55,722 bases of DNA from Lewinellaceae bacterium (GTDB taxonomy: Bacteria > Bacteroidota > Bacteroidia > Chitinophagales > Saprospiraceae): positions 1 to 55,722 of the forward strand of contig CANJPT010000014.1 in NCBI GenBank assembly GCA_947476195.1, written 5' to 3'. Each line of letters opens with the position of its first letter. Positions within the stretch are counted from its first letter, which is position 1. The position numbers and the translations under genes are program-made. Positions 1-55,722 of this stretch are shown here, piece by piece. Below the pieces are notes generated by a model. The model was given only the letters and a program-made list of their open reading frames with translations. It searched no databases and was not told the origin of the DNA.

Positions 1-106
1 AGGCGTGAGAAGGGCGCAATGCGGGACATTTTAACCGACGAACAACGCAGAGAAAGGAAAAATTAGACCGCCATATTCACACCTTAATGGCCGGACGCGG
101 CACTAG
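1..106 (-). mobile_element. Miniature element family A, copy 1 (cut by window edge)
   Basis: This is the reverse complement of the first ~106 bp of the copies at 18477-18640 and 55570-55722, and matches the latter at every overlapping base I compared. The inverted-repeat end reads CGCGGCA and is followed by CTAG at 103-106. The rest of the element lies outside the window. It carries no coding capacity. Read outward, the terminal repeat contains an ATG (ATGGCCGG) that opens a short frame stopping at TGA just outside. Confidence 0.85.
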
Positions 107-137
107 GTGAACTTTCTGCCCGTCATTCACCAGGGTG

Positions 138-214
138 CCGTCCACCGTCTACCGTCCACCGTCTACCGTCCACCGTCCACCGTCTACCGTCCACCGTCTA
201 CCGTCCAATGTCCA
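138..214 (+). repeat. Heptamer tandem array (CCGTCCA/CCGTCTA) ending in a start codon
   Basis: Ten consecutive 7-bp units run from 138 to 207, alternating mostly between CCGTCCA and CCGTCTA. An eleventh, degenerate unit, ATGTCCA (208-214), contains the start codon of the TonB receptor gene. The same heptamer recurs in frame inside sprA at 42901-42963. Unit number could vary by slippage and would change the leader of the downstream gene. Confidence 0.9.
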
Positions 215-2565
215 AAATTCTACTCCTGCTGGCTTTTTTACCTATATTTCTCTTTGCTCAGAATGACTCCACCCTGTTGTTGGCTCCGGAGCGGCTTACA
301 GAGCATGATATTTTACCGCGCGATCTTTCCCAAAAGAGAAGCGTCGCTATTTCAGCCACGCGCGCACTCGCTGCGGTAGATGATTCACCTTTTACTACGG
401 TGGTATTCACAGCGGAGGACATTCTTCGGAATGGCTTTGTAACTCTGACGGATGTGCTCAAGGCAGCACCAGGCATTCGTGTTTCACAGCCAGGCAATGC
501 AGTCGAAGGCGAGACGTTTATGGTGCGTGGTCTTTCAGGCAACCAATACATGAAGATACTAATAGATGATGTTCCTATAAAACCTTCTGTCACATTAGGG
601 ATGCCCATTGGGGCTCAATTACCGATCCGGCAGGCTGAACGGATTGAGATCATGTATGGGCCAGCAGGGGCAATTTACGGTGACGAAACGTGTGCAGGAG
701 TCGTGAATATTATCTTGAAAGAAAGCGAACGTCCGGTATATACCCAGGCAGATTTAGGCTTTGGCCTATTGGGCTATAATAGTCTGGATCTCATGTTTGG
801 GGGGAAAATCGGTAAAGACAATAAGATATTCCGCTTTAGTCTGTACGGCAGCAGTACCGTGCGGGATCGCACGGACGTTTTTTACGATCAAGGCCTCTAC
901 AACACGAACCAATATCTTCCATTTGGACTTGCTCCGACACACTATCAAAATATCCCAAATTTTCGCCCGGACAGCGCAGCCCCCAACGACAGTTTTCCAA
1001 GGCTATCGCAACTGCCGCATGAAAGTCGAATGTTTGGTATTAACCTCACCTGGCGCTGGCTGCACCTCACCTATCATCGAATGCAGCGATTTGACCATAC
1101 CTCTCTGGGAATCAGCCCTTTGGCTGTTGGCTACGCTAATTCTTCCAATCAACTTGCCGAACGAATCGAGACCATTTCAGTAGGATTTAAAGGTCAAAAG
1201 AATCACCGCTCCACGTATACCAACCTTTCATTCCAGCGATATACAGTTAAAAACAATAGCAGTACAACGTACGTCTTCGACCGCATGAGTGCAGCTAATT
1301 TTCTGTCAAGGGGAGGGCCTTTGCTTTCAGACGATGCGCAGGAAGTTTTACTGCGCGAAATTTACAACTGGTTTGCTTCTAATGAGCGTTTTTCTACGGC
1401 CAACGGCTTTGACTGGCGTATCGAATCGCGTTTTAGTGTGTTGACCGGAAAGCAAAAACGAACGCAGTTTGATGCCGGGGCACAAATAAACCTGGGGCTA
1501 GGCATACCGCTTATTTCCTATCTCAATACTCCCGTGGAGATTGCGATCAATGGCAGTGTTTCCCCAATTGTCGAGCAGCCTATCAATACCTCTGAACGAG
1601 GCCAAAGATCACACAATTTTTTTGGATTTTCCCAGCTGGCCTGGCATGGTAAACACCTGCATGTTATTGGCGGTGGCTCGGCAAGTGTTCGGGTAAGAGA
1701 AGGTTTGGTACTTGTACCCAGATTAGGGATCTTGTATCACCTGGATAGCAACTGGACCTTTCGGGCAAATTTTGCCACGGGCATCCGTCATGCTTCGCTC
1801 TATGGAAGCTTCAATACTTTTCTGATTACACCGCAATCCGGATTTTCAGTAACGCCTGGCAATCTTAATCTACAGACAGAAAAGACCTATGCCTCTGAAC
1901 TGGCCATTCGATATACAACCCACCTGGGTACAAGCTTTGAAGGGATTCTGTTTTGGCAGGAAGCATACAATCTTTATCGACCGGGCTACCTGGTAAACGA
2001 GCCAGGCATCGTGTATAGTAGCTCATACGGGTTTAAAAACGCCCCAGGCCTGGCACTTTCTATGTGGGGATTTCAGGGGCTTATCCGTTCAAAACCTGGA
2101 GTTTTCAATTTAATATCCAACAAAAAAAGCATTCCATTGACCAATCGGTTGGAGCTTTTTAGCCAATATATACGGGGAAGGGAATGGTTCGGATACGGCC
2201 TCCCATCTACCAACGAAGTCCGAAATGAACCCAAATGGCAAACGCAATTCCGTTATTATTTGAACGTCGGGAAAAAATTTGAACTCGTAATCGCAGCGAA
2301 CAAACAAAGTTCTTCGCTGGGCAAATCCGTCATTTTTAAGGACCAATATCAACTGCCCGATCTCCCACGCCTAAAGAAATTTATTACTTGGGATTTTACG
2401 ACCAGGATCTATCTGAGTAATCACTTTCTTGTTTATTTCCAATTCATAAATGCCTTTGACCGACACCATGCCGGCATTGATGCTACGGGTACACCTGATG
2501 ATCTTTTGTATAATCCGCAGCAGGGGCGGCAGTGGAGGCTGGGGGTGAATTATAACATGAACTAG
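208..2565 (+). CDS. TonB-dependent outer-membrane receptor
   Basis: This 785-residue protein should import a large or scarce ligand across the outer membrane using energy from TonB-ExbBD. It has a Sec signal peptide (about residues 1-18, ending in FAQ) and a plug domain (about 45-170, with LKAAPGIRV, VRGLSGNQY and ERIEIMYGPAGAIYG). The remainder is a beta-strand-rich barrel. There is no N-terminal carboxypeptidase-regulatory domain, which makes it shorter than SusC-type receptors. No SusD partner or TonB gene is adjacent, so the ligand is unknown. The ATG is chosen because the signal peptide follows directly; it lies inside the last unit of a heptamer array, which is odd for a leader. The plug resembles colicin/vitamin B12-type receptors, but that does not fix the substrate. 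Confidence 0.9.
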   Translation: MSKILLLLAFLPIFLFAQNDSTLLLAPERLTEHDILPRDLSQKRSVAISATRALAAVDDSPFTTVVFTAEDILRNGFVTLTDVLKAAPGIRVSQPGNAVEGETFMVRGLSGNQYMKILIDDVPIKPSVTLGMPIGAQLPIRQAERIEIMYGPAGAIYGDETCAGVVNIILKESERPVYTQADLGFGLLGYNSLDLMFGGKIGKDNKIFRFSLYGSSTVRDRTDVFYDQGLYNTNQYLPFGLAPTHYQNIPNFRPDSAAPNDSFPRLSQLPHESRMFGINLTWRWLHLTYHRMQRFDHTSLGISPLAVGYANSSNQLAERIETISVGFKGQKNHRSTYTNLSFQRYTVKNNSSTTYVFDRMSAANFLSRGGPLLSDDAQEVLLREIYNWFASNERFSTANGFDWRIESRFSVLTGKQKRTQFDAGAQINLGLGIPLISYLNTPVEIAINGSVSPIVEQPINTSERGQRSHNFFGFSQLAWHGKHLHVIGGGSASVRVREGLVLVPRLGILYHLDSNWTFRANFATGIRHASLYGSFNTFLITPQSGFSVTPGNLNLQTEKTYASELAIRYTTHLGTSFEGILFWQEAYNLYRPGYLVNEPGIVYSSSYGFKNAPGLALSMWGFQGLIRSKPGVFNLISNKKSIPLTNRLELFSQYIRGREWFGYGLPSTNEVRNEPKWQTQFRYYLNVGKKFELVIAANKQSSSLGKSVIFKDQYQLPDLPRLKKFITWDFTTRIYLSNHFLVYFQFINAFDRHHAGIDATGTPDDLLYNPQQGRQWRLGVNYNMN

Positions 2566-2569
2566 AAAA

Positions 2570-3128
2570 GGTCCAATGTCCAACAAGGAATTTCCAATGT
2601 CCAAGGGGGACATTTGCCTGGGTTTATTTGTCGGTTTTGGATAATTTTTCTTTGGCGGTTGATATACTCCTGATAAAAATGGCAATTAACTCGTCATTTT
2701 CTTTTAGCAATGGGAGAAGTCTGTCTTCGTGGAAATAGTTGCGTTTTAAAATGAATTTTAGGTTGACCATGGTTTCCCGCAGTTATTTGAGTGCAAGTTT
2801 CATTTTATGAACAAAATCGGGCCTCGACTCTGCTGCCTGCGCTTCTCCATAATTCAGTGCGGGAGCGGTACTTGAACGCACCAACTGATTGCCAAAGTGC
2901 TTTCCTGCTGGCGTTTGGGGAAGCGATTCTGCCACATCAACAGCTCTGGAGCCAAACTCAATCAACCGTTCTTCAAGTTCGTACTTTGTTGTTTTCATTG
3001 GATTCAATTTGGAATAGTTTAGGTAAATTTAATCCATTTACCTGAAAACTCCAAATTCCACCCTTAACAACAACAGACACCAGGCCTTGCAATTTTGGAC
3101 ATTGAAATTCCTTGATGGACATTGGACA
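2570..3128. mobile_element. Inverted-repeat cassette around a four-helix-bundle gene
   Basis: A 35-bp sequence at 2570-2604 (GGTCCAATGTCCAACAAGGA...) is repeated in inverse orientation at 3095-3128 with one indel and about two substitutions. Together they bracket the four-helix-bundle pseudogene at 2624-3007. Each arm contains two GGACATTGG motifs, related to the ends of elements B and D elsewhere in the window. I see no target duplication. That the two arms and the gene move together is an inference. Confidence 0.5.
2624..3007 (-). pseudogene. Four-helix-bundle protein (S23/IVS-encoded family), nonsense mutation
   Basis: The frame runs 127 codons and matches the small four-helix-bundle family (23S rRNA intervening-sequence protein type, usually about 115-130 aa). 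It shows the typical LVRSSTAPALNYGEAQAAES segment (residues about 42-61). Codon 75 is TAA (complement of 2783-2785), in the stretch ALK-*-LRET where the family normally has Glu (GAA), so one base change explains the stop. After it the same frame continues to a natural TAA at 2624-2626. The function of the family is unknown; members form helical pentamers. Suppression or restart at an internal Met cannot be excluded, but a broken gene is the simplest reading. Confidence 0.8.
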
Positions 3129-3129
3129 T

Positions 3130-3768
3130 TTAAAGAAAGGGATTATACTCCCGCTCATGTCTGACTGTAGTAGCCGGGCCATGCCCCGAAAGTACCACTG
3201 TTTCATCTGGCAGGGTAAGTATCTGCGTGCGGATGCTTTGAATCAGGGTGTCAAAATTGCCGCCAGGGAGATCTGTCCGACCAATGCTTTCATAAAAAAG
3301 CACGTCTCCGGAAAGCACAAATTTGTCCTCCTCGCAGTAGAATGAAAGGCTCGCAGGCGAGTGCCCGGGGGTGAATAATACTTTTAGTTTGGTATTGCCG
3401 AAACGTATGGTTTCGCTCCATTCGATGAAGTTAGTGGGTATAGGCTGAGGGTCTTCAAACGGTACACCATACATCTGACAAACCTTTTCAAAACTGGCCA
3501 ATACAGGCAATTCGCCTTCATGGATCTCCAGCCCAAGTCCCCAGGTCTTAACCACAAAGGGGTTTCCAAAAACGTGGTCCAAATGACAATGCGTATTGAT
3601 GAGCCGAACCGGACGAAGGTTTTTGGCTTCTATAAACTGACGCAAGGTATCGCGTTCTTCCTGGGTGTAACAACCCGGATCAAAAATGGCGCATTCGCCG
3701 GTTTCATCCCACAAAACGTAGGTATTTTCGGCAAAAGGACTGAACTCAAAAGTTTGTATTTGTGTCAT
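3130..3768 (-). CDS. Metallo-beta-lactamase-fold hydrolase, glyoxalase II-like
   Basis: This 212-residue cytoplasmic hydrolase belongs to the MBL superfamily. The metal-binding motif THCHLDH gives His60, His62, Asp64 and His65. Further ligands are TPGHS (His about 134), LSGDVLF (Asp) and LSGHGP (His). Length and the order of motifs match the YcbL/GloB-like thioesterase group, which hydrolyses thioesters such as S-lactoylglutathione analogues; the actual substrate is not readable from sequence. The start lies 3 bp after the stop of the proline racemase-like gene on the same strand, so the two are probably one operon. There is no signal peptide. Confidence 0.9.
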   Translation of the reverse strand: MTQIQTFEFSPFAENTYVLWDETGECAIFDPGCYTQEERDTLRQFIEAKNLRPVRLINTHCHLDHVFGNPFVVKTWGLGLEIHEGELPVLASFEKVCQMYGVPFEDPQPIPTNFIEWSETIRFGNTKLKVLFTPGHSPASLSFYCEEDKFVLSGDVLFYESIGRTDLPGGNFDTLIQSIRTQILTLPDETVVLSGHGPATTVRHEREYNPFL

Positions 3769-3771
3769 AGT

Positions 3772-4773
3772 TTAAATCACTTGAAACCCGTGTGCATACG
3801 GGTCGTCATCGTCGACGATGATCGTATTGTAGCCAGTCACCATTGCCCAGCCTTCAATGCTAGGCCGCATGGATTTTTTTCCGTCTACGGTAGTCTCTTC
3901 TTCTATCCGCCCAATGAATTTGGAGCCGATGATACTTTCATGAATGAATTCCTCGCCGGGTTTTAGTAAACCTTTGGTAAACCACTGGGCCATTCGGGCG
4001 CTCGTTCCGGTTCCACAGGGCGAGCGGTCAATGGCTTTATCTCCGTAAAAAACCGCGTTTCGGGCGGTTGAGGTCGGATCTATGGGTTTGCCTGTCCAAA
4101 GGATATGACTTAGTCCATGAATCGTTGGGTTTTCCGGGTGCACAAAGGTATGCTGTTCATTCAGCAAGCGGCGCATTTCGCGCGCCCAACCGATGAGTTG
4201 CTCTCCACGAAAATGTTCCAGGCCCGGAAAGTTCGCCTGTGGGTCCACAATAGCATAGAAATTCCCACCATAGGCCACATCTACGCGGAGTATTCCAAGT
4301 TCCGGACATTCAACTTCCAGATTTTCTGCGGCCAAAAAAGCGGGCACATTGGTCAGCCGCACGGATTTGACTTTTTTCCCTTCCTTTATGTAGCGAACCA
4401 ACACAAGGCCCGCAGGGGTTTCAAGTCGAAGCTGTCCTGGTATTTTTGGTATGACCAAGCCCTGTTCGATTGCGATTGTGACGGTTCCGATCGTGCCATG
4501 CCCACACATAGGCAGACAGCCACTGGTTTCGATAAACAACACTCCCACGTCGTTGGCCGTGTCGTGGGGTGGGTATAAAATACTGCCACTCATCATATCG
4601 TGGCCGCGTGGCTCGAACATGAGCGCGTGTCGGATCCAGTCGTATTCGCGGAGAAAATGCTGGCGTTTTTCGCTCATGTTTGCCCCAATGAGATTAGGGC
4701 CTCCGCCGGCTACCAGTCGGACGGGATTGCCACAGGTGTGCGCATCAATACAGAAAAAGGTTTTAACGGCCAT
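3772..4773 (-). CDS. Proline racemase family, probable 4-hydroxyproline epimerase
   Basis: The 333-residue enzyme has both catalytic cysteines of the family: Cys90 in MCGHGTIG and Cys253 in SPCGTGTSAR. These inter-convert the alpha-carbon configuration of proline or 4-hydroxyproline. Presence of the second Cys argues against trans-3-hydroxyproline dehydratase, which has Thr there. The frame is open further upstream, but the family-typical start MAVKTFFCIDAHTCG is at 4773; a longer start would run into the divergent dipeptidase leader. Pairing with an MBL hydrolase and a divergent dipeptidase suggests use of collagen-like peptides, which is an inference. Proline versus hydroxyproline as substrate is not settled. 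Confidence 0.88.
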   Translation of the reverse strand: MAVKTFFCIDAHTCGNPVRLVAGGGPNLIGANMSEKRQHFLREYDWIRHALMFEPRGHDMMSGSILYPPHDTANDVGVLFIETSGCLPMCGHGTIGTVTIAIEQGLVIPKIPGQLRLETPAGLVLVRYIKEGKKVKSVRLTNVPAFLAAENLEVECPELGILRVDVAYGGNFYAIVDPQANFPGLEHFRGEQLIGWAREMRRLLNEQHTFVHPENPTIHGLSHILWTGKPIDPTSTARNAVFYGDKAIDRSPCGTGTSARMAQWFTKGLLKPGEEFIHESIIGSKFIGRIEEETTVDGKKSMRPSIEGWAMVTGYNTIIVDDDDPYAHGFQVI

Positions 4774-4990
4774 AATTGCTGGGTTGCTGGATGGGTGGAT
4801 TGGGTAATGGTGATACAGATTCACATGGCATTGAAATGAAGGGCGAAGATTGGGCAAGTTTTGAAGATTTACATCTGTGTTTTGCGGAGTTTCATTAAAT
4901 TTTTCAGAAAAAACAAAGACTTTTGCAGGCATCAGATTGTATACTGCGAAACGCCCGTCATGGGCTACCACTCTAAGTCTTGACCAAAAT

Positions 4991-6382
4991 ATGAAAGAAC
5001 TAAAAACTTACCTCGACGCGAACAAACAACGCTTCCTCGACGAATTACTGGAACTCCTGCGCATCCCTTCTGTAAGTGCTGACCCGAAATATGCCGGTGA
5101 TGTGCGTCGCATGGCAGAAGCCACGGCCGGACACCTTAAAGCGGTGGGTGTAGATAACGTGGAGGTTTGCAATACGGACGGACATCCGATCGTGTACGGG
5201 GAAAAAATGGTGGATCCCAAAGCACCTACCGTACTCGTTTACGGCCACTATGACGTGCAGCCTGCCGACCCAATTGACCTTTGGGAAAGCCCGCCTTTTG
5301 AGCCGGTGGTCAAAAAAACTAAAAACCACCCTGAAGGAGCCATTTTTGCCCGTGGCGCCTGCGACGATAAAGGACAGGTATTTATGCACGTGAAGGCTTT
5401 CGAGATGATGTCAAAAACCAACAACCTGCCTTGCAACGTCAAATTTATGATCGAAGGCGAAGAGGAAGTTGGTTCCAAAAATCTGGAAAAATTCTGCCTC
5501 GATAACAAGAAAAAACTCGCCTGTGATGTGGTACTGATCTCTGATACCAGCATCATTGACAATAACACGCCGAGCATCACTGTGGGCCTCCGCGGACTTT
5601 GCTACATGGAAGTAGAAGTGGTTGGACCTAACAAAGACCTGCACTCCGGCGTATACGGCGGGGCAGTTGCCAATCCGGTGAACGTACTCTGCCAAATGAT
5701 TGCCTCCCTGCACGACACCAAAAATCGCGTAACTGTAAAAGGATTTTACGACGACGTACTGAAGGTCAGCAGCAAAGAACGCAAGGCCATGAATGAAGCC
5801 CCCTACGACGAAAAACAATATATGAAAGACCTTGGGGTGTCTGAGCTCATGGGTGAAAAAGGCTACACCACTGTAGAACGCACCGGCATCCGCCCTACGC
5901 TCGACGTGAATGGTATCTGGGGCGGCTACATCGGCGAAGGTGCAAAAACCGTGCTGCCAAGCAAGGCTTACGCCAAAATATCGATGCGTCTCGTGCCGGA
6001 TCAGGACCCGAAGAAGATCGAAAAGATGTTCCAGAAACACTTTGAAGGTCTTGCACCAAAATCGGTCAAAATCAAAGTTACAGCACATCACGGCGGCTAT
6101 CCGGTGGTAGTACCTACCAATTCGGTGGAATATAAAGCTTCCGAAAAAGCCCTGGAGCAAGTTTTTGGTAAAAAACCCCTGCCACAGCGCGGCGGCGGTA
6201 GCATCCCGATCGTGGCGATGTTTGATCAGGTGTTGAATGCGAAATCTGTCTTGATGGGCTTTGGCCTGGATTCGGATGATATACACTCCCCGAACGAGCA
6301 TTACGGGCTGTTTAACTACTATAAGGGTATTGAGACAATCCCTTATTTTTATAAGTTTTATTCGGAGATGAAGAAGAAGTGA
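4991..6382 (+). CDS. M20 family dipeptidase
   Basis: This 463-residue zinc peptidase of the M20 (ArgE/DapE/carnosinase) family removes or splits small peptides in the cytoplasm. Visible motifs are GHYDVQP (His86, Asp88), GACDDKG (bridging Asp125), EGEEEVGS (catalytic and metal Glu, 156-158), the dimerisation-lid HSGVYGG, and GFGLDSDDIHSPNEH with the last metal His. ATG 4991 is chosen because MKELKTYLDANK is the usual N-terminus; upstream codons are open but unlike the family. It is divergent from the epimerase gene with about 217 bp between starts. The exact dipeptide preference is unknown. Confidence 0.92.
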   Translation: MKELKTYLDANKQRFLDELLELLRIPSVSADPKYAGDVRRMAEATAGHLKAVGVDNVEVCNTDGHPIVYGEKMVDPKAPTVLVYGHYDVQPADPIDLWESPPFEPVVKKTKNHPEGAIFARGACDDKGQVFMHVKAFEMMSKTNNLPCNVKFMIEGEEEVGSKNLEKFCLDNKKKLACDVVLISDTSIIDNNTPSITVGLRGLCYMEVEVVGPNKDLHSGVYGGAVANPVNVLCQMIASLHDTKNRVTVKGFYDDVLKVSSKERKAMNEAPYDEKQYMKDLGVSELMGEKGYTTVERTGIRPTLDVNGIWGGYIGEGAKTVLPSKAYAKISMRLVPDQDPKKIEKMFQKHFEGLAPKSVKIKVTAHHGGYPVVVPTNSVEYKASEKALEQVFGKKPLPQRGGGSIPIVAMFDQVLNAKSVLMGFGLDSDDIHSPNEHYGLFNYYKGIETIPYFYKFYSEMKKK

Positions 6383-6404
6383 CTCCTGTTTAAACCACTT
6401 GGAG

Positions 6405-7442
6405 ATGAAAGATAAAAACCAATTATTCAACGATATTTTACTTTACACGACTCCCAACGGCGGTGTTCGTGTAGAGGTTTATCTCGTGGGCGAAACCGTT
6501 TGGCTTACGCAAAAAGCTATTGCCGCTTTGTTTGGGGTGAAAGTGCCTGCGATCAGCAAACATTTGAAAAATATTTTTGAGGAAGGAGAATTGGTTGAAA
6601 ATTCAGTTGTTTCCAAAATGGAAACAACTGCTCTGGACGGAAAATCTTATAAAACTTCATTTTACAACCTTGACGCCATTATTTCAATAGGCTATCGGGT
6701 CAATTCAGTGCAGGCGACGCAGTTTCGTATCTGGGCGACAGGTATGTTGAAAGAATTTATCGTCAAAGGTTTTGCCTTGGATGATGCCCGGCTGAAACAA
6801 GGGAAAGTGCTGTTTGGCAAAGACTATTTCGACGAACTTTTGGAGCGAATCCGGGAGATCAGGGCAAGTGAGCGGCGGTTTTATCAAAAAATTACAGATC
6901 TCTACGCGCTTTCAGCCGATTATGACAAGGATGCTGCCCTGACTAAATCGTTTTTTACGACCGTCCAGAACAAGTTGCATTGGGCAATTTCGGGCAAAAC
7001 AGCGGCCGAAATTATTTACACGGAAGCTGACGCAAGCAAAATCTACATGGGCCTAAAAACCTGGAAAAATGCCCCACAAGGCAAAATCCAAAAATCCGAT
7101 GTCAGCATAGCTAAAAACTACTTGCACGAACAACACATTGGAGAATTGAACCGCATTGTTTCGGCTTATTTGGATTTGGCGGAGAACAATGCCTTGCGCC
7201 AAAGATTAATGCGCATGGAAGATTGGATTAAGTTTTTGGACGCATTTTTACAGCTTTCTAATTATCCTATTTTGACACATAATGGAGGCGTAACTCAATT
7301 GGAGGCAAAATTGAAAGCCGAGATGGAATATGAAGTATATCGAGAGATTCAGGATAAAATTTTCCTGTCTGATTTTGATATGGCGGTGTTAAAGGCTTTG
7401 GAGGGGCAGAAGGGCAAGCAAATTGATGAAGCAGTTGATTGA
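6405..7442 (+). CDS. RhuM family protein
   Basis: A 345-residue member of the RhuM family, named from a Salmonella pathogenicity-island gene and related to phage antirepressor/Fic-associated proteins. The N-terminal part resembles a helix-turn-helix-like recognition region (VWLTQKAIAALFGV, residues about 29-42). The hallmark YNLDAIISIGYRVNS...FRIWAT block is at about 86-112. Biochemical function is not established. ATG 6405 is preferred over TTG 6399. It follows the dipeptidase stop by 22 bp and may be cotranscribed. A perfect 27-bp palindrome lies in the codons for residues about 67-76 (6604-6630), mirrored by similar palindromes in the ORF6N and DinD genes of this window. Confidence 0.9.
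   Translation: MKDKNQLFNDILLYTTPNGGVRVEVYLVGETVWLTQKAIAALFGVKVPAISKHLKNIFEEGELVENSVVSKMETTALDGKSYKTSFYNLDAIISIGYRVNSVQATQFRIWATGMLKEFIVKGFALDDARLKQGKVLFGKDYFDELLERIREIRASERRFYQKITDLYALSADYDKDAALTKSFFTTVQNKLHWAISGKTAAEIIYTEADASKIYMGLKTWKNAPQGKIQKSDVSIAKNYLHEQHIGELNRIVSAYLDLAENNALRQRLMRMEDWIKFLDAFLQLSNYPILTHNGGVTQLEAKLKAEMEYEVYREIQDKIFLSDFDMAVLKALEGQKGKQIDEAVD
6604..6630. repeat. Perfect 12-3-12 palindrome inside the RhuM gene
   Basis: The arms CAGTTGTTTCCA and TGGAAACAACTG are exact reverse complements, separated by AAA. It encodes part of the SVVSKMETT segment between the predicted recognition region and the YNLDAIIS block. Its geometry equals that of the three palindromes in the ORF6N gene at 36098-36190. 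It could be an intragenic operator or an RNA hairpin. Confidence 0.9.
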
Positions 7443-7469
7443 GGGCGGTTAATTTTACTTGGTATGAGA

Positions 7470-9110
7470 CTATCGCTTTACAACCTTTATTGTTTGTGAT
7501 TCCATCCCATTCCTGAAAATCACCAGTGTGTAAAGCCCGGGCACTAAATTCCCAGTCGCTGCTATTTTTAACAGATTGGGATTAAATACCTCTTTCAATA
7601 TTACCCTCCCTGAGGCATCAAACAATGCCAGATGATAATCGCCATCCGGAAGTGGCTTGCCTAATTTAGCTGCCACAGTAAACTGCTCAGAGCATGGATT
7701 GGGGAATGTTGTAAACGCATCTAAATGAACAGCTTGTGTAGGTTCGTATGCAGGCAAAACAAATTGGTAATCATCGCAACCCGGAGAAAAACATCCATTG
7801 CTATCGAGTTTCAAGAGCCAAAGGTCGTCCCATGAGGGGTTTTGAGGGGTTTGGATGGTATCCCAGACATATCCTGTGAAGATCAGATCCCCATTTTCCA
7901 GCTCGGCTCCGTGATAGAGCGTGGGGTAGTAACCTCCGTCTTTTGTCTCATAAATGCGGCGCGCCCAGCGCAGTTGCCCATCAGGCTTGATCCGTGCGAT
8001 GTTGGCATAATTGCGATGGGGGTCGTCTATGGTATAATAAGGACTGTCGGATCCATAGCCACAACCGATTAGGTCTCCATTTTGGGCGACGAAAGTGTTT
8101 ATAAAATTTCGATTTTGGGTCTTCCGTTCATCTATTTTTTGCCACACTATCTGGCCGTCCGCATCTAATTTAAACCAAATATCCGGGAATGGGTAAAGAA
8201 GAAAGACATCCCAATCTGAGATGGTCCAATGGCCCATGCATCCCCCATCAGGCAGTGCCTGAATGGAAGCAGGCACCATACTACTGGACATTTTTGTTTT
8301 ACCCCCAGACCTGTAAGGTTTTTGGAAACCTTATAGGTCTCGATTTTAGAAAATGTCCAGTAGTATGAGCAGGCACACTCGAATTCTCATAAATTCCATC
8401 CAGTACTGTAGTCCATACTTTATTTCCGTTGGCATCATATTTCTGTATCGTACACACCGATTTATAAACGGACATATAGGAAACACAGGCAGTGACGATG
8501 CCACCATCCGCGCAGACATCCATGTCGGCATAGGCAATCTTGGGATACATTGTATTATCCGGCAGTCTTACTTCCCAGAGTTGGTTCCAGGCAGCGTCGT
8601 AAACCCGGATTTTATCTTTGCCCCGGTTCTCCAATGTATCTTTGTAGGAGAAGTTCACAAAAAGCCGTTCCCCTTTACTTTTTATGGTACGCGCAAACAA
8701 TGAATAAGGGAGAGTTGGGTGCCAATAGTCATGACTACCAAGGTAGTTGCCCTGCATGTCATAGGCCAGTACACTACAGCCCTCTTTGGTTTTATACTCC
8801 GTATTTACTAAGATGGTATCATTCCGAATGGCCATGGCCATGTAGGCATTCGGGCCGATGGTATCGTTCAAGAGCGACTGCCATTGCTTTTCACCCTCCA
8901 GGTCAAATTTGATGATACCATAGCAGAAATCTTGATTAATTAACCCACAAAAACCCCACATAAACACTAAAAACCATCCTCCTGGGCTATGATCTGTGAG
9001 CCGTATTCATTGCCAAATTCGATATCGTAGCGTTTGCTCCAGTATTCCTGACTGTATAGCAGGTTTGTGGTTACAAAGAACAAGCAAATGGTCCAAAGGT
9101 GCTTTTTCAT
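7470..9110 (-). pseudogene. Secreted type IX cargo protein, broken twice
   Basis: Three consecutive pieces form one gene. The N-terminus (from ATG 9110) has a signal peptide ending LLYSQ, followed by EYWSKRYDIEFGNEYG. A frameshift occurs at an A5 run (8969-8973, T5 on the coding strand): one extra T would fuse EDGF to LVFMWGF. A second break is the 91-bp palindromic insertion at 8277-8367 with its 9-bp target duplication; removing insert plus one duplicate restores the frame exactly as SSVPA-SIQALPDGG. The C-terminus has a type IX sorting domain (PNPCSEQFTV ... GLYTLVIFRNGM). The body has beta-propeller-like repeats (FDLEG, KLDADGQIVW, IKPDGQLRWARR). The intact protein would be exported and surface-attached; it is now probably non-functional. 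Confidence 0.85.
8277..8367. mobile_element. Palindromic miniature element B, with 9-bp target duplication
   Basis: The 91-bp insert has perfect 18-bp terminal inverted repeats, CATACTACTGGACATTTT and its complement. It is flanked by identical AGCAGGCAC at 8268-8276 and 8368-8376. A second inner inverted repeat (AGACCTGTAAGGTTT against AAACCTTATAGGTCT, one mismatch) makes it a nested hairpin. It interrupts the type IX cargo gene. There is no coding capacity, so it needs a transposase in trans. The ACTGGACATTTT end is shared with element D. Confidence 0.93.
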
Positions 9111-9329
9111 GAAATAAAATTTTGGCAGGTCCTGTAGCAATTTTTTCATGGCTGTGTAGCCCAAAACCACTATTTAAAGGTAGCCATATTCTATATGTAA
9201 CGAAGGTTTTTGGGTTTAAATTTAAACACGCTCAGAATCCAACGCGTGCAGGGCAGGTGATTTTGAAATCTCTCCAACCCTTCGCTATCTTGCTCCCGGA
9301 TTTTGCAACCAAATCCCTTGAGTACATCC

Positions 9330-11297
9330 ATGTCAAAGAAAAAAACACCTGCCCCCTCTATCCCTGGCGCCAAATCAACGGCGGCTAAAGCCGCCGCTAC
9401 AACACCTTTCCATCTCCAGTATTGGTTCCAATTATGCTTGGGTGCTTTATTCCTGGCAGTGATGGCCGCGTTCAGTGGAGCCTTCAGCCACGAATTTGTT
9501 TCGTGGGACGACCACGTGTATGTCTACGAAAACCCGCAAATTCTGAACGCCACTGCTGCGAGTTTCAAGGCCTTTGGTAGCCAGGTGGTGTCGCTGAACT
9601 ACCACCCGCTTACTATGTGGTCGCTGTGGCTGAATTCGGCTATGTTTGGAGCCGGCGCCAAGTCTTTCATCGTCACCAATGTGCTGATCCACTGGCTAAA
9701 TGCCGGGTTGTTGTGCTGGCTGGTTTGGTTGCTTACCGGACGTCAATATCGCTCGGTGGCTTTGCTGACGGCTTTGTTGTTTGCTATTCATCCTTTGCGG
9801 GCAGAATCGGTCGTTTGGGTGTCAGAGCGCAAGGATGTTTTGTACGTCTTTTTCTTCCTGGCGGGCTGTATTTCCTATTGGCGGTATCTGGAAACGCAAC
9901 GCAGTACAAAATTATGGATCGCCTTGGGCTTGATGCTTTTATCCTGTCTTTCTAAAGGGGTCGCCGTGGTATTTCCACTGGTTTGTCTGTTACTGGATTA
10001 CTGGCAGGGGCGGCAATTGAATGCAAAAGTAGTTCTTGAAAAAATCCCAATGTTCGGGCTTTCCTTGCTTTTTGGTCTGATTGCACTCGATGTGCAACAT
10101 GGTGGCGATTTTCACGGGCTGCTCACCCTAACGGGTGAAAAAACAAAGGCACTTTCCTCGGTATTCGGCCTTGATCAGAAACTTCTTTTTGCGGGCTACG
10201 GCTACATGATGTATTTCGTCAAAACGTTTTTGCCACTCGATCTGTGCACGTTTTATCCTTACCCTACGGAGCTGCAGTTGCACAATGGCATTTATATCGG
10301 TGGGGCGGTATTCATGCTGGCTTCAGTGGCTTTGGCGATTTGGAGCGCACGCCGGACGAAAGTGTTTGCCTTTGGGTTTGGGTGGGTATTTGCTACAGTT
10401 TTACTGGTATTGCAATTTATATCGGTAGGTGTGGTCATTATGGCTGACCGTTACTTTTACCTGCCTTCTGCGGGCATTTTTTTTATGCTGACATACGCTG
10501 CAGAAGTGTATTTTTTGAAAAGCAAACCTGAATTACGCAAAGTTTGGTGGGCAATTATTGGATTGTTCGCCCTCTGGTGTCTTTGGCTCAGCCGCGAACA
10601 AACCAAAACCTGGAAAAACTCCGAAACCCTTTGGCAACAAGTCCTCCGCTATTACCCAGCCGAAGATCAGGCCCTCGAATCCCTGGCCAACTGGTATGGG
10701 AAAGTGAACCGGGTGCCGGAAGCGGAGCAAATGCTAGAACGCGCCGTACAGGATGGCTGTACCCGGCCTAATGTATTCAGCGCACTGGCCAACTGTGTAG
10801 CCATTAAAGCAAGCACCGCAAAAGATACGGCTTTACAACGCGCTTTGCGTGACCGGGCTTTTTCGTTGTATGCCAAGTCCATCGCACTGAACCCAAACAA
10901 CGCGGACACCTATTTCAATCGGGCATTTACAGCACTGACGGTCAACCCTGAACGCGCGGTGGCTGATTTGGACACGGCGACCTTGCTTGCGCCATACAAG
11001 GCCTTACAGTTTAAGCAAATGCGCGGATCAGCACTGAATAGCCTCAAACGCTACGCCGAAGCTGACCAGACTTTGACGGAGGTTATCTCAACCATGGAAA
11101 AGTCGGCGCAGACACTCAAAATTGCAGAAGAAAAACAGCGATATTCAGATGCCTATCTGGAGCGCGCGGTGTCGAGATTCAACAATGGAAATCGCTCTGG
11201 CGGTATAGCAGATGCAGAAAAGTCAGTGAGTATTGCGCCGCAGAATCAACGCGCGGTGGGTTTGCTGGCCCGGATGCGGGAGGTTATGGGACAGTGA
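9330..11297 (+). CDS. TMTC-like multi-pass membrane protein with TPR repeats
   Basis: This 655-residue protein has a Lys/Ala-rich cytoplasmic N-terminus and about ten membrane helices (residues about 30-430). A TPR-containing tail extends to the end (FSLYAKSIALNPNNADTYFNRAF; SDAYLERAVSRFNNGN). The acidic loop motif FVSWDDHVYVYENP and the block HPLRAESVVWVSERKDVL are typical of the bacterial relatives of TMTC/PMT-type glycosyltransferases, whose acidic loop residues bind the lipid sugar donor. The protein could glycosylate exported proteins, but no partner is adjacent. ATG 9330 is chosen over TTG 9303. It converges with the ABC permease across element D1. Confidence 0.85.
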   Translation: MSKKKTPAPSIPGAKSTAAKAAATTPFHLQYWFQLCLGALFLAVMAAFSGAFSHEFVSWDDHVYVYENPQILNATAASFKAFGSQVVSLNYHPLTMWSLWLNSAMFGAGAKSFIVTNVLIHWLNAGLLCWLVWLLTGRQYRSVALLTALLFAIHPLRAESVVWVSERKDVLYVFFFLAGCISYWRYLETQRSTKLWIALGLMLLSCLSKGVAVVFPLVCLLLDYWQGRQLNAKVVLEKIPMFGLSLLFGLIALDVQHGGDFHGLLTLTGEKTKALSSVFGLDQKLLFAGYGYMMYFVKTFLPLDLCTFYPYPTELQLHNGIYIGGAVFMLASVALAIWSARRTKVFAFGFGWVFATVLLVLQFISVGVVIMADRYFYLPSAGIFFMLTYAAEVYFLKSKPELRKVWWAIIGLFALWCLWLSREQTKTWKNSETLWQQVLRYYPAEDQALESLANWYGKVNRVPEAEQMLERAVQDGCTRPNVFSALANCVAIKASTAKDTALQRALRDRAFSLYAKSIALNPNNADTYFNRAFTALTVNPERAVADLDTATLLAPYKALQFKQMRGSALNSLKRYAEADQTLTEVISTMEKSAQTLKIAEEKQRYSDAYLERAVSRFNNGNRSGGIADAEKSVSIAPQNQRAVGLLARMREVMGQ

Positions 11298-11303
11298 TGA
11301 GAT

Positions 11304-11403
11304 ACTGGACATTTTGACATTGGACCTTAGACACGACCCGGCAAATGCATGATTTTAAAGTTTTTAGTGTGCAAGTCCAATGTCCATTATCAAAATGTCC
11401 AGT
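11304..11403. mobile_element. Palindromic miniature element D, copy 1
   Basis: A 100-bp sequence with perfect 14-bp ends, ACTGGACATTTTGA and its complement. The inner arms CATTGGAC / GTCCAATG also pair. A second copy with about 80% identity is at 33008-33099. It lies between two convergent genes, where its hairpin may also act as a bidirectional terminator. No target duplication is clear. Confidence 0.8.
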
Positions 11404-11412
11404 GGTCTTGGC

Positions 11413-12654
11413 TTACTCATAGCGCAGCGACTCAATCGGATCCAGGCGAGCCGCTTTCATAGCTGGGTAAAAGCCCGATACCATACCCACCACCATACAA
11501 AGGGTAAAACCTAAGAGCATCCAAAGCCAGGGAATCAGGAAGGTGCCACCCAGCACGAAGGTCATAATATTGCCGATCAGGATGCCAAGGAAAATGCCTA
11601 CCAATCCACCAATCTGGCAAATGGCAATGGCTTCTGTTAAGAACTGTAGCATAATACTGCGTCGGGTAGCACCCAGGGCCTTGGAAATGCCGATTTCGCG
11701 TGTCCGCTCAGTCACACTCACCAGCATAATGTTCATTAGGCCAATCGCCGCGCCAAGGAGGGTCATTAGGCCAATGGCTACAGCCGCGAGCCGTAAGGTC
11801 ACGGTATTTTCTTTCAGAATAGCGACAATGCCGTCGCTTGCAAAGAGTTCAAAATCATCCTCTTCGCCAGGTCGCAGACCTCGAATCTGGCGAAAAAGTC
11901 CAGTGGCTTCAGATTGAGCCCCGTCCATGGCAGTAGCGTCTTGTACGGCCACCATCAGAAAATAATCCTTGTCGTCGCCCGCGCCAAAAAGCGCCTTCAC
12001 ATTTATAAGGGGGGCATAGACTTTTCGGTCGCTCGATTCGTTCATGGAAGAACCTTTGGTGGCCATAATTCCCACCACCCGGTATCGCTGGGCATTTACG
12101 GCAATGATCTGGTCCAGAGCTTTCTCGTTTTTTCCATCAAACAGAATTTTCACTATATCTGGCCCAATGACTGCCACTGGTGCGCCACTTTCAACCTCTA
12201 TCTTTGAAAAGTTGCGTCCAACCGCGATTTCCACGCCTTTAACGTCCATGAAATTCTCATCTGCACCATTGAAGGTCACGTTTGGATTTGTTTTTTTATC
12301 CCCAAATTTTACGGTCGAAGTGCTCGTTCCATTGCATCCAATGGCGACTTTTGCCGGGAAATCAAAGCGTTCTTTGAATTCCATGGCTTGTTTGTAGGTC
12401 ACAGCTTCGGCCTCTTTTTGCTGTTTCCCCCGCCGGTTGCTTTTTACGTCACTCCACTTTCTTTCGATACTGAAAGAGTTTGCGCCCAGGTTCGAGAGGT
12501 TATCGCTCAGGGAGAATGCAATGGCATCAATGGCTGTCAGAATTCCCACCAATGCCATGATGCCAAAGGCAATGATGAGCAAGGTGAGCACCGAGCGCAA
12601 CATATTAGCACGGATGTTCTTGAAGGCCATGCTGAGAATCTCTGAGTAGGGCAT
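11413..12654 (-). CDS. MacB-type ABC transporter permease (FtsX domain)
   Basis: This 413-residue inner-membrane permease has the MacB architecture. One TM helix (about 20-42) is followed by a periplasmic MacB_PCD domain (about 50-270), then three TM helices in an FtsX domain (about 290-400), with EIGISKALGATRRSI as the typical cytoplasmic coupling loop. Such proteins act by mechanotransmission, powering efflux or lipoprotein/peptide handling at the outer membrane. The ATPase and membrane-fusion partners are not adjacent, so the substrate is unknown. The promoter box TACTTTTG is about 40 bp upstream (12694-12701). Confidence 0.9.
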   Translation of the reverse strand: MPYSEILSMAFKNIRANMLRSVLTLLIIAFGIMALVGILTAIDAIAFSLSDNLSNLGANSFSIERKWSDVKSNRRGKQQKEAEAVTYKQAMEFKERFDFPAKVAIGCNGTSTSTVKFGDKKTNPNVTFNGADENFMDVKGVEIAVGRNFSKIEVESGAPVAVIGPDIVKILFDGKNEKALDQIIAVNAQRYRVVGIMATKGSSMNESSDRKVYAPLINVKALFGAGDDKDYFLMVAVQDATAMDGAQSEATGLFRQIRGLRPGEEDDFELFASDGIVAILKENTVTLRLAAVAIGLMTLLGAAIGLMNIMLVSVTERTREIGISKALGATRRSIMLQFLTEAIAICQIGGLVGIFLGILIGNIMTFVLGGTFLIPWLWMLLGFTLCMVVGMVSGFYPAMKAARLDPIESLRYE

Positions 12655-12693
12655 ATTGTTGGAATGTGGTCAATGCTACAATTTTTGGTATTC

Positions 12694-12701
12694 CAAAAGT
12701 A
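12694..12701 (-). promoter_or_regulatory. Bacteroidota -7 box (TACTTTTG) for the ABC permease
   Basis: The minus strand reads TACTTTTG, matching the phylum's TAnnTTTG -7 consensus, about 40 bp upstream of the permease ATG. A clear TTG at -33 is not visible. Confidence 0.5.
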
Positions 12702-12874
12702 GGAAAGTATGGAGCAGCATTTTCTGCTAATAGAGACAATCTCCTTAAAATTCGATAAAATGCAGACTTTCGAGGGTCTAAAAATTCTTGAATGCTTTGA
12801 ATCTGGAAATTTTCAAACGCATTTTTCGTTTAAATTTCTTTTCAGGGTACTTAAAAATCAGCTTTCGTTTAAAA

Positions 12875-13642
12875 ATGAACAATGACCTAATGGCCAATAA
12901 TCTATTGTCGATTCGGCCCAAAATATTCGACCCATTTTCCGGACTCTTTGCCGCACAAAGCACCCGACATGGTGGCATCAGTCCTGCACCGTATCATTCC
13001 CTGAACCTGGGTAAAAGCACTGACGATCATCCGGGTAATGTAGTACAGAACCGCTTACGTTTTTGTGCTACGCTGGGGTTTCATCCCGATGAAATGGCCT
13101 GGTCCAAACAAGTACACGGGGATCTGGTCCGTGAGGTTATGCAGCCTGGTGGATCTGATGGCTACGATGCCCTGGCGACGAATGTGCCGGGCATTTTGCT
13201 GGCGGTATCAGTGGCTGATTGCACCCCTATTCTGGTGTATGATGCCAGGAATCGGGCTGTGGCCGCTATACATGCGGGTTGGCGTGGTACCGTGGCAGGT
13301 ATTGTGGCTAAAACCCTGATTTTTATGGAACAACACTTTGCTACGCAAGGGGCTGATTGCTTTGCGTATGTCGGGGCTTGCATCGATGAATGTTCTTTTG
13401 AGGTGGGCGATGAGGTGGCCAACGAATTTGCCGATCCTTTCAAGCACTTTGACGGAGAAAGAGGTAAGTTTTTCGTAGATCTTAAAAAAGCCAATGCTGC
13501 GCAATTGCTTGCGTTTGGTCTTCCGGAAGCGCAAACAGAAATCTCGCCTTTTTGCACTAAGGCACAAAACGCGGATTTTTTCTCCCACCGCAATGACGGG
13601 GGCGTGACGGGGCGGGGGATGGCAGTGATCGGCATGCGTTAA
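12875..13642 (+). CDS. pgeF: Peptidoglycan editing factor PgeF (YfiH/laccase-domain family)
   Basis: This 255-residue cytoplasmic protein belongs to the YfiH family, which in E. coli removes mis-incorporated L-Ser from UDP-MurNAc precursors; other members act on purine nucleosides. Zinc-ligand motifs are present: WSKQVHG (His), VSVADCTPI (Cys) and AIHAGWRGT (His). The family signatures STRHGGIS near the N-terminus and NDGGVTGR near the C-terminus are also seen. ATG 12875 is used; ATG 12890 (MANNLLSI) is equally plausible. It converges with malQ with only 46 bp between stops. Confidence 0.9.
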   Translation: MNNDLMANNLLSIRPKIFDPFSGLFAAQSTRHGGISPAPYHSLNLGKSTDDHPGNVVQNRLRFCATLGFHPDEMAWSKQVHGDLVREVMQPGGSDGYDALATNVPGILLAVSVADCTPILVYDARNRAVAAIHAGWRGTVAGIVAKTLIFMEQHFATQGADCFAYVGACIDECSFEVGDEVANEFADPFKHFDGERGKFFVDLKKANAAQLLAFGLPEAQTEISPFCTKAQNADFFSHRNDGGVTGRGMAVIGMR

Positions 13643-13688
13643 CCCTTCAATGACCAATGGCGCTAAATGACCAAGCCCCCTGCTTTCG

Positions 13689-16397
13689 TTAGTCCCGTCC
13701 ACTTTCTACCACCATTTTCCGGATCTCCCCGTTTAAACCTTCCGCTTTCATTAAGTCTTCCAAGGCAATATGCGACCGATAGCGCCAGTAATGCTTCGGA
13801 TTTGCGGGAATATTGATGCGCTCCGCCTGCGGGTTTTTTCGGCGGAGTTCAGCGTCAATGCCCAGCAGGTCCTGCAATTGGAAAACAGCCCACATGGCCG
13901 GCGAATGGAAGTGCTGTTCGAGTATGCTTTGGTTGATCCAGGGTTCGCAGAGGATCGGTGCTTTGCCTGAATGCTGAAGTATTTCATTGTAAAAGCGCTG
14001 CGTTAGGGCAGGATCTTCTTCCCACCAGTCGCGCAGCGTACTCATATCGTGGGTACTGGGGGTTACGACCGAGAGATACGGCGCATCTTTGGGATGAAAA
14101 AAGGTCGCACCTGCGGCTTTGGGCATTCGCTGTATCTCCAGGCTGAGAATGCCAAGTTCTTCCATCACTGCAGGAACACAACCGGGCACCATTCCGAGGT
14201 CTTCACCACAGATAAGCATTTGAGTGGCTGCTTTGAGGGCGGGCAGTTTTTCCATGGCTTCTCGTTGCCAGAAATTATCCTGCCGGCGGAAGAAGTAATC
14301 GACATACATGGATTTGAGCACCCCTTTTACACCCTCTGGCAATTGCTGAAATGAGCTGGTTTTTTCGATTCCGAAACGAAAAGCGAAGCCGCCCTGTGGC
14401 GTTTCCAGCAAGATTACATTGGCGATCAGGTTTAAAAGCCCATCCTGTACCTGACGAAAAAAGTTATCGGGTATTTGCTCTTGAAACCAGTCCTCTATTT
14501 TACGCTGCGTATTGAATTTAGCCAGCAATTCATATTGGCCATCCGGCCGCAGGGTAAGGAACTGCTTGATAACCTGCTCCTTTTCAACCTCAAAAACATT
14601 ATTTAACACGGCTTCCGTGATATAAGGCCTACATAAACGATTGAAATCAAAGCCAATTCCTGCTTGTCTGAATTCGGCTTCTGTGACCGGGATAGCCGGG
14701 ACAAATTGTCCCAGTATTCCTTGTACCGCATCCATTGGAATACTCCAGATGCGGAAAAAGCCGAGAATGTGATCGATCCGAAAGGCGTCGAAGTACAAAC
14801 TCATTTGCTCGAAACGCTGCTTCCACCAGGCAAAACCGTCGGCTTTCATTTTTTTCCAATTGTAGGTAGGAAAGCCCCAATTCTGACCGTTTTCGGCAAA
14901 ATCATCCGGTGGAGCGCCCGCCTGAGCATCCATATCATACAGGTCTGGTGCCACCCAGGCATCGCAGGAATAACGATAGATGCCGATGGGGATATCCCCC
15001 TTTACAGACAAGCCTTCCGCATGCGCATAATCGGCAGCTGACTTTAGTTGCAGGTGCAAATGCCATTGGACGAAGAGGTGCAAGCCGATTTCCTCAACAT
15101 ACTTGCTTTTGGGGCTCAGCAGATTGTCAATATCCTCCTGTTTAAACTTTGAATAGTTGCTCCACTGACCAAAATCAGAAGTGCCGTTGGTATCGCGCAA
15201 CCAGCAAAAAGTAGCATAAGGTGCGAGCCAATGTTTGTTCGATTCGTAATAGGCCTGATAGTCTTTATCCTGGTTCCAGACGGTTTTTTGCAGCGCGTAA
15301 AGTTGACGTAGAATTTCCCACTTTAGTTGTATAACCGATTCGTAATCAACGGTATCAAGCGTATTTAATGCTTTTTGCTTTTGTAGAAATGGCTTTAGGA
15401 CCTCCGCGTATTTTTTACCAGCTACTTGTTCTACATTCACATAGATCGGGTGTAACGCAAAGGCCGAAATAGATGCATAAGGGTATGAATCCATCCAGCT
15501 ATTCGTGGCGGTAGTGTCATTGATTGGCAAAAGCTGAATAAGCTTGAGCCCTACATATTTAGACCAATCCACCAAAAGCGGTATGTCTGTAAACTCACCA
15601 ATGCCCCAGCTCTTTTTGCTGCGCAAGCTGAATACCGGAATAGCCACGCCAGCACCTTTCCAATTGGGTAATGGCAAGCGGGCGAAGTTGTCGTGATGGA
15701 TGGATATAGGGCGCTGTGTATTGGATTTGGAACTTTGGACCGAATAAATGGCACGATTCCCGCCTTCTTCAAAACCCAGGAATTTGTTTGTTCGGGCATT
15801 CCAGATGCCATATTTGTATCCCAGCGGAAATTCTTCTTCCGAAAAATTCAGACGAGTTTCCCACCAGGGTCCTGTTTTTTTCAATAGAATCGGGGCTGCG
15901 GTGTCCCAATTGCGAAGCGCCTTGTTATGGCCAAGCAGACAAATGACCTCATCTGGTTTTAGCAGCGGAGCTTTTACCCTGAAGATGAAGATCCCTCCAG
16001 GGGTAGGGGTGAGGACACCCCCTTGGCTTTTGGCGGGAGTCTTGGAGTGGGTCGTACTTCCCAATGCATGGGGAGGGCTGAACGGCTGCGTAGTAAACAC
16101 ATTCTCCAAGAAGCCCATTGAATTAAAATAGTCAAACACCTCCAGTTTTTCCGCACTCAAAACATCCAGATCAATCCTGCGCCCCGGATCTGCTTCGGGT
16201 TTGGTGAGTCCATCTATCGTATGAAACGCATAGGAATAGCTCAGGCCCTCCGGGAATTGCGCTTTTGACAGCTCCAGGCTTAAGAAACAAAAATCGTCGC
16301 TCAGGTATTCCAGCGTATGTTGTTGACCGTTGGAGAGATGCAGTGTGAATGTTTCGCCGTATTTCGTGGCGTAGCGGAGGTAGAAGTGGACTTTCAT
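13689..16397 (-). CDS. malQ: 4-alpha-glucanotransferase with N-terminal starch-binding modules
   Basis: This 902-residue cytoplasmic enzyme (GH77) transfers alpha-1,4-glucan chains and is used in maltodextrin and glycogen turnover. Residues 1 to about 110 and about 135-240 look like two CBM20-type starch-binding domains (second: GGIFIFRVKAPLL ... WETRLNFSEEEFPLGYKYGIW). The GH77 barrel follows (about 255-880). Catalytic signatures are YFDAFRIDHILGFF (nucleophile Asp), CGEDLGMVP (acid/base Glu) and TPSTHDMSTLRDWW. The length fits the long plant DPE2-like/Bacteroidota form rather than the ~500-residue thermophile form. No other glycogen gene is adjacent. Confidence 0.93.
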   Translation of the reverse strand: MKVHFYLRYATKYGETFTLHLSNGQQHTLEYLSDDFCFLSLELSKAQFPEGLSYSYAFHTIDGLTKPEADPGRRIDLDVLSAEKLEVFDYFNSMGFLENVFTTQPFSPPHALGSTTHSKTPAKSQGGVLTPTPGGIFIFRVKAPLLKPDEVICLLGHNKALRNWDTAAPILLKKTGPWWETRLNFSEEEFPLGYKYGIWNARTNKFLGFEEGGNRAIYSVQSSKSNTQRPISIHHDNFARLPLPNWKGAGVAIPVFSLRSKKSWGIGEFTDIPLLVDWSKYVGLKLIQLLPINDTTATNSWMDSYPYASISAFALHPIYVNVEQVAGKKYAEVLKPFLQKQKALNTLDTVDYESVIQLKWEILRQLYALQKTVWNQDKDYQAYYESNKHWLAPYATFCWLRDTNGTSDFGQWSNYSKFKQEDIDNLLSPKSKYVEEIGLHLFVQWHLHLQLKSAADYAHAEGLSVKGDIPIGIYRYSCDAWVAPDLYDMDAQAGAPPDDFAENGQNWGFPTYNWKKMKADGFAWWKQRFEQMSLYFDAFRIDHILGFFRIWSIPMDAVQGILGQFVPAIPVTEAEFRQAGIGFDFNRLCRPYITEAVLNNVFEVEKEQVIKQFLTLRPDGQYELLAKFNTQRKIEDWFQEQIPDNFFRQVQDGLLNLIANVILLETPQGGFAFRFGIEKTSSFQQLPEGVKGVLKSMYVDYFFRRQDNFWQREAMEKLPALKAATQMLICGEDLGMVPGCVPAVMEELGILSLEIQRMPKAAGATFFHPKDAPYLSVVTPSTHDMSTLRDWWEEDPALTQRFYNEILQHSGKAPILCEPWINQSILEQHFHSPAMWAVFQLQDLLGIDAELRRKNPQAERINIPANPKHYWRYRSHIALEDLMKAEGLNGEIRKMVVESGRD

Positions 16398-16447
16398 GAA
16401 AATCTTTATTAGGTGTAAAGGTCGTTAGGATTTTTAAAATGCGATAC

Positions 16448-16455
16448 TACCTTTG
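16448..16455 (+). promoter_or_regulatory. -7 box (TACCTTTG) for the APC transporter
   Basis: TACCTTTG matches TAnnTTTG exactly, 45 bp before the transporter ATG, in the 102-bp divergent spacer with malQ. No good -33 TTG was found. Confidence 0.5.
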
Positions 16456-16499
16456 GCGCGTTCGATTGAAAAGAATTAAAACGAAACACCACCCACACT

Positions 16500-17918
16500 A
16501 TGTCACAATCTACAACACCTAAAAAAATATCCCTTCTCACTGCTACTTATATCGTAGCTGGCAGTATGATAGGCTCTGGTATTTTTATCGTTAGCGCCGA
16601 CATGGGTCGGGTGCTTGGTAGTCCGTTTCTACTCCTCCTGGCCTGGGGTATAACTGGCTTGATGACGCTTATCGCAGCCTTATCGTATGGCGAACTGGCG
16701 GGCATGTTCCCCAAAAGTGGCGGACAATACCAATATCTGAAAGAATCTTATGGAGAAATGATAGCCTTTTTGTTTGGCTGGGCCATGTTTGCCGTGATAC
16801 AAAGCGGAACGATCGCAGCGGTAGCAGTAGCTTTTGCCAAATTTACCGGGGTACTGGTACCTGTGCTGGGCCCGGATAATATCCTGGCGGATCTGGGTTT
16901 TGTACGGATCTCGGCGGCGCAGCTACTTGCGATTGCTTCTTTGTTGCTGCTTACTTACCTGAATACCCTCGGACTACAAACTGGTGCCCTGATCCAAAAT
17001 GTGCTGACCACCGCTAAAGGCTTGTCCCTTGGCTTGTTGATTATCCTGGGATTATTTGTCTACAACAATCCGGAAGTGGTGGCGCAGAATTTTGGCAATT
17101 TCTTCAACAACATAAAATCCACGGAATCCATCGGTTTGCTGTCCGTCTGCTCTGCCATTGGAGTCGCCATGGTTGGTTCTTTGTTTAGCAGCGATGCCTG
17201 GAACAATGTGACCTTCATTGCCGGAGAGATCGAAAACCCTAAGCGCAACGTACCGCTGGCCCTCGGGATGGGGGTCATCGGCGTTACGATCCTGTATATG
17301 CTGGCTAACCTCGCCTATCTATGTGTGCTGCCTTTCTGGGGCGATGCTTCCGGCGGCGATGTGATTAGCAAAGGCATTCAATATGCCACGCAAGAACGCG
17401 TAGGCACAGCGGCACTGACTGCCATGCTGGGACTTGGTGGTGGTGCTTTGATGGCTATCATCATCATGATCTCCACCTTTGGCTGCAACAATGGCCTGCT
17501 GCTTTCCGGCTCGAGGCTTTACCAGTCTATGGCCAGCGACGGTCTATTTTTTGACAAAATGAAAGACCTGAATGCCAACGGCGTACCGAGTTTTGCGCTC
17601 TGGATACAGTTTATCTGGTGTTCCGTACTTTGTCTTTCCGGAAAATACGGAGACCTGCTGGATTATGTGATGTTTGCGGTGATGCTGTTTTATATCCTCA
17701 CGGTGGTGGGTATTTTCATTCTTCGCAAAAAACGCCCGGAACTGGAGCGGCCTTACAAAGCCTTTGGATATCCGTATTTGCCTGCGCTGTATATTGTTCT
17801 GGCGGGGCTGTTTACGGTGAATCTGTTGTTTACTAAGCCGCAGTTTACGGTGCCGGGTTTGGTGATCGTGGGCTTGGGATTTCCTTTGTATTTTTGGGCT
17901 AAGGGGAGAAGAGGGTAG
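16500..17918 (+). CDS. APC-superfamily amino-acid transporter (L-type/SteT-like)
   Basis: This 472-residue protein has about 12 membrane helices. The first is the unwound TM1 motif GSMIGSGIFIV characteristic of the amino acid-polyamine-organocation superfamily. The next landmark, SYGELAGMFPKSGGQYQYLKE, is the L-type/LAT signature, and RKKRPELERPYKAFGYP is the typical cytoplasmic loop near the C-terminus. It should exchange or import neutral amino acids at the inner membrane. The substrate is not determined by sequence. It is transcribed alone, divergent from malQ. Confidence 0.92.
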   Translation: MSQSTTPKKISLLTATYIVAGSMIGSGIFIVSADMGRVLGSPFLLLLAWGITGLMTLIAALSYGELAGMFPKSGGQYQYLKESYGEMIAFLFGWAMFAVIQSGTIAAVAVAFAKFTGVLVPVLGPDNILADLGFVRISAAQLLAIASLLLLTYLNTLGLQTGALIQNVLTTAKGLSLGLLIILGLFVYNNPEVVAQNFGNFFNNIKSTESIGLLSVCSAIGVAMVGSLFSSDAWNNVTFIAGEIENPKRNVPLALGMGVIGVTILYMLANLAYLCVLPFWGDASGGDVISKGIQYATQERVGTAALTAMLGLGGGALMAIIIMISTFGCNNGLLLSGSRLYQSMASDGLFFDKMKDLNANGVPSFALWIQFIWCSVLCLSGKYGDLLDYVMFAVMLFYILTVVGIFILRKKRPELERPYKAFGYPYLPALYIVLAGLFTVNLLFTKPQFTVPGLVIVGLGFPLYFWAKGRRG

Positions 17919-18043
17919 GTTTTGTCGGCGGAGTTGATTTCAACAGCTCCTACAGGCTGACGATCTCCTTGATAATACCAGGATGTAATCACTTCCCCTC
18001 GCTTAACCATAGTGTAATCGATCCCCGACCCACTAATGCCTTA

Positions 18044-18451
18044 TTAAATTTCCGCCAATTCTTTACCGGATACTTTTCTTTCTGTTTTAGAAAGCTTATC
18101 CCTTGCTATCACCCGGTCCAGGTTGAGTAAGCGTTGCTCAATCAGTTCCTGGCGGCGGGTCTGAACTGCAAAATAGGTCTGTGCGAAGTCAATTTCGGGC
18201 TTTTTGGCAGGGTCGCCGTTTTGTGCGATGAAGTAGCAATCGTAGCGGGTGAGTACCATGTCTTCGATATTTCGTTGTGCACCTTTGGCGAGTTCGATCA
18301 TTTTCCCGACGTCGGGAAAATGATGCTCCACCTTTTCGCCTGCACCATTGCAAGCGTTTTTAGCCTTTTCGATGGCGTTGATAAAGTTATCCCATTTGGC
18401 ATAACCAAGAATAGTTTGGAGTTCCACTCGCACCAAGGCTACCAAAAACAA
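18044..18451 (-). pseudogene. DinD (DNA-damage-inducible protein D) fragment
   Basis: The readable part (LQTILGYAKWDNF ... AKGAQRNIEDMVLTRY ... IAQNGDPAKKPEIDFAQTYFAVQTRRQEL) matches the middle of DinD/Bro-N-related proteins, normally about 270-290 aa. The N-terminus is missing: upstream codons switch into the transposase element's left arm and then into miniature element A, whose end supplies a spurious start (MAGRGTR at 18496). The C-terminal half is also gone, ending at LSKTERKVSGKELAEI and a stop. A perfect 28-bp palindrome (18297-18324) encodes the HHFPDVGKM part. In E. coli dinD is LexA-regulated and affects RecA; this copy is inactive. Confidence 0.82.
18297..18324. repeat. Perfect 14-14 palindrome inside the dinD fragment
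   Basis: ATCATTTTCCCGAC is followed directly by its exact reverse complement, GTCGGGAAAATGAT. On the coding strand it specifies HHFPDVGKMI, the place where DinD proteins have a conserved D/H-HF-D-KM motif. A related but imperfect version occurs at about 19500-19522 on the other side of the transposase element. Confidence 0.9.
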
Positions 18452-18476
18452 CACAACGCTGGCGCAATGCTTTAGC

Positions 18477-18640
18477 CTAGTGCCGCGTCCGGCCATTAAG
18501 GTGTGAATATGGCGGTCTAATTTTTCCTTTCTCTGCGTTGTTCGTCGGTTAAAATATCCCGCATTGCGCCATTCTCACGCCTTGATAAAGAAAAAATTTG
18601 CCTCCCCAATTCATACCTTAATGGCCGGGCGCGGCACTAG
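18477..18640 (+). mobile_element. Miniature element family A, copy 2 (complete)
   Basis: The core 18481-18636 (156 bp) starts TGCCGCGTCCGGCCATTAAG and ends with its complement, one mismatch apart. It is flanked on both sides by CTAG (18477-18480, 18637-18640), a probable 4-bp target duplication; TA is an alternative. It sits inside the left arm of the transposase element. It differs from copy 3 at about two of ~149 compared positions, so it moved recently. Confidence 0.92.
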
Positions 18641-18702
18641 TGTCTACTATTCCAGTCGGCTCTGCCGACAAACAAAACAACTTCAGCATCCCTACCGAGC
18701 AC

Positions 18703-18733
18703 TTGTGCAATTGAATTTTTACTACTAAATTTG
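18703..18733 (+). promoter_or_regulatory. Promoter of the REP-associated transposase
   Basis: TTG (18703-18705), 20 bp, then TAAATTTG (18726-18733) fits the TTG-N19-21-TAnnTTTG consensus of Bacteroidota. The transposase ATG follows 23 bp later. Confidence 0.65.
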
Positions 18734-18756
18734 TAGAAACCAATTCCTATTGCCAA

Positions 18757-19368
18757 ATGAGTTCTAAATACAAAATCCGTGATCAACACGGTTTAAGCTT
18801 CCTTACTTGTACCGTCTGCGGCTGGGTCGATATTTTCAATCGGGCTGAATACCGAGACATCATTTTAGAAAGCTGGAAATATTGTCGAGAAAACAAAGGT
18901 TTGCAGATTTGGGGGTATGTCATCATGTCCAATCATATCCACATGATAGCCAACACAAAAGAACCTTACAAACTCGAAGCGGTCATGCGCGATTTTAAAG
19001 CGTACACCGCCCGGCAGATTATAGATATGTTATTAGACAAATCAAAGCCTGAAAGCCGGCGGGAATGGCTGCTGCATATGTTGCGTTTTTTTGCACATCA
19101 TCATAGGGGTGCACAAGAACATCAGCTATGGCAGCATGACAACCATCCGATAGAATTGTATTCAGAAAAAGTGACTATTCAGAAATTGAGGTATATCCAC
19201 AATAATCCGCTGAGAGCAAAAATGGTGCGTAAACCAGAGGATTGGTTATACAGCAGTGCCAGCAATTACGCAGAAGGACATGGTGTTTACGATGTGAATT
19301 TACTTTGGACGAGCTTTGAGGAGGATGGCTGGTTTTTTGGGGATGTGGATTTCCCCACAATGGATTGA
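18757..19368 (+). CDS. REP-associated tyrosine transposase (Y1/IS200-like, RAYT)
   Basis: This 203-residue HUH-type single-strand transposase has the His-hydrophobic-His metal motif SNHIHMI (about residues 52-58) and the catalytic Tyr in EKVTIQKLRYIHNNPL (about 134-149). The C-terminal DWLYSSASNYA is typical of the RAYT group. Such proteins act on hairpins with a short guide tetranucleotide. Here hairpins flank the gene on both sides. The gene looks intact and has its own promoter. It may mobilise the flanking hairpins, but whether it drives family A is unknown. Confidence 0.93.
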   Translation: MSSKYKIRDQHGLSFLTCTVCGWVDIFNRAEYRDIILESWKYCRENKGLQIWGYVIMSNHIHMIANTKEPYKLEAVMRDFKAYTARQIIDMLLDKSKPESRREWLLHMLRFFAHHHRGAQEHQLWQHDNHPIELYSEKVTIQKLRYIHNNPLRAKMVRKPEDWLYSSASNYAEGHGVYDVNLLWTSFEEDGWFFGDVDFPTMD

Positions 19369-19626
19369 ATGGGTTTTTGGTGATTGCATTGGTGGGTTGA
19401 TTTCGTTGGCCGGCAGAGCCGGCGGTAATAGTAGACACAAGGCTGAAGCCTTGCGCCAGCTTGTTCCAGCATATTCGTATTTTGACTGTTTTAAACCATT
19501 TTCCCGAAGTCAGCAAAATGGCACTCGATTTTTTTACCCAAAAAAACTGCCAGCCCGACGAATTACCATCGAACCGGCAGAAATTAACATCCTTCAATCC
19601 TTGCTCTATAATACTTCCGGACAAGC

Positions 19627-22600
19627 TTAGTGGCTAACCACCAGCTTACCACTTCGTCTTTTACCATTGGAGTCCAGGCGAACCAGGTACATGCCATTGG
19701 GCAGGTCTGCGGTGTTGATCTGTTGCAGACCCGTTTCGAAATTCCGGGTAGAGATCAGGTCGCCCACGGTGTTATAAAGGAACATCGTAGCAGCAGTATC
19801 ACAGTAGAATCCAACCGAAACATCCGTGGGATTCGGGAACAGTACAATCGAATTTCCAATATTTGCCTGTATTACCTTCGTTGAGTTGACCACTTCCAAA
19901 ATGTTCTGGTTGGTAATGACCGGCGCATTGAAATCGAAGAAAATAGCCGCCTGCTTGTTGACTTCCGTTCCCGCCGGAATACCTGGTTTCAGGTCGATCT
20001 GATATTGAACAAAACCAATACTTCCGGCATAATCGCTGGTGGAATCAGGCAGGTTGATGTTTTCAAATTTGAACGACAGTAACTTATTGTCATCTTGCGC
20101 CAGGATCTTCATAGTATGGGATGCCGAGATGTTACGGATCGTCGAAATATCCAGATATGCATCGAGCGAATCCCGGATAATTACCAGATCTGAAGGGGCA
20201 TTGCCGGTGTTTTGAAAAAATATCTGATACGTAATCGAGTTGTCTTCATTGCGGATGATCTGACCACCGTCTTTTGGATTGCCGTTTCGTGCAGGGAAAG
20301 ATAATACCACGTTGGGGTCAAACGATCCGACCACCGTGTTGTACAAGGAGGAAAGATTATTGGCCGGAGTTGGATCACCACCACTCGGCGACACCCTTGC
20401 TTCTGAAATAAATTCGGTATTGACTGGGGTGGTCGTGGCGGTAGACAGATCCAACTGTAACAGTTCACAAGTACCCGGCGCGATTCCCGGAAAATTAAAA
20501 TCCCCGGTATTGTTAGGAATCCCTGAGTTTTCCGTATTCAACACAAATGCACCTGGGTGTTGTGCAAAATTGTGCCCGGTCAAGGGTCCCAAAATATTTC
20601 CATACTCCAGATCAATATTTCCCGGAATGGAAGAAAGCCCATCATTGCAGACTTCTACACGCAAAGAATAGGGGTAGCCAGGTTGGGCTGTACGCAGCTG
20701 TTTTTGCTGTACCCGCAGATCAAACCCATTATTGCTCAAGAAGTGGAAATCCAGGCCTGAAATGGTCGTTCCAACCACCGCATTCACCGTATACTTAGCG
20801 TTGGCAGGACAGGCAATTTCACTTGGATTGTATTGAGCAAGCTCCAGATCAAAGGTCCCCGTAGGCAGCGAAGCTTCATACATACCATTTTGATCTGTAA
20901 AGGAAATCGCTCCAGATGGACTTGTACGGACCAATTGATTTGGAATACCTGTGGTACCTATGCAGCCCGGCTGGCCCAGATCATTGATCAACTGACCCGA
21001 AACCGTTCCATTACACTGGGTATTATTAATCGTATCCTGAAAAGGCAGGCAAAGCGTGTAATATTGAATACAAGTACCGCTCCCTTCAACCGTAACGCTA
21101 TAACAGCCAGAGGTCAGATTAAAAGTTGCAGCGTCTGTTACACCATTGCTCCAATTATATTGAACATTGGTGGTACTCACGTTGATCACGGCGGCGGATC
21201 CGTAACCGGTAATGCAGTCAAGATCACTGACCACCAATTTCGGCTCAAAACCTCCAGCATCGGGAATGGTTACGCTGGAAGATCCACTGCAAGACAAGCT
21301 CGTATTATAGGCGCTTACAAAATACTCCCCACTTTTAAGGTTTTGAAGGGAAGTGATATCCGAAGAAACGAATCCATTGGGTCCGTAAATATATAAACTT
21401 AGCGGAGGAATACCGCCATTGATTGTCAGGTTCATCGAGCCGCCCAGCCCCAGCGAACAGTCTGCAGGACTTGGCAATGCACTGATTGTGACTTCTGGAG
21501 CGATAGGCGGGCCAATATTCACCGTACCCGTTAAAGAACATCCTAAGGACGTCGTGACGGTGATCGTATGGTTTCCAGGGCTCAGGTCGCCATCCCATAA
21601 ATTAGTTCCTCCATTGTCCCACAAATAGCTCAAAGCCTGATCACTATTGAGTGAACAATAACCAACCCCATGGTTGCCACTATAGCAATCCGGAGAAAAG
21701 TCATAAAGCTGGAGATTTGGGAAAGCCACCAATGCCAGTTGCTCTCCTATACAACCATTTGCATCTGTAGCGGTAACACCATAATAGCCACCGCTGAGGC
21801 CACTTAGGTTCGCACCCGCCTGTCCGTTGCTCCAGACATACGTTACGGGTGCCGTTCCATTCACCAATTGTGCACTTGCCGTGCCGTTGTTGTTGCCGGA
21901 GCAAATGGCACTTCCATTTGCGATGAGCTTATTGGACAAAACAGCGCTTGAGACTGAGCTGCAGCCCAGGGCATCAGTAATGGTTACGGTATAGGTGCCT
22001 TTTGAAAGGTTTGAGATGGATGAATTGGTAACTCCGTTGCTCCACATATAGGTGTACGGAAGATAGTTACTATAATTCAGGTCCCCATTTAGTTTACCAT
22101 CGTTGAGGTTTAAACAATCTGGCTGTGCTAGGGTGCCGATCGCTGCATTAGGGAAATAAGTACCCAAAATTGGAAGTACCTCGTATTCGCCTTCCGCCGA
22201 GCAGCCATTTGCATCTACTACGGTCAAGGCATAAGTGCCGACCTGTAAATCCTGAATGGCAGCATCGGTCATTCCGTTGCTCCAGACATAAGCGTACGGG
22301 GCAAGGCCGCCCACTGGATCAACCGTTAGTGCCCCAGAATTTGGGTTGCAGCCGCCTCCAGGTCTGGAATAAGACAGATACAAGTCGAATTCCTTGCTGT
22401 TCAAGAAGCTGGTATGCGTGGTAGTCGCCCCGCTTGCATCCGTGAGGGTTGCCGAATAAGTCCCTTTCGGCAGGTTTTTCAGGCTGACCTCCGTTGCGCC
22501 AGTACTCCACAAATAGGTGAAAGGAGGCACGCCACGGGTGGGAATCAGGGTAAGGATGCCATCGGTCGCACTGCAATTGGCAGGTTTTTCTTTGAAAAAA

Positions 22601-22677
22601 TAGAATTGCTGGGCGTCCAGTTTTGTAAACAGGAGCGCAAAGCATCCCACGAGGAAAATGTAGTTGGATGTATTCAT
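19627..22677 (-). CDS. SprB-repeat surface protein with type IX sorting domain
   Basis: This 1,016-residue exported protein begins with a signal peptide (ending KLDAQ). It has about seven SprB-type repeats (residues about 25-530), each with the pattern Y-x-WSNG-x-T ... L-x-x-G-x-Y-x-VTVTDANGC. A carboxypeptidase-regulatory-like module follows (about 560-625), then a conserved domain with GSFDPNVVLSFP, FFQNTGNAP and AIFFDFNAPVITN (about 780-930). The C-terminus is a sorting domain (FPNPTDVSVGF ... NGMYLVRLDSNGKRRSGKLVV) that directs it through the type IX system. ATG 22677 is chosen for the signal peptide. SprB in Flavobacterium is a gliding adhesin; a similar adhesive role is inferred. It is likely a substrate of the SprA encoded at 42.8 kb. 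Confidence 0.9.
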   Translation of the reverse strand: MNTSNYIFLVGCFALLFTKLDAQQFYFFKEKPANCSATDGILTLIPTRGVPPFTYLWSTGATEVSLKNLPKGTYSATLTDASGATTTHTSFLNSKEFDLYLSYSRPGGGCNPNSGALTVDPVGGLAPYAYVWSNGMTDAAIQDLQVGTYALTVVDANGCSAEGEYEVLPILGTYFPNAAIGTLAQPDCLNLNDGKLNGDLNYSNYLPYTYMWSNGVTNSSISNLSKGTYTVTITDALGCSSVSSAVLSNKLIANGSAICSGNNNGTASAQLVNGTAPVTYVWSNGQAGANLSGLSGGYYGVTATDANGCIGEQLALVAFPNLQLYDFSPDCYSGNHGVGYCSLNSDQALSYLWDNGGTNLWDGDLSPGNHTITVTTSLGCSLTGTVNIGPPIAPEVTISALPSPADCSLGLGGSMNLTINGGIPPLSLYIYGPNGFVSSDITSLQNLKSGEYFVSAYNTSLSCSGSSSVTIPDAGGFEPKLVVSDLDCITGYGSAAVINVSTTNVQYNWSNGVTDAATFNLTSGCYSVTVEGSGTCIQYYTLCLPFQDTINNTQCNGTVSGQLINDLGQPGCIGTTGIPNQLVRTSPSGAISFTDQNGMYEASLPTGTFDLELAQYNPSEIACPANAKYTVNAVVGTTISGLDFHFLSNNGFDLRVQQKQLRTAQPGYPYSLRVEVCNDGLSSIPGNIDLEYGNILGPLTGHNFAQHPGAFVLNTENSGIPNNTGDFNFPGIAPGTCELLQLDLSTATTTPVNTEFISEARVSPSGGDPTPANNLSSLYNTVVGSFDPNVVLSFPARNGNPKDGGQIIRNEDNSITYQIFFQNTGNAPSDLVIIRDSLDAYLDISTIRNISASHTMKILAQDDNKLLSFKFENINLPDSTSDYAGSIGFVQYQIDLKPGIPAGTEVNKQAAIFFDFNAPVITNQNILEVVNSTKVIQANIGNSIVLFPNPTDVSVGFYCDTAATMFLYNTVGDLISTRNFETGLQQINTADLPNGMYLVRLDSNGKRRSGKLVVSH

Positions 22678-22801
22678 GTCATTAAAGTTTTTGGAATACA
22701 CGCAGCCTGTGGCGATATGGTTGGGTAGAAGCACCTTTTTTTAAAAAATTAATTGAATCTGTTTTCCCGTTCTCCCCCATTCTCCTTCAAAAAAAATCAT
22801 C

Positions 22802-23872
22802 TCAAGCATCAAAACTAACCACTACCCGCTTGGTAACCGGGTGCGCCTGGCAAGTAAGCACATAGCCAGCTTCAACCTCATCGGGTTCAAGACCGTAATT
22901 GATGGTCATTTCCACCTTGCCTTCCATAATACGGGCTTTGCAGGTGCTGCATACACCGCCTTTGCAGGAAAAGGGCAGGTCGGCGCCTGCGCGCATGGCT
23001 GCGTCAAGAAGCGTGGAGCCATCGGAAGGGAGATTAAAATCGAATTGTGCCCCGTCTTGTATAACCGTGATATAAGCCTCAAAGGATTCTTTGGCTGATG
23101 TAGTAGCGGCAGGTTTATTCTTTATTCCAGCCGTTGTAAACAGTTCAAAATGAATAGATTTTGGGTTTGTACCAAGTTCGGCTAAGGTATCTTTTACTTC
23201 AAAAACCATTTCTTCCGGGCCGCAGAGGAAAAAGGCATCAACTTCTGCAGAATTGAAAAAAAACTTGGCAAAACGTTGACATTTCACGCGGTCAATCCGG
23301 CCTTTAAAAAGGTCATTTCCCAATGATTCGCGACTCAAAACATGATGAACAGCGAGGCGTTCTGGATGGAGATTCTTTAATTCTTCCAGTTGTTCGCGGA
23401 AAATGATGGTATCAAAGGAACGGTTTCCGTAGAACAGCATGAACTGGCTGTGTGGCTCTATAGTAAGTGTGCTTCGGAGGATACTCATTACAGGGGTGAT
23501 GCCGCTGCCAGCCGCAAATGCGACGTAGAGTTTGCTGTTATCCGGATGTAGCGCAGTAAAAAAATGCCCTTGTGGCGCCATAACATCCATCCAATCGCCC
23601 ACTTTTAATTGCTCATTTGCCCAAGTGCTAAAAAGTCCGCCTTCTACTTTTTTTACCGCCACACGCAGGTCGTTTTCTTGTATTCCTGTACAGATAGAAT
23701 AAGAGCGCCTCACTTCTTCGCCGTTGATATCGGTCTTCAAGGTGAGGTGCTGCCCTTGTTTGTACCGAAACGCCTCGCGTTCATTTTCAGGCAATTCAAA
23801 CGAAATAGAAACCGTATCGGCGGTCTCGCGCCGCAAATCACGTACTTTTAGTTTGTGGAATTGAAAAGACAT
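22802..23872 (-). CDS. Ferredoxin-NADP reductase-type oxidoreductase, PaaE-like
   Basis: The 356-residue electron-transfer protein has three parts. A FAD-binding barrel is at about 1-105 (RRSYSICT). A NAD(P)-binding domain is at about 110-235 (AAGSGITPVMSI, FLCGPEEMV). A plant-type 2Fe-2S domain at the C-terminus has SCKGGVCSTCKARI and VLTCQAHP. This is the layout of PaaE, the reductase of phenylacetyl-CoA epoxygenase, but no paaABCD genes are here, so it may serve another oxygenase or desaturase. ATG 23872 is chosen from the family-type start MSFQFHKLKVRDLRRET. Confidence 0.9.
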   Translation of the reverse strand: MSFQFHKLKVRDLRRETADTVSISFELPENEREAFRYKQGQHLTLKTDINGEEVRRSYSICTGIQENDLRVAVKKVEGGLFSTWANEQLKVGDWMDVMAPQGHFFTALHPDNSKLYVAFAAGSGITPVMSILRSTLTIEPHSQFMLFYGNRSFDTIIFREQLEELKNLHPERLAVHHVLSRESLGNDLFKGRIDRVKCQRFAKFFFNSAEVDAFFLCGPEEMVFEVKDTLAELGTNPKSIHFELFTTAGIKNKPAATTSAKESFEAYITVIQDGAQFDFNLPSDGSTLLDAAMRAGADLPFSCKGGVCSTCKARIMEGKVEMTINYGLEPDEVEAGYVLTCQAHPVTKRVVVSFDA

Positions 23873-23891
23873 GGTTGAGCAGTTGGAACAC

Positions 23892-23928
23892 AAAAAGTGT
23901 ACCCCGATATGTTCGAAGTACACTTTTT
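23892..23928 (-). terminator. Probable terminator after rpsT
   Basis: An 11-bp perfect inverted repeat (AAAAAGTGTAC / GTACACTTTTT) with a 15-nt loop. It gives a U-tract on either strand. It lies downstream of rpsT and upstream of the reductase gene. Confidence 0.6.
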
Positions 23929-24068
23929 GATTGGTAATTGATTTATCAGTGATTTGTTTGTCAGAGATGGGTTAATTGGTGAAGGGATAATCAGTTAGTG
24001 GAAATCACTGAACCAATTACAAATTTAAAAATCACCAGGTTGCCAATCGCCACTTAACCAATCACTAA

Positions 24069-24326
24069 TTACGCAGCAATCGCGTTCACATGACGCATCA
24101 AACCGCTCTTGAGGTTAGCAGCTTTGTTGCGGTGTATGTTTCCACGCTTAGCAAGACGGTCGATCATACTCACGACTTTAGGCAAAAACTTTTCAGCCTC
24201 AGCCTTTTCTTTCAGTTCGCGCAGGTTCTTGATTGCCGTGCGGGTAGATTTTTTGTAGTAGCGATTCTCCAAACGACGCTTGTCGTTCTGTCGGATGCGC
24301 TTGAGTGCGGACTTGTGATGTGCCAT
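24069..24326 (-). CDS. rpsT: 30S ribosomal protein S20
   Basis: This 85-residue basic helical protein binds 16S rRNA early in small-subunit assembly. It shows the family pattern MAHHKSALKRIRQNDKRR at the N-terminus, the middle KSTRTAIKNLRE, and the conserved RNIHRNKAANLKSGLMRHVN segment near the end. Length is normal. It is monocistronic, with a TACCTTTG box upstream (24385-24392) and a hairpin downstream. Confidence 0.97.
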   Translation of the reverse strand: MAHHKSALKRIRQNDKRRLENRYYKKSTRTAIKNLRELKEKAEAEKFLPKVVSMIDRLAKRGNIHRNKAANLKSGLMRHVNAIAA

Positions 24327-24384
24327 ATTTTACAGCGAAAGTGGTGCTTTTTTAATAAGTTATTTGGTTCTCGATTTGGGGGGG

Positions 24385-24392
24385 CAAAGGTA
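24385..24392 (-). promoter_or_regulatory. -7 box (TACCTTTG) for rpsT
   Basis: The minus strand reads TACCTTTG, about 60 bp before the rpsT start. A TTG lies about 25 bp further upstream, slightly beyond usual spacing. Confidence 0.6.
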
Positions 24393-24702
24393 GAATTTTT
24401 ATGGTAAAAAAGAAATTCAAGCACTAAATTTTTCCTGAGTATTGAAGTTTACGAAGCGTTGCGTCATTACTTGTGATTTTCCTACGATTCCTTTCTGCCC
24501 ATACGGACCATTTTTTTGATTACAGAGCCGCATTATTCATGTAATAAGACAGTTTTTGGACAAAAGGTGATCTCCCTCAAAGTCAAAGGTTATTATTCAC
24601 CGGTTCCTTAGCCAATTCAAACTTTAATATGACCTTTGTTTGTTGGCTGACAAGTCTTGACCCTTCGTGCAGTACAATGCGGATTGGATACAAACTGTTT
24701 CC

Positions 24703-24710
24703 TACATTTG
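24703..24710 (+). promoter_or_regulatory. -7 box (TACATTTG) for fabF
   Basis: TACATTTG lies 46 bp before the fabF ATG; a TTG is at 24684-24686. The rest of the 430-bp rpsT-fabF spacer holds no gene. It includes TTATTATTCACCGGTTCCTTA (about 24590), nearly repeated before the thioredoxin gene at about 33122. Confidence 0.6.
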
Positions 24711-24756
24711 CCCTCCAAATCCTAATCGATCCCGATTTTCAAATTTATAAAATTCT

Positions 24757-25998
24757 ATGAAACGAGTCGTAGTCACTGGCATAGGTGCAATTACTCCTAT
24801 CGGCAACAATGTGCCTGCTTTTTTAGACGGGCTTCAACGCGGTTTAAGCGGTGCTGGACCCATTACGCAATTTGACGCCAGCCTGTTCAAGACCCAGTTT
24901 GCCTGCGAGGTAAAGGGCTTTGTACCAGAGAACTTTATGGACCGCAGAGAAGTCCGGCGTGTAGACCGCTTCACACAGTTTGCCCTCGTTACGGCAGATG
25001 AAGCAATAAAAGATGCTGGTCTTGATATGGAGGCTATTAACAAGCAGCGGGCAGGCGTGATCTGGGGCTCCGGAATTGGCGGCCTTCACACGCTTGAAGT
25101 AGAAATAGAGGATTTTGTAAAAGGTAGTGGTACGCCACGGCATAACCCTTTCCTGATCCCTAAGATGATTATCAATATGGGGGCAGGCATGATATCCATC
25201 CAGCATGGTTTAATGGGTATCACGTATGCTACGGTGTCGGCTTGTGCCTCTTCGAGTCATGCCATTATCAATGCGGCTGATTATATCCGGCTTGGTAAAG
25301 CTGATATTATGGTGACTGGGGGCTCTGAAGCAACCATCGTTGCGACCGCTGTGGGTGGTTTTACCAATATGAAAGCAATGAGCGAACGCAACGATGACCC
25401 TTCCACGGCTTCGCGTCCTTATGACAGGGATCGAGATGGTTTCGTGCTCGGCGAAGGCGGCGGCGCACTTATTTTGGAAGAATACGAACATGCTAAGCGG
25501 CGTGGCGCCCGTATTTACGCCGAGTATGCTGGCGGTGCTATGAGCAACGATGCTTATCACATTTCTGCACCGCATCCGGATGGTATCGGCGTAATTAATG
25601 CGATGAATTTGGTATTGCGGGATGCTGGAATGGCGCCTACTGATATTGACTATATCAACACCCACGGTACGTCCACGCCCCTGGGCGATGGAGCTGAGTT
25701 AAAAGCCATCCGTACGGTTTTTGGTGATCACGTACCCCGTATCAACATATCTGCTACCAAAAGTATGACAGGTCACTTGCTTGGCGCAGCGGGTGCAATA
25801 GAATCCATCGCTTCTATTCTGGCGATGACACATGGTTTTATTCCCCCTACGATCAACCATTTCACTGATGACCCGGAGATTGATCTGGCGTTCAATCTGA
25901 CATTCAACGAGGCTCAACAACGCAAAGTGAAAGCTGCAATCAGCAATACATTTGGCTTTGGTGGGCACAATGCATCCATCGCCTTCAAACAAATTTAG
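24757..25998 (+). CDS. fabF: Beta-ketoacyl-ACP synthase II
   Basis: This 413-residue condensing enzyme elongates acyl-ACP in type II fatty acid synthesis. The active-site triad is visible: Cys163 in VSACASSSH, His in NTHGTSTPLGD and His in SATKSMTGHLLGAAGA. The Gly-rich C-terminal NTFGFGGHNASI is typical. It is followed by rnc 99 bp downstream, the usual fabF-rnc order of the phylum. acpP, which normally precedes fabF in this cluster, is absent from the spacer. Confidence 0.97.
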   Translation: MKRVVVTGIGAITPIGNNVPAFLDGLQRGLSGAGPITQFDASLFKTQFACEVKGFVPENFMDRREVRRVDRFTQFALVTADEAIKDAGLDMEAINKQRAGVIWGSGIGGLHTLEVEIEDFVKGSGTPRHNPFLIPKMIINMGAGMISIQHGLMGITYATVSACASSSHAIINAADYIRLGKADIMVTGGSEATIVATAVGGFTNMKAMSERNDDPSTASRPYDRDRDGFVLGEGGGALILEEYEHAKRRGARIYAEYAGGAMSNDAYHISAPHPDGIGVINAMNLVLRDAGMAPTDIDYINTHGTSTPLGDGAELKAIRTVFGDHVPRINISATKSMTGHLLGAAGAIESIASILAMTHGFIPPTINHFTDDPEIDLAFNLTFNEAQQRKVKAAISNTFGFGGHNASIAFKQI

Positions 25999-26097
25999 GG
26001 GGTACCCTGCAGCTGCAAAGGTAGACGGCAACTTCAAATTACCGCCTACCTTACAACGGCGAGTTACGGTTCAAAACGAGGGCAAAACATTGATTCT

Positions 26098-26868
26098 GTG
26101 CGATTTATTCGAAGATTTTACAATTATCACTTTCATCCTGATCGGGATTTGGCGCGTCGCCTAAGGCACTTGATCGGGTTTACGCCTGTCCGTTTGAAGT
26201 TGTTTAAATTGGCGTTTTTCCACAAGAGCACTTTTGCTTCCAAAGATTACGCCATTGCCAATAATGAGCGGCTTGAATTTCTGGGTGACGCCGTACTCAG
26301 CACGATTGTGGGTGAGTATTTGTTCAAAAAATATCCAAATTCAGACGAGGGCTTTTTGACAAAAATGCGCTCTAAGATTGTCAAGCGGCACTCACTTGAT
26401 GAGATTGCAGATCGCATGGGACTTGACTTGTTTCTGGCCGATTACAATCAGACCAGGCTTTCAAAGTCTATGCTCGGAAATGCGCTCGAAGCGCTTGTAG
26501 GTGCAGTGTACATTGAGCGAGGCTATGATGGGACCAAAATCTTTGTAGTTCGCCGAATTCTTCGCAAATACCTGGATATCCATGAATTGGAGGGATTCGA
26601 TGACAACTACAAGAGCCAGCTTTTGGAATGGTGCCAGAAAAATGGCCACCAAATCGAGTACAAGGTGGTCGCTAAATACAAGAGCGAAAAGCGCGACAAA
26701 TTTAAAGTCGCCGTATACGTAGACAATAAAAAGGTAGGTACCGCCGACGATTTCAACAAAAAGAGCGCGGAACAACTCGCAAGTGAGCGCGCTATGACTG
26801 CCTTGGGTATGTTGGGAGGGAATGGGACGCCTCCACCTATTGACTACAACGACGACGATCAGCCCTAA
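26098..26868 (+). CDS. rnc: Ribonuclease III
   Basis: This 256-residue endonuclease cleaves double-stranded RNA in rRNA and mRNA processing. The signature NNERLEFLGDAVLSTIV is in the catalytic domain (residues about 55-71). A second acidic motif, NALEALVGAVYIERGYD, completes the metal site. The double-stranded-RNA-binding domain is at about 165-240 (NYKSQLLEWCQKNGHQ ... KKSAEQLASERAMTAL). The start is GTG at 26098, giving MRFIRRFYNYHF, similar to phylum homologues; no ATG fits. A short acidic tail (DYNDDDQP) follows. Confidence 0.95.
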   Translation: MRFIRRFYNYHFHPDRDLARRLRHLIGFTPVRLKLFKLAFFHKSTFASKDYAIANNERLEFLGDAVLSTIVGEYLFKKYPNSDEGFLTKMRSKIVKRHSLDEIADRMGLDLFLADYNQTRLSKSMLGNALEALVGAVYIERGYDGTKIFVVRRILRKYLDIHELEGFDDNYKSQLLEWCQKNGHQIEYKVVAKYKSEKRDKFKVAVYVDNKKVGTADDFNKKSAEQLASERAMTALGMLGGNGTPPPIDYNDDDQP

Positions 26869-26892
26869 GGTAGCCCCTTGGAGTTATCTACA

Positions 26893-27089
26893 GAAACATC
26901 CGTCATCCCAAATTTTGAAATTAACCTCGTATAGGTTTAACATTGGTATAGGTTTAACATAAACGTTTTCGCGGATCAGATTTACCCATGTCAGACATCT
27001 ACGAGGTCCATCCAAAATCCAATTTCTACCAAATATTAAGCCTCTCCGAGGCCAAGGACCCGCAAAATTCGGGATGACTCATGTTTATT
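26893..27089. mobile_element. Palindromic miniature element C, copy 1
   Basis: The ends GTCATCCCAAATTTTG (26902) and CAAAATTCGGGATGAC (to 27078) are complementary with one mismatch, and the match extends a little outward. The inner part holds GGTAGAAATTGG- and CCTCTCCGAGG-type modules shared with copy 2 at 34640-34864. It follows rnc and has no coding capacity. Confidence 0.8.
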
Positions 27090-27224
27090 GGGTTTAAAGA
27101 CTGTTTTCCGTACAAGTTCTCCAAACTTATCCAATGGAGGAGAAACAATGGATCTACACGTATCTGGTAAGTGAACGAGGTAGTTTGCCTTACATTCCAA
27201 AATTCCGAACCAGCTCAAAAATCT

Positions 27225-27911
27225 TCAATTCCCGCCCTCATTCTCCACGTTTTCTAAGCGGCGTTGAGTCTCTTCCAACAGGCGAAGCTGCTTCTCCTGT
27301 TCTACCAGATTGGTCTCTTGCGACAGTTCATTGTTCGAAATATCCAGCTTGGCTTTCTGTATTTTTGCCTCCCAGCTTGCAATGCTGAGGCGTAGATCAT
27401 CGTTGGTCTTGCTGAGTTTTTTCTGATTGGATTCCAGAGTACTTAGATACGTTTGTTGTGTTTTCAGCTCTTTTCCAATGGCGGCACGGCGTATATCGTA
27501 GTAACATTGCCGAAGCAATCCCAGCATGTCTTCCGTGCTGCGACGATTGTCGTGGCGGTTGAGGAAGTAGCTGCCGGCATCAACCCACACGGCGAGTGAT
27601 GTCTTGACGCCGTCCGTTTCAATCGTAGAATATAGCGTGAATACTTCATCGCCCATAACGCTCGAACGGAGTTTTGTGGCCGTCCATTCACCTTTGCTTT
27701 TTTTAAGTTTTGCGTTGAAATTTTCTTTGGCAAACTTTTTCCAGACATCCTCCACGACACCAGCATCTGTACCGGAAAACTCCATCAGGAAACAAGGCCT
27801 GCGGCCAAATGACATCATTCGTTCCTGTTCTCGTACGGGGTCAAACTGAGCACTCAGTTTCAACGCAAAGGCAGCAAAGATCAGGAGGGGGAAGAGGGCT
27901 TTTTTGTTCAT
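27225..27911 (-). CDS. Exported protein with C-terminal coiled coil, unknown function
   Basis: I do not recognise this 228-residue protein. It has a signal peptide (MNKKALFPLLIFAAFALKLSAQ) and a globular part of about 110 residues. A Gln/Lys/Glu/Leu-rich heptad region follows (about 145-225; KELKTQQTYLSTLESNQKKL, QEKQLRLLEETQRRLENVE) that should form a coiled coil. It ends in an acidic tail. It is expected in the periplasm or at the outer membrane. A TACCTTTG box lies about 110 bp upstream. It is not in an evident operon. Confidence 0.75.
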   Translation of the reverse strand: MNKKALFPLLIFAAFALKLSAQFDPVREQERMMSFGRRPCFLMEFSGTDAGVVEDVWKKFAKENFNAKLKKSKGEWTATKLRSSVMGDEVFTLYSTIETDGVKTSLAVWVDAGSYFLNRHDNRRSTEDMLGLLRQCYYDIRRAAIGKELKTQQTYLSTLESNQKKLSKTNDDLRLSIASWEAKIQKAKLDISNNELSQETNLVEQEKQLRLLEETQRRLENVENEGGN

Positions 27912-28020
27912 AATTCTTTGATTAATAAAATCTTAGATAGTGTGCTTGAGGCGTTTACAAAACAATGGACAGCAAATTTTTTACCTTCAAAAATAGGAGC
28001 AAAAACAGGTACTATCCAAA

Positions 28021-28028
28021 CAAAGGTA
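28021..28028 (-). promoter_or_regulatory. -7 box (TACCTTTG) for the coiled-coil protein
   Basis: The minus strand reads TACCTTTG with a leader of about 110 bp to the gene ending at 27225. It is a good consensus match. No clear -33 element was found. Confidence 0.5.
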
Positions 28029-28219
28029 AAGCACACGCCCGCCCCGAAGTAATAAGGCAAAATAAAAAATAAGCAGCTGCCAGGCAAAACCACCCGCCAA
28101 ATGGAGTTTCTTTGTGCCCCAAGTGATAAATGTGGTCAATGTGATTTGCACTCGAGTGGATTTAGGTGCATTCATTGATCAAATAAAGCCTCCATGCTGG
28201 CTGCCACCCCTCATCGACT

Positions 28220-28273
28220 ACATTAAACCCATTGTCCACATTAACCACATTGACCACATTGACCACATTAAAA
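28220..28273 (+). repeat. 9-bp tandem repeat array before the response regulator
   Basis: Six 9-bp units with consensus ACATTGACC (ACATTAAAC, CCATTGTCC, ACATTAACC, ACATTGACC twice, ACATTAAAA) end 4 bp before the ATG at 28278. An inverted single copy, AATGTGGTCAATGTGAT, at about 28128 could pair with the array. It occupies the ribosome-binding region. Confidence 0.85.
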
Positions 28274-28277
28274 AAAC

Positions 28278-29447
28278 ATGGCAAAGATTTTAATCGTTGA
28301 CGACGAAGTGCCCATCCGTCGGACCCTGCGTGATATTCTTGAATTTGAAGGATATGAAGTAGATGAGGCCTCCGATGGGCTGGAGTGTGTAGCAAAAGTC
28401 CAGAAAGAAAAATATGATGTCATCATTACCGACATCAAAATGCCCAAAATGGACGGTATCGAAGCCCTCGAGCGCCTTCAGATCTTGTCGCCTGAAACGC
28501 CTGTCATTATGGTCAGCGGCCACGGTACGATCGATACCGCCGTGGAAGCCGTTAAAAAAGGTGCTTTTGATTTCATCTCCAAGCCGCCAGATCTTAACCG
28601 GATGCTCATCACGGTGCGCAACGCGCTGGATCGCAGCGAACTGGTGAATACCACCCAGGTACTGCGCAAGCAAGTGAAAAGCAGCAAGGGCGTGAATATG
28701 ATCGGCGATAGCAGTCCAATACTCGCCATTAAGAAGATGCTTGAAAAAGTGGCCCCTACGGAAAGCCGGGTGCTCATTACCGGGCAAAACGGCACTGGTA
28801 AAGAATTGGTAGCGCGCTGGATCCACGAAAAAAGCAATCGTGCAGACGGACCAATCGTTGAAGTTAACTGTGCAGCCATTCCTGCTGAATTGATTGAAAG
28901 CGAACTGTTTGGCCATAAGAAAGGCTCTTTCACCGGAGCTATTGCAGACCGTCCCGGCAAGTTTGAGTTAGCCAATGGCGGCACGCTTTTCCTCGACGAA
29001 ATTGGCGATATGAGCCTGGATGCCCAGGCCAAAGTGCTGCGTGCTTTGCAGGAAAGTCGCATCACCCGGGTGGGCGACAGCAAAGAAATAAAGGTGGATG
29101 TGCGCGTACTGGCAGCCACCAACAAAGACCTCCGGGCAGAGATCGCAGGGGGGCGTTTCCGCGAAGACCTTTACCACCGGCTTGCCGTTATTGTAGTACA
29201 AGTACCCTCCCTCAACGAACGCCGGGAAGACATTCCACTCCTCATAGAGCATTTCAACCGCCGTATTGCCGACGACTATGGCCACTCGCTTAAATCGTTC
29301 ACCCCAGCTGCCATAACAGCGCTGCAGGACTACAACTGGACGGGAAATATTCGCGAACTGGCCAACGTGATCGAGCGCTTATTCATTCTTTGTGAACAAA
29401 CGGTGACGGAGGAGGATGTGCGTCAGTATGTTTATCCGAATAAGTAG
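28278..29447 (+). CDS. NtrC-type sigma-54 response regulator lacking its DNA-binding domain
   Basis: This 389-residue regulator has a receiver domain (1-120; phospho-acceptor Asp52 in IITDIKMPKMDG, Lys102 in ISKPP). An AAA+ sigma-54 interaction domain follows (about 142-375) with Walker A GQNGTGKE (169-176), the sigma-54 contact loop GSFTGA (216-221; Ser in place of the usual Ala) and Walker B LFLDEIGD (237-244). The protein stops at VRQYVYPNK, just after the AAA+ lid. The C-terminal Fis-type helix-turn-helix found in NtrC (usually about 450 aa) is missing, and no remnant is readable downstream. Such forms can activate sigma-54 polymerase from solution. No histidine kinase is adjacent. Confidence 0.92.
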   Translation: MAKILIVDDEVPIRRTLRDILEFEGYEVDEASDGLECVAKVQKEKYDVIITDIKMPKMDGIEALERLQILSPETPVIMVSGHGTIDTAVEAVKKGAFDFISKPPDLNRMLITVRNALDRSELVNTTQVLRKQVKSSKGVNMIGDSSPILAIKKMLEKVAPTESRVLITGQNGTGKELVARWIHEKSNRADGPIVEVNCAAIPAELIESELFGHKKGSFTGAIADRPGKFELANGGTLFLDEIGDMSLDAQAKVLRALQESRITRVGDSKEIKVDVRVLAATNKDLRAEIAGGRFREDLYHRLAVIVVQVPSLNERREDIPLLIEHFNRRIADDYGHSLKSFTPAAITALQDYNWTGNIRELANVIERLFILCEQTVTEEDVRQYVYPNK

Positions 29448-29885
29448 GATAGTTGGATTATTGGACAGTCCAATGTCTAAAAGTCCAATGTCCTACAGTC
29501 CAAAACATAATTAACTTTTTCCGCCCCGTCAGGTGTTCACCCAAGCATACTATGGCATCTTCGCCGCCGCGCTAGGGTCTTTTTTTGACCCAACACCGCT
29601 TCCATGAGTATACAAGCCAATGCAATATCAAATGGTGAGGACAGTCCTTACCGTACTAAAAGTGGGTAGAAAAGGGCCAATTTATATCACCGAACATATA
29701 ATAAACCGGAGAAGACCAACGATAGGCTTCCGGTACAGAAGTCAACGGCTATTTTCAATTGGTGACCTTACAAATATAATGATTTTTGGCAATAAATCAA
29801 AAAAAAGTCTGATAAATTGAGCAATGGTAGCCCAGCAGGTTAGTTCTCCGGCATAGAACCATGCTGGAAATAAAATGAGTTATAG
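29448..29885. other. Non-coding spacer with GTCCAATGTC repeats
   Basis: I see no gene in these ~440 bp. At 29460-29502 there are repeated TTGGACA/GTCCAATGTC motifs of the kind found in elements B and D and in the 2.6-kb cassette. A short hairpin, GGGTC-T(7)-GACCC-like, lies near 29575. The rest is AT-rich without structure I can name. Confidence 0.5.
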
Positions 29886-29924
29886 TAAAAAAACAGGCGA
29901 GGGGAAACCATGCCCCCTCGCCTG
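29886..29924 (-). terminator. Rho-independent terminator of the type IX cargo gene
   Basis: On the minus strand, CAGGCGAGGG and CCCTCGCCTG-type arms form a strong 10-bp GC-rich stem, followed by seven T residues. It lies 13 bp after the stop at 29938. Confidence 0.85.
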
Positions 29925-29937
29925 CACTACGCAATGA

Positions 29938-30594
29938 TTAAGGGTGTTGTACTACAAAAGTCTGACTGAGGACTTTAGGGCCATTCATGAGCCGTACTAC
30001 GTACGTGCCGGAAGGCCAATTCTGTACCGAAAAGGCCCATTCGGTCGCAGCAGCCGCCAGGGTGTTTTCCTGCACCAGTCCGCCTGTCATGTTGAAGACC
30101 TGAACCTGCCAGTCGCCCTGTTGGCCGTTAAGCCTTATGGTTACCTGGTCGCGGGCGGGGTTGGGTAGCACCTCAAACGCCGGACCGCCCGATCCTATAA
30201 CCGGCACCCCGCTAACTAAGCTATCACAGCCGCTGCCTGGCAAAGGCCCCAGCCGAAAATTTGGATGCCGGTTGGAAAACAAATCGTACGGCACATGAAG
30301 ACAGGAAGGCGGATTATCTGCCGCCAGACAAAATTCGCTCTCTTCTCCCCTTTCATCGGGATATTCCACCACGCTGTGCATATTGCGAGCCAAATTGTAC
30401 AATTTCCCATCCGGGCCATAGCCAAAAACAAAATAGCCCCCCGGGAGGCCTACCAAGACATTCTGATAACTATCCAGCTGCCAGGGAGGGCCACCCAACT
30501 GCATCCTGCTGCCCTCTACATCCGCCGCTTCCAAATCCCACTGCATGTACCCCGCATCTCCCACGCCATACAGGTATCTGCCCGCGGTTCGCAA
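29938..30594 (-). pseudogene. C-terminal part of a type IX cargo protein
   Basis: About 218 residues are open, with no signal peptide and only a TTG as possible start, directly preceded in frame by TGA. The sequence reads like the end of a secreted protein (RYLYGVGDAGYMQWDLEAAD ... NRHPNFRLGPLPGSGCDSL). It finishes with a sorting domain (LPNPARDQVTIRLNG ... SGTYVVRLMNGPKVLSQTFVV). It overlaps the upstream gene by about 79 bp in another frame. Base composition is clearly GC-richer than the upstream frame, so either a frameshift or a recombination junction joins them. Confidence 0.7.
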
Positions 30595-31847
30595 TCACAA
30601 GGGCTATTTGTAGGCGAAAAAGAGCTGGACGGAGAATCATCTGTAAAATGAGTGGGGCAAGAATTATTTAGCTTAAATTTATACTCCCGACTTTTCCCAT
30701 CACTATTTGCCGGATTGGAGGGGGCCCAATTTGTTGCGCTTGAACGGTGAGGAACAGTCTCAATATTTCCTGAACCGTCCCAAATATCAAAGTTGAGCAT
30801 TTCATGTTCAGCTTTGTCTTTTCCATAAAATTCAAATTTATATTCACCATCTGTTGATAACAGAACATTGTCGAATACGACTTCCCAACGGAGGCCATTG
30901 CCTCCATCCAACGACTGTACTTGGGGGACAGAATATGATGCGCCAGATGGATCCCATAATTTTCCATCTAGGTTGCCCAACAATGCCTCACTTGCCAAAA
31001 CATGCAATTTCATAGGGGCACGAAAAGGTGGCCCTCCAAAAGTGGGTAAAGGAGGAAAGGAATAAGTAGCATCAGTGAATCTTACTTTATCACAGGAAGA
31101 GGTGGGTGGTTGACAGCCTTGTGAATAATAATCTGCCGTGTAAACTTGCGTTCCGTTATAAAAAACATTTACACCACGAATAAAAGGCCAAAAATTGTCT
31201 ATTTCAAAATTTAATCCTTCAGACCAATGTTGAGGAAATTGTTCTTGGACACTTGTGACAGCGCATTTATATTCATAATTACCATCAAGGAACCTTGAAT
31301 CCCAGGGATAATTCGCAAAGAGGCCATGTCCGCCATCCATAGGATCATTTTTGTGAACACTTGTATAAAAATCAGAAAAGTAGAAATCATCATAATTATT
31401 ATATCCATATGTACGTGGAGCGACACCAGTATGATCCCAGTTTCCTGCTTCTGTATGAATATAAGATGGTGTACACTGGTTTCCTAACCTCCCGCCGAAA
31501 AGTATTTTATCAAATGAAATGCCCTTAATGTTAAACCAGGTTTGTTCCAAATTATTTCTGAGCTTAAATTCAATTTTCTCTATATCTATAATTGAACTAT
31601 ATCTGGTAGCATCTGCCTGTTCATCAACAAGAGAAATTCTAGCTTTTAGTGGCGTATTATTAGTGCCTGGATAGATTGGTGAAATAGTCCCATTAGGGAT
31701 ATCTCGTTGGCTAAGTTCAAAAGCATAATTTGGAATAGCATGTGTTATATATTGTAGAGGGTTTTTAGAGTTTGGGTCATTGTCTGGTCGAAGTGTAATA
31801 TCTATCATACCCTGTGTATGCGCATGCGGGTCATATGGAGCATCCAT
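30516..31847 (-). CDS. AT-rich hypothetical protein, probable 5' part of a broken gene
   Basis: I do not recognise this 443-residue frame. It lacks a signal peptide, starts MDAPYDPHAHTQGM, and is rich in aromatic, Asp and Gly residues, as beta-rich surface proteins often are. Its end switches after NSPCDC into an out-of-frame tail (EPRADTCMAWEMRG...), overlapping the GC-rich type IX C-terminal piece at 29938-30594. One shifted base near 30590 would fuse them. The composition is visibly poorer in GC than most of the window, suggesting transfer. The missing signal peptide implies that the 5' end is also lost or that export is not Sec-dependent. Confidence 0.55.
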   Translation of the reverse strand: MDAPYDPHAHTQGMIDITLRPDNDPNSKNPLQYITHAIPNYAFELSQRDIPNGTISPIYPGTNNTPLKARISLVDEQADATRYSSIIDIEKIEFKLRNNLEQTWFNIKGISFDKILFGGRLGNQCTPSYIHTEAGNWDHTGVAPRTYGYNNYDDFYFSDFYTSVHKNDPMDGGHGLFANYPWDSRFLDGNYEYKCAVTSVQEQFPQHWSEGLNFEIDNFWPFIRGVNVFYNGTQVYTADYYSQGCQPPTSSCDKVRFTDATYSFPPLPTFGGPPFRAPMKLHVLASEALLGNLDGKLWDPSGASYSVPQVQSLDGGNGLRWEVVFDNVLLSTDGEYKFEFYGKDKAEHEMLNFDIWDGSGNIETVPHRSSATNWAPSNPANSDGKSREYKFKLNNSCPTHFTDDSPSSSFSPTNSPCDCEPRADTCMAWEMRGTCSGIWKRRM

Positions 31848-32130
31848 AATGTATCAATGTTTTAAATTTAAAGGTTATTTTTTATTTGTCACTGGTTAGC
31901 CTCTAGCAACCCTATACTCTAAAATACCGCCAAAAACACGTTATTGCGTTCATAGAAAATATTGAGTTGCATTAAATATACCATTGAACAATTGAGATTC
32001 TTACTTATGATGACAAAATAAATCTCGAAACGGCTCCCATTTGAAACAGGAAAACAATTTATCTCTCGAAAACGAGAACACCGCTTCATTCTTACCACAC
32101 AAAGGTATTGGCATAAATACCAGATTTTTC
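31848..32130. other. AT-rich spacer without a gene
   Basis: I see no coding region. It should hold the promoter of the AT-rich gene; AACCTTTA at about 31868 on the minus strand is only a weak -7 match. Confidence 0.4.
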
Positions 32131-32170
32131 AGGTCATTTCAGGTCATCTTAGGTCAATTCAGGTCAATTT
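32131..32170. repeat. Four 10-bp tandem repeats (AGGTCAnnTC)
   Basis: AGGTCATTTC, AGGTCATCTT, AGGTCAATTC and AGGTCAATTT follow one another with an exact 10-bp period, so the AGGTCA half-site falls on the same face of the helix each time. The array overlaps the stop codon of the small HTH gene. Confidence 0.85.
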
Positions 32171-32338
32171 TGCCCAGCCAAGCTTTTCAAAAATGACTGG
32201 TTGGAGGTCGGGAGGGATATGGCCGCGCGGAATTTTCAGTCCGGCTTTTTTCAGGCGGCGCTGGAAGGTGCTAAAGCTGATGTTCATTGCCTGGGCGAGT
32301 TGCGCTTTTGTTTTGGGTTCGGTGGAATTGTTGTTCAT
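32159..32338 (-). CDS. Small helix-turn-helix protein
   Basis: This 59-residue basic protein starts MNNNSTEPKTKAQLAQAM and continues into a helix-turn-helix pattern, AQAMNISFSTFQRRLKKAGL (residues about 14-33). It ends with a short tail containing PPDLQPVIFEKLGW. Similar small phylum proteins help place or regulate mobile or accessory genes, but I cannot assign a target. ATG 32338 is chosen because the upstream residues in the same frame belong to a peptidase fragment and to random-looking sequence. The 10-bp AGGTCA repeats at its 3' end could be its binding sites. Confidence 0.6.
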   Translation of the reverse strand: MNNNSTEPKTKAQLAQAMNISFSTFQRRLKKAGLKIPRGHIPPDLQPVIFEKLGWAKLT

Positions 32339-32464
32339 AATGATCGTAGGATAATGAAGGTTTATTAAGATGAAAGATGGATTGCATGATTCTTTATCTG
32401 CTCGGGTACTTATAAACTTGTTGAGGGATTTTACTACGATCGGACTAAAAAACAATAGCCATTG

Positions 32465-32632
32465 GGCTTCCATGATGCCCAGTGCCGATACGCCAGCGCG
32501 GCTCAGGTAACTGCGTTCCCGCAGGTAGGTCAGGGGATATTGTCGGCCATGCGCGGCGGAGGCCATCATCAGGCAGGTGGTGCCACAATCCATGGCGTCT
32601 CTTTGGCGATAAAAAGGGAAAGCGAGGGGCAT
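32465..32632 (-). pseudogene. Fragment of a C39-peptidase ABC exporter
   Basis: The first 56 codons match the start of peptidase-containing bacteriocin/peptide ABC exporters: FPFYRQRDAMDCGTTCLMM carries the catalytic Cys, and YLRERSYLSRAGVSALGI follows. The real protein is about 700-740 aa; here homology stops after about 56 residues and the frame runs into unrelated sequence. The catalytic Cys is preserved but the His/Asp part, membrane and ATPase domains are gone. Confidence 0.8.
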
Positions 32633-32639
32633 AGGTGGT

Positions 32640-33007
32640 ATTTGGTGCTTGAGTAGTCTTGATCCGGTGTAGCTGCGGGTGCTAAGGCACAGGCCCTGGC
32701 ATCCGCTTGAAGCATATCGTCATGGTAAGGGAAAGGTTTGATTATGAGCAAGCCAAGGGGTCAAAAGCGGAAAATTTTCCGATCTGGCGCTTGTATAAAT
32801 CAACGAAAAAGGCGAACTTTGGGGACTCCGGCGGGATGCGGGATGCGGGATGCGAGGCTGTTTTCATATCAAATGAAGGGCTTTTGATAAAAATTAAGGT
32901 TTCCTGCAACAATGATAGTGAATATTTCCAAAAGAGCAACAATTTTGTTTTGAAATATAAAACTTTAACAAAACTTATGTGCGTTAAGTGTTGCCTGTCA
33001 GACTATG
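32640..33007. other. Spacer with no supported gene
   Basis: I see only short open frames without family character. A three-unit repeat of GGGATGC occurs at about 32834-32855. The region joins the degraded patch to element D copy 2. Confidence 0.4.
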
Positions 33008-33099
33008 GGTCATTTTGACATTGGACGTGAGACATGATCCAGCAAATGCGTGATTTTCAAGTTTTTAGAGCGCATGTCCAATGCCCATTGTCAAAATCT
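33008..33099. mobile_element. Palindromic miniature element D, copy 2
   Basis: It aligns with 11304-11403 over about 92 bp (CATTTTGACATTGGAC ... GATTTTCAAGTTTTTAGAG ... GTCCAATGCCCATTGTCAAAAT). The outer ACTGG end seen in copy 1 is degraded here. It lies upstream of the thioredoxin gene promoter. Confidence 0.78.
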
Positions 33100-33177
33100 C
33101 TACTAGTCAGGTGCTAATTAGTTATTATTCACCCGTTCCTTAACGTTTCATTTCGGAAACGAGTCCTTTATTTGGCC

Positions 33178-33185
33178 TATTTTTG
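33178..33185 (+). promoter_or_regulatory. -7 box (TATTTTTG) for the thioredoxin-like gene
   Basis: TATTTTTG matches TAnnTTTG, 34 bp before the ATG. About 50 bp upstream is TTATTATTCACCCGTTCCTTAA, nearly identical to a segment upstream of fabF (about 24590), perhaps a shared upstream element. Confidence 0.55.
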
Positions 33186-33219
33186 CGCCAAATTTGACTA
33201 AAAAAGGATTTCACCAAAC

Positions 33220-34614
33220 ATGAAAAAACTGCTCTTCGTCGCTTTACTAATGCCTGCCTCCATGTGGGCTTTCCAAAAAACAACAGCCGCCAAACCTGCG
33301 CCGCAACCTGCTAAAACTGGTGGCGTTGTCACACTCATTTGCCACCTGTATGGTACACATGGTAGTGCCGACAGCGTTTATCTATATGAAGACCTGGGCC
33401 TTGCAAAACGCGTGGTGGCCCGTGCCGGCAAAAGCGGAGCCGACAGTGCTTATGTGTTAACGGCGCCCATGGGCGTGGCTCGTTTTTACAGTGTTGGAGC
33501 CAATGAGCAATCCACGGCCAAGGTCATCCTGGGAGAAGAAAAGCAAGTGGTCATGTGGGGCAATACCGAATTTATGCACAAGGCTCGTACGGTCAATTCT
33601 CCGGCCAATAAGGCCATGGAAACCCTTCAGGAACAACTTAGCCAATTCACCACAGAAGCCGCCCAAGTGCGCTCCCAGTTCAATAGATCCTCGGGTACCG
33701 CGCGTACTACCATGGAAGCGAATGTGACAAAGTTTGGACAGCGCAAGACACACTTCCTCGACTCGATGAAGGTTGCCAACCCACTGCTTTGGCGAGTAGC
33801 CTGCCTGCAGCTTACCCCCGATTTTATCGGGCAAGAAGGCCCGGAAGCAGATTTCTATGCCAAAAACTATTTTAATTTCGCTAACCTGAGTGATAAGGCT
33901 TACGAGCAGATCCCGGATGTTTATAATGCATTTAACGCCTTTATTGCAATGCAACTGCAACTCGGTGTTCAGCACGAAAAGGCTATAAAATTAGCGGAGG
34001 AACAACTGGCTAAAATTCCTGCAGCAAGCCCTACGTACCGTATGGCTTTGGGCGGGATTATATCTGCATTAAAGGCTAATAATAGCCCACAGTATCCCGC
34101 AGAGGCCCAAAAGTATATTGAGCTCTACGTATCAAAGAATCTCGGTGAAATACCAGCCATGCAGATGGAATTGCAAAAAGCATCCACCTTTATGACGGGC
34201 TATGAAGCTCCAGAACTTGCAGGGATGACCCCCGACAGCGCCCAATATTCGCTTAAACAATTACGTGGCAAGATCGTGCTGATCGATTTCTGGGCAAGCT
34301 GGTGTGGTCCTTGCCGCAAGGAAAACCCGAATGTTCTGGTCAATTACAACAAATACCATGATAAGGGCTTTGATATTCTGGGCGTAAGCCTCGACCGGGA
34401 GGTGAATGCCTGGCGCAATGCCATCAAACAGGATGGCTTGCCGTGGCACCATATCAGCGACCTTAAAGGCTGGCAAAGTGCCCATGCTGCACTTTACTCC
34501 GTTACCTCTATTCCGCAAACTGTGCTTATTGACCAAAGGGGAAATATCATTGCCCGCAATTTGCGCGGGGAGCAGTTGGGCGCGAAACTGGAAGAGTTAT
34601 TGGGAGGGAAGTAA
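33220..34614 (+). CDS. Periplasmic TlpA/ResA-like thiol-disulfide oxidoreductase
   Basis: This 464-residue exported protein has a signal peptide (MKKLLFVALLMPASMWA). An N-terminal beta-rich domain like DUF4369 follows (about 30-115). A helical middle region (about 120-315) precedes a thioredoxin domain (about 325-464) with FWASWCGPCRKENPN (redox Cys pair near residue 360) and the cis-Pro segment TSIPQTVLID. It should reduce periplasmic disulfides, for instance in cytochrome c maturation; its partner is unknown. Downstream is element C copy 2, then hemC on the other strand. Confidence 0.9.
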   Translation: MKKLLFVALLMPASMWAFQKTTAAKPAPQPAKTGGVVTLICHLYGTHGSADSVYLYEDLGLAKRVVARAGKSGADSAYVLTAPMGVARFYSVGANEQSTAKVILGEEKQVVMWGNTEFMHKARTVNSPANKAMETLQEQLSQFTTEAAQVRSQFNRSSGTARTTMEANVTKFGQRKTHFLDSMKVANPLLWRVACLQLTPDFIGQEGPEADFYAKNYFNFANLSDKAYEQIPDVYNAFNAFIAMQLQLGVQHEKAIKLAEEQLAKIPAASPTYRMALGGIISALKANNSPQYPAEAQKYIELYVSKNLGEIPAMQMELQKASTFMTGYEAPELAGMTPDSAQYSLKQLRGKIVLIDFWASWCGPCRKENPNVLVNYNKYHDKGFDILGVSLDREVNAWRNAIKQDGLPWHHISDLKGWQSAHAALYSVTSIPQTVLIDQRGNIIARNLRGEQLGAKLEELLGGK

Positions 34615-34639
34615 ACGACTTACTTTATTATATTGGGTG

Positions 34640-34864
34640 ATTAAACAGGAGTCATCCCGATTTTTGGGAGTCCTTAGCCTCTGAGAGGCTTAATATTGGT
34701 AGAAAATTGAATTTAGATTTTTGATGGACCTCGGAGAGGTCTAACCTTGGTAAATCTTTATGTTAGACCTCTCCGAGGTCCATGTGCTCTATCATAACAT
34801 AATATCTACCAATATTTAACCTCTCCGAGGTCAATGTCAAAAATTGGGATGACTCATGTTTAAT
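34640..34864. mobile_element. Palindromic miniature element C, copy 2
   Basis: The 19-bp ends ATTAAACAGGAGTCATCCC and the complement of ATTAAACATGAGTCATCCC differ once. Inside are four small palindromes of the type ACCTCTCCGAGGT. It overlaps the hemC 3' end and supplies the last codons and stop of hemC. Copy 1 is at 26893-27089. Confidence 0.85.
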
Positions 34865-35733
34865 TGTGCTACTAATTTTTCCGCCATTCCGAAACTGGTG
34901 CTGGAAGAAAGCCGCGTCCGGCGCAATTGACCCTCTATTTCGCAGGCTGCGAAAGCGTGGTAATTGCCTGTAGCATCGCGTTCGCAATAGACGCCGAGCG
35001 GGAGTTGGCATCCTCCTTCCATGAGTTGGAGTACCCGGCGTTCTACATTGGTACAAGCGGAGACCTCCGGGTGATGTAATTTCTTCAAAATGTGTCGGGT
35101 ATTGGTATCGTCGCGGTTAGTTTGCCATGCCAGCACGCCTTGGGCCGGGGCTGGCACGAACTCGCGTGCGGGCAAAACCATTACTTCAAAATCTGACAGA
35201 TCCAGCCCCAAACGCTCCACCCCTGCTGCTGCGAGAAAGATAGCGTCAAAATCACCTGCACGAAGCTTTTCGAGTCGGGTGGGTACATTGCCCCGGATGT
35301 CCTTCAATTGCAAATCCGGTCTGAAGGCGATCAACTGCGCCTTGCGCCGATTGGCTGAAGTGCCTACGATGGCATTGGGCGACAATTTTAAAAGCGCTTT
35401 TTCTGCGTAAAAGTCTTTACGGATGATGAGCAGGTCCGAAGGATTGTGGCGGTATGAAACCGCTGTGATCGCCAATCCTTCCGGCTGACTGGTAGGCAGG
35501 TCTTTCATGGAATGCACGGCTAAGTCCACTTCGCCGCGAAGGAGTGCATCTTCGATCTCTTTGGTGAAAAAACCTTTGCCTTCGAGCTTGTCAAAGCCCA
35601 GGTGCTGCACCAGATCGCCCTGTGTTTTGATAATGACCAATTCACTCTCCACCCCGATACGGGCGAGTTCGGCTTGGGTGAACACTGCTTGCCAAAGGGC
35701 AAGCTTGCTGCCACGGGTTCCTATTTTTAACAT
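34837..35733 (-). CDS. hemC: Hydroxymethylbilane synthase (porphobilinogen deaminase)
   Basis: This 298-residue cytoplasmic enzyme joins four porphobilinogens into hydroxymethylbilane, a step of tetrapyrrole synthesis. Signatures are KIGTRGSKLALWQA at the start, AVHSMKDLPTS, GNVPTRLEKL, and LMEGGCQLPLGVY with the Cys that carries the dipyrromethane cofactor. The last residues (MSHPNF) and the stop are encoded by the end of miniature element C, so the native C-terminus was replaced; the core is intact. The start is 24 bp downstream of the ORF6N gene stop; CGACCTTTG in the spacer may be a weak promoter. No other hem gene is nearby. Confidence 0.95.
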   Translation of the reverse strand: MLKIGTRGSKLALWQAVFTQAELARIGVESELVIIKTQGDLVQHLGFDKLEGKGFFTKEIEDALLRGEVDLAVHSMKDLPTSQPEGLAITAVSYRHNPSDLLIIRKDFYAEKALLKLSPNAIVGTSANRRKAQLIAFRPDLQLKDIRGNVPTRLEKLRAGDFDAIFLAAAGVERLGLDLSDFEVMVLPAREFVPAPAQGVLAWQTNRDDTNTRHILKKLHHPEVSACTNVERRVLQLMEGGCQLPLGVYCERDATGNYHAFAACEIEGQLRRTRLSSSTSFGMAEKLVAQLNMSHPNF

Positions 35734-35757
35734 GAGGGCAAAGGTCGCAATTATCCA

Positions 35758-36372
35758 TTAATCTTCCTTTTGGAATCCGATGGGACGGCGGGTTTGCCAA
35801 GGATTGGAGCTGGGTTCGAGTCCGGCGATCTCGGCGGTGCGGGCTTGATTTTGTTCGCCGAGCCAGTGTAGCACCTCGTGGATATCAGCGATGTCTTTAC
35901 CGGTTTTGGCTTCCAGTTCAGTTATTTTTTGAGCAAGTTCGGTATAGGTGAGGGCATAATGACGCAGTTTAACAAAGGCCCGCATGATGGCGATGTTAAC
36001 CTGGATTGCTTTTTTGCTGTGGAGTACAGAGGAGAGCATTGCCACACCAAGCTCTGTGAAGGCGTAGGGTAGGGATTTCCCCTCACGGTGCTTTTGAGAT
36101 GTGGTCACAGATTGTGACCACATCATGCCATCTGAACCGGTCACAATTTGTGACCGGTTCGAATCTAAGGTCACAATTTGTGACCTTAGAGATTGCCATT
36201 CCTCTTCCGAAAGTTGAAACAAGAAGTCTTCCGGAAAATGCTCAATATTGCGTTTAACCGCCTGATTAAGCGCTTTTGTTTGCACTTCGTAGAGAATTGC
36301 CAGGTCGAAGTCAAACATCACACGCTGGCCGCGCAGCGTATGAATCTTGGATTGAATGATTTGAATATCCAT
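35758..36372 (-). CDS. ORF6N-domain protein (phage antirepressor-like)
   Basis: This 204-residue protein has an ORF6N/KilA-N-type domain. The start MDIQIIQSKIHTLRGQRVMF and FDFDLAILYEVQTKALNQAV is followed by HFPEDFLFQLSEEEW, and later by LPYAFTELGVAMLSSVL (about 110-126). A short coiled coil follows (KITELEAKTGKD). Between residues about 61 and 92 the sequence repeats SQIVT-like motifs, encoded by three perfect palindromes. Such proteins are common in phages and bacterial accessory DNA; the molecular function is not proven, though DNA binding is likely. It precedes hemC by 24 bp. Confidence 0.88.
   Translation of the reverse strand: MDIQIIQSKIHTLRGQRVMFDFDLAILYEVQTKALNQAVKRNIEHFPEDFLFQLSEEEWQSLRSQIVTLDSNRSQIVTGSDGMMWSQSVTTSQKHREGKSLPYAFTELGVAMLSSVLHSKKAIQVNIAIMRAFVKLRHYALTYTELAQKITELEAKTGKDIADIHEVLHWLGEQNQARTAEIAGLEPSSNPWQTRRPIGFQKED
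36098..36190. repeat. Three perfect 12-3-12 palindromes inside the ORF6N gene
   Basis: The palindromes are 36098-36124, 36134-36160 and 36164-36190. All share the core GGTCACA-N3-TGTGACC. The outer five bases differ (GATGT, GAACC, TCTAA) yet each is perfectly mirrored on the other arm. They encode the SQIVT / SQSVT repeats. Retained pairing despite different bases points to selection on the palindrome or to copying of one arm from the other. Confidence 0.93.
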
Positions 36373-36457
36373 TGGTAACTTTGGTTTTTGAACCGTTGAT
36401 GGGCTTCAGCAACGATATGGTTCTTACCAAAGTTAAGTAATAAATCGCATTATGCGA

Positions 36458-36490
36458 GGTTACCTTATCACAATTTGTGATGAGGTAACC
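36458..36490. promoter_or_regulatory. 15-3-15 palindrome upstream of the ORF6N gene
   Basis: GGTTACCTTATCACA-ATT-TGTGATGAGGTAACC has one mismatch between arms. Its centre TCACAATTTGTGA equals that of two of the intragenic palindromes. It lies 86 bp upstream of the ORF6N ATG and 9 bp after the RND pump stop, so it may be an operator for the former, a terminator-like structure for the latter, or both. Confidence 0.75.
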
Positions 36491-36498
36491 CTGTAAGT

Positions 36499-39400
36499 TC
36501 ACTCCTTACTCCAGGGCGCGGAACTCCGTTGCTTCCCACTCAAAAACAGGTACATCGCCGGAATTACAAACAAAGTCAGCACCAATGAGAACAACAATCC
36601 ACCCACCACCACCACACCAAGACCGATGCGGCTCGTGCTGGCAGCGCCCAAAGAAAGGGCAATGGGTAAAGCACCAAGTGCGGTGGCGAGCGTGGTCATG
36701 AGTATGGGACGCAGACGGGCTTGTGCAGCTTCCCACACAGCCTGGTTTTTGGGCATCCCTGCATCGCGTTTTTGATTGGCAAATTCTACGATCAGGATCC
36801 CGTTTTTCGTCACCAGTCCTATGAGCATAATCATGCCTATCTGGGAAAAAATATTGAAAGTATTGCCAGTGACCGATAAACTGAGATATGCTCCTGCAAT
36901 GGCGAGCGGCACGGTAAGCATGATGATCAATGGATCGCGAAAACTTTCAAACTGCGCGGCAAGAATGAGATAAATGAGCATCAGCGCTAGCAGAAAGGCG
37001 AAAGAGGTATTGCCACTACTTTCTTTAAAATCACGGGAAGAACCCGTAAGATCGGTCTGAAATGATTCGTCGAGTACCTGATCGGCAATGCGTTCCATCG
37101 CTTGAATGCCTTCGCCAATCGTTTTTCCAGGGGCCGGAGCAGCACTAATAGTAGCGGATTTGTATCGGTTATGGTGATAAAGTTGAGGTGGGCTGCTCGT
37201 CTCATTGAAGTGAACGATATTATCGAGTTGTACCATTTCACTTTTTGCATTGCGGACGTAGAGCGAGGCAAGATCCAGTGGTTCGTCGCGGTTGGAGCGG
37301 TCAACCTGGCCGATTACCTGGTATTGGCGGCCATTTTTAAGGAAATAGCCGAACCGTCGACCGGAGAGTGCTAATTGTAAGGTTTGGCTTACATCCAGTA
37401 CGCTCACCCCTAATTCGGCAGCTTTCGGTCGGTCGATTATAACCTGTAATTCTGGTTTGCTAAATTTCAAATTCACATCTACACTCGCAAAAGAGGGATC
37501 TTTTCGCGCTTCCTCGAGGAATTTTGGAACCACCGCTCTTAGCTTTTCAAAATCCAGGGTCTGTATCACGAACTGTATAGGGAGGCCACGCCCAAATCCG
37601 ATGGAAATTGTTTCCTCCTGGTTGGGAAACATTCGCGCTTCGGGCATTTTTTTGGTCATGGACAGTATTTGATTGTAGATCTGCATCTGGCTCCGATTGC
37701 GTTCATTTGGATCTTTGAGCAGGAGGCTGACAACGCCCGAATTGGTGCTGCCATTGCCATAGCTAGGTGCGGAGATGCCAAATACCATACTCTTTTCCGG
37801 AATCGAATCCATGATTTTTTGAGAAAGACCATAGATAATGCGCTCCATTTTATCGTAGTCCGTTCCTTCTGGTGCAGTCACGTTGGTACGAATAATACTA
37901 CGGTCTTCCAATGGGGCAAGCTCGCTTTTTATGGTACCCTGAAAATACCAGATCATACCAAAACAGGCGACAAGGATCACTAGACTTAACCATTTGAAAT
38001 TCATAAAGGTGCGTAAGGCGTTGCCGTACACTCGGTCCATTCCTTTAAAAAACGGCTCAGTTGCCAGGTAGAACCGACCATTTGTTGTCACGTTACCACC
38101 TAATTTAACATTCAAAACGGGGGTAAGGGTCAGCGAAACAAATGCCGAAATCAGTACTGCGCCAGCCACCACAATACCGAACTCACGGAATAACCGACCG
38201 GTAAATCCTTGCAGGAAAATAACAGGGATAAACACTACTGCGAGGGTGATAGATGTACTGATGACCGCAAAAAAGATCTCTTTAGTGCCTTCTCTCGCCG
38301 CGGTCCATTTGTCCATTCCGGCTTCCCGTTTTTTGAAAATGTTTTCGGTCACTACGATCCCATCATCTACTACAAGACCTGTAGCCAAGACGATGGCAAG
38401 TAAGGTCAACACGTTGATACTAAACCCAAATAGCCACATCAGAAAAAAGGCTCCGATGAGCGATACAGGGATGTCTATGAGCGGGCGTAGTGCAATGATC
38501 CAGTTTCGGAAAAACAAATAGATGATGAGTACCACCAGGCCGATGGCAATGAAAAGATTTTCGGTCACCTCACTTATGGCACGCCGTATGAAACGCGTTT
38601 TATCAATGCCCACCGTCATCACAATATCGGGCGGAAGGTCTTTTTGAATCTGTTCGTAACGGCGGTAAAATTCATCGGTGATATCTACCCAATTACTGCC
38701 TGGTTGTGGAATTACCGCGAGCGACACGCCTTGCACAAGGTTGCGTCGCGCGCCGGTTTCCTCATTGTCAGGACCTAAAATAGCTTCGCCGATGTCTTTG
38801 AAATGAATGGAAGTACTTCCAACCTGCCGGATGATCATGTTATTGAAATCCTCTTCCGTTTGCAAACGGCCAAAGGTTTTTACCGTCATTTCAGTGACAT
38901 CGCCGCGCAATTTTCCGCCGGGTAGTTCTACGTTTTCCCGACTTAAGGCCGAGAAAACATCCTGGGCGGTAAGGCCGAAGGCATTCATTTTGGCTGGATC
39001 CATCCAAAGGCGCATGGCCGGGAGTTTAGAGCCAAATACATTGACCGCAGATACTCCGGGAATGGTCTGAATTTTCTCCCGGATCACATTTTCGGCGTAG
39101 TCAGAGAGCTCCATGATGCTGCGGGTACTGCTCTGAATGGGCATCATAAGGATAGGATCTCCGCTCGCATCGGCTTTGGTCACTACAGGCGGGGCATCAA
39201 TATCCTGCGGGAGATTGCGTTGGGCCTGGCTGACCTTGTCGCGCACGTCGTTGGCTGCTTGTTCGAGATCAATACCCAGGTCGAACTCAATGGTAATATT
39301 GCTGTTGCCCAAGGCAGAGGAACTGGAAATAGTGCGGATACCAGCGATGCCGTTGATGGAGCGTTCGAGTGGTTCAGTTACCTGACTTTCAATGACTTCA

Positions 39401-39567
39401 GCACTGGCTCCGGAGTATTTGGTGCTTACAGTAATGTTGGGCGGATCAATCGCAGGATACTCCCGCACACCTAAGAAAATGTAGCCCACCACACCAAAAA
39501 ATATGATGAGAATACTCATCACAGTGGCAAAGACGGGGCGGCGGAGGGAGAAGTCGGGTAGGCTCAT
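36499..39567 (-). CDS. RND efflux pump inner-membrane subunit (AcrB/HAE1 family)
   Basis: This 1,022-residue proton-driven pump has 12 TM helices and two large periplasmic loops. It starts MSLPDFSLRRPVFATVMSILI, typical for the family. In the TM4 region the sequence LVVDDGIVVTENIFKKRE has the paired Asp residues used for proton relay, and TM10/11 has GLVTKNGILIVEFANQKR. ATG 39567 is chosen over 39585 by family alignment from memory. The membrane-fusion protein and TolC-type channel are not adjacent, so the pump probably uses partners coded elsewhere. The O-antigen ligase is 38 bp upstream on the same strand. Confidence 0.92.
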   Translation of the reverse strand: MSLPDFSLRRPVFATVMSILIIFFGVVGYIFLGVREYPAIDPPNITVSTKYSGASAEVIESQVTEPLERSINGIAGIRTISSSSALGNSNITIEFDLGIDLEQAANDVRDKVSQAQRNLPQDIDAPPVVTKADASGDPILMMPIQSSTRSIMELSDYAENVIREKIQTIPGVSAVNVFGSKLPAMRLWMDPAKMNAFGLTAQDVFSALSRENVELPGGKLRGDVTEMTVKTFGRLQTEEDFNNMIIRQVGSTSIHFKDIGEAILGPDNEETGARRNLVQGVSLAVIPQPGSNWVDITDEFYRRYEQIQKDLPPDIVMTVGIDKTRFIRRAISEVTENLFIAIGLVVLIIYLFFRNWIIALRPLIDIPVSLIGAFFLMWLFGFSINVLTLLAIVLATGLVVDDGIVVTENIFKKREAGMDKWTAAREGTKEIFFAVISTSITLAVVFIPVIFLQGFTGRLFREFGIVVAGAVLISAFVSLTLTPVLNVKLGGNVTTNGRFYLATEPFFKGMDRVYGNALRTFMNFKWLSLVILVACFGMIWYFQGTIKSELAPLEDRSIIRTNVTAPEGTDYDKMERIIYGLSQKIMDSIPEKSMVFGISAPSYGNGSTNSGVVSLLLKDPNERNRSQMQIYNQILSMTKKMPEARMFPNQEETISIGFGRGLPIQFVIQTLDFEKLRAVVPKFLEEARKDPSFASVDVNLKFSKPELQVIIDRPKAAELGVSVLDVSQTLQLALSGRRFGYFLKNGRQYQVIGQVDRSNRDEPLDLASLYVRNAKSEMVQLDNIVHFNETSSPPQLYHHNRYKSATISAAPAPGKTIGEGIQAMERIADQVLDESFQTDLTGSSRDFKESSGNTSFAFLLALMLIYLILAAQFESFRDPLIIMLTVPLAIAGAYLSLSVTGNTFNIFSQIGMIMLIGLVTKNGILIVEFANQKRDAGMPKNQAVWEAAQARLRPILMTTLATALGALPIALSLGAASTSRIGLGVVVVGGLLFSLVLTLFVIPAMYLFLSGKQRSSAPWSKE

Positions 39568-39605
39568 AGGTGAAGTTTTAGTCATTAAGACATTGGGGTA
39601 TTGAT

Positions 39606-41066
39606 TCAGTAATCCGATGACAATCTGTTTTTCAAATCAATATTGACCAAAATAGCAGCAGAAATAAAAAATAGCGAACCTATTTTATCTGTCTCAATAA
39701 AGTCGTTCATCAGCATCAGAATATTGATGAGCACAAAACAAAGCAGGGCGGATAAAAGGGCCACTCTGGTGCTTCGTTCCTTCGTTTGGTGGTAAATAGT
39801 TTCACCCTTTAACATGACCAGCACACAGAAAATCAGAAAAAAGAGCAGTCCAGGCAAGCCCTGTTCAACGGCTACCATCAGGAAATAGTTGTGCGTGCTT
39901 GATTTTTCCGGGTTGTCCGAGACATAGGTACGGAAACTAGTAACGGTGTAGTTCTTGTAGTGCGTATAAAAAGTGGCTGGGCCAAAGCCAAGCAATGGGC
40001 GTTCTTTGATCATATAAGAGGCTGCAACCCACCGGTACACGCGCTCCATGGTCGAGATATCTTCTAGTTTTGTAGTCGCTTCCAGTAGTCGGTCAAAACG
40101 TTGGTGGGTGATGGTCTTTTCAAATTCGGGGGCAAAAAGCAACCAATTATCACGGGTATCAAGAAAGGCAATAAACCCGGCAAAAACCAAGACCGTTGCA
40201 ACCAGCGCGGTTTTCATTAGGCGGTGGCGGACAACCCAATACACCCCCATCGCAAGCACTAAGGCTCCATAAGCTGCCCGGGTATAGGCAAAGTAAATAC
40301 CCGCTAAAAATACCAGTACCCCAAGCACCAAAATCCACCATGCGCCCGAAAATCTTCGATACCAATAGGCGCCATACCAGGCAAAGGGTAAAAAGATTGC
40401 CAATAAACAGGCGTACATCACATGGTTTCTAAAAAACGGTTCTAAACATCCATTGATACTTTCGAATGAAAAGCCATAGCCAGCATGCCGATACACCACG
40501 GTAATGGTTGCAAAAAAGAGCGGTATAAAAAACCACCACATAAGGGCTTTGAAATCGCGTTCTGTGTTTAGAAAACGCGCTGCCCAAAAATATAAGACGA
40601 TTACATACCAGCCTTTGGCCAGCAAGGATTTGAAGGAAATAAGGAAGTCTTGGGAGGTGGCGACGCAAATGGTCAGCCAAAATAAATGAGCAAATAACGC
40701 GAGCGTAATCGGGTGGCGAAAAAACTGAATATCTACCTTTCGCCAGTTTTTGGCAAACCAGGCCAGCCCTGCCAGTGTTAACAGCCACATTAGCGGTTCA
40801 GAAGGCAGATCCGTAGCCAATCCACCCGGCAATGCCACTTCCGTCGAAAGCGGAATGGAACCGATCATCAGGAAAAAAACCTTCCGAATATCTACCATGG
40901 CCAACCAGACTACTGCCAAACCTGCTGGTAGTAAGGTCAACCAGGTTATTTCTAACCACAATCCGGCAAAAATAGCAGACAGACTTACCACCACAAATGC
41001 AGCGACCAACCGCCCTTGTGGGTGACCTTTTGGAATGCCTATTATAGTTTCAAGTTTCAAGATCAA
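39606..41066 (-). CDS. O-antigen ligase/polymerase family protein (Wzy_C)
   Basis: This 486-residue protein has about 12 membrane helices. The large periplasmic region (about 310-410) includes TMERVYRWVAASYMIKERPLLGFGPATFY and HNYFLMVAVEQGLPGLLFF, the Wzy_C/WaaL pattern with conserved Arg, Gly and His. It should polymerise or ligate lipid-linked polysaccharide at the outer face of the inner membrane. The neighbouring Wzz-like gene upstream supports a role in a surface polysaccharide. Ligase against polymerase cannot be told from sequence alone. Confidence 0.85.
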   Translation of the reverse strand: MILKLETIIGIPKGHPQGRLVAAFVVVSLSAIFAGLWLEITWLTLLPAGLAVVWLAMVDIRKVFFLMIGSIPLSTEVALPGGLATDLPSEPLMWLLTLAGLAWFAKNWRKVDIQFFRHPITLALFAHLFWLTICVATSQDFLISFKSLLAKGWYVIVLYFWAARFLNTERDFKALMWWFFIPLFFATITVVYRHAGYGFSFESINGCLEPFFRNHVMYACLLAIFLPFAWYGAYWYRRFSGAWWILVLGVLVFLAGIYFAYTRAAYGALVLAMGVYWVVRHRLMKTALVATVLVFAGFIAFLDTRDNWLLFAPEFEKTITHQRFDRLLEATTKLEDISTMERVYRWVAASYMIKERPLLGFGPATFYTHYKNYTVTSFRTYVSDNPEKSSTHNYFLMVAVEQGLPGLLFFLIFCVLVMLKGETIYHQTKERSTRVALLSALLCFVLINILMLMNDFIETDKIGSLFFISAAILVNIDLKNRLSSDY

Positions 41067-41105
41067 AGTTTCAGGTATTAAAGGGCTTGGTTTCTGTGGA
41101 GGATG

Positions 41106-41273
41106 TCAAGGAGTTTTGTCAGGTGGCTTGAGTTTTTCAATTAGGCCATGCAATATTTTGCTGATTTCCAATGCCCGCGTATAAATGTCTTCAAATTCTT
41201 GTTGTGTGATATATTTAAAATCCAAGGCGCGATAGGATTGTGAGCGAACCTCTCTGCAAGAGCCTTTTGATAC
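41106..41273 (-). pseudogene. C-terminal remnant of a four-helix-bundle (S23/IVS) protein
   Basis: About 55 codons read VSKGSCREVRSQSYRALDFKYI followed by TQQEFEDIYTRALEISKILHGLIEKLK and a TGA. This is the usual last third of the four-helix-bundle family (KGSCxEVRSQLYRALD). Upstream the frame runs into the Wzz coding sequence, so the N-terminal half is missing. It is a second relic of the family whose other copy is at 2624-3007. Confidence 0.7.
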
Positions 41274-41275
41274 AA

Positions 41276-42394
41276 CTATTTCAACTCCTTCCAGTTCACA
41301 TCACGATATGCATCAGCCAGAAAAGCAGCAAAAAGCGTGAATAGAAAGGCTGCCACCACGGCTCCGATTACGATGATGCTTCGACGCGGGCGACTTTTCA
41401 TCACCGGAATTTCAGCCATTTCAACGATTTGAACGGCAGGTATTTTGGTATTGAAGGTGGCCAGAATCTGGTTGTAGCGTTCAATATCGTAGCTTAACTG
41501 CTTGCGGGCCTGATTGTGCAGATCATTAGCTATGGCGACTGCACTGATCCCTTCATTGTAGTCTCTAATGGTCAGGTTACCACTTTTTGAATTTGGGGAA
41601 AGGAGCATTTGCCGTTGGCGGGAAGCACCACGGAGGTTAGCTTTGATATATTCGATAGTGTCAAGCGGGATGAGTGGGTTTCCGTCAAGCACTTCCAGTC
41701 GGGCACTGTTACGCGCAATGTCTTCTTCGGCCCGTGAGAGCTGCCGGGAAAGCTGGTTGCCTTGTTCGCCTCCGCTGTAGATCTTGTAACGGGATTGTAT
41801 GATACGCACGCTGTCGCTAAGCCTGGACAGTTCGGTCGTTTTCCGGGAAAGATTTATATCATAGGCTGAAATGAGTTTAGCCTGGCTGTCCTTGGTGAGA
41901 TTTTGGGCGATCTCATCCACGCGGTCGCGGGCGGCATTAGCCATGTCGGAAGCCAATGTCGGATCAGTGTCTTCAATGGTCAGCTCGATGGCATCGTTGC
42001 GGTTTTTCTGCACGGCATAAAGGTCCCGAAACCGCAATCGTACCCAGTACCGTCCTTCGTGACTCGCTGAATCAATACCATAATGTTGGAAAAGGCCAAA
42101 ACGCGCAACCATGTAGTCTACCAATTCGTTGCTGGCGGCTATTTCAAGAATCCTGTCTACGTCTTTGTCTCCACCGAAATACTCGGTCACTTTGCTCATT
42201 GCACCAAAGATCAGTTCGGGTTTGGAAAGGTCCTGGTTACTCGGGTAAAAGATGGTCGTGGACCTATAATAGGTATCCATCCAAATCGCAATGCCGATGC
42301 TGCCTGCTAAGGCGATCAGGCAGGTATTTCGGAGGGCTTTTCTCCATCGGTAAATCGTTCCCAGAACATCAAGGAAATTGTCGCGGTTGCTCAT
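41276..42394 (-). CDS. Wzz/polysaccharide chain-length-type protein
   Basis: This 372-residue inner-membrane protein has one TM helix near the N-terminus (about 22-42) and one near the C-terminus (about 340-362). A long periplasmic helical region with coiled-coil character lies between them (SRKTTELSRLSDSVRIIQSRY; QLSRQLSRAEEDIARNSARL). A Pro-rich segment precedes TM2 (MAEIPVMKSRPRRS). This is the Wzz/PCP layout that sets polysaccharide chain length, without a C-terminal kinase domain. ATG 42394 (MSNRDNFLDVL) is used. The gene lies upstream of the O-antigen ligase. Confidence 0.88.
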   Translation of the reverse strand: MSNRDNFLDVLGTIYRWRKALRNTCLIALAGSIGIAIWMDTYYRSTTIFYPSNQDLSKPELIFGAMSKVTEYFGGDKDVDRILEIAASNELVDYMVARFGLFQHYGIDSASHEGRYWVRLRFRDLYAVQKNRNDAIELTIEDTDPTLASDMANAARDRVDEIAQNLTKDSQAKLISAYDINLSRKTTELSRLSDSVRIIQSRYKIYSGGEQGNQLSRQLSRAEEDIARNSARLEVLDGNPLIPLDTIEYIKANLRGASRQRQMLLSPNSKSGNLTIRDYNEGISAVAIANDLHNQARKQLSYDIERYNQILATFNTKIPAVQIVEMAEIPVMKSRPRRSIIVIGAVVAAFLFTLFAAFLADAYRDVNWKELK

Positions 42395-42516
42395 AATAAA
42401 TATTGGCACTACACCTGCTGACTTTTTAAAACATGAAAGGATGAACTAGCGCTTAGTGCCTCTTTGTTTCTTTGTGTTAAAAAAGCTGAACAAGGTGTTT
42501 TTGTAGAAGTGAAGCG

Positions 42517-42524
42517 CAAAAGTA
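42517..42524 (-). promoter_or_regulatory. -7 box (TACTTTTG) for the Wzz-like gene
   Basis: The minus strand reads TACTTTTG with a leader of about 120 bp to the Wzz start. The remaining spacer to sprA (42525-42764) shows no gene that I trust. Confidence 0.5.
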
Positions 42525-42764
42525 AGAAATCCAACCGCCAAAAAATGGCCTCTAAATCAGGCCCTCTCAAGGCAACCTTTCTTTTAGCCTCTGCGTCATT
42601 GCCCCACTTATAATACGTATGTCGGGCACCAACACCGGCAAAATGATTAGTTGTTATGGTGTAATGGTTGATTTGGGTGTTCGTGGATAGTTTAATCCAT
42701 CCGATTTCCCCATCTCCCCAAGGCTCCAGATCCACATAATTGAACCATCCTGCTTTTTTTGAAA

Positions 42765-45700
42765 ATGACGAAGAAGAATAGCCTTATAGCGGCCCTTGCC
42801 CTGTTTTCTATTGGTGCACTCTATGCATTTGCTTACCCGGAAGCAGTGCGCGAAAACGTACTCACCCTCTTTTTCCCGGAAGGCAATAGATCAGTGGCCA
42901 CCCTCCACCGTCCACCGTCCACCGTCCACCGTGAACCGTCCACCGTGAACCGTCCACCGTCTACCCTTGACACCTTACCTCCACTGAATGAACGTTACGA
43001 CGACTTCATCAACTCCGGCAGCCACAATCAGATCGATCTGCACGACCCAAAGGCTATAGATCAGCATGTTGAATATGATGCAACTTCTGATATGTATATC
43101 ATTACAGAGCAAATCGGGGATGATTATTACCGGGCTCCGACCTACATGACATTTTCAGAATATGTAAAATGGCGCGATGCGCAACAGCAGGCTGCTTATT
43201 TTGACCGTTTACAGGGCGTTGTTTCTGCCGATGGTAAAAGTGCTGACGGAACCACCGATCCGGTGGAAAAATTCAAATTCAAAAACTCGCTAATCGACCG
43301 CCTTTTTGGCGGAACCAATGTAGATATCAAACCGCAGGGCAATATCAACCTGACCTTCGGATATGACTACCAAAAAATCCAAAATCCTATCCTGACCCTA
43401 CGCCAGCAGTCCAGTGGTAACTTCGACTTTGACATGGACATCAACATGAGCGCCCAGGGCAAGATCGGGGAAAAACTTAACCTCAACTTTAATTACAACA
43501 CGCAGGCGACCTTCGATTTTGACAACAACATGAAGATCAACTACGATACGAAGGGATTCTCAGAAGACGAGATCATTCAAAACGTAGAAGCCGGTAACAT
43601 TACTATGCCCCTGCGCTCCAACCTCATCAAAGGCGCACAAAATCTGTTTGGTGTCAAAACCGAAATGAAGTTCGGTCACTTACATACCACCCTCGTGGCA
43701 GCTCAGCAACGGTCAAAGCAGCAAAGCCTCAAAATTCAAGGGGGGTCGCAGTTACAGACTTTTGAAAAACCTATTGATGAATACGACGAGAACCGCCACT
43801 TCTTTATTAGCCACTGGAACAGGGATGAGTTTGAGCCAGCACTGAAATGCCTTCCAGTACCGCAGTCCTTGTTTAATATTACAAGGATGGAGGTGTGGAT
43901 CACCAATGATAAGCAAGAGTTTCAGAACACACGGGACGTTGTGCCGCTTGCAGATTTGGGCGAACCCCTTCCAGTAGATCTGGTGGATTCTTCTTGGGCA
44001 CTGCTCAATCCGCCTGCCAAGGACATCAAAGGTCATGCACTCCCGGCTAACGAAAATAATGGTTTGTATAAAGCCATTTTGGATGAATTGGGCCAGGATT
44101 CCACCTTGCGCTTCAGTGATCGGGTGGTGAGCAAACTGACCGGACCTTCGTTTGCAACCGTAGGCAATGGGAAAGGTATGAAGCAGATCAGGGACTTTGA
44201 AAAAATGAACGCCCGCCTGCTTGCCCCACAAGAGTATACTTTCAACGAGCAGCTCGGCTTTGTTAGCATAAACCTCAATGTGCAGCCCGATCAGGTAGTA
44301 GGGGTGGCTATGACCTACACTTATAACGGGGTGCCGTATAAAGTTGGGGAGTTCTCTGACGAGGTACCTAAAAAAAGTTCAGAGGATACGCTGAAAACCA
44401 ACGTGCTTTTTCTCAAAATGCTAAAAAGTACCACTGCCAACGTCAAGTTCCCTATCTGGGACCTGATGATGAAAAACGTGTATGCGGTAGGTACGGCGAA
44501 TGTGGACCCTCAAGAATTCCGGTTCGATGTGTATTACGAAGATCCGGGTAGAGGCCAAAGGCGTTTTATCGATGATCCGCTGATCCCGCTCAGTATGAGA
44601 ACCCGTCCATTGCTTCAGGTTTTTGGCCTGGACAATCTTAACTTACAGGGGGACCCCGGACCGGATGGTATTTTTGATTTCGTGCCAGGCTTAACCATCA
44701 GTCTGCGCTCGGGGCGTATCATGTTTCCGGTATTGGAGCCTTTTGGTAGTGGCCTCTTGAAAAAGATCGAAGTAGCCAATGGAGCACCGCTAACACAGTC
44801 TGAAACGACCGCCTTGAATACACGCCTGATTTATCAGCAACTGTATGACAGCACGACCTTTGTAGCGCGAGAATATCAGCAGCTGAACCGCTTCACATTG
44901 CGAGGTACCTATAAGTCAAGCGTCTCTTCAGAAATATCGCTTGGAACCTTTAACTTGCCTCCAGGGTCCGTGCGCGTTACGGCTGGAGGTGCCCCGTTGC
45001 GGGAAGGCATTGATTACTCCATTGACTACAATATTGGTAAAGTCCGCATTCTGAACGATGCAATTCTTCAATCTGGTCAAAGTGTCAATGTCAGTTTTGA
45101 AGACAACTCGTTTTTTGGCTTCCAAAGCCGGAGTATGATCGGGGCTCGTTTTGATTATACCTTCAGCAAAGACCTTACTGTTGGGGGGACGTTTATGAAC
45201 TTATTTGAACGGCCACTTACCCAAAAAGTAAACTTTGGCGACGACCCGATCAACAATAAAGTCTATGGACTCGATTTCAACCTCTCGAAAGATGCGCCCT
45301 GGCTTACCAAACTTATTGACAAACTCCCGCTTATCTCAACCAAAGAGCCTTCTACGATTACGGCGGTTGCAGAGGTAGCATTGCTTCAACCCGGCCACAA
45401 CCGCGCCATTAACCAGGGCGGCGATAAGGGCGGCACTGTGTACCTCGATGACTTTGAGGGTAGTACGGCCAATATTCCACTTACGACGCAATTCAACCAA
45501 TGGGTGATCGCTTCTGTGCCTTTGGATAACCCGGATTGGAAAGCACAGGATAAGTTGTTCCCGGAGTCCGATCCTGCCAACAGCACCCTCTCTCTGGGTG
45601 CTAACCGCGCAGGACTCACGTGGTATATCTCCGATCCCAGCGCACGCGACCAAAGTGACGCCACGGACCCCTACACACGCCTGATACAATACCAGGATAT

Positions 45701-48700
45701 CTTCCCCAACCGCCAACTTACGCCCTTTGAGCAGTCGAGTTTGCGGCCACTTGATGTTACAATCTATCCCCGTGAGCGTGGCCCTTATAACTTCGAAATT
45801 CCAACGGGTTATGCTACCTCGGCAGGTTTAAACCCAAATGGAGAGTTGAATTTGCCCAAAACCCGCTGGGCAGGCTTCATGAAAGAATTGAATACCAACG
45901 ATTTTGAAGCCTCGAACATCGAATTCATTGAATTCTGGATGCTCAATCCTTATATGAACAAAAGCGATGGAGAAGCCGTATCCGGTGAAGGACAGATGTA
46001 CATTGACCTTGGTTCTGTTTCAGAAGACGTGATGCGGGATGGGCGGCAGTTTTTTGAAAATGGCCTGCCAACGGGTACCAATAATGTGTCAACAGACATA
46101 TCCCCCTGGGGCCGGGTTCCTATCGAAGCACCCGTGGTGAATGCTTTTGACAACAATGAAGCGAGTAGAATACAACAGGATCTGGGCCTCGACGGCCTGG
46201 ATAGCCTTCAGGAAACCAAATTTGGCGATATCGGCACCTGGTATCAACTGATCCAAAACACGCCCAGCCTTTCCCCTAATTTTAGAAAGCAGGTACAGGA
46301 AGACCCGTCCAATGACAATTTCGTTTATTTCCGGGATAATTCTTTCCCCACTTCTCCGGGTGGTCCGGGTCTTTTGCAGCGGTATAGAAAATTCAACAAT
46401 CAGGAAGGCAATTCGCCTGTGAATCAGACCCAGAATCAAAACCCCTCCAGCACCAATATCCCCGACCAGGAAGACCTTAACCGGGACCGTTCGCTGAATG
46501 AGACAGAAGCTTATTTCCGGTACAAACTCAATCTGAAAAATCTGAATGGGGAGATCGACCAAACAGACTCTACCATTGCCAGTTTTATTGCCAATACGGT
46601 GACTGACCCGAATGGCCTGATCTGGTATCGATTTAAAATTCCCTTGGATGATGGCAAGCGTCAAAGCGTTGGCGGTATCGAAGATTTCCGTTCCGTGCGT
46701 TTTATCCGAATGCTTTGGAGAGGCTTTGAAGAGCGTACCACCTTCCGTTTTGCTACCCTTGAATTGGGGCGCAATCAATGGCGTCGTTTCAAGCAAAATC
46801 TGGGCTGTTCTGACAATCCAAAGCCTGATCCGATCCCATTTGATGTGAACGCGGTCAATATTGAAGAAAACTCGGCCGACCTGCCCTTTAATTATACGAT
46901 CCCTTATGGAATTCAGCGGGAACAATCGGTAGGTGCATTCCCCGATATTTTGCAGAATGAACAGTCGCTTGCCGTTAATCTTTGCAAGTTGCCATTCTGC
47001 GATGCCCGTGCGGTATTCAAAAGTTTAAACCTGGATTTGCGTCAGTTCAAACGCCTCAAAATGTATGCACATGCCGAGGAAACGGAAGAACTGCTGGACT
47101 CAAGCGACCTGAGTATCTTTATCCGAATGGGTTCTGATTACACGCGTAACTATTATGAATACGAACTTCCATTGCTGATCTCTGACCCCAGCAAATTGAA
47201 TGGAAATGCCGATAGCCGCGATTACAAAGATGAAGTGTGGAAAAATAATTTTGACTTTCCGCTTGAACTCTTTACGGATGTGAAAAAGCAACGCAATGCT
47301 GATCCGAATGCTCCCCTTAGTCAGCCCTATGTAACTTTTGATCCTGAACACCCCAGGGCGAAGGTGAAAGTATTTGGCAATCCAAACCTCGGTCTGGTCA
47401 AAGGCGTCATGATCGGGATACGCAATACAGATACGATCAGTATGGAGAAGCATTGTGTGGAAGTTTGGCTCAACGAACTCCGACTGAATGGCTTCAATGA
47501 AAAAGGTGGTGTCGCAAGCCTTGCAAGGGTCGACATGAAAATGGCTGACCTGGGCGGAGTCTCTCTTTCCGGAAACTACACCGGTATAGGCTGGGGGAGT
47601 ATAGAAGAAAAACTCGCGCAACGCCAGCGCGAGGAGGTGATCCAATATGATGTATCCACCAATATTGAACTCAGCAAATTCCTTCCAGAAAAAACGGGCA
47701 TAAAAATTCCTTTCTATGCACAATACTCCAATGTAACCCGCAACCCTGAATATGACCCTTATGATCTGGATATCAAACTGAAGGATAAGTTGAGCGAGAC
47801 CACTACGGGGCATGATCGGGATAGCATTCGGAGCCTCGCGCAAGATATCACGGTGGTAAAAGGCTATAATTTTACCAATGTCCGTAAAGAACATCGCGGT
47901 AAGCCCCGTAAGGTTCCACTCCCTTGGAATATTGAAAACTTCAGCGCAACCTATGCTTATAACGAACAGGAAAAACGTAGCCCGTTCATCCTCAGCGATC
48001 AGCAAAAGCAGTATAAAGGAGGCCTGGATTGGCAATATGGCACAGGTATAAAACCCATCACACCATTCAAGAATACGATCAAAAATGACAAGTATCTAAA
48101 ATTTATTACAGAATTCAACTTCAACCCTTTACCCAATACGTATGGGATTAACACGAATTTGGAGCGTTTTGAAGGCATTACAACCTACCGGTTTTCAGGG
48201 GAGGATGCTGCGCAAAACACTTACTACAACCGAAGATTTGTCTGGGACCGAAACTACGAACTTGGCTGGGACATGAGCAAAGCGCTACGCTTTAACTTTG
48301 ATGCCAAAATGAGAAGCCTGATCGACGAGCCGCAGGAATACAGTCTTGAAACGGGCCAACGCATTACCGTTGCAGAACGTCGGGACAGTATCCTGACCAA
48401 TATAAAGGCACTGGGCCGTCCGAAACTTTATAGCCACAATGCCAGTCTCAACTGGACGCTGCCCTTCAAGCAGATCCCAATGTTGGACTTTATAAGCATG
48501 AAAGCCTCTTATACAGCAGGTTACACCTGGACTGCACAATCCTTGAAGTTGCAAAATCTGGATGCTGGCGACTTTCAGGGAACACTCAACTCCAGAAGCC
48601 TGGGTAATACGATTCAAAACAATAACGTCCGCCAAATCAACGGGGACTTCAACTTTGAGACCCTTTACAATAAGAGTAAATACCTCGCTAAGATCAATAA

Positions 48701-50639
48701 AACAACAAAAGCCGGGGTTCCCCCTCGTGGTGGAACCAATGGCAGCAAACCAGCTCCCCGTGGAGGCCGTGGTGGAGAGGACGGTGGTTTAAGTCCCAAT
48801 CCTGATCGTGGTGGTGCTCGACCAGGTGAGGGCAAAGAGGCTGGCGGTAAAGACAGTGGTGGCACAAATCCTTCGGGTGATAAAGGCAAAGAAGCTGCTG
48901 CTGATCGAAATGACTCCACTGCACCACCGTCGGGCGACAAGAATAACCCCGATGGTATGAGCATTTCTGGTGATCCGCTGCCTGGTGCCCTTGGTGGGAT
49001 TGATCCGGTTACCGGGCGGCCATCGCGTGTCCGGCCTAACCCTGTTACCGGCGGTGCAAATCCGCCTAATCCGGGTTCCGAAGGTAAGGGTAAAGATTCA
49101 GGCGTTAAAGACAACAAAGGCAAGGATAAGAAGAAAGAAGAACGCCAGCCTTCACAGGCAGAACGCATTGCTTTGCGACCGCTCATGTTGGTGCGTAAAG
49201 TCAGGTTCACCTACTCCGAAAGCCGGAATAACGTGATTCCCGGCTTCACGCCAGAAACGGCACTCATGGGCTTGAGCCAGGGCTTCGATGCTCCAGGCTG
49301 GGCATTTGTGACTGGGTTCCAGGATGCAGATCGAGCTTACCTCGATAAGTTGGGTGCTACTGGAAGTATTACCAATCGTCCGGAACTCAATCAACAAGTA
49401 ATGAAAAACTACACTCAAAACCTTGATATGGGTGTAACACTGGAGCCTTTCACAGATTTTCGATTGGAATTGACCGCAAATCAGCAATATACCCGCAACA
49501 GCACGGAACTATTCAAAGACCAGATTTTCAATGTGAATCCGAATGTTGACTCGATTAGATTTGAGCACCGTGCGGCCCGGGATTTGGGTAGTTACACGAT
49601 CTCTTTCCTTTCGATGAATACCTTGTTTAACAAAGATATCGCCGCGCTTTTCACCCGATTTGAGTCATATCGCCCCATCATTTCAGAGCGTTTGACACTC
49701 GCAAGTGGCCAATCACTCGATTCCCTTCATACCATTGATGATGGGTATAAAAAAGGCTACGGACGGATCCACCAGGAAGTACTAATACCGGCTTTTTTGG
49801 CAGCATACACCAATAAAAATCCGAACAATGTAGGGTTTGATATTTTTAAGACCATGCCTGCGCCCAACTGGAAGTTTACGTATAATGGCTTATCCAAACT
49901 GGGCAATTTGAAAAAGGTCTTCTCCAGTATTCAGATCTCGCACGGGTACAAGAATACACTCACGGTGAATTCATACAACACGGATATTTTTTACAACGAT
50001 AAAAATCCGTTCGATACCAATAATGATAATTACAACCTGAACTTTAACTACACGGCCCGTTTTGAAATCCCTCAGGTAGTGATCAATGAGCAATTTCAGC
50101 CCTTAATCGGAGTGGATGTGAAGTTGAAAAACGAAATGACCTTCAAGTTCGATATGAAAAGGGCGCGGGTGCTTTCTATGTCATTTATTGACTATCAGCT
50201 GTCTGAAACCAAAAGCAGTGGTGTTACCGCTGGTTTTGGATATCGCGTCAAAAACGTGAATATCCCCTTCCTTACAGGCAAGAAAACGCAGGGCAGTAAA
50301 GCGAAGCAAAACAGGAACAAAAAGAAGAAGCCTGATACGTCACCGACTCCGCCTTCAAGCGGTGGACCTGGCAGCACATCCAATGACCTGACCTTTAAGT
50401 TCGACTTCGAGGTACGTGATGATATCACGATTGCACATATCCTGGATAGCCCTAATGAAGCGCAGCCTACCCGAGGTGCACGTACCATTAGCCTTAACCC
50501 ACAGGTAGAATATGCCCTTAACAAGCGACTCAAGCTGCGACTCTTTACAGACTACCGCAGAACAGTACCGAAAACCTCGCAATCGTTCCCGATCACGACG
50601 TTGAATACAGGGGTTACGGTACAGTTTTCTTTGAATTAG
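42765..50639 (+). CDS. sprA: SprA, outer-membrane translocon of the type IX secretion system
   Basis: This giant (2,624-residue) 36-strand barrel forms the type IX export channel and is required for gliding in Flavobacterium. The N-terminus has a signal/TM segment (SLIAALALFSIGALYAFA). It is followed by a low-complexity segment encoded by heptamers (residues about 46-67) and then family blocks such as GGTNVDIKPQGNINLTFGYD (about 186-205), NYNTQATFDFDNNMKINYD, and YLDDFEGSTANIPLT. A Gly/Pro/Lys-rich disordered insert (residues about 1985-2130) and a second Lys-rich one (about 2505-2545) are unusual. The family is typically about 2,400 aa, so the inserts account for the extra length. ATG 42765 is preferred to TTG 42759. 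The type IX cargos nearby are its expected substrates. Confidence 0.95.
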   Translation: MTKKNSLIAALALFSIGALYAFAYPEAVRENVLTLFFPEGNRSVATLHRPPSTVHREPSTVNRPPSTLDTLPPLNERYDDFINSGSHNQIDLHDPKAIDQHVEYDATSDMYIITEQIGDDYYRAPTYMTFSEYVKWRDAQQQAAYFDRLQGVVSADGKSADGTTDPVEKFKFKNSLIDRLFGGTNVDIKPQGNINLTFGYDYQKIQNPILTLRQQSSGNFDFDMDINMSAQGKIGEKLNLNFNYNTQATFDFDNNMKINYDTKGFSEDEIIQNVEAGNITMPLRSNLIKGAQNLFGVKTEMKFGHLHTTLVAAQQRSKQQSLKIQGGSQLQTFEKPIDEYDENRHFFISHWNRDEFEPALKCLPVPQSLFNITRMEVWITNDKQEFQNTRDVVPLADLGEPLPVDLVDSSWALLNPPAKDIKGHALPANENNGLYKAILDELGQDSTLRFSDRVVSKLTGPSFATVGNGKGMKQIRDFEKMNARLLAPQEYTFNEQLGFVSINLNVQPDQVVGVAMTYTYNGVPYKVGEFSDEVPKKSSEDTLKTNVLFLKMLKSTTANVKFPIWDLMMKNVYAVGTANVDPQEFRFDVYYEDPGRGQRRFIDDPLIPLSMRTRPLLQVFGLDNLNLQGDPGPDGIFDFVPGLTISLRSGRIMFPVLEPFGSGLLKKIEVANGAPLTQSETTALNTRLIYQQLYDSTTFVAREYQQLNRFTLRGTYKSSVSSEISLGTFNLPPGSVRVTAGGAPLREGIDYSIDYNIGKVRILNDAILQSGQSVNVSFEDNSFFGFQSRSMIGARFDYTFSKDLTVGGTFMNLFERPLTQKVNFGDDPINNKVYGLDFNLSKDAPWLTKLIDKLPLISTKEPSTITAVAEVALLQPGHNRAINQGGDKGGTVYLDDFEGSTANIPLTTQFNQWVIASVPLDNPDWKAQDKLFPESDPANSTLSLGANRAGLTWYISDPSARDQSDATDPYTRLIQYQDIFPNRQLTPFEQSSLRPLDVTIYPRERGPYNFEIPTGYATSAGLNPNGELNLPKTRWAGFMKELNTNDFEASNIEFIEFWMLNPYMNKSDGEAVSGEGQMYIDLGSVSEDVMRDGRQFFENGLPTGTNNVSTDISPWGRVPIEAPVVNAFDNNEASRIQQDLGLDGLDSLQETKFGDIGTWYQLIQNTPSLSPNFRKQVQEDPSNDNFVYFRDNSFPTSPGGPGLLQRYRKFNNQEGNSPVNQTQNQNPSSTNIPDQEDLNRDRSLNETEAYFRYKLNLKNLNGEIDQTDSTIASFIANTVTDPNGLIWYRFKIPLDDGKRQSVGGIEDFRSVRFIRMLWRGFEERTTFRFATLELGRNQWRRFKQNLGCSDNPKPDPIPFDVNAVNIEENSADLPFNYTIPYGIQREQSVGAFPDILQNEQSLAVNLCKLPFCDARAVFKSLNLDLRQFKRLKMYAHAEETEELLDSSDLSIFIRMGSDYTRNYYEYELPLLISDPSKLNGNADSRDYKDEVWKNNFDFPLELFTDVKKQRNADPNAPLSQPYVTFDPEHPRAKVKVFGNPNLGLVKGVMIGIRNTDTISMEKHCVEVWLNELRLNGFNEKGGVASLARVDMKMADLGGVSLSGNYTGIGWGSIEEKLAQRQREEVIQYDVSTNIELSKFLPEKTGIKIPFYAQYSNVTRNPEYDPYDLDIKLKDKLSETTTGHDRDSIRSLAQDITVVKGYNFTNVRKEHRGKPRKVPLPWNIENFSATYAYNEQEKRSPFILSDQQKQYKGGLDWQYGTGIKPITPFKNTIKNDKYLKFITEFNFNPLPNTYGINTNLERFEGITTYRFSGEDAAQNTYYNRRFVWDRNYELGWDMSKALRFNFDAKMRSLIDEPQEYSLETGQRITVAERRDSILTNIKALGRPKLYSHNASLNWTLPFKQIPMLDFISMKASYTAGYTWTAQSLKLQNLDAGDFQGTLNSRSLGNTIQNNNVRQINGDFNFETLYNKSKYLAKINKTTKAGVPPRGGTNGSKPAPRGGRGGEDGGLSPNPDRGGARPGEGKEAGGKDSGGTNPSGDKGKEAAADRNDSTAPPSGDKNNPDGMSISGDPLPGALGGIDPVTGRPSRVRPNPVTGGANPPNPGSEGKGKDSGVKDNKGKDKKKEERQPSQAERIALRPLMLVRKVRFTYSESRNNVIPGFTPETALMGLSQGFDAPGWAFVTGFQDADRAYLDKLGATGSITNRPELNQQVMKNYTQNLDMGVTLEPFTDFRLELTANQQYTRNSTELFKDQIFNVNPNVDSIRFEHRAARDLGSYTISFLSMNTLFNKDIAALFTRFESYRPIISERLTLASGQSLDSLHTIDDGYKKGYGRIHQEVLIPAFLAAYTNKNPNNVGFDIFKTMPAPNWKFTYNGLSKLGNLKKVFSSIQISHGYKNTLTVNSYNTDIFYNDKNPFDTNNDNYNLNFNYTARFEIPQVVINEQFQPLIGVDVKLKNEMTFKFDMKRARVLSMSFIDYQLSETKSSGVTAGFGYRVKNVNIPFLTGKKTQGSKAKQNRNKKKKPDTSPTPPSSGGPGSTSNDLTFKFDFEVRDDITIAHILDSPNEAQPTRGARTISLNPQVEYALNKRLKLRLFTDYRRTVPKTSQSFPITTLNTGVTVQFSLN
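42901..42963 (+). repeat. In-frame heptamer array within sprA
   Basis: Nine units of CCGTCCA or close variants (CCCTCCA, CCGTGAA, CCGTCTA) span 63 bp, a multiple of three. Three units make 21 bp, so the protein repeats every seven residues (PPSTVHR, EPSTVNR, RPPSTL). It is the same heptamer as at 138-207. Confidence 0.9.
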
Positions 50640-50698
50640 GAGATATGAGAACAGGAACGTTTTTAATTGGAGAACGTTTTTAATAGGAAAATCGCACC

Positions 50699-50802
50699 GT
50701 TTTTAACCGGAGAACATGAAAAGTAAGCGTAGAGAAGCATGCCCAATTCTTTTATTTGGCACGTTTTCTCTATCGTGGTTTTCCTGTTCTCCGGTTAAAA
50801 AC
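50699..50802. repeat. Long inverted repeat after sprA
   Basis: GTTTTTAACCGGAGAACATGAAAA (50699-50722, quoted in part as arms) pairs with its complement at 50779-50802, one mismatch in 24. Shorter inner arms (GTAGAGAA / TTCTCTA) extend the stem. Two further GGAGAACGTTTTTAA-like repeats lie just before (50660-50690). It may terminate sprA or be another palindromic element. Confidence 0.75.
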
Positions 50803-50844
50803 CAACAACAAATCCTGTCATTACCAGTGCAACTTGCCCACTAA

Positions 50845-51912
50845 TTATCCCCTAACCCGCCCCATCCCCATCATCTTCAGCATCCATCTTGCCAAAGGCT
50901 TGGCTGGATGCTTACGCTTGCGCAGGTCCAGGAACCAGCCGATTTTTTTAAGGATCGGCACTTTATGTGTCTCCACAAATTCGATCAGCGTGCCATCCGG
51001 GTCTTCAATATAGGAGAAATAGCCCGCGGCTTCGCCCATATCGAACGAGCCACTTGAATCAACGGTGAACGGGTGGCCGGTTGCTTCGCAGGTCGTTTTC
51101 AATTCGGCCATGCCGGTGATGTCGAAGCAAAGGTGAATGTAGCCGAGGTCGCCCCAGAATCGATTTTCAAAAATCTTGCGTGGTGCCCGGTCGAGGCTCT
51201 GAACCAGTTCAAGTTCAGTGTCGCCGAGCAGCGGACTGAAAGGTCCTTTTCGTTTAGTCGGGTGGCGGAGCAGGACACGACGGTAGCGGCCAAAGCCTCC
51301 ATCTACGCCATGCCAGTCTGCAAAATCTTCTGCGGAATCATAGACCACGGTCTGGTAGCCCAGAATATCTGCGTAGAATTTGATTGCGCGATCCATGTCG
51401 GAGACACCGATGAATGCACCAAATACCCCACCAGTTTGAATGGCTTTTCCGGAACCCGGACTGGAGAACCAGTCGGTTGCGCCCACAATTTCAAACGTAT
51501 TTCCCCAGGGATCTTTCACAAAAAAGTGTTCCACACCATCCGGGCGAGGTGTCGGATTGGTCTGAATATTTACCCCGCACTTGCGCAGATAATGAAAGGA
51601 GGCTTGTACATCTGCAGATTTGATCTTACAAATGCCAATGCCCAGATCGCCGAGCTGAGGTTGGAAGGCAGGAGGTACCGGTGTTCGACCAGTATATTGC
51701 CAGATCTCCATGCCACCACCACCATGCATATTGAGGGCGAGAATCGCATGTCGGGTTTGCGGTTTTCCACCCGTATAAGGCAGCATGAGGCCTGCTTCTG
51801 CAGCTTCTTCAAAGATCGGCACATCCATGCCAAAGTGTTGGCGATACCATTTAAATGCTTCGTGTACATTACTTACACCGATGCCAACTTGTTGAATTCC
51901 TGAGATAAACAT
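50845..51912 (-). CDS. Two-domain VOC (glyoxalase/dioxygenase-fold) protein
   Basis: This 355-residue protein has two VOC modules. The first (about 1-150) has QQVGIGVSNVHEAFKWYRQHFG and VEHFFVKDPWGNTFEIV; the second (about 160-320) has GAFIGVSDMDRAIKFYADILGY and YFSYIEDPDGTLIEFVETHK. The repeated His/Glu positions suit a divalent metal site, as in glyoxalase I or extradiol dioxygenases. The reaction is unknown. The C-terminus is basic (LRKRKHPAKPLARWMLKMM). Its ATG is fused to a heptamer array (51914-51955). It converges with sprA. Confidence 0.85.
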   Translation of the reverse strand: MFISGIQQVGIGVSNVHEAFKWYRQHFGMDVPIFEEAAEAGLMLPYTGGKPQTRHAILALNMHGGGGMEIWQYTGRTPVPPAFQPQLGDLGIGICKIKSADVQASFHYLRKCGVNIQTNPTPRPDGVEHFFVKDPWGNTFEIVGATDWFSSPGSGKAIQTGGVFGAFIGVSDMDRAIKFYADILGYQTVVYDSAEDFADWHGVDGGFGRYRRVLLRHPTKRKGPFSPLLGDTELELVQSLDRAPRKIFENRFWGDLGYIHLCFDITGMAELKTTCEATGHPFTVDSSGSFDMGEAAGYFSYIEDPDGTLIEFVETHKVPILKKIGWFLDLRKRKHPAKPLARWMLKMMGMGRVRG

Positions 51913-51913
51913 G

Positions 51914-51955
51914 ATGAACTATGAACTATGATGTATGAATTATGATGTATGAAAG
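51914..51955. repeat. Heptamer tandem array (ATGANNT) abutting the VOC start codon
   Basis: Six 7-bp units (ATGAACT twice, ATGATGT, ATGAATT, ATGATGT, ATGAAAG) begin one base after the VOC start codon and fill most of the spacer to the OB-fold gene. The unit differs from the CCGTCCA array, but the 7-bp period and position at a start codon are the same. Confidence 0.85.
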
Positions 51956-51974
51956 GATTGCCAATGCTTCTTTT

Positions 51975-52421
51975 TTATTGACAAGAGCCGAGGATGTTAA
52001 TCTGTTTGGGGTCATGGAGACTGATGGTGATGCGTTCCTGTGGGGCTTTGCCAGGCGGAGCGTAGGTTTTTTTCTTGGCTCTTCCCGTGATGCGCAACAT
52101 TTTTTGCTGATAACCGGCGGCTGGGAGAAAATTAGGCTGGTCTTCTTCCCAAATAGCTATGGTCAGCACATTATCGGGGTAGGCTACGAACATATCGAGA
52201 AAAATAGGCTTGCCTTTCACCTGTTCTTTCAGGCTTGCCCGAACTACGCATCCCTCCACCGTAATGAGTTCGTCATCGTGTTTGAGTATTTCCTGAGGTT
52301 CAGTGAGGATGAAAGACCGGTCTGTTGTCAAAGAGTCGATTGTATACGACGCATCCGTCTGAGCCTTAGCCATCTGCGAAAGCGCTAGCAAAGTTGCTAT
52401 TAGAAGCATACTTTTTTTCAT
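51975..52421 (-). CDS. Exported OB-fold-like protein, unknown function
   Basis: This 148-residue protein has a signal peptide (MLLIATLLALSQMAKAQ). The body follows the pattern of small OB-fold modules: ITVEGCVVRASLKEQVKGKPIFLDM and FVAYPDNVLTIAIWEEDQPNF, where a Gly-x-Val strand is followed by a basic turn and a YP motif. A later strand, KMLRITGRAKKKTY, closes the barrel. No ligand can be named; exported OB-folds bind nucleic acid, sugars or cations. ATG 52421 is set by the signal peptide. The promoter TACCTTTG is 18 bp upstream. Confidence 0.78.
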   Translation of the reverse strand: MKKSMLLIATLLALSQMAKAQTDASYTIDSLTTDRSFILTEPQEILKHDDELITVEGCVVRASLKEQVKGKPIFLDMFVAYPDNVLTIAIWEEDQPNFLPAAGYQQKMLRITGRAKKKTYAPPGKAPQERITISLHDPKQINILGSCQ

Positions 52422-52438
52422 AATCAGTTGATTTCGGG

Positions 52439-52446
52439 CAAAGGTA
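52439..52446 (-). promoter_or_regulatory. -7 box (TACCTTTG) for the OB-fold gene
   Basis: The minus strand reads TACCTTTG 18 bp before the start codon, giving a short leader. It matches the TAnnTTTG consensus. Confidence 0.6.
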
Positions 52447-52619
52447 AACAAGCTGCCGTTGTTATTTTTTTCACGGCTAAGTCCGGAAAGAGTGCTGAAA
52501 AATTGAGCCCTGGCGATCCTCACTGGAAACCACCCAATTTGATTTAACATAAACTTTATATTGGCTTAAAATTATATTTACATCCGAGCAAGACTTTTGC
52601 AGCAAAATCTGTATCCTGC

Positions 52620-55460
52620 ATGAAGCAACTATCCAATTTATTCTCTGCCAAAGTATTTATACAAACCATAGCTCCAGCCAAAGTGTGTATAACGGCAGCC
52701 TTCCTTTTATTTACGGTGCTCCTTTCTGCTCAAACGGGCATTATTGCCGGGAAGATCATGGATGCCAAATCTGCCGATGCTCTTATCGGTGTTTCCATTC
52801 GTCTCGATGAAGGGGCTGGTGGCGCGATCACCGACTTTGATGGCAATTTTCGAATCGCAAACGTACCAGTAGGCAAACACAAAATCAGTATCAACTATAC
52901 TGGCTATACCAGCAAAACCATCGAAGATATCGAGGTTAAATCCGGTGAATCCGCGACGCTGGATATTATCATGGAAGAAAGTGTTGGCCTGGCACTTGTT
53001 GAAGTTGTCGTGGTGGCCAAAGCAAAAAAAGAAAGCACCAGCGCACTCACGATTTTCCAAAAGAACAGCGTGACCATGGCAGATGGAATCAGTGCTGAAG
53101 CCATCAAGCGCACCCCGGACCGCACCACGGGCGACGTAATTCGTCGGGTAAGTGGTGCAACCATTCAAGACAATAAATTTGCCATTATTCGTGGCCTCAA
53201 TGATCGCTACAACGTAGCGATGCTTAACGGAGCACTGCTCAGCAGCACTGAGCCGGATCGCAAAGCATTTTCTTTCGATTTGTTTCCGTCTGCAATGCTT
53301 GACAATCTGGTCATTGTAAAAACGGCCAGTGCCGATTTGCCGGGCGAATTTGCCGGAGGTGCAATTCTGGTGACCACCAAGGATATTCCCGAAGCTTCTT
53401 TCCTGCAAGCATCTGTAAGCAGTGGTATTAACTCTGCGACCACCTTCAAGCCGTTTTTGTCTGGCGCTGGCGGAAGCACCGACTGGTTGGGACATGATGA
53501 TGGCACGCGCGCTTTACCCAGTGCTTTGCCAGGAACGGCTGACTTCAAAGCGCAGTCCAAAGTAGAAAGATATCAAACCTCTCAATTATTCGGAAATGAT
53601 TGGGCAATCAATGAAGGAAGTAGCGCCCGCCCGAATATCGGGGTTCAAATGAGCGGAGGATACGTAAAAGATATTTCCGAAAAAGTACAGTTCGGTATGA
53701 CGCTTGGCGGGGCATATAGCAACAACAACCGCCTTCAAAATGGAGCCCGTGCAGACTATGATGTATCAGGTAAGCTGTTTGACTTTAATGACAAACAGTT
53801 CAAAAATAATGTGTTGTGGGGTACCCTTTTCAATTCAGCCTTGAAAATTAACAACAAGCAAAAAATTGGACTTCAGGCCACATATTCTACCAATGCAGAC
53901 AATATTATCAGTGACCGATCTGGTTATGATTTTGAGCAAACCCGTAAAGTAAGTTCTACCGCTATAGAATATACAGAGAATCACCTGATGACAACCCGCC
54001 TTTATGGGGAGCACCAATTGACTGAAAAAGGTATGCGTCTTAGCTGGGGTGGTGGTCTCAACCGTACAACCCGCAATGTCCCTTCCTTACGCCGGATGTT
54101 CTACTTCAAGAACTTTGAAGATACTGCGGATGTCAACATTAAGTATCAGGCTTATGTGCCTTATGGCTCAGCTGACCCATATCGCAGCGGTCGTTTCTAC
54201 TCGAATCTGGAGGAGGATACCTATAACGGAAACGTTGATCTGAGCATTCCTTTCACCATTGGCAAGCAGAAGCAATCCGTTAAAATTGGCAGTTTATATC
54301 AGAAGCGTGACCGCACGTTTGATGCCCGGGTAATGGGGTATATTTTGGGCAACTTTACGAAATTTGACTACAGCCTGCTCAATCTGCCTCAGGATCAAAT
54401 ATTTACACAGGATCATATTGGAGAGAATGGATTTATCATGGATGAGATCACCAATCCAAGCGATGGCTATACGGGTCAATCGGCCCTGAAAGCCGGGTAT
54501 GCGATGTTTGACAATAAGATTGCAGATAAGTTACGTGTATCTTGGGGCGCTCGGGTGGAGAATTTCCGCCAACAGGTACAGGCTGCACAATATGGCGGTA
54601 CTCCATTGAAGGTTGATACGACGATCACAGCATTTTTGCCATCGTTCAATATGACCTATAGCCTAACAGCTAAACAACAATTGCGCCTTTCAGGGTCTAA
54701 GACGGTGTGTCGTGCTGAATTCCGTGAGCTGGCTCCTTTTTCATTCTATGATTTTTACCTGAATGCCAATGTGGTAGGCAATCCGGCACTCACTCAAGGC
54801 TCTATTTTCAACGCCGATATTCGGTATGAAATTTATCCTGGTCAGAACCAACTGTTTAGTGTAAGCTTGTTCTATAAGAAATTCAAAAATCCAATCGAAT
54901 TCACTTTTGCTGCAGCTGGTGGCGGAACGCGTACATTTTCTTTCAATAACGTTGCCAGTGCCAACAACTATGGGTTAGAAATGGAATTGCGTAAGAATTT
55001 TGATTTCGTTGGCGTCGAAGACCTTGTATTCTTTACCAATGCAGCCTTTATCCGTTCCAATATTGATCTGTCAAAAGGGGTTTCTTACTATGATCCCACC
55101 CGTGCGTTACAAGGTCAATCTCCGTACATTTGGAATGCTGGACTTTCTTACAATATCACGAAGATCGACTTGAGCACAACCTTAGTTTACAATGTGATAG
55201 GAGATCGTGTAGCACAAGTAGGTACGGTCGGCTACGGCGATATCTACGAGCGCCACCGCAATTTGCTGGACTTTTCGGTAGCCAAGAAACTGGGCAGCAA
55301 AGGCGAGATGAAATTGACCTGGGGTGATATCCTTCGTCCTGAATTCATGTATTACCAGGACAACAACTCCTCACACAAATACGAGGCTGATAAAGACAAT
55401 GTAATGCAAAGCCTGTCTTTGGGCAGCACGATTACCCTGAGTATGGGTTACAAATTTTAA
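52620..55460 (+). CDS. TonB-dependent receptor with carboxypeptidase-regulatory-like domain
   Basis: This 946-residue outer-membrane receptor has a signal peptide (about 1-37, ending LLSAQ) after a longer basic lead. A CarboxypepD_reg-like Ig domain follows (about 40-120; GIIAGKIMDAKSADALIGVS, DGNFRIANVPVGKHKISINYTGY). The plug is at about 140-260 (RTTGDVIRRVSGATIQDNKFAIIRGLNDRYN; PGEFAGGAILVTTKD). The rest is barrel, ending with Phe in the last strand (STITLSMGYKF), as expected for BAM-assembled proteins. The Arg-Gly-Leu-Asn-Asp-Arg-Tyr plug variant differs from SusC. No SusD is adjacent in the window. Substrate unknown. Confidence 0.92.
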   Translation: MKQLSNLFSAKVFIQTIAPAKVCITAAFLLFTVLLSAQTGIIAGKIMDAKSADALIGVSIRLDEGAGGAITDFDGNFRIANVPVGKHKISINYTGYTSKTIEDIEVKSGESATLDIIMEESVGLALVEVVVVAKAKKESTSALTIFQKNSVTMADGISAEAIKRTPDRTTGDVIRRVSGATIQDNKFAIIRGLNDRYNVAMLNGALLSSTEPDRKAFSFDLFPSAMLDNLVIVKTASADLPGEFAGGAILVTTKDIPEASFLQASVSSGINSATTFKPFLSGAGGSTDWLGHDDGTRALPSALPGTADFKAQSKVERYQTSQLFGNDWAINEGSSARPNIGVQMSGGYVKDISEKVQFGMTLGGAYSNNNRLQNGARADYDVSGKLFDFNDKQFKNNVLWGTLFNSALKINNKQKIGLQATYSTNADNIISDRSGYDFEQTRKVSSTAIEYTENHLMTTRLYGEHQLTEKGMRLSWGGGLNRTTRNVPSLRRMFYFKNFEDTADVNIKYQAYVPYGSADPYRSGRFYSNLEEDTYNGNVDLSIPFTIGKQKQSVKIGSLYQKRDRTFDARVMGYILGNFTKFDYSLLNLPQDQIFTQDHIGENGFIMDEITNPSDGYTGQSALKAGYAMFDNKIADKLRVSWGARVENFRQQVQAAQYGGTPLKVDTTITAFLPSFNMTYSLTAKQQLRLSGSKTVCRAEFRELAPFSFYDFYLNANVVGNPALTQGSIFNADIRYEIYPGQNQLFSVSLFYKKFKNPIEFTFAAAGGGTRTFSFNNVASANNYGLEMELRKNFDFVGVEDLVFFTNAAFIRSNIDLSKGVSYYDPTRALQGQSPYIWNAGLSYNITKIDLSTTLVYNVIGDRVAQVGTVGYGDIYERHRNLLDFSVAKKLGSKGEMKLTWGDILRPEFMYYQDNNSSHKYEADKDNVMQSLSLGSTITLSMGYKF

Positions 55461-55527
55461 AACTAAGCTTAAAGAATTTTGGATACAGATTTTAGTAGTT
55501 TAAAGGTTAGGAACTTTACTACGAATG

Positions 55528-55558
55528 CCCGGGCGACGCAAGTTGTCCGGGTTTTTTC
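55528..55558 (+). terminator. Rho-independent terminator of the TonB receptor gene
   Basis: CCCGGGCGAC-GCAA-GTTGTCCGGG forms a 10-bp stem with two G-U pairs and a GCAA tetraloop, followed by TTTTTT. It lies 67 bp after the stop codon. Confidence 0.88.
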
Positions 55559-55569
55559 TTTAAATGCTA

Positions 55570-55722
55570 CTAATGCCGCGTCCGGCCATTAAGGTGTGAA
55601 TATGGCGGTCTAATTTTTCCTTTCTCTGCGTTGTTCGTCGGTTAAAATGTCCCGCATTGCGCCCTTCTCACGCCTTGATAAAGAAAAAATTTGCCTCCCC
55701 AATTCATACCTTAATGGCCGGG
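55570..55722 (+). mobile_element. Miniature element family A, copy 3 (cut by window edge)
   Basis: It begins with CTAA then TGCCGCGTCCGGCCATTAAG and runs to the window end, about 11 bp short of a complete unit. It differs from copy 2 at about two positions. The left flank CTAA instead of CTAG is compatible with a 4-bp C-T-A-purine target. Confidence 0.88.

Follow-up and report, generated by a model that had tools for sequence, protein, structure and literature searches.

The window (the whole stretch of DNA that was analysed, 55,722 nucleotides) carries an ORF6N gene on the reverse strand, between an open reading frame that we take to be hemC-like and another that presumably encodes an RND-type transporter. 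The ORF6N protein scores 111.3 bits against the PF10543 profile, above the curated cut-off of 27.8, and a RhuM gene is found elsewhere in the window. The features discussed below are as follows, with the palindromes of the ORF6N locus given as read on the forward strand.

6399..7442, forward strand: RhuM gene (PF13310), 347 aa, 358.4 bits against a curated cut-off of 33.7
6604..6630, no strand assigned: palindrome of 12 pairs within the RhuM coding region, CAGTTGTTTCCAAAATGGAAACAACTG
34837..35733, reverse strand: open reading frame, presumably hemC-like, whose protein was used as a query in relatives
35758..36372, reverse strand: open reading frame, ORF6N gene, 204 aa (PF10543, E 2.9e-32; PHROG anti-repressor, 1.2e-25; PADLOC PDC-S05, 3.3e-52)
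36098..36124, forward-strand reading: internal palindrome 3, 12-3-12, perfect, an extra in-frame copy coding for MWSQSVTTS
36134..36160, forward-strand reading: internal palindrome 2, 13-1-13, perfect, an extra in-frame copy coding for NRSQIVTGS
36164..36190, forward-strand reading: internal palindrome 1, 13-1-13, perfect, at the family's usual place, coding for LRSQIVTL
36458..36490, forward-strand reading: upstream palindrome, 16-1-16 with one mismatched pair, RNA fold of -17.4 kcal/mol
36499..39585, reverse strand: open reading frame, which we take to be an RND-type transporter gene

An earlier note on this DNA had described three perfect 27-bp palindromes within 93 bp of the coding region and a fourth (15-3-15, one mismatch) 86 bp upstream of the start. 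All four are present; two of the internal copies reach 13-1-13, so that the 12-3-12 description is included, and the upstream copy extends to 16-1-16, its near edge lying 86 bp from the ATG at 36372. The shared motif named in that note, TCACA-N3-TGTGA, occurs in every copy (four matches in the window vs. 0.04 expected, a number reached in 0 of 100 shuffles), and the outer arms do vary among the four copies while still pairing within each. Within the genome (4.76 Mb), the three internal sites are the sole occurrences of the longer form GTCACA-N3-TGTGAC, and a reversed control pattern gave no match there. Beside the extra internal copies, the gene's ORF6N match stretches over 109 residues for 86 profile positions. 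Altogether, six odd-centred palindromes of at least 10 pairs were detected in the 55.7-kb window, namely the four of the ORF6N locus, that of the RhuM gene, centred on 6617, and another at 27289; the latter has 11 pairs, AACAGGCGAAGCTGCTTCTCCTGTT, and is of a type other than that of ORF6N. The upstream palindrome was also considered as an intrinsic terminator, which was ruled out by the lack of a T-run after the stem on the gene's strand.

ORF6N genes were collected from 60 relatives and from a scan of one genome per species (84,980 species), from which the best 80 of 249 loci were taken. Among 108 distinct ORF6N open frames of at least 120 aa from many phyla, a palindrome of at least 10 pairs was found in the aligned region of 102, compared with 1.0% of draws under a synonymous-codon null (100 synonymous re-drawings per gene). 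The six genes below this threshold comprise L064, with nine pairs in its first frame, and L010, L017, L040, L078 and L081, with five or six; the 13-bp core is nevertheless kept in L017, L040 and L078 despite their short palindromes. In 100 of the 103 genes with at least nine pairs, the centre coincides with codon position 1, and in the other three (L044, L049 and L065) the palindrome lies in another frame, where the same DNA codes for a different peptide. Palindromes of at least nine pairs were likewise present in 74 of 80 additional ORF6N loci (50 viral contigs and 30 Bacteroidota genomes), a figure that scores a palindrome anywhere in the open frame and may include some chance cases, and in 11 of 12 plasmid or phage ORF6N records, the exception being a Legionella plasmid. 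Some intact ORF6N genes reach 18–20 pairs (L223, L228, L242 and L249).

Across the 103 internal sites, the pairs k=2–13 are complementary in 87–103 sites and complementarity drops to 45 at k=14, while the innermost pair (k=1) is complementary in 76; the ORF6N element is thus 27 bp long, with arms of approximately 13 bp. The earlier note had named a lack of covariation among homologues as a refuting outcome; this was examined, and the arms were found to covary strongly: the covariation score of 99 aligned sites was 0.539, compared with 0.166 for shuffled sites (0 of 500 shuffles as high) and at most 0.113 with slid partners, and 225 cells were changed on both sides vs. 46 in shuffles. The number of pairs showing any double change (10 vs. 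9.0) was not beyond chance, since 138 of 500 shuffles reach 10. In 518 gene pairs that are at least 62% identical when the loop is disregarded (pairs that are not independent of one another), palindrome positions were changed on both sides in 1605 cases and on one side in 259, against 2216 and 2978, respectively, in control columns. The two-sided changes extend to the encoded amino acids, as in TCA..GTG (S..V), TCG..GCG (S..A), TGC..GGC (C..G), TTC..GGA (F..G) and TTT..GAA (F..E). The claim that coding constraint cannot produce this pattern is therefore upheld by the codon null, by covariation relative to shuffles and slides and by the three other-frame genes; constraint at the protein level alone is rejected by the same null, by L044, L049 and L065 and by the amino-acid changes on both sides.

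The suggestion that hairpins in the mRNA are involved was assessed through the mismatches. In 185 internal and 55 flanking ORF6N sites (a set restricted to those that have CA and TG at k=2,3), G.T mismatches, which form a wobble pair in the message, account for 26 and A.C mismatches, which do not, for 29 of 2160 cells; a stem tolerant of G.U pairs, as expected of an RNA hairpin, is thus not seen. The corresponding numbers were 0 and 1 of 171 cells at 23 RhuM loci, and 4 and 8 of 279 cells at 37 Bro-N loci. Because G.T is no commoner than A.C, whereas an RNA stem should tolerate G.T more, these sequence comparisons point to a constraint on DNA, rather than on mRNA, as what keeps the arms complementary. 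The mRNA suggestion is accordingly disfavored, although folding as RNA would be favorable for each of the five window palindromes (energies from -15.3 to -19.6 kcal/mol, with z between -5.2 and -7.4). A search of Rfam gave nothing over threshold, the one match being far below its threshold.

To place these sites in a genomic context, a pattern of the commonest ORF6N cores was scanned in the 60 relatives, giving 16 sites in 11 genomes, while a control pattern gave no site in the same 60. Twelve of the sites lie inside ORF6N matches and two within about 400 bp of one (G006 and G033). Another (L123, at about 98995 of contig C61 in G008) adjoins what appears by eye to be a decayed ORF6N gene missed by tblastn, with an 18-pair palindrome, and the last, in G055, is not a palindrome and lies in a genome without an ORF6N match. 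In these relatives, the commonest palindrome forms are almost restricted to ORF6N genes or their remnants.

Copies also occur beside the genes. Flanking copies that have the core cluster near the gene: the start is no more than 200 bp away for 37 of the 45 upstream copies, as is the stop for 12 of the 15 downstream copies. In 27 of 47 cases, their core letters k4–k5 are those of an internal copy in that locus, compared with 16.8 for random loci (p 0.0004); at k8–13, copies that share a locus resemble one another no more than copies from different loci do. Upstream copies are found at a minority of ORF6N loci, at 2 of 23 RhuM loci and at 6 of 37 Bro-N loci, so the emphasis that the earlier note had placed on an upstream operator does not generalize: it is the internal copy that is constant. 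Extra palindromes in or around the gene occur at some loci, including the window, L085 and L103. At L258, four ORF6N-type palindromes (1605, 1639, 1673 and 1707) follow one another at intervals of exactly 34 bp, inside or ahead of an ORF6N gene, and have differing arms.

Decayed copies of the gene were encountered as well. C-terminal ORF6N remnants are recognizable by eye 5' of hemC in G010 and G017, and L143, L145 and L147, likewise judged by eye, are ORF6N remnants before hemC in relatives; the ORF6N gene seems to be old at the hemC place and to have been repeatedly lost. In G028, the ORF6N gene is shortened and its palindrome intact, and the broken genes L022, L031, L123 and L131 keep 18 or 19 pairs. 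A palindrome of the ORF6N type is missing from about 7 of the 28 loci that hold a remnant or fragment, two of these 28 being the same place.

Palindromes at a comparable place were found in two further domain families. For RhuM genes of Bacteroidota (24 of 30 loci were counted, with L389, L393, L405, L407, L410 and L411 left out), at least nine pairs were present in 20 of 24 (null 13.5%), with p ≤ 0.01 in 16 of 24 and the best centre at domain offset 11–14 in 23 of 24. Bro-N domains at large gave 8 of 30 in Bacteroidota (null 3.4%), all centred at offset 114–151. In a viral Bro-N subfamily (51 of 55 loci used, 44 distinct), the proportion was 27 of 44 (null 3.6%), with p ≤ 0.01 in 22 of 44 and the centre at offset 109–151 in 42 of 44; the query for this set came from the palindrome-bearing subfamily, which biases the sample, so that 8 of 30 is the fairer figure for Bro-N at large. 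The cores differ by family: CAA-N-TTG in ORF6N, mostly ACAA-N-TTGT or CGA-N5-TCG in Bro-N and often GGAA-N-TTCC in RhuM. Among controls, KilA-N domains had at least nine pairs in 1 of 22 and at least 10 in 0 of 22 (null 0.9%), and palindromes were found at 2 of 30 hemC loci, one of them being the ORF6N remnant L147; the hemC count used a fixed stretch per locus, which missed the gene in several control loci. pRha did not serve as a control, all six of its weak matches (five under the cut-off) falling at ORF6N genes, and the single P22_AR_N and AntA loci, too few to judge, had no palindrome of at least seven pairs in the domain.

The encoded stretches may also correspond structurally. In the predicted ORF6N fold (helix 73–82, strand 97–100, pLDDT below 50 at 86–88) and the predicted Bro-N fold (helix 25–38, strand 48–54, well ordered), the palindrome codes for the stretch after the helix and before or into the strand. 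Profile comparison aligned the Bro-N and RhuM loops (E 0.004), found nothing between ORF6N and Bro-N (hhalign, E 0.46) and aligned ORF6N with RhuM at E 0.05 in a part outside the loop; on the basis of the predicted folds, the ORF6N loop looks like an equivalent of the other two. Searches of the PDB gave eight weak matches by sequence (best E 0.14) and none at E ≤ 0.001 by fold (best Ski/Dachshund, at 0.15), while a viral fold library gave nine at E ≤ 0.001, annotated as KilA-N, antirepressor, regulatory, uncharacterised or nameless, with Bro-N appearing only from 0.02.

One set of alleles is particularly informative. The ORF6N genes L041, L051 and L053 occupy one common chromosomal place, preceded by a gene that we take to be aminotransferase-like, and their flanks (from 400 bp ahead of the start codon up to nt 78, and again from nt 250 as far as about nt 489) differ at 0–4 positions per 30-column window, except for one such window with seven differences (nt 18, L041–L051). 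Between these near-identical flanks, nt 78–250, where the palindrome (centred on nt 195) and the helix region lie, shows 5–17 differences per 30-column window. Of the 12 palindrome pairs, five differ between L051 and L053, five between L041 and L053 and seven between L041 and L051, all on both sides and none on one side. At the protein level, 87–90 of 92 residues are identical in the C-terminal parts and 4–7 of 21 in the loops. Because the middle differs between near-identical flanks, we read these alignments as a joint replacement of the helix region and the palindrome. Further gene pairs combine like C-termini with unlike middles, which are only roughly aligned. A test for crossing-over at the palindrome, based on the correlation of pair identity between gene segments, found the second N-terminal segment weakly correlated with all others (0.17–0.19). 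The three alleles all diverge past the stop codon; L051, L053 and L055 were seen to have wholly different DNA there despite near-identical upstream DNA, and extra palindromes occur in this post-stop DNA.

Taken together, we assign a probability of roughly 50% to the reading that the palindrome is a DNA site of the ORF6N gene itself, with arms kept complementary by a constraint on DNA rather than on mRNA or protein, and most likely bound by the gene's own product, which limits its own transcription. The ORF6N product, probably in dimeric form, would bind the palindrome that its gene contains, and the bound protein would limit transcription through autorepression or as a roadblock, the site being encoded at a predicted poorly ordered loop after the helix, a place able to tolerate a palindrome. 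Since helix region and site were replaced together in one natural allele set, the two may constitute a self-contained, exchangeable specificity cassette that carries its own operator. Presence, place, covariation, DNA signature, near-restriction in relatives and joint replacement at one locus are observed; from these we infer binding, dimerisation and repression by ORF6N. As in an autogenous operator, a symmetric site is tied to the regulator's gene, and own-product binding appears to be favored by the joint replacement, the family-specific cores, the core agreement within loci and the matches to phage anti-repressors. Binding of the protein to its own gene, as the earlier note had proposed, is therefore the best-supported mechanism, while the upstream operator that formed part of that proposal is not general. 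Against self-binding stand the outer arms, which differ among copies and still pair, a symmetry that a dimer reading only the core would not keep, as well as the minority of upstream copies, the low Bro-N count (8 of 30) and the six short palindromes among 108 ORF6N genes; the core agreement within loci could also stem from local duplication. A broader version, which we hold more tentatively, takes in RhuM and part of Bro-N as well as ORF6N: the DNA encoding the loop beside the DNA-reading helix would be the protein's own target, and helix and target would form one exchangeable unit. If so, a change of specificity by recombination would always bring the matching site, and the encoded loop itself may take part in reading the palindrome.

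Because a core-only dimer leaves the variable, symmetric outer arms unexplained, the main rival is that the palindrome works by its shape. The DNA would form a hairpin or cruciform whose tip is constant (CAA-N-TTG in ORF6N) and whose stem, about 12 bp long, could have any sequence; it would be read by the ORF6N protein, or by some other protein specific for such structures, in regulation, replication or recombination. This possibility, which we regard as unlikely though clearly ahead of the remaining ones, would explain why the outer arms vary among the copies of one locus and still pair, with k8–13 no likelier to agree within a locus, why two-sided changes outnumber one-sided ones so strongly between relatives and why G.T and A.C mismatches are equally rare. 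A protein footprint would, however, equally account for the constant core and for the abrupt end at k=13, the cores agree within loci beyond chance, and palindromes of about 27 bp are not known to extrude easily in the cell.

Three other explanations are each given little credence. A hairpin in the coding region of the mRNA that controls translation or mRNA decay is improbable: the favorable RNA folds of the five window palindromes are offset by the missing G.T excess in ORF6N, RhuM and Bro-N, by the innermost pair, which would lie in the RNA loop and yet is complementary in most internal sites, and by the lack of an Rfam family over threshold. We find it just as hard to credit a mobile palindromic repeat that spreads among ORF6N genes and their flanks without a function for the gene; extra copies in the window, L085, L103 and L258 would suit such an element, but nearly all family members have the palindrome at one place, rather than a mixture of presence and absence, and the sites in the 60 relatives are at ORF6N genes or remnants, bar one non-palindromic match. 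Least probable, by a small step, is a mutational process (template switching between the arms) that keeps them alike without selection. The great excess of double over single changes and the long palindromes of the broken genes L022, L031, L123 and L131 agree with it; such a process should, however, affect any gene, contrary to the KilA-N and hemC controls, and place and core are family-specific, intact genes also reach 18–20 pairs and roughly a quarter of remnant or fragment loci have no palindrome.

Several known systems offer partial parallels. Autogenous operators lie within or near a regulator's own gene, and the ORF6N palindrome resembles them in its symmetry and in that the DNA-binding protein encoded by the gene would bind to it; it differs in lying within the stretch that codes for the DNA-binding domain, at a single position family-wide and across phyla, where it shapes the amino acids. 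REP elements with RAYT genes are palindromes tied to one gene family, as at ORF6N, but the ORF6N palindromes are not scattered through the genome and have a constant copy inside the gene. With three sites of the strict pattern in 4.76 Mb and 16 of the wider one in 60 genomes, classification as a REP element or genome-wide repeat is not supported. Rickettsia palindromic elements are palindromic DNA read in frame within proteins, as is the ORF6N palindrome, which by contrast is about 27 bp long and nearly universal at one place in one domain type; insertion of the Rickettsia kind into unrelated genes was rejected since the sites, scanned with ORF6N-type patterns only, are at ORF6N genes or remnants. 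RNA hairpins of the boxB or coat-protein type share the fixed tip and variable paired stem, and the ORF6N palindrome differs from them in having no wobble signature.

By profile, the genes studied here belong to the phage anti-repressors (ORF6N, PF10543; Bro-N, PF02498; RhuM, PF13310; PHROG 4792). The window protein (E 3e-52) and L101 (E 9e-61) also match the models of PDC-S05, a PADLOC phage defence candidate, a label that does not involve the palindrome. This label is in use in PMC12988326, and passages of PMC4257102 and PMC12988326 contain no description of an ORF6N palindrome. More generally, no mention of palindromes within ORF6N, Bro-N or RhuM anti-repressor genes was found in a body of literature with few subscription papers and no bioRxiv preprints, in line with the earlier note's remark on ORF6N genes. 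The coding-sequence palindrome, conserved in a protein family across phyla, plasmids and phages, is strong enough to steer the choice of amino acids, and anyone aligning the proteins would mistake this constraint for coevolution of residues (SQIVT, SQIAT, CQIGT and FQIGT). If the product does bind, these poorly understood antirepressor and defence-associated genes would gain a directly testable mechanism, and each gene would name its own target, a 27-bp site that can be ordered from the sequence alone.

The plasmid-borne members show some further features. The ORF6N genes L130, L133 and L136 are located immediately after site-specific integrase genes. In L140, from Treponema saccharophilum plasmid pTS1, the palindrome centre is AAA-N-TTT instead of CAA-N-TTG, and the ORF6N gene has a methyltransferase, a winged-helix regulator and a restriction subunit S gene as neighbors.
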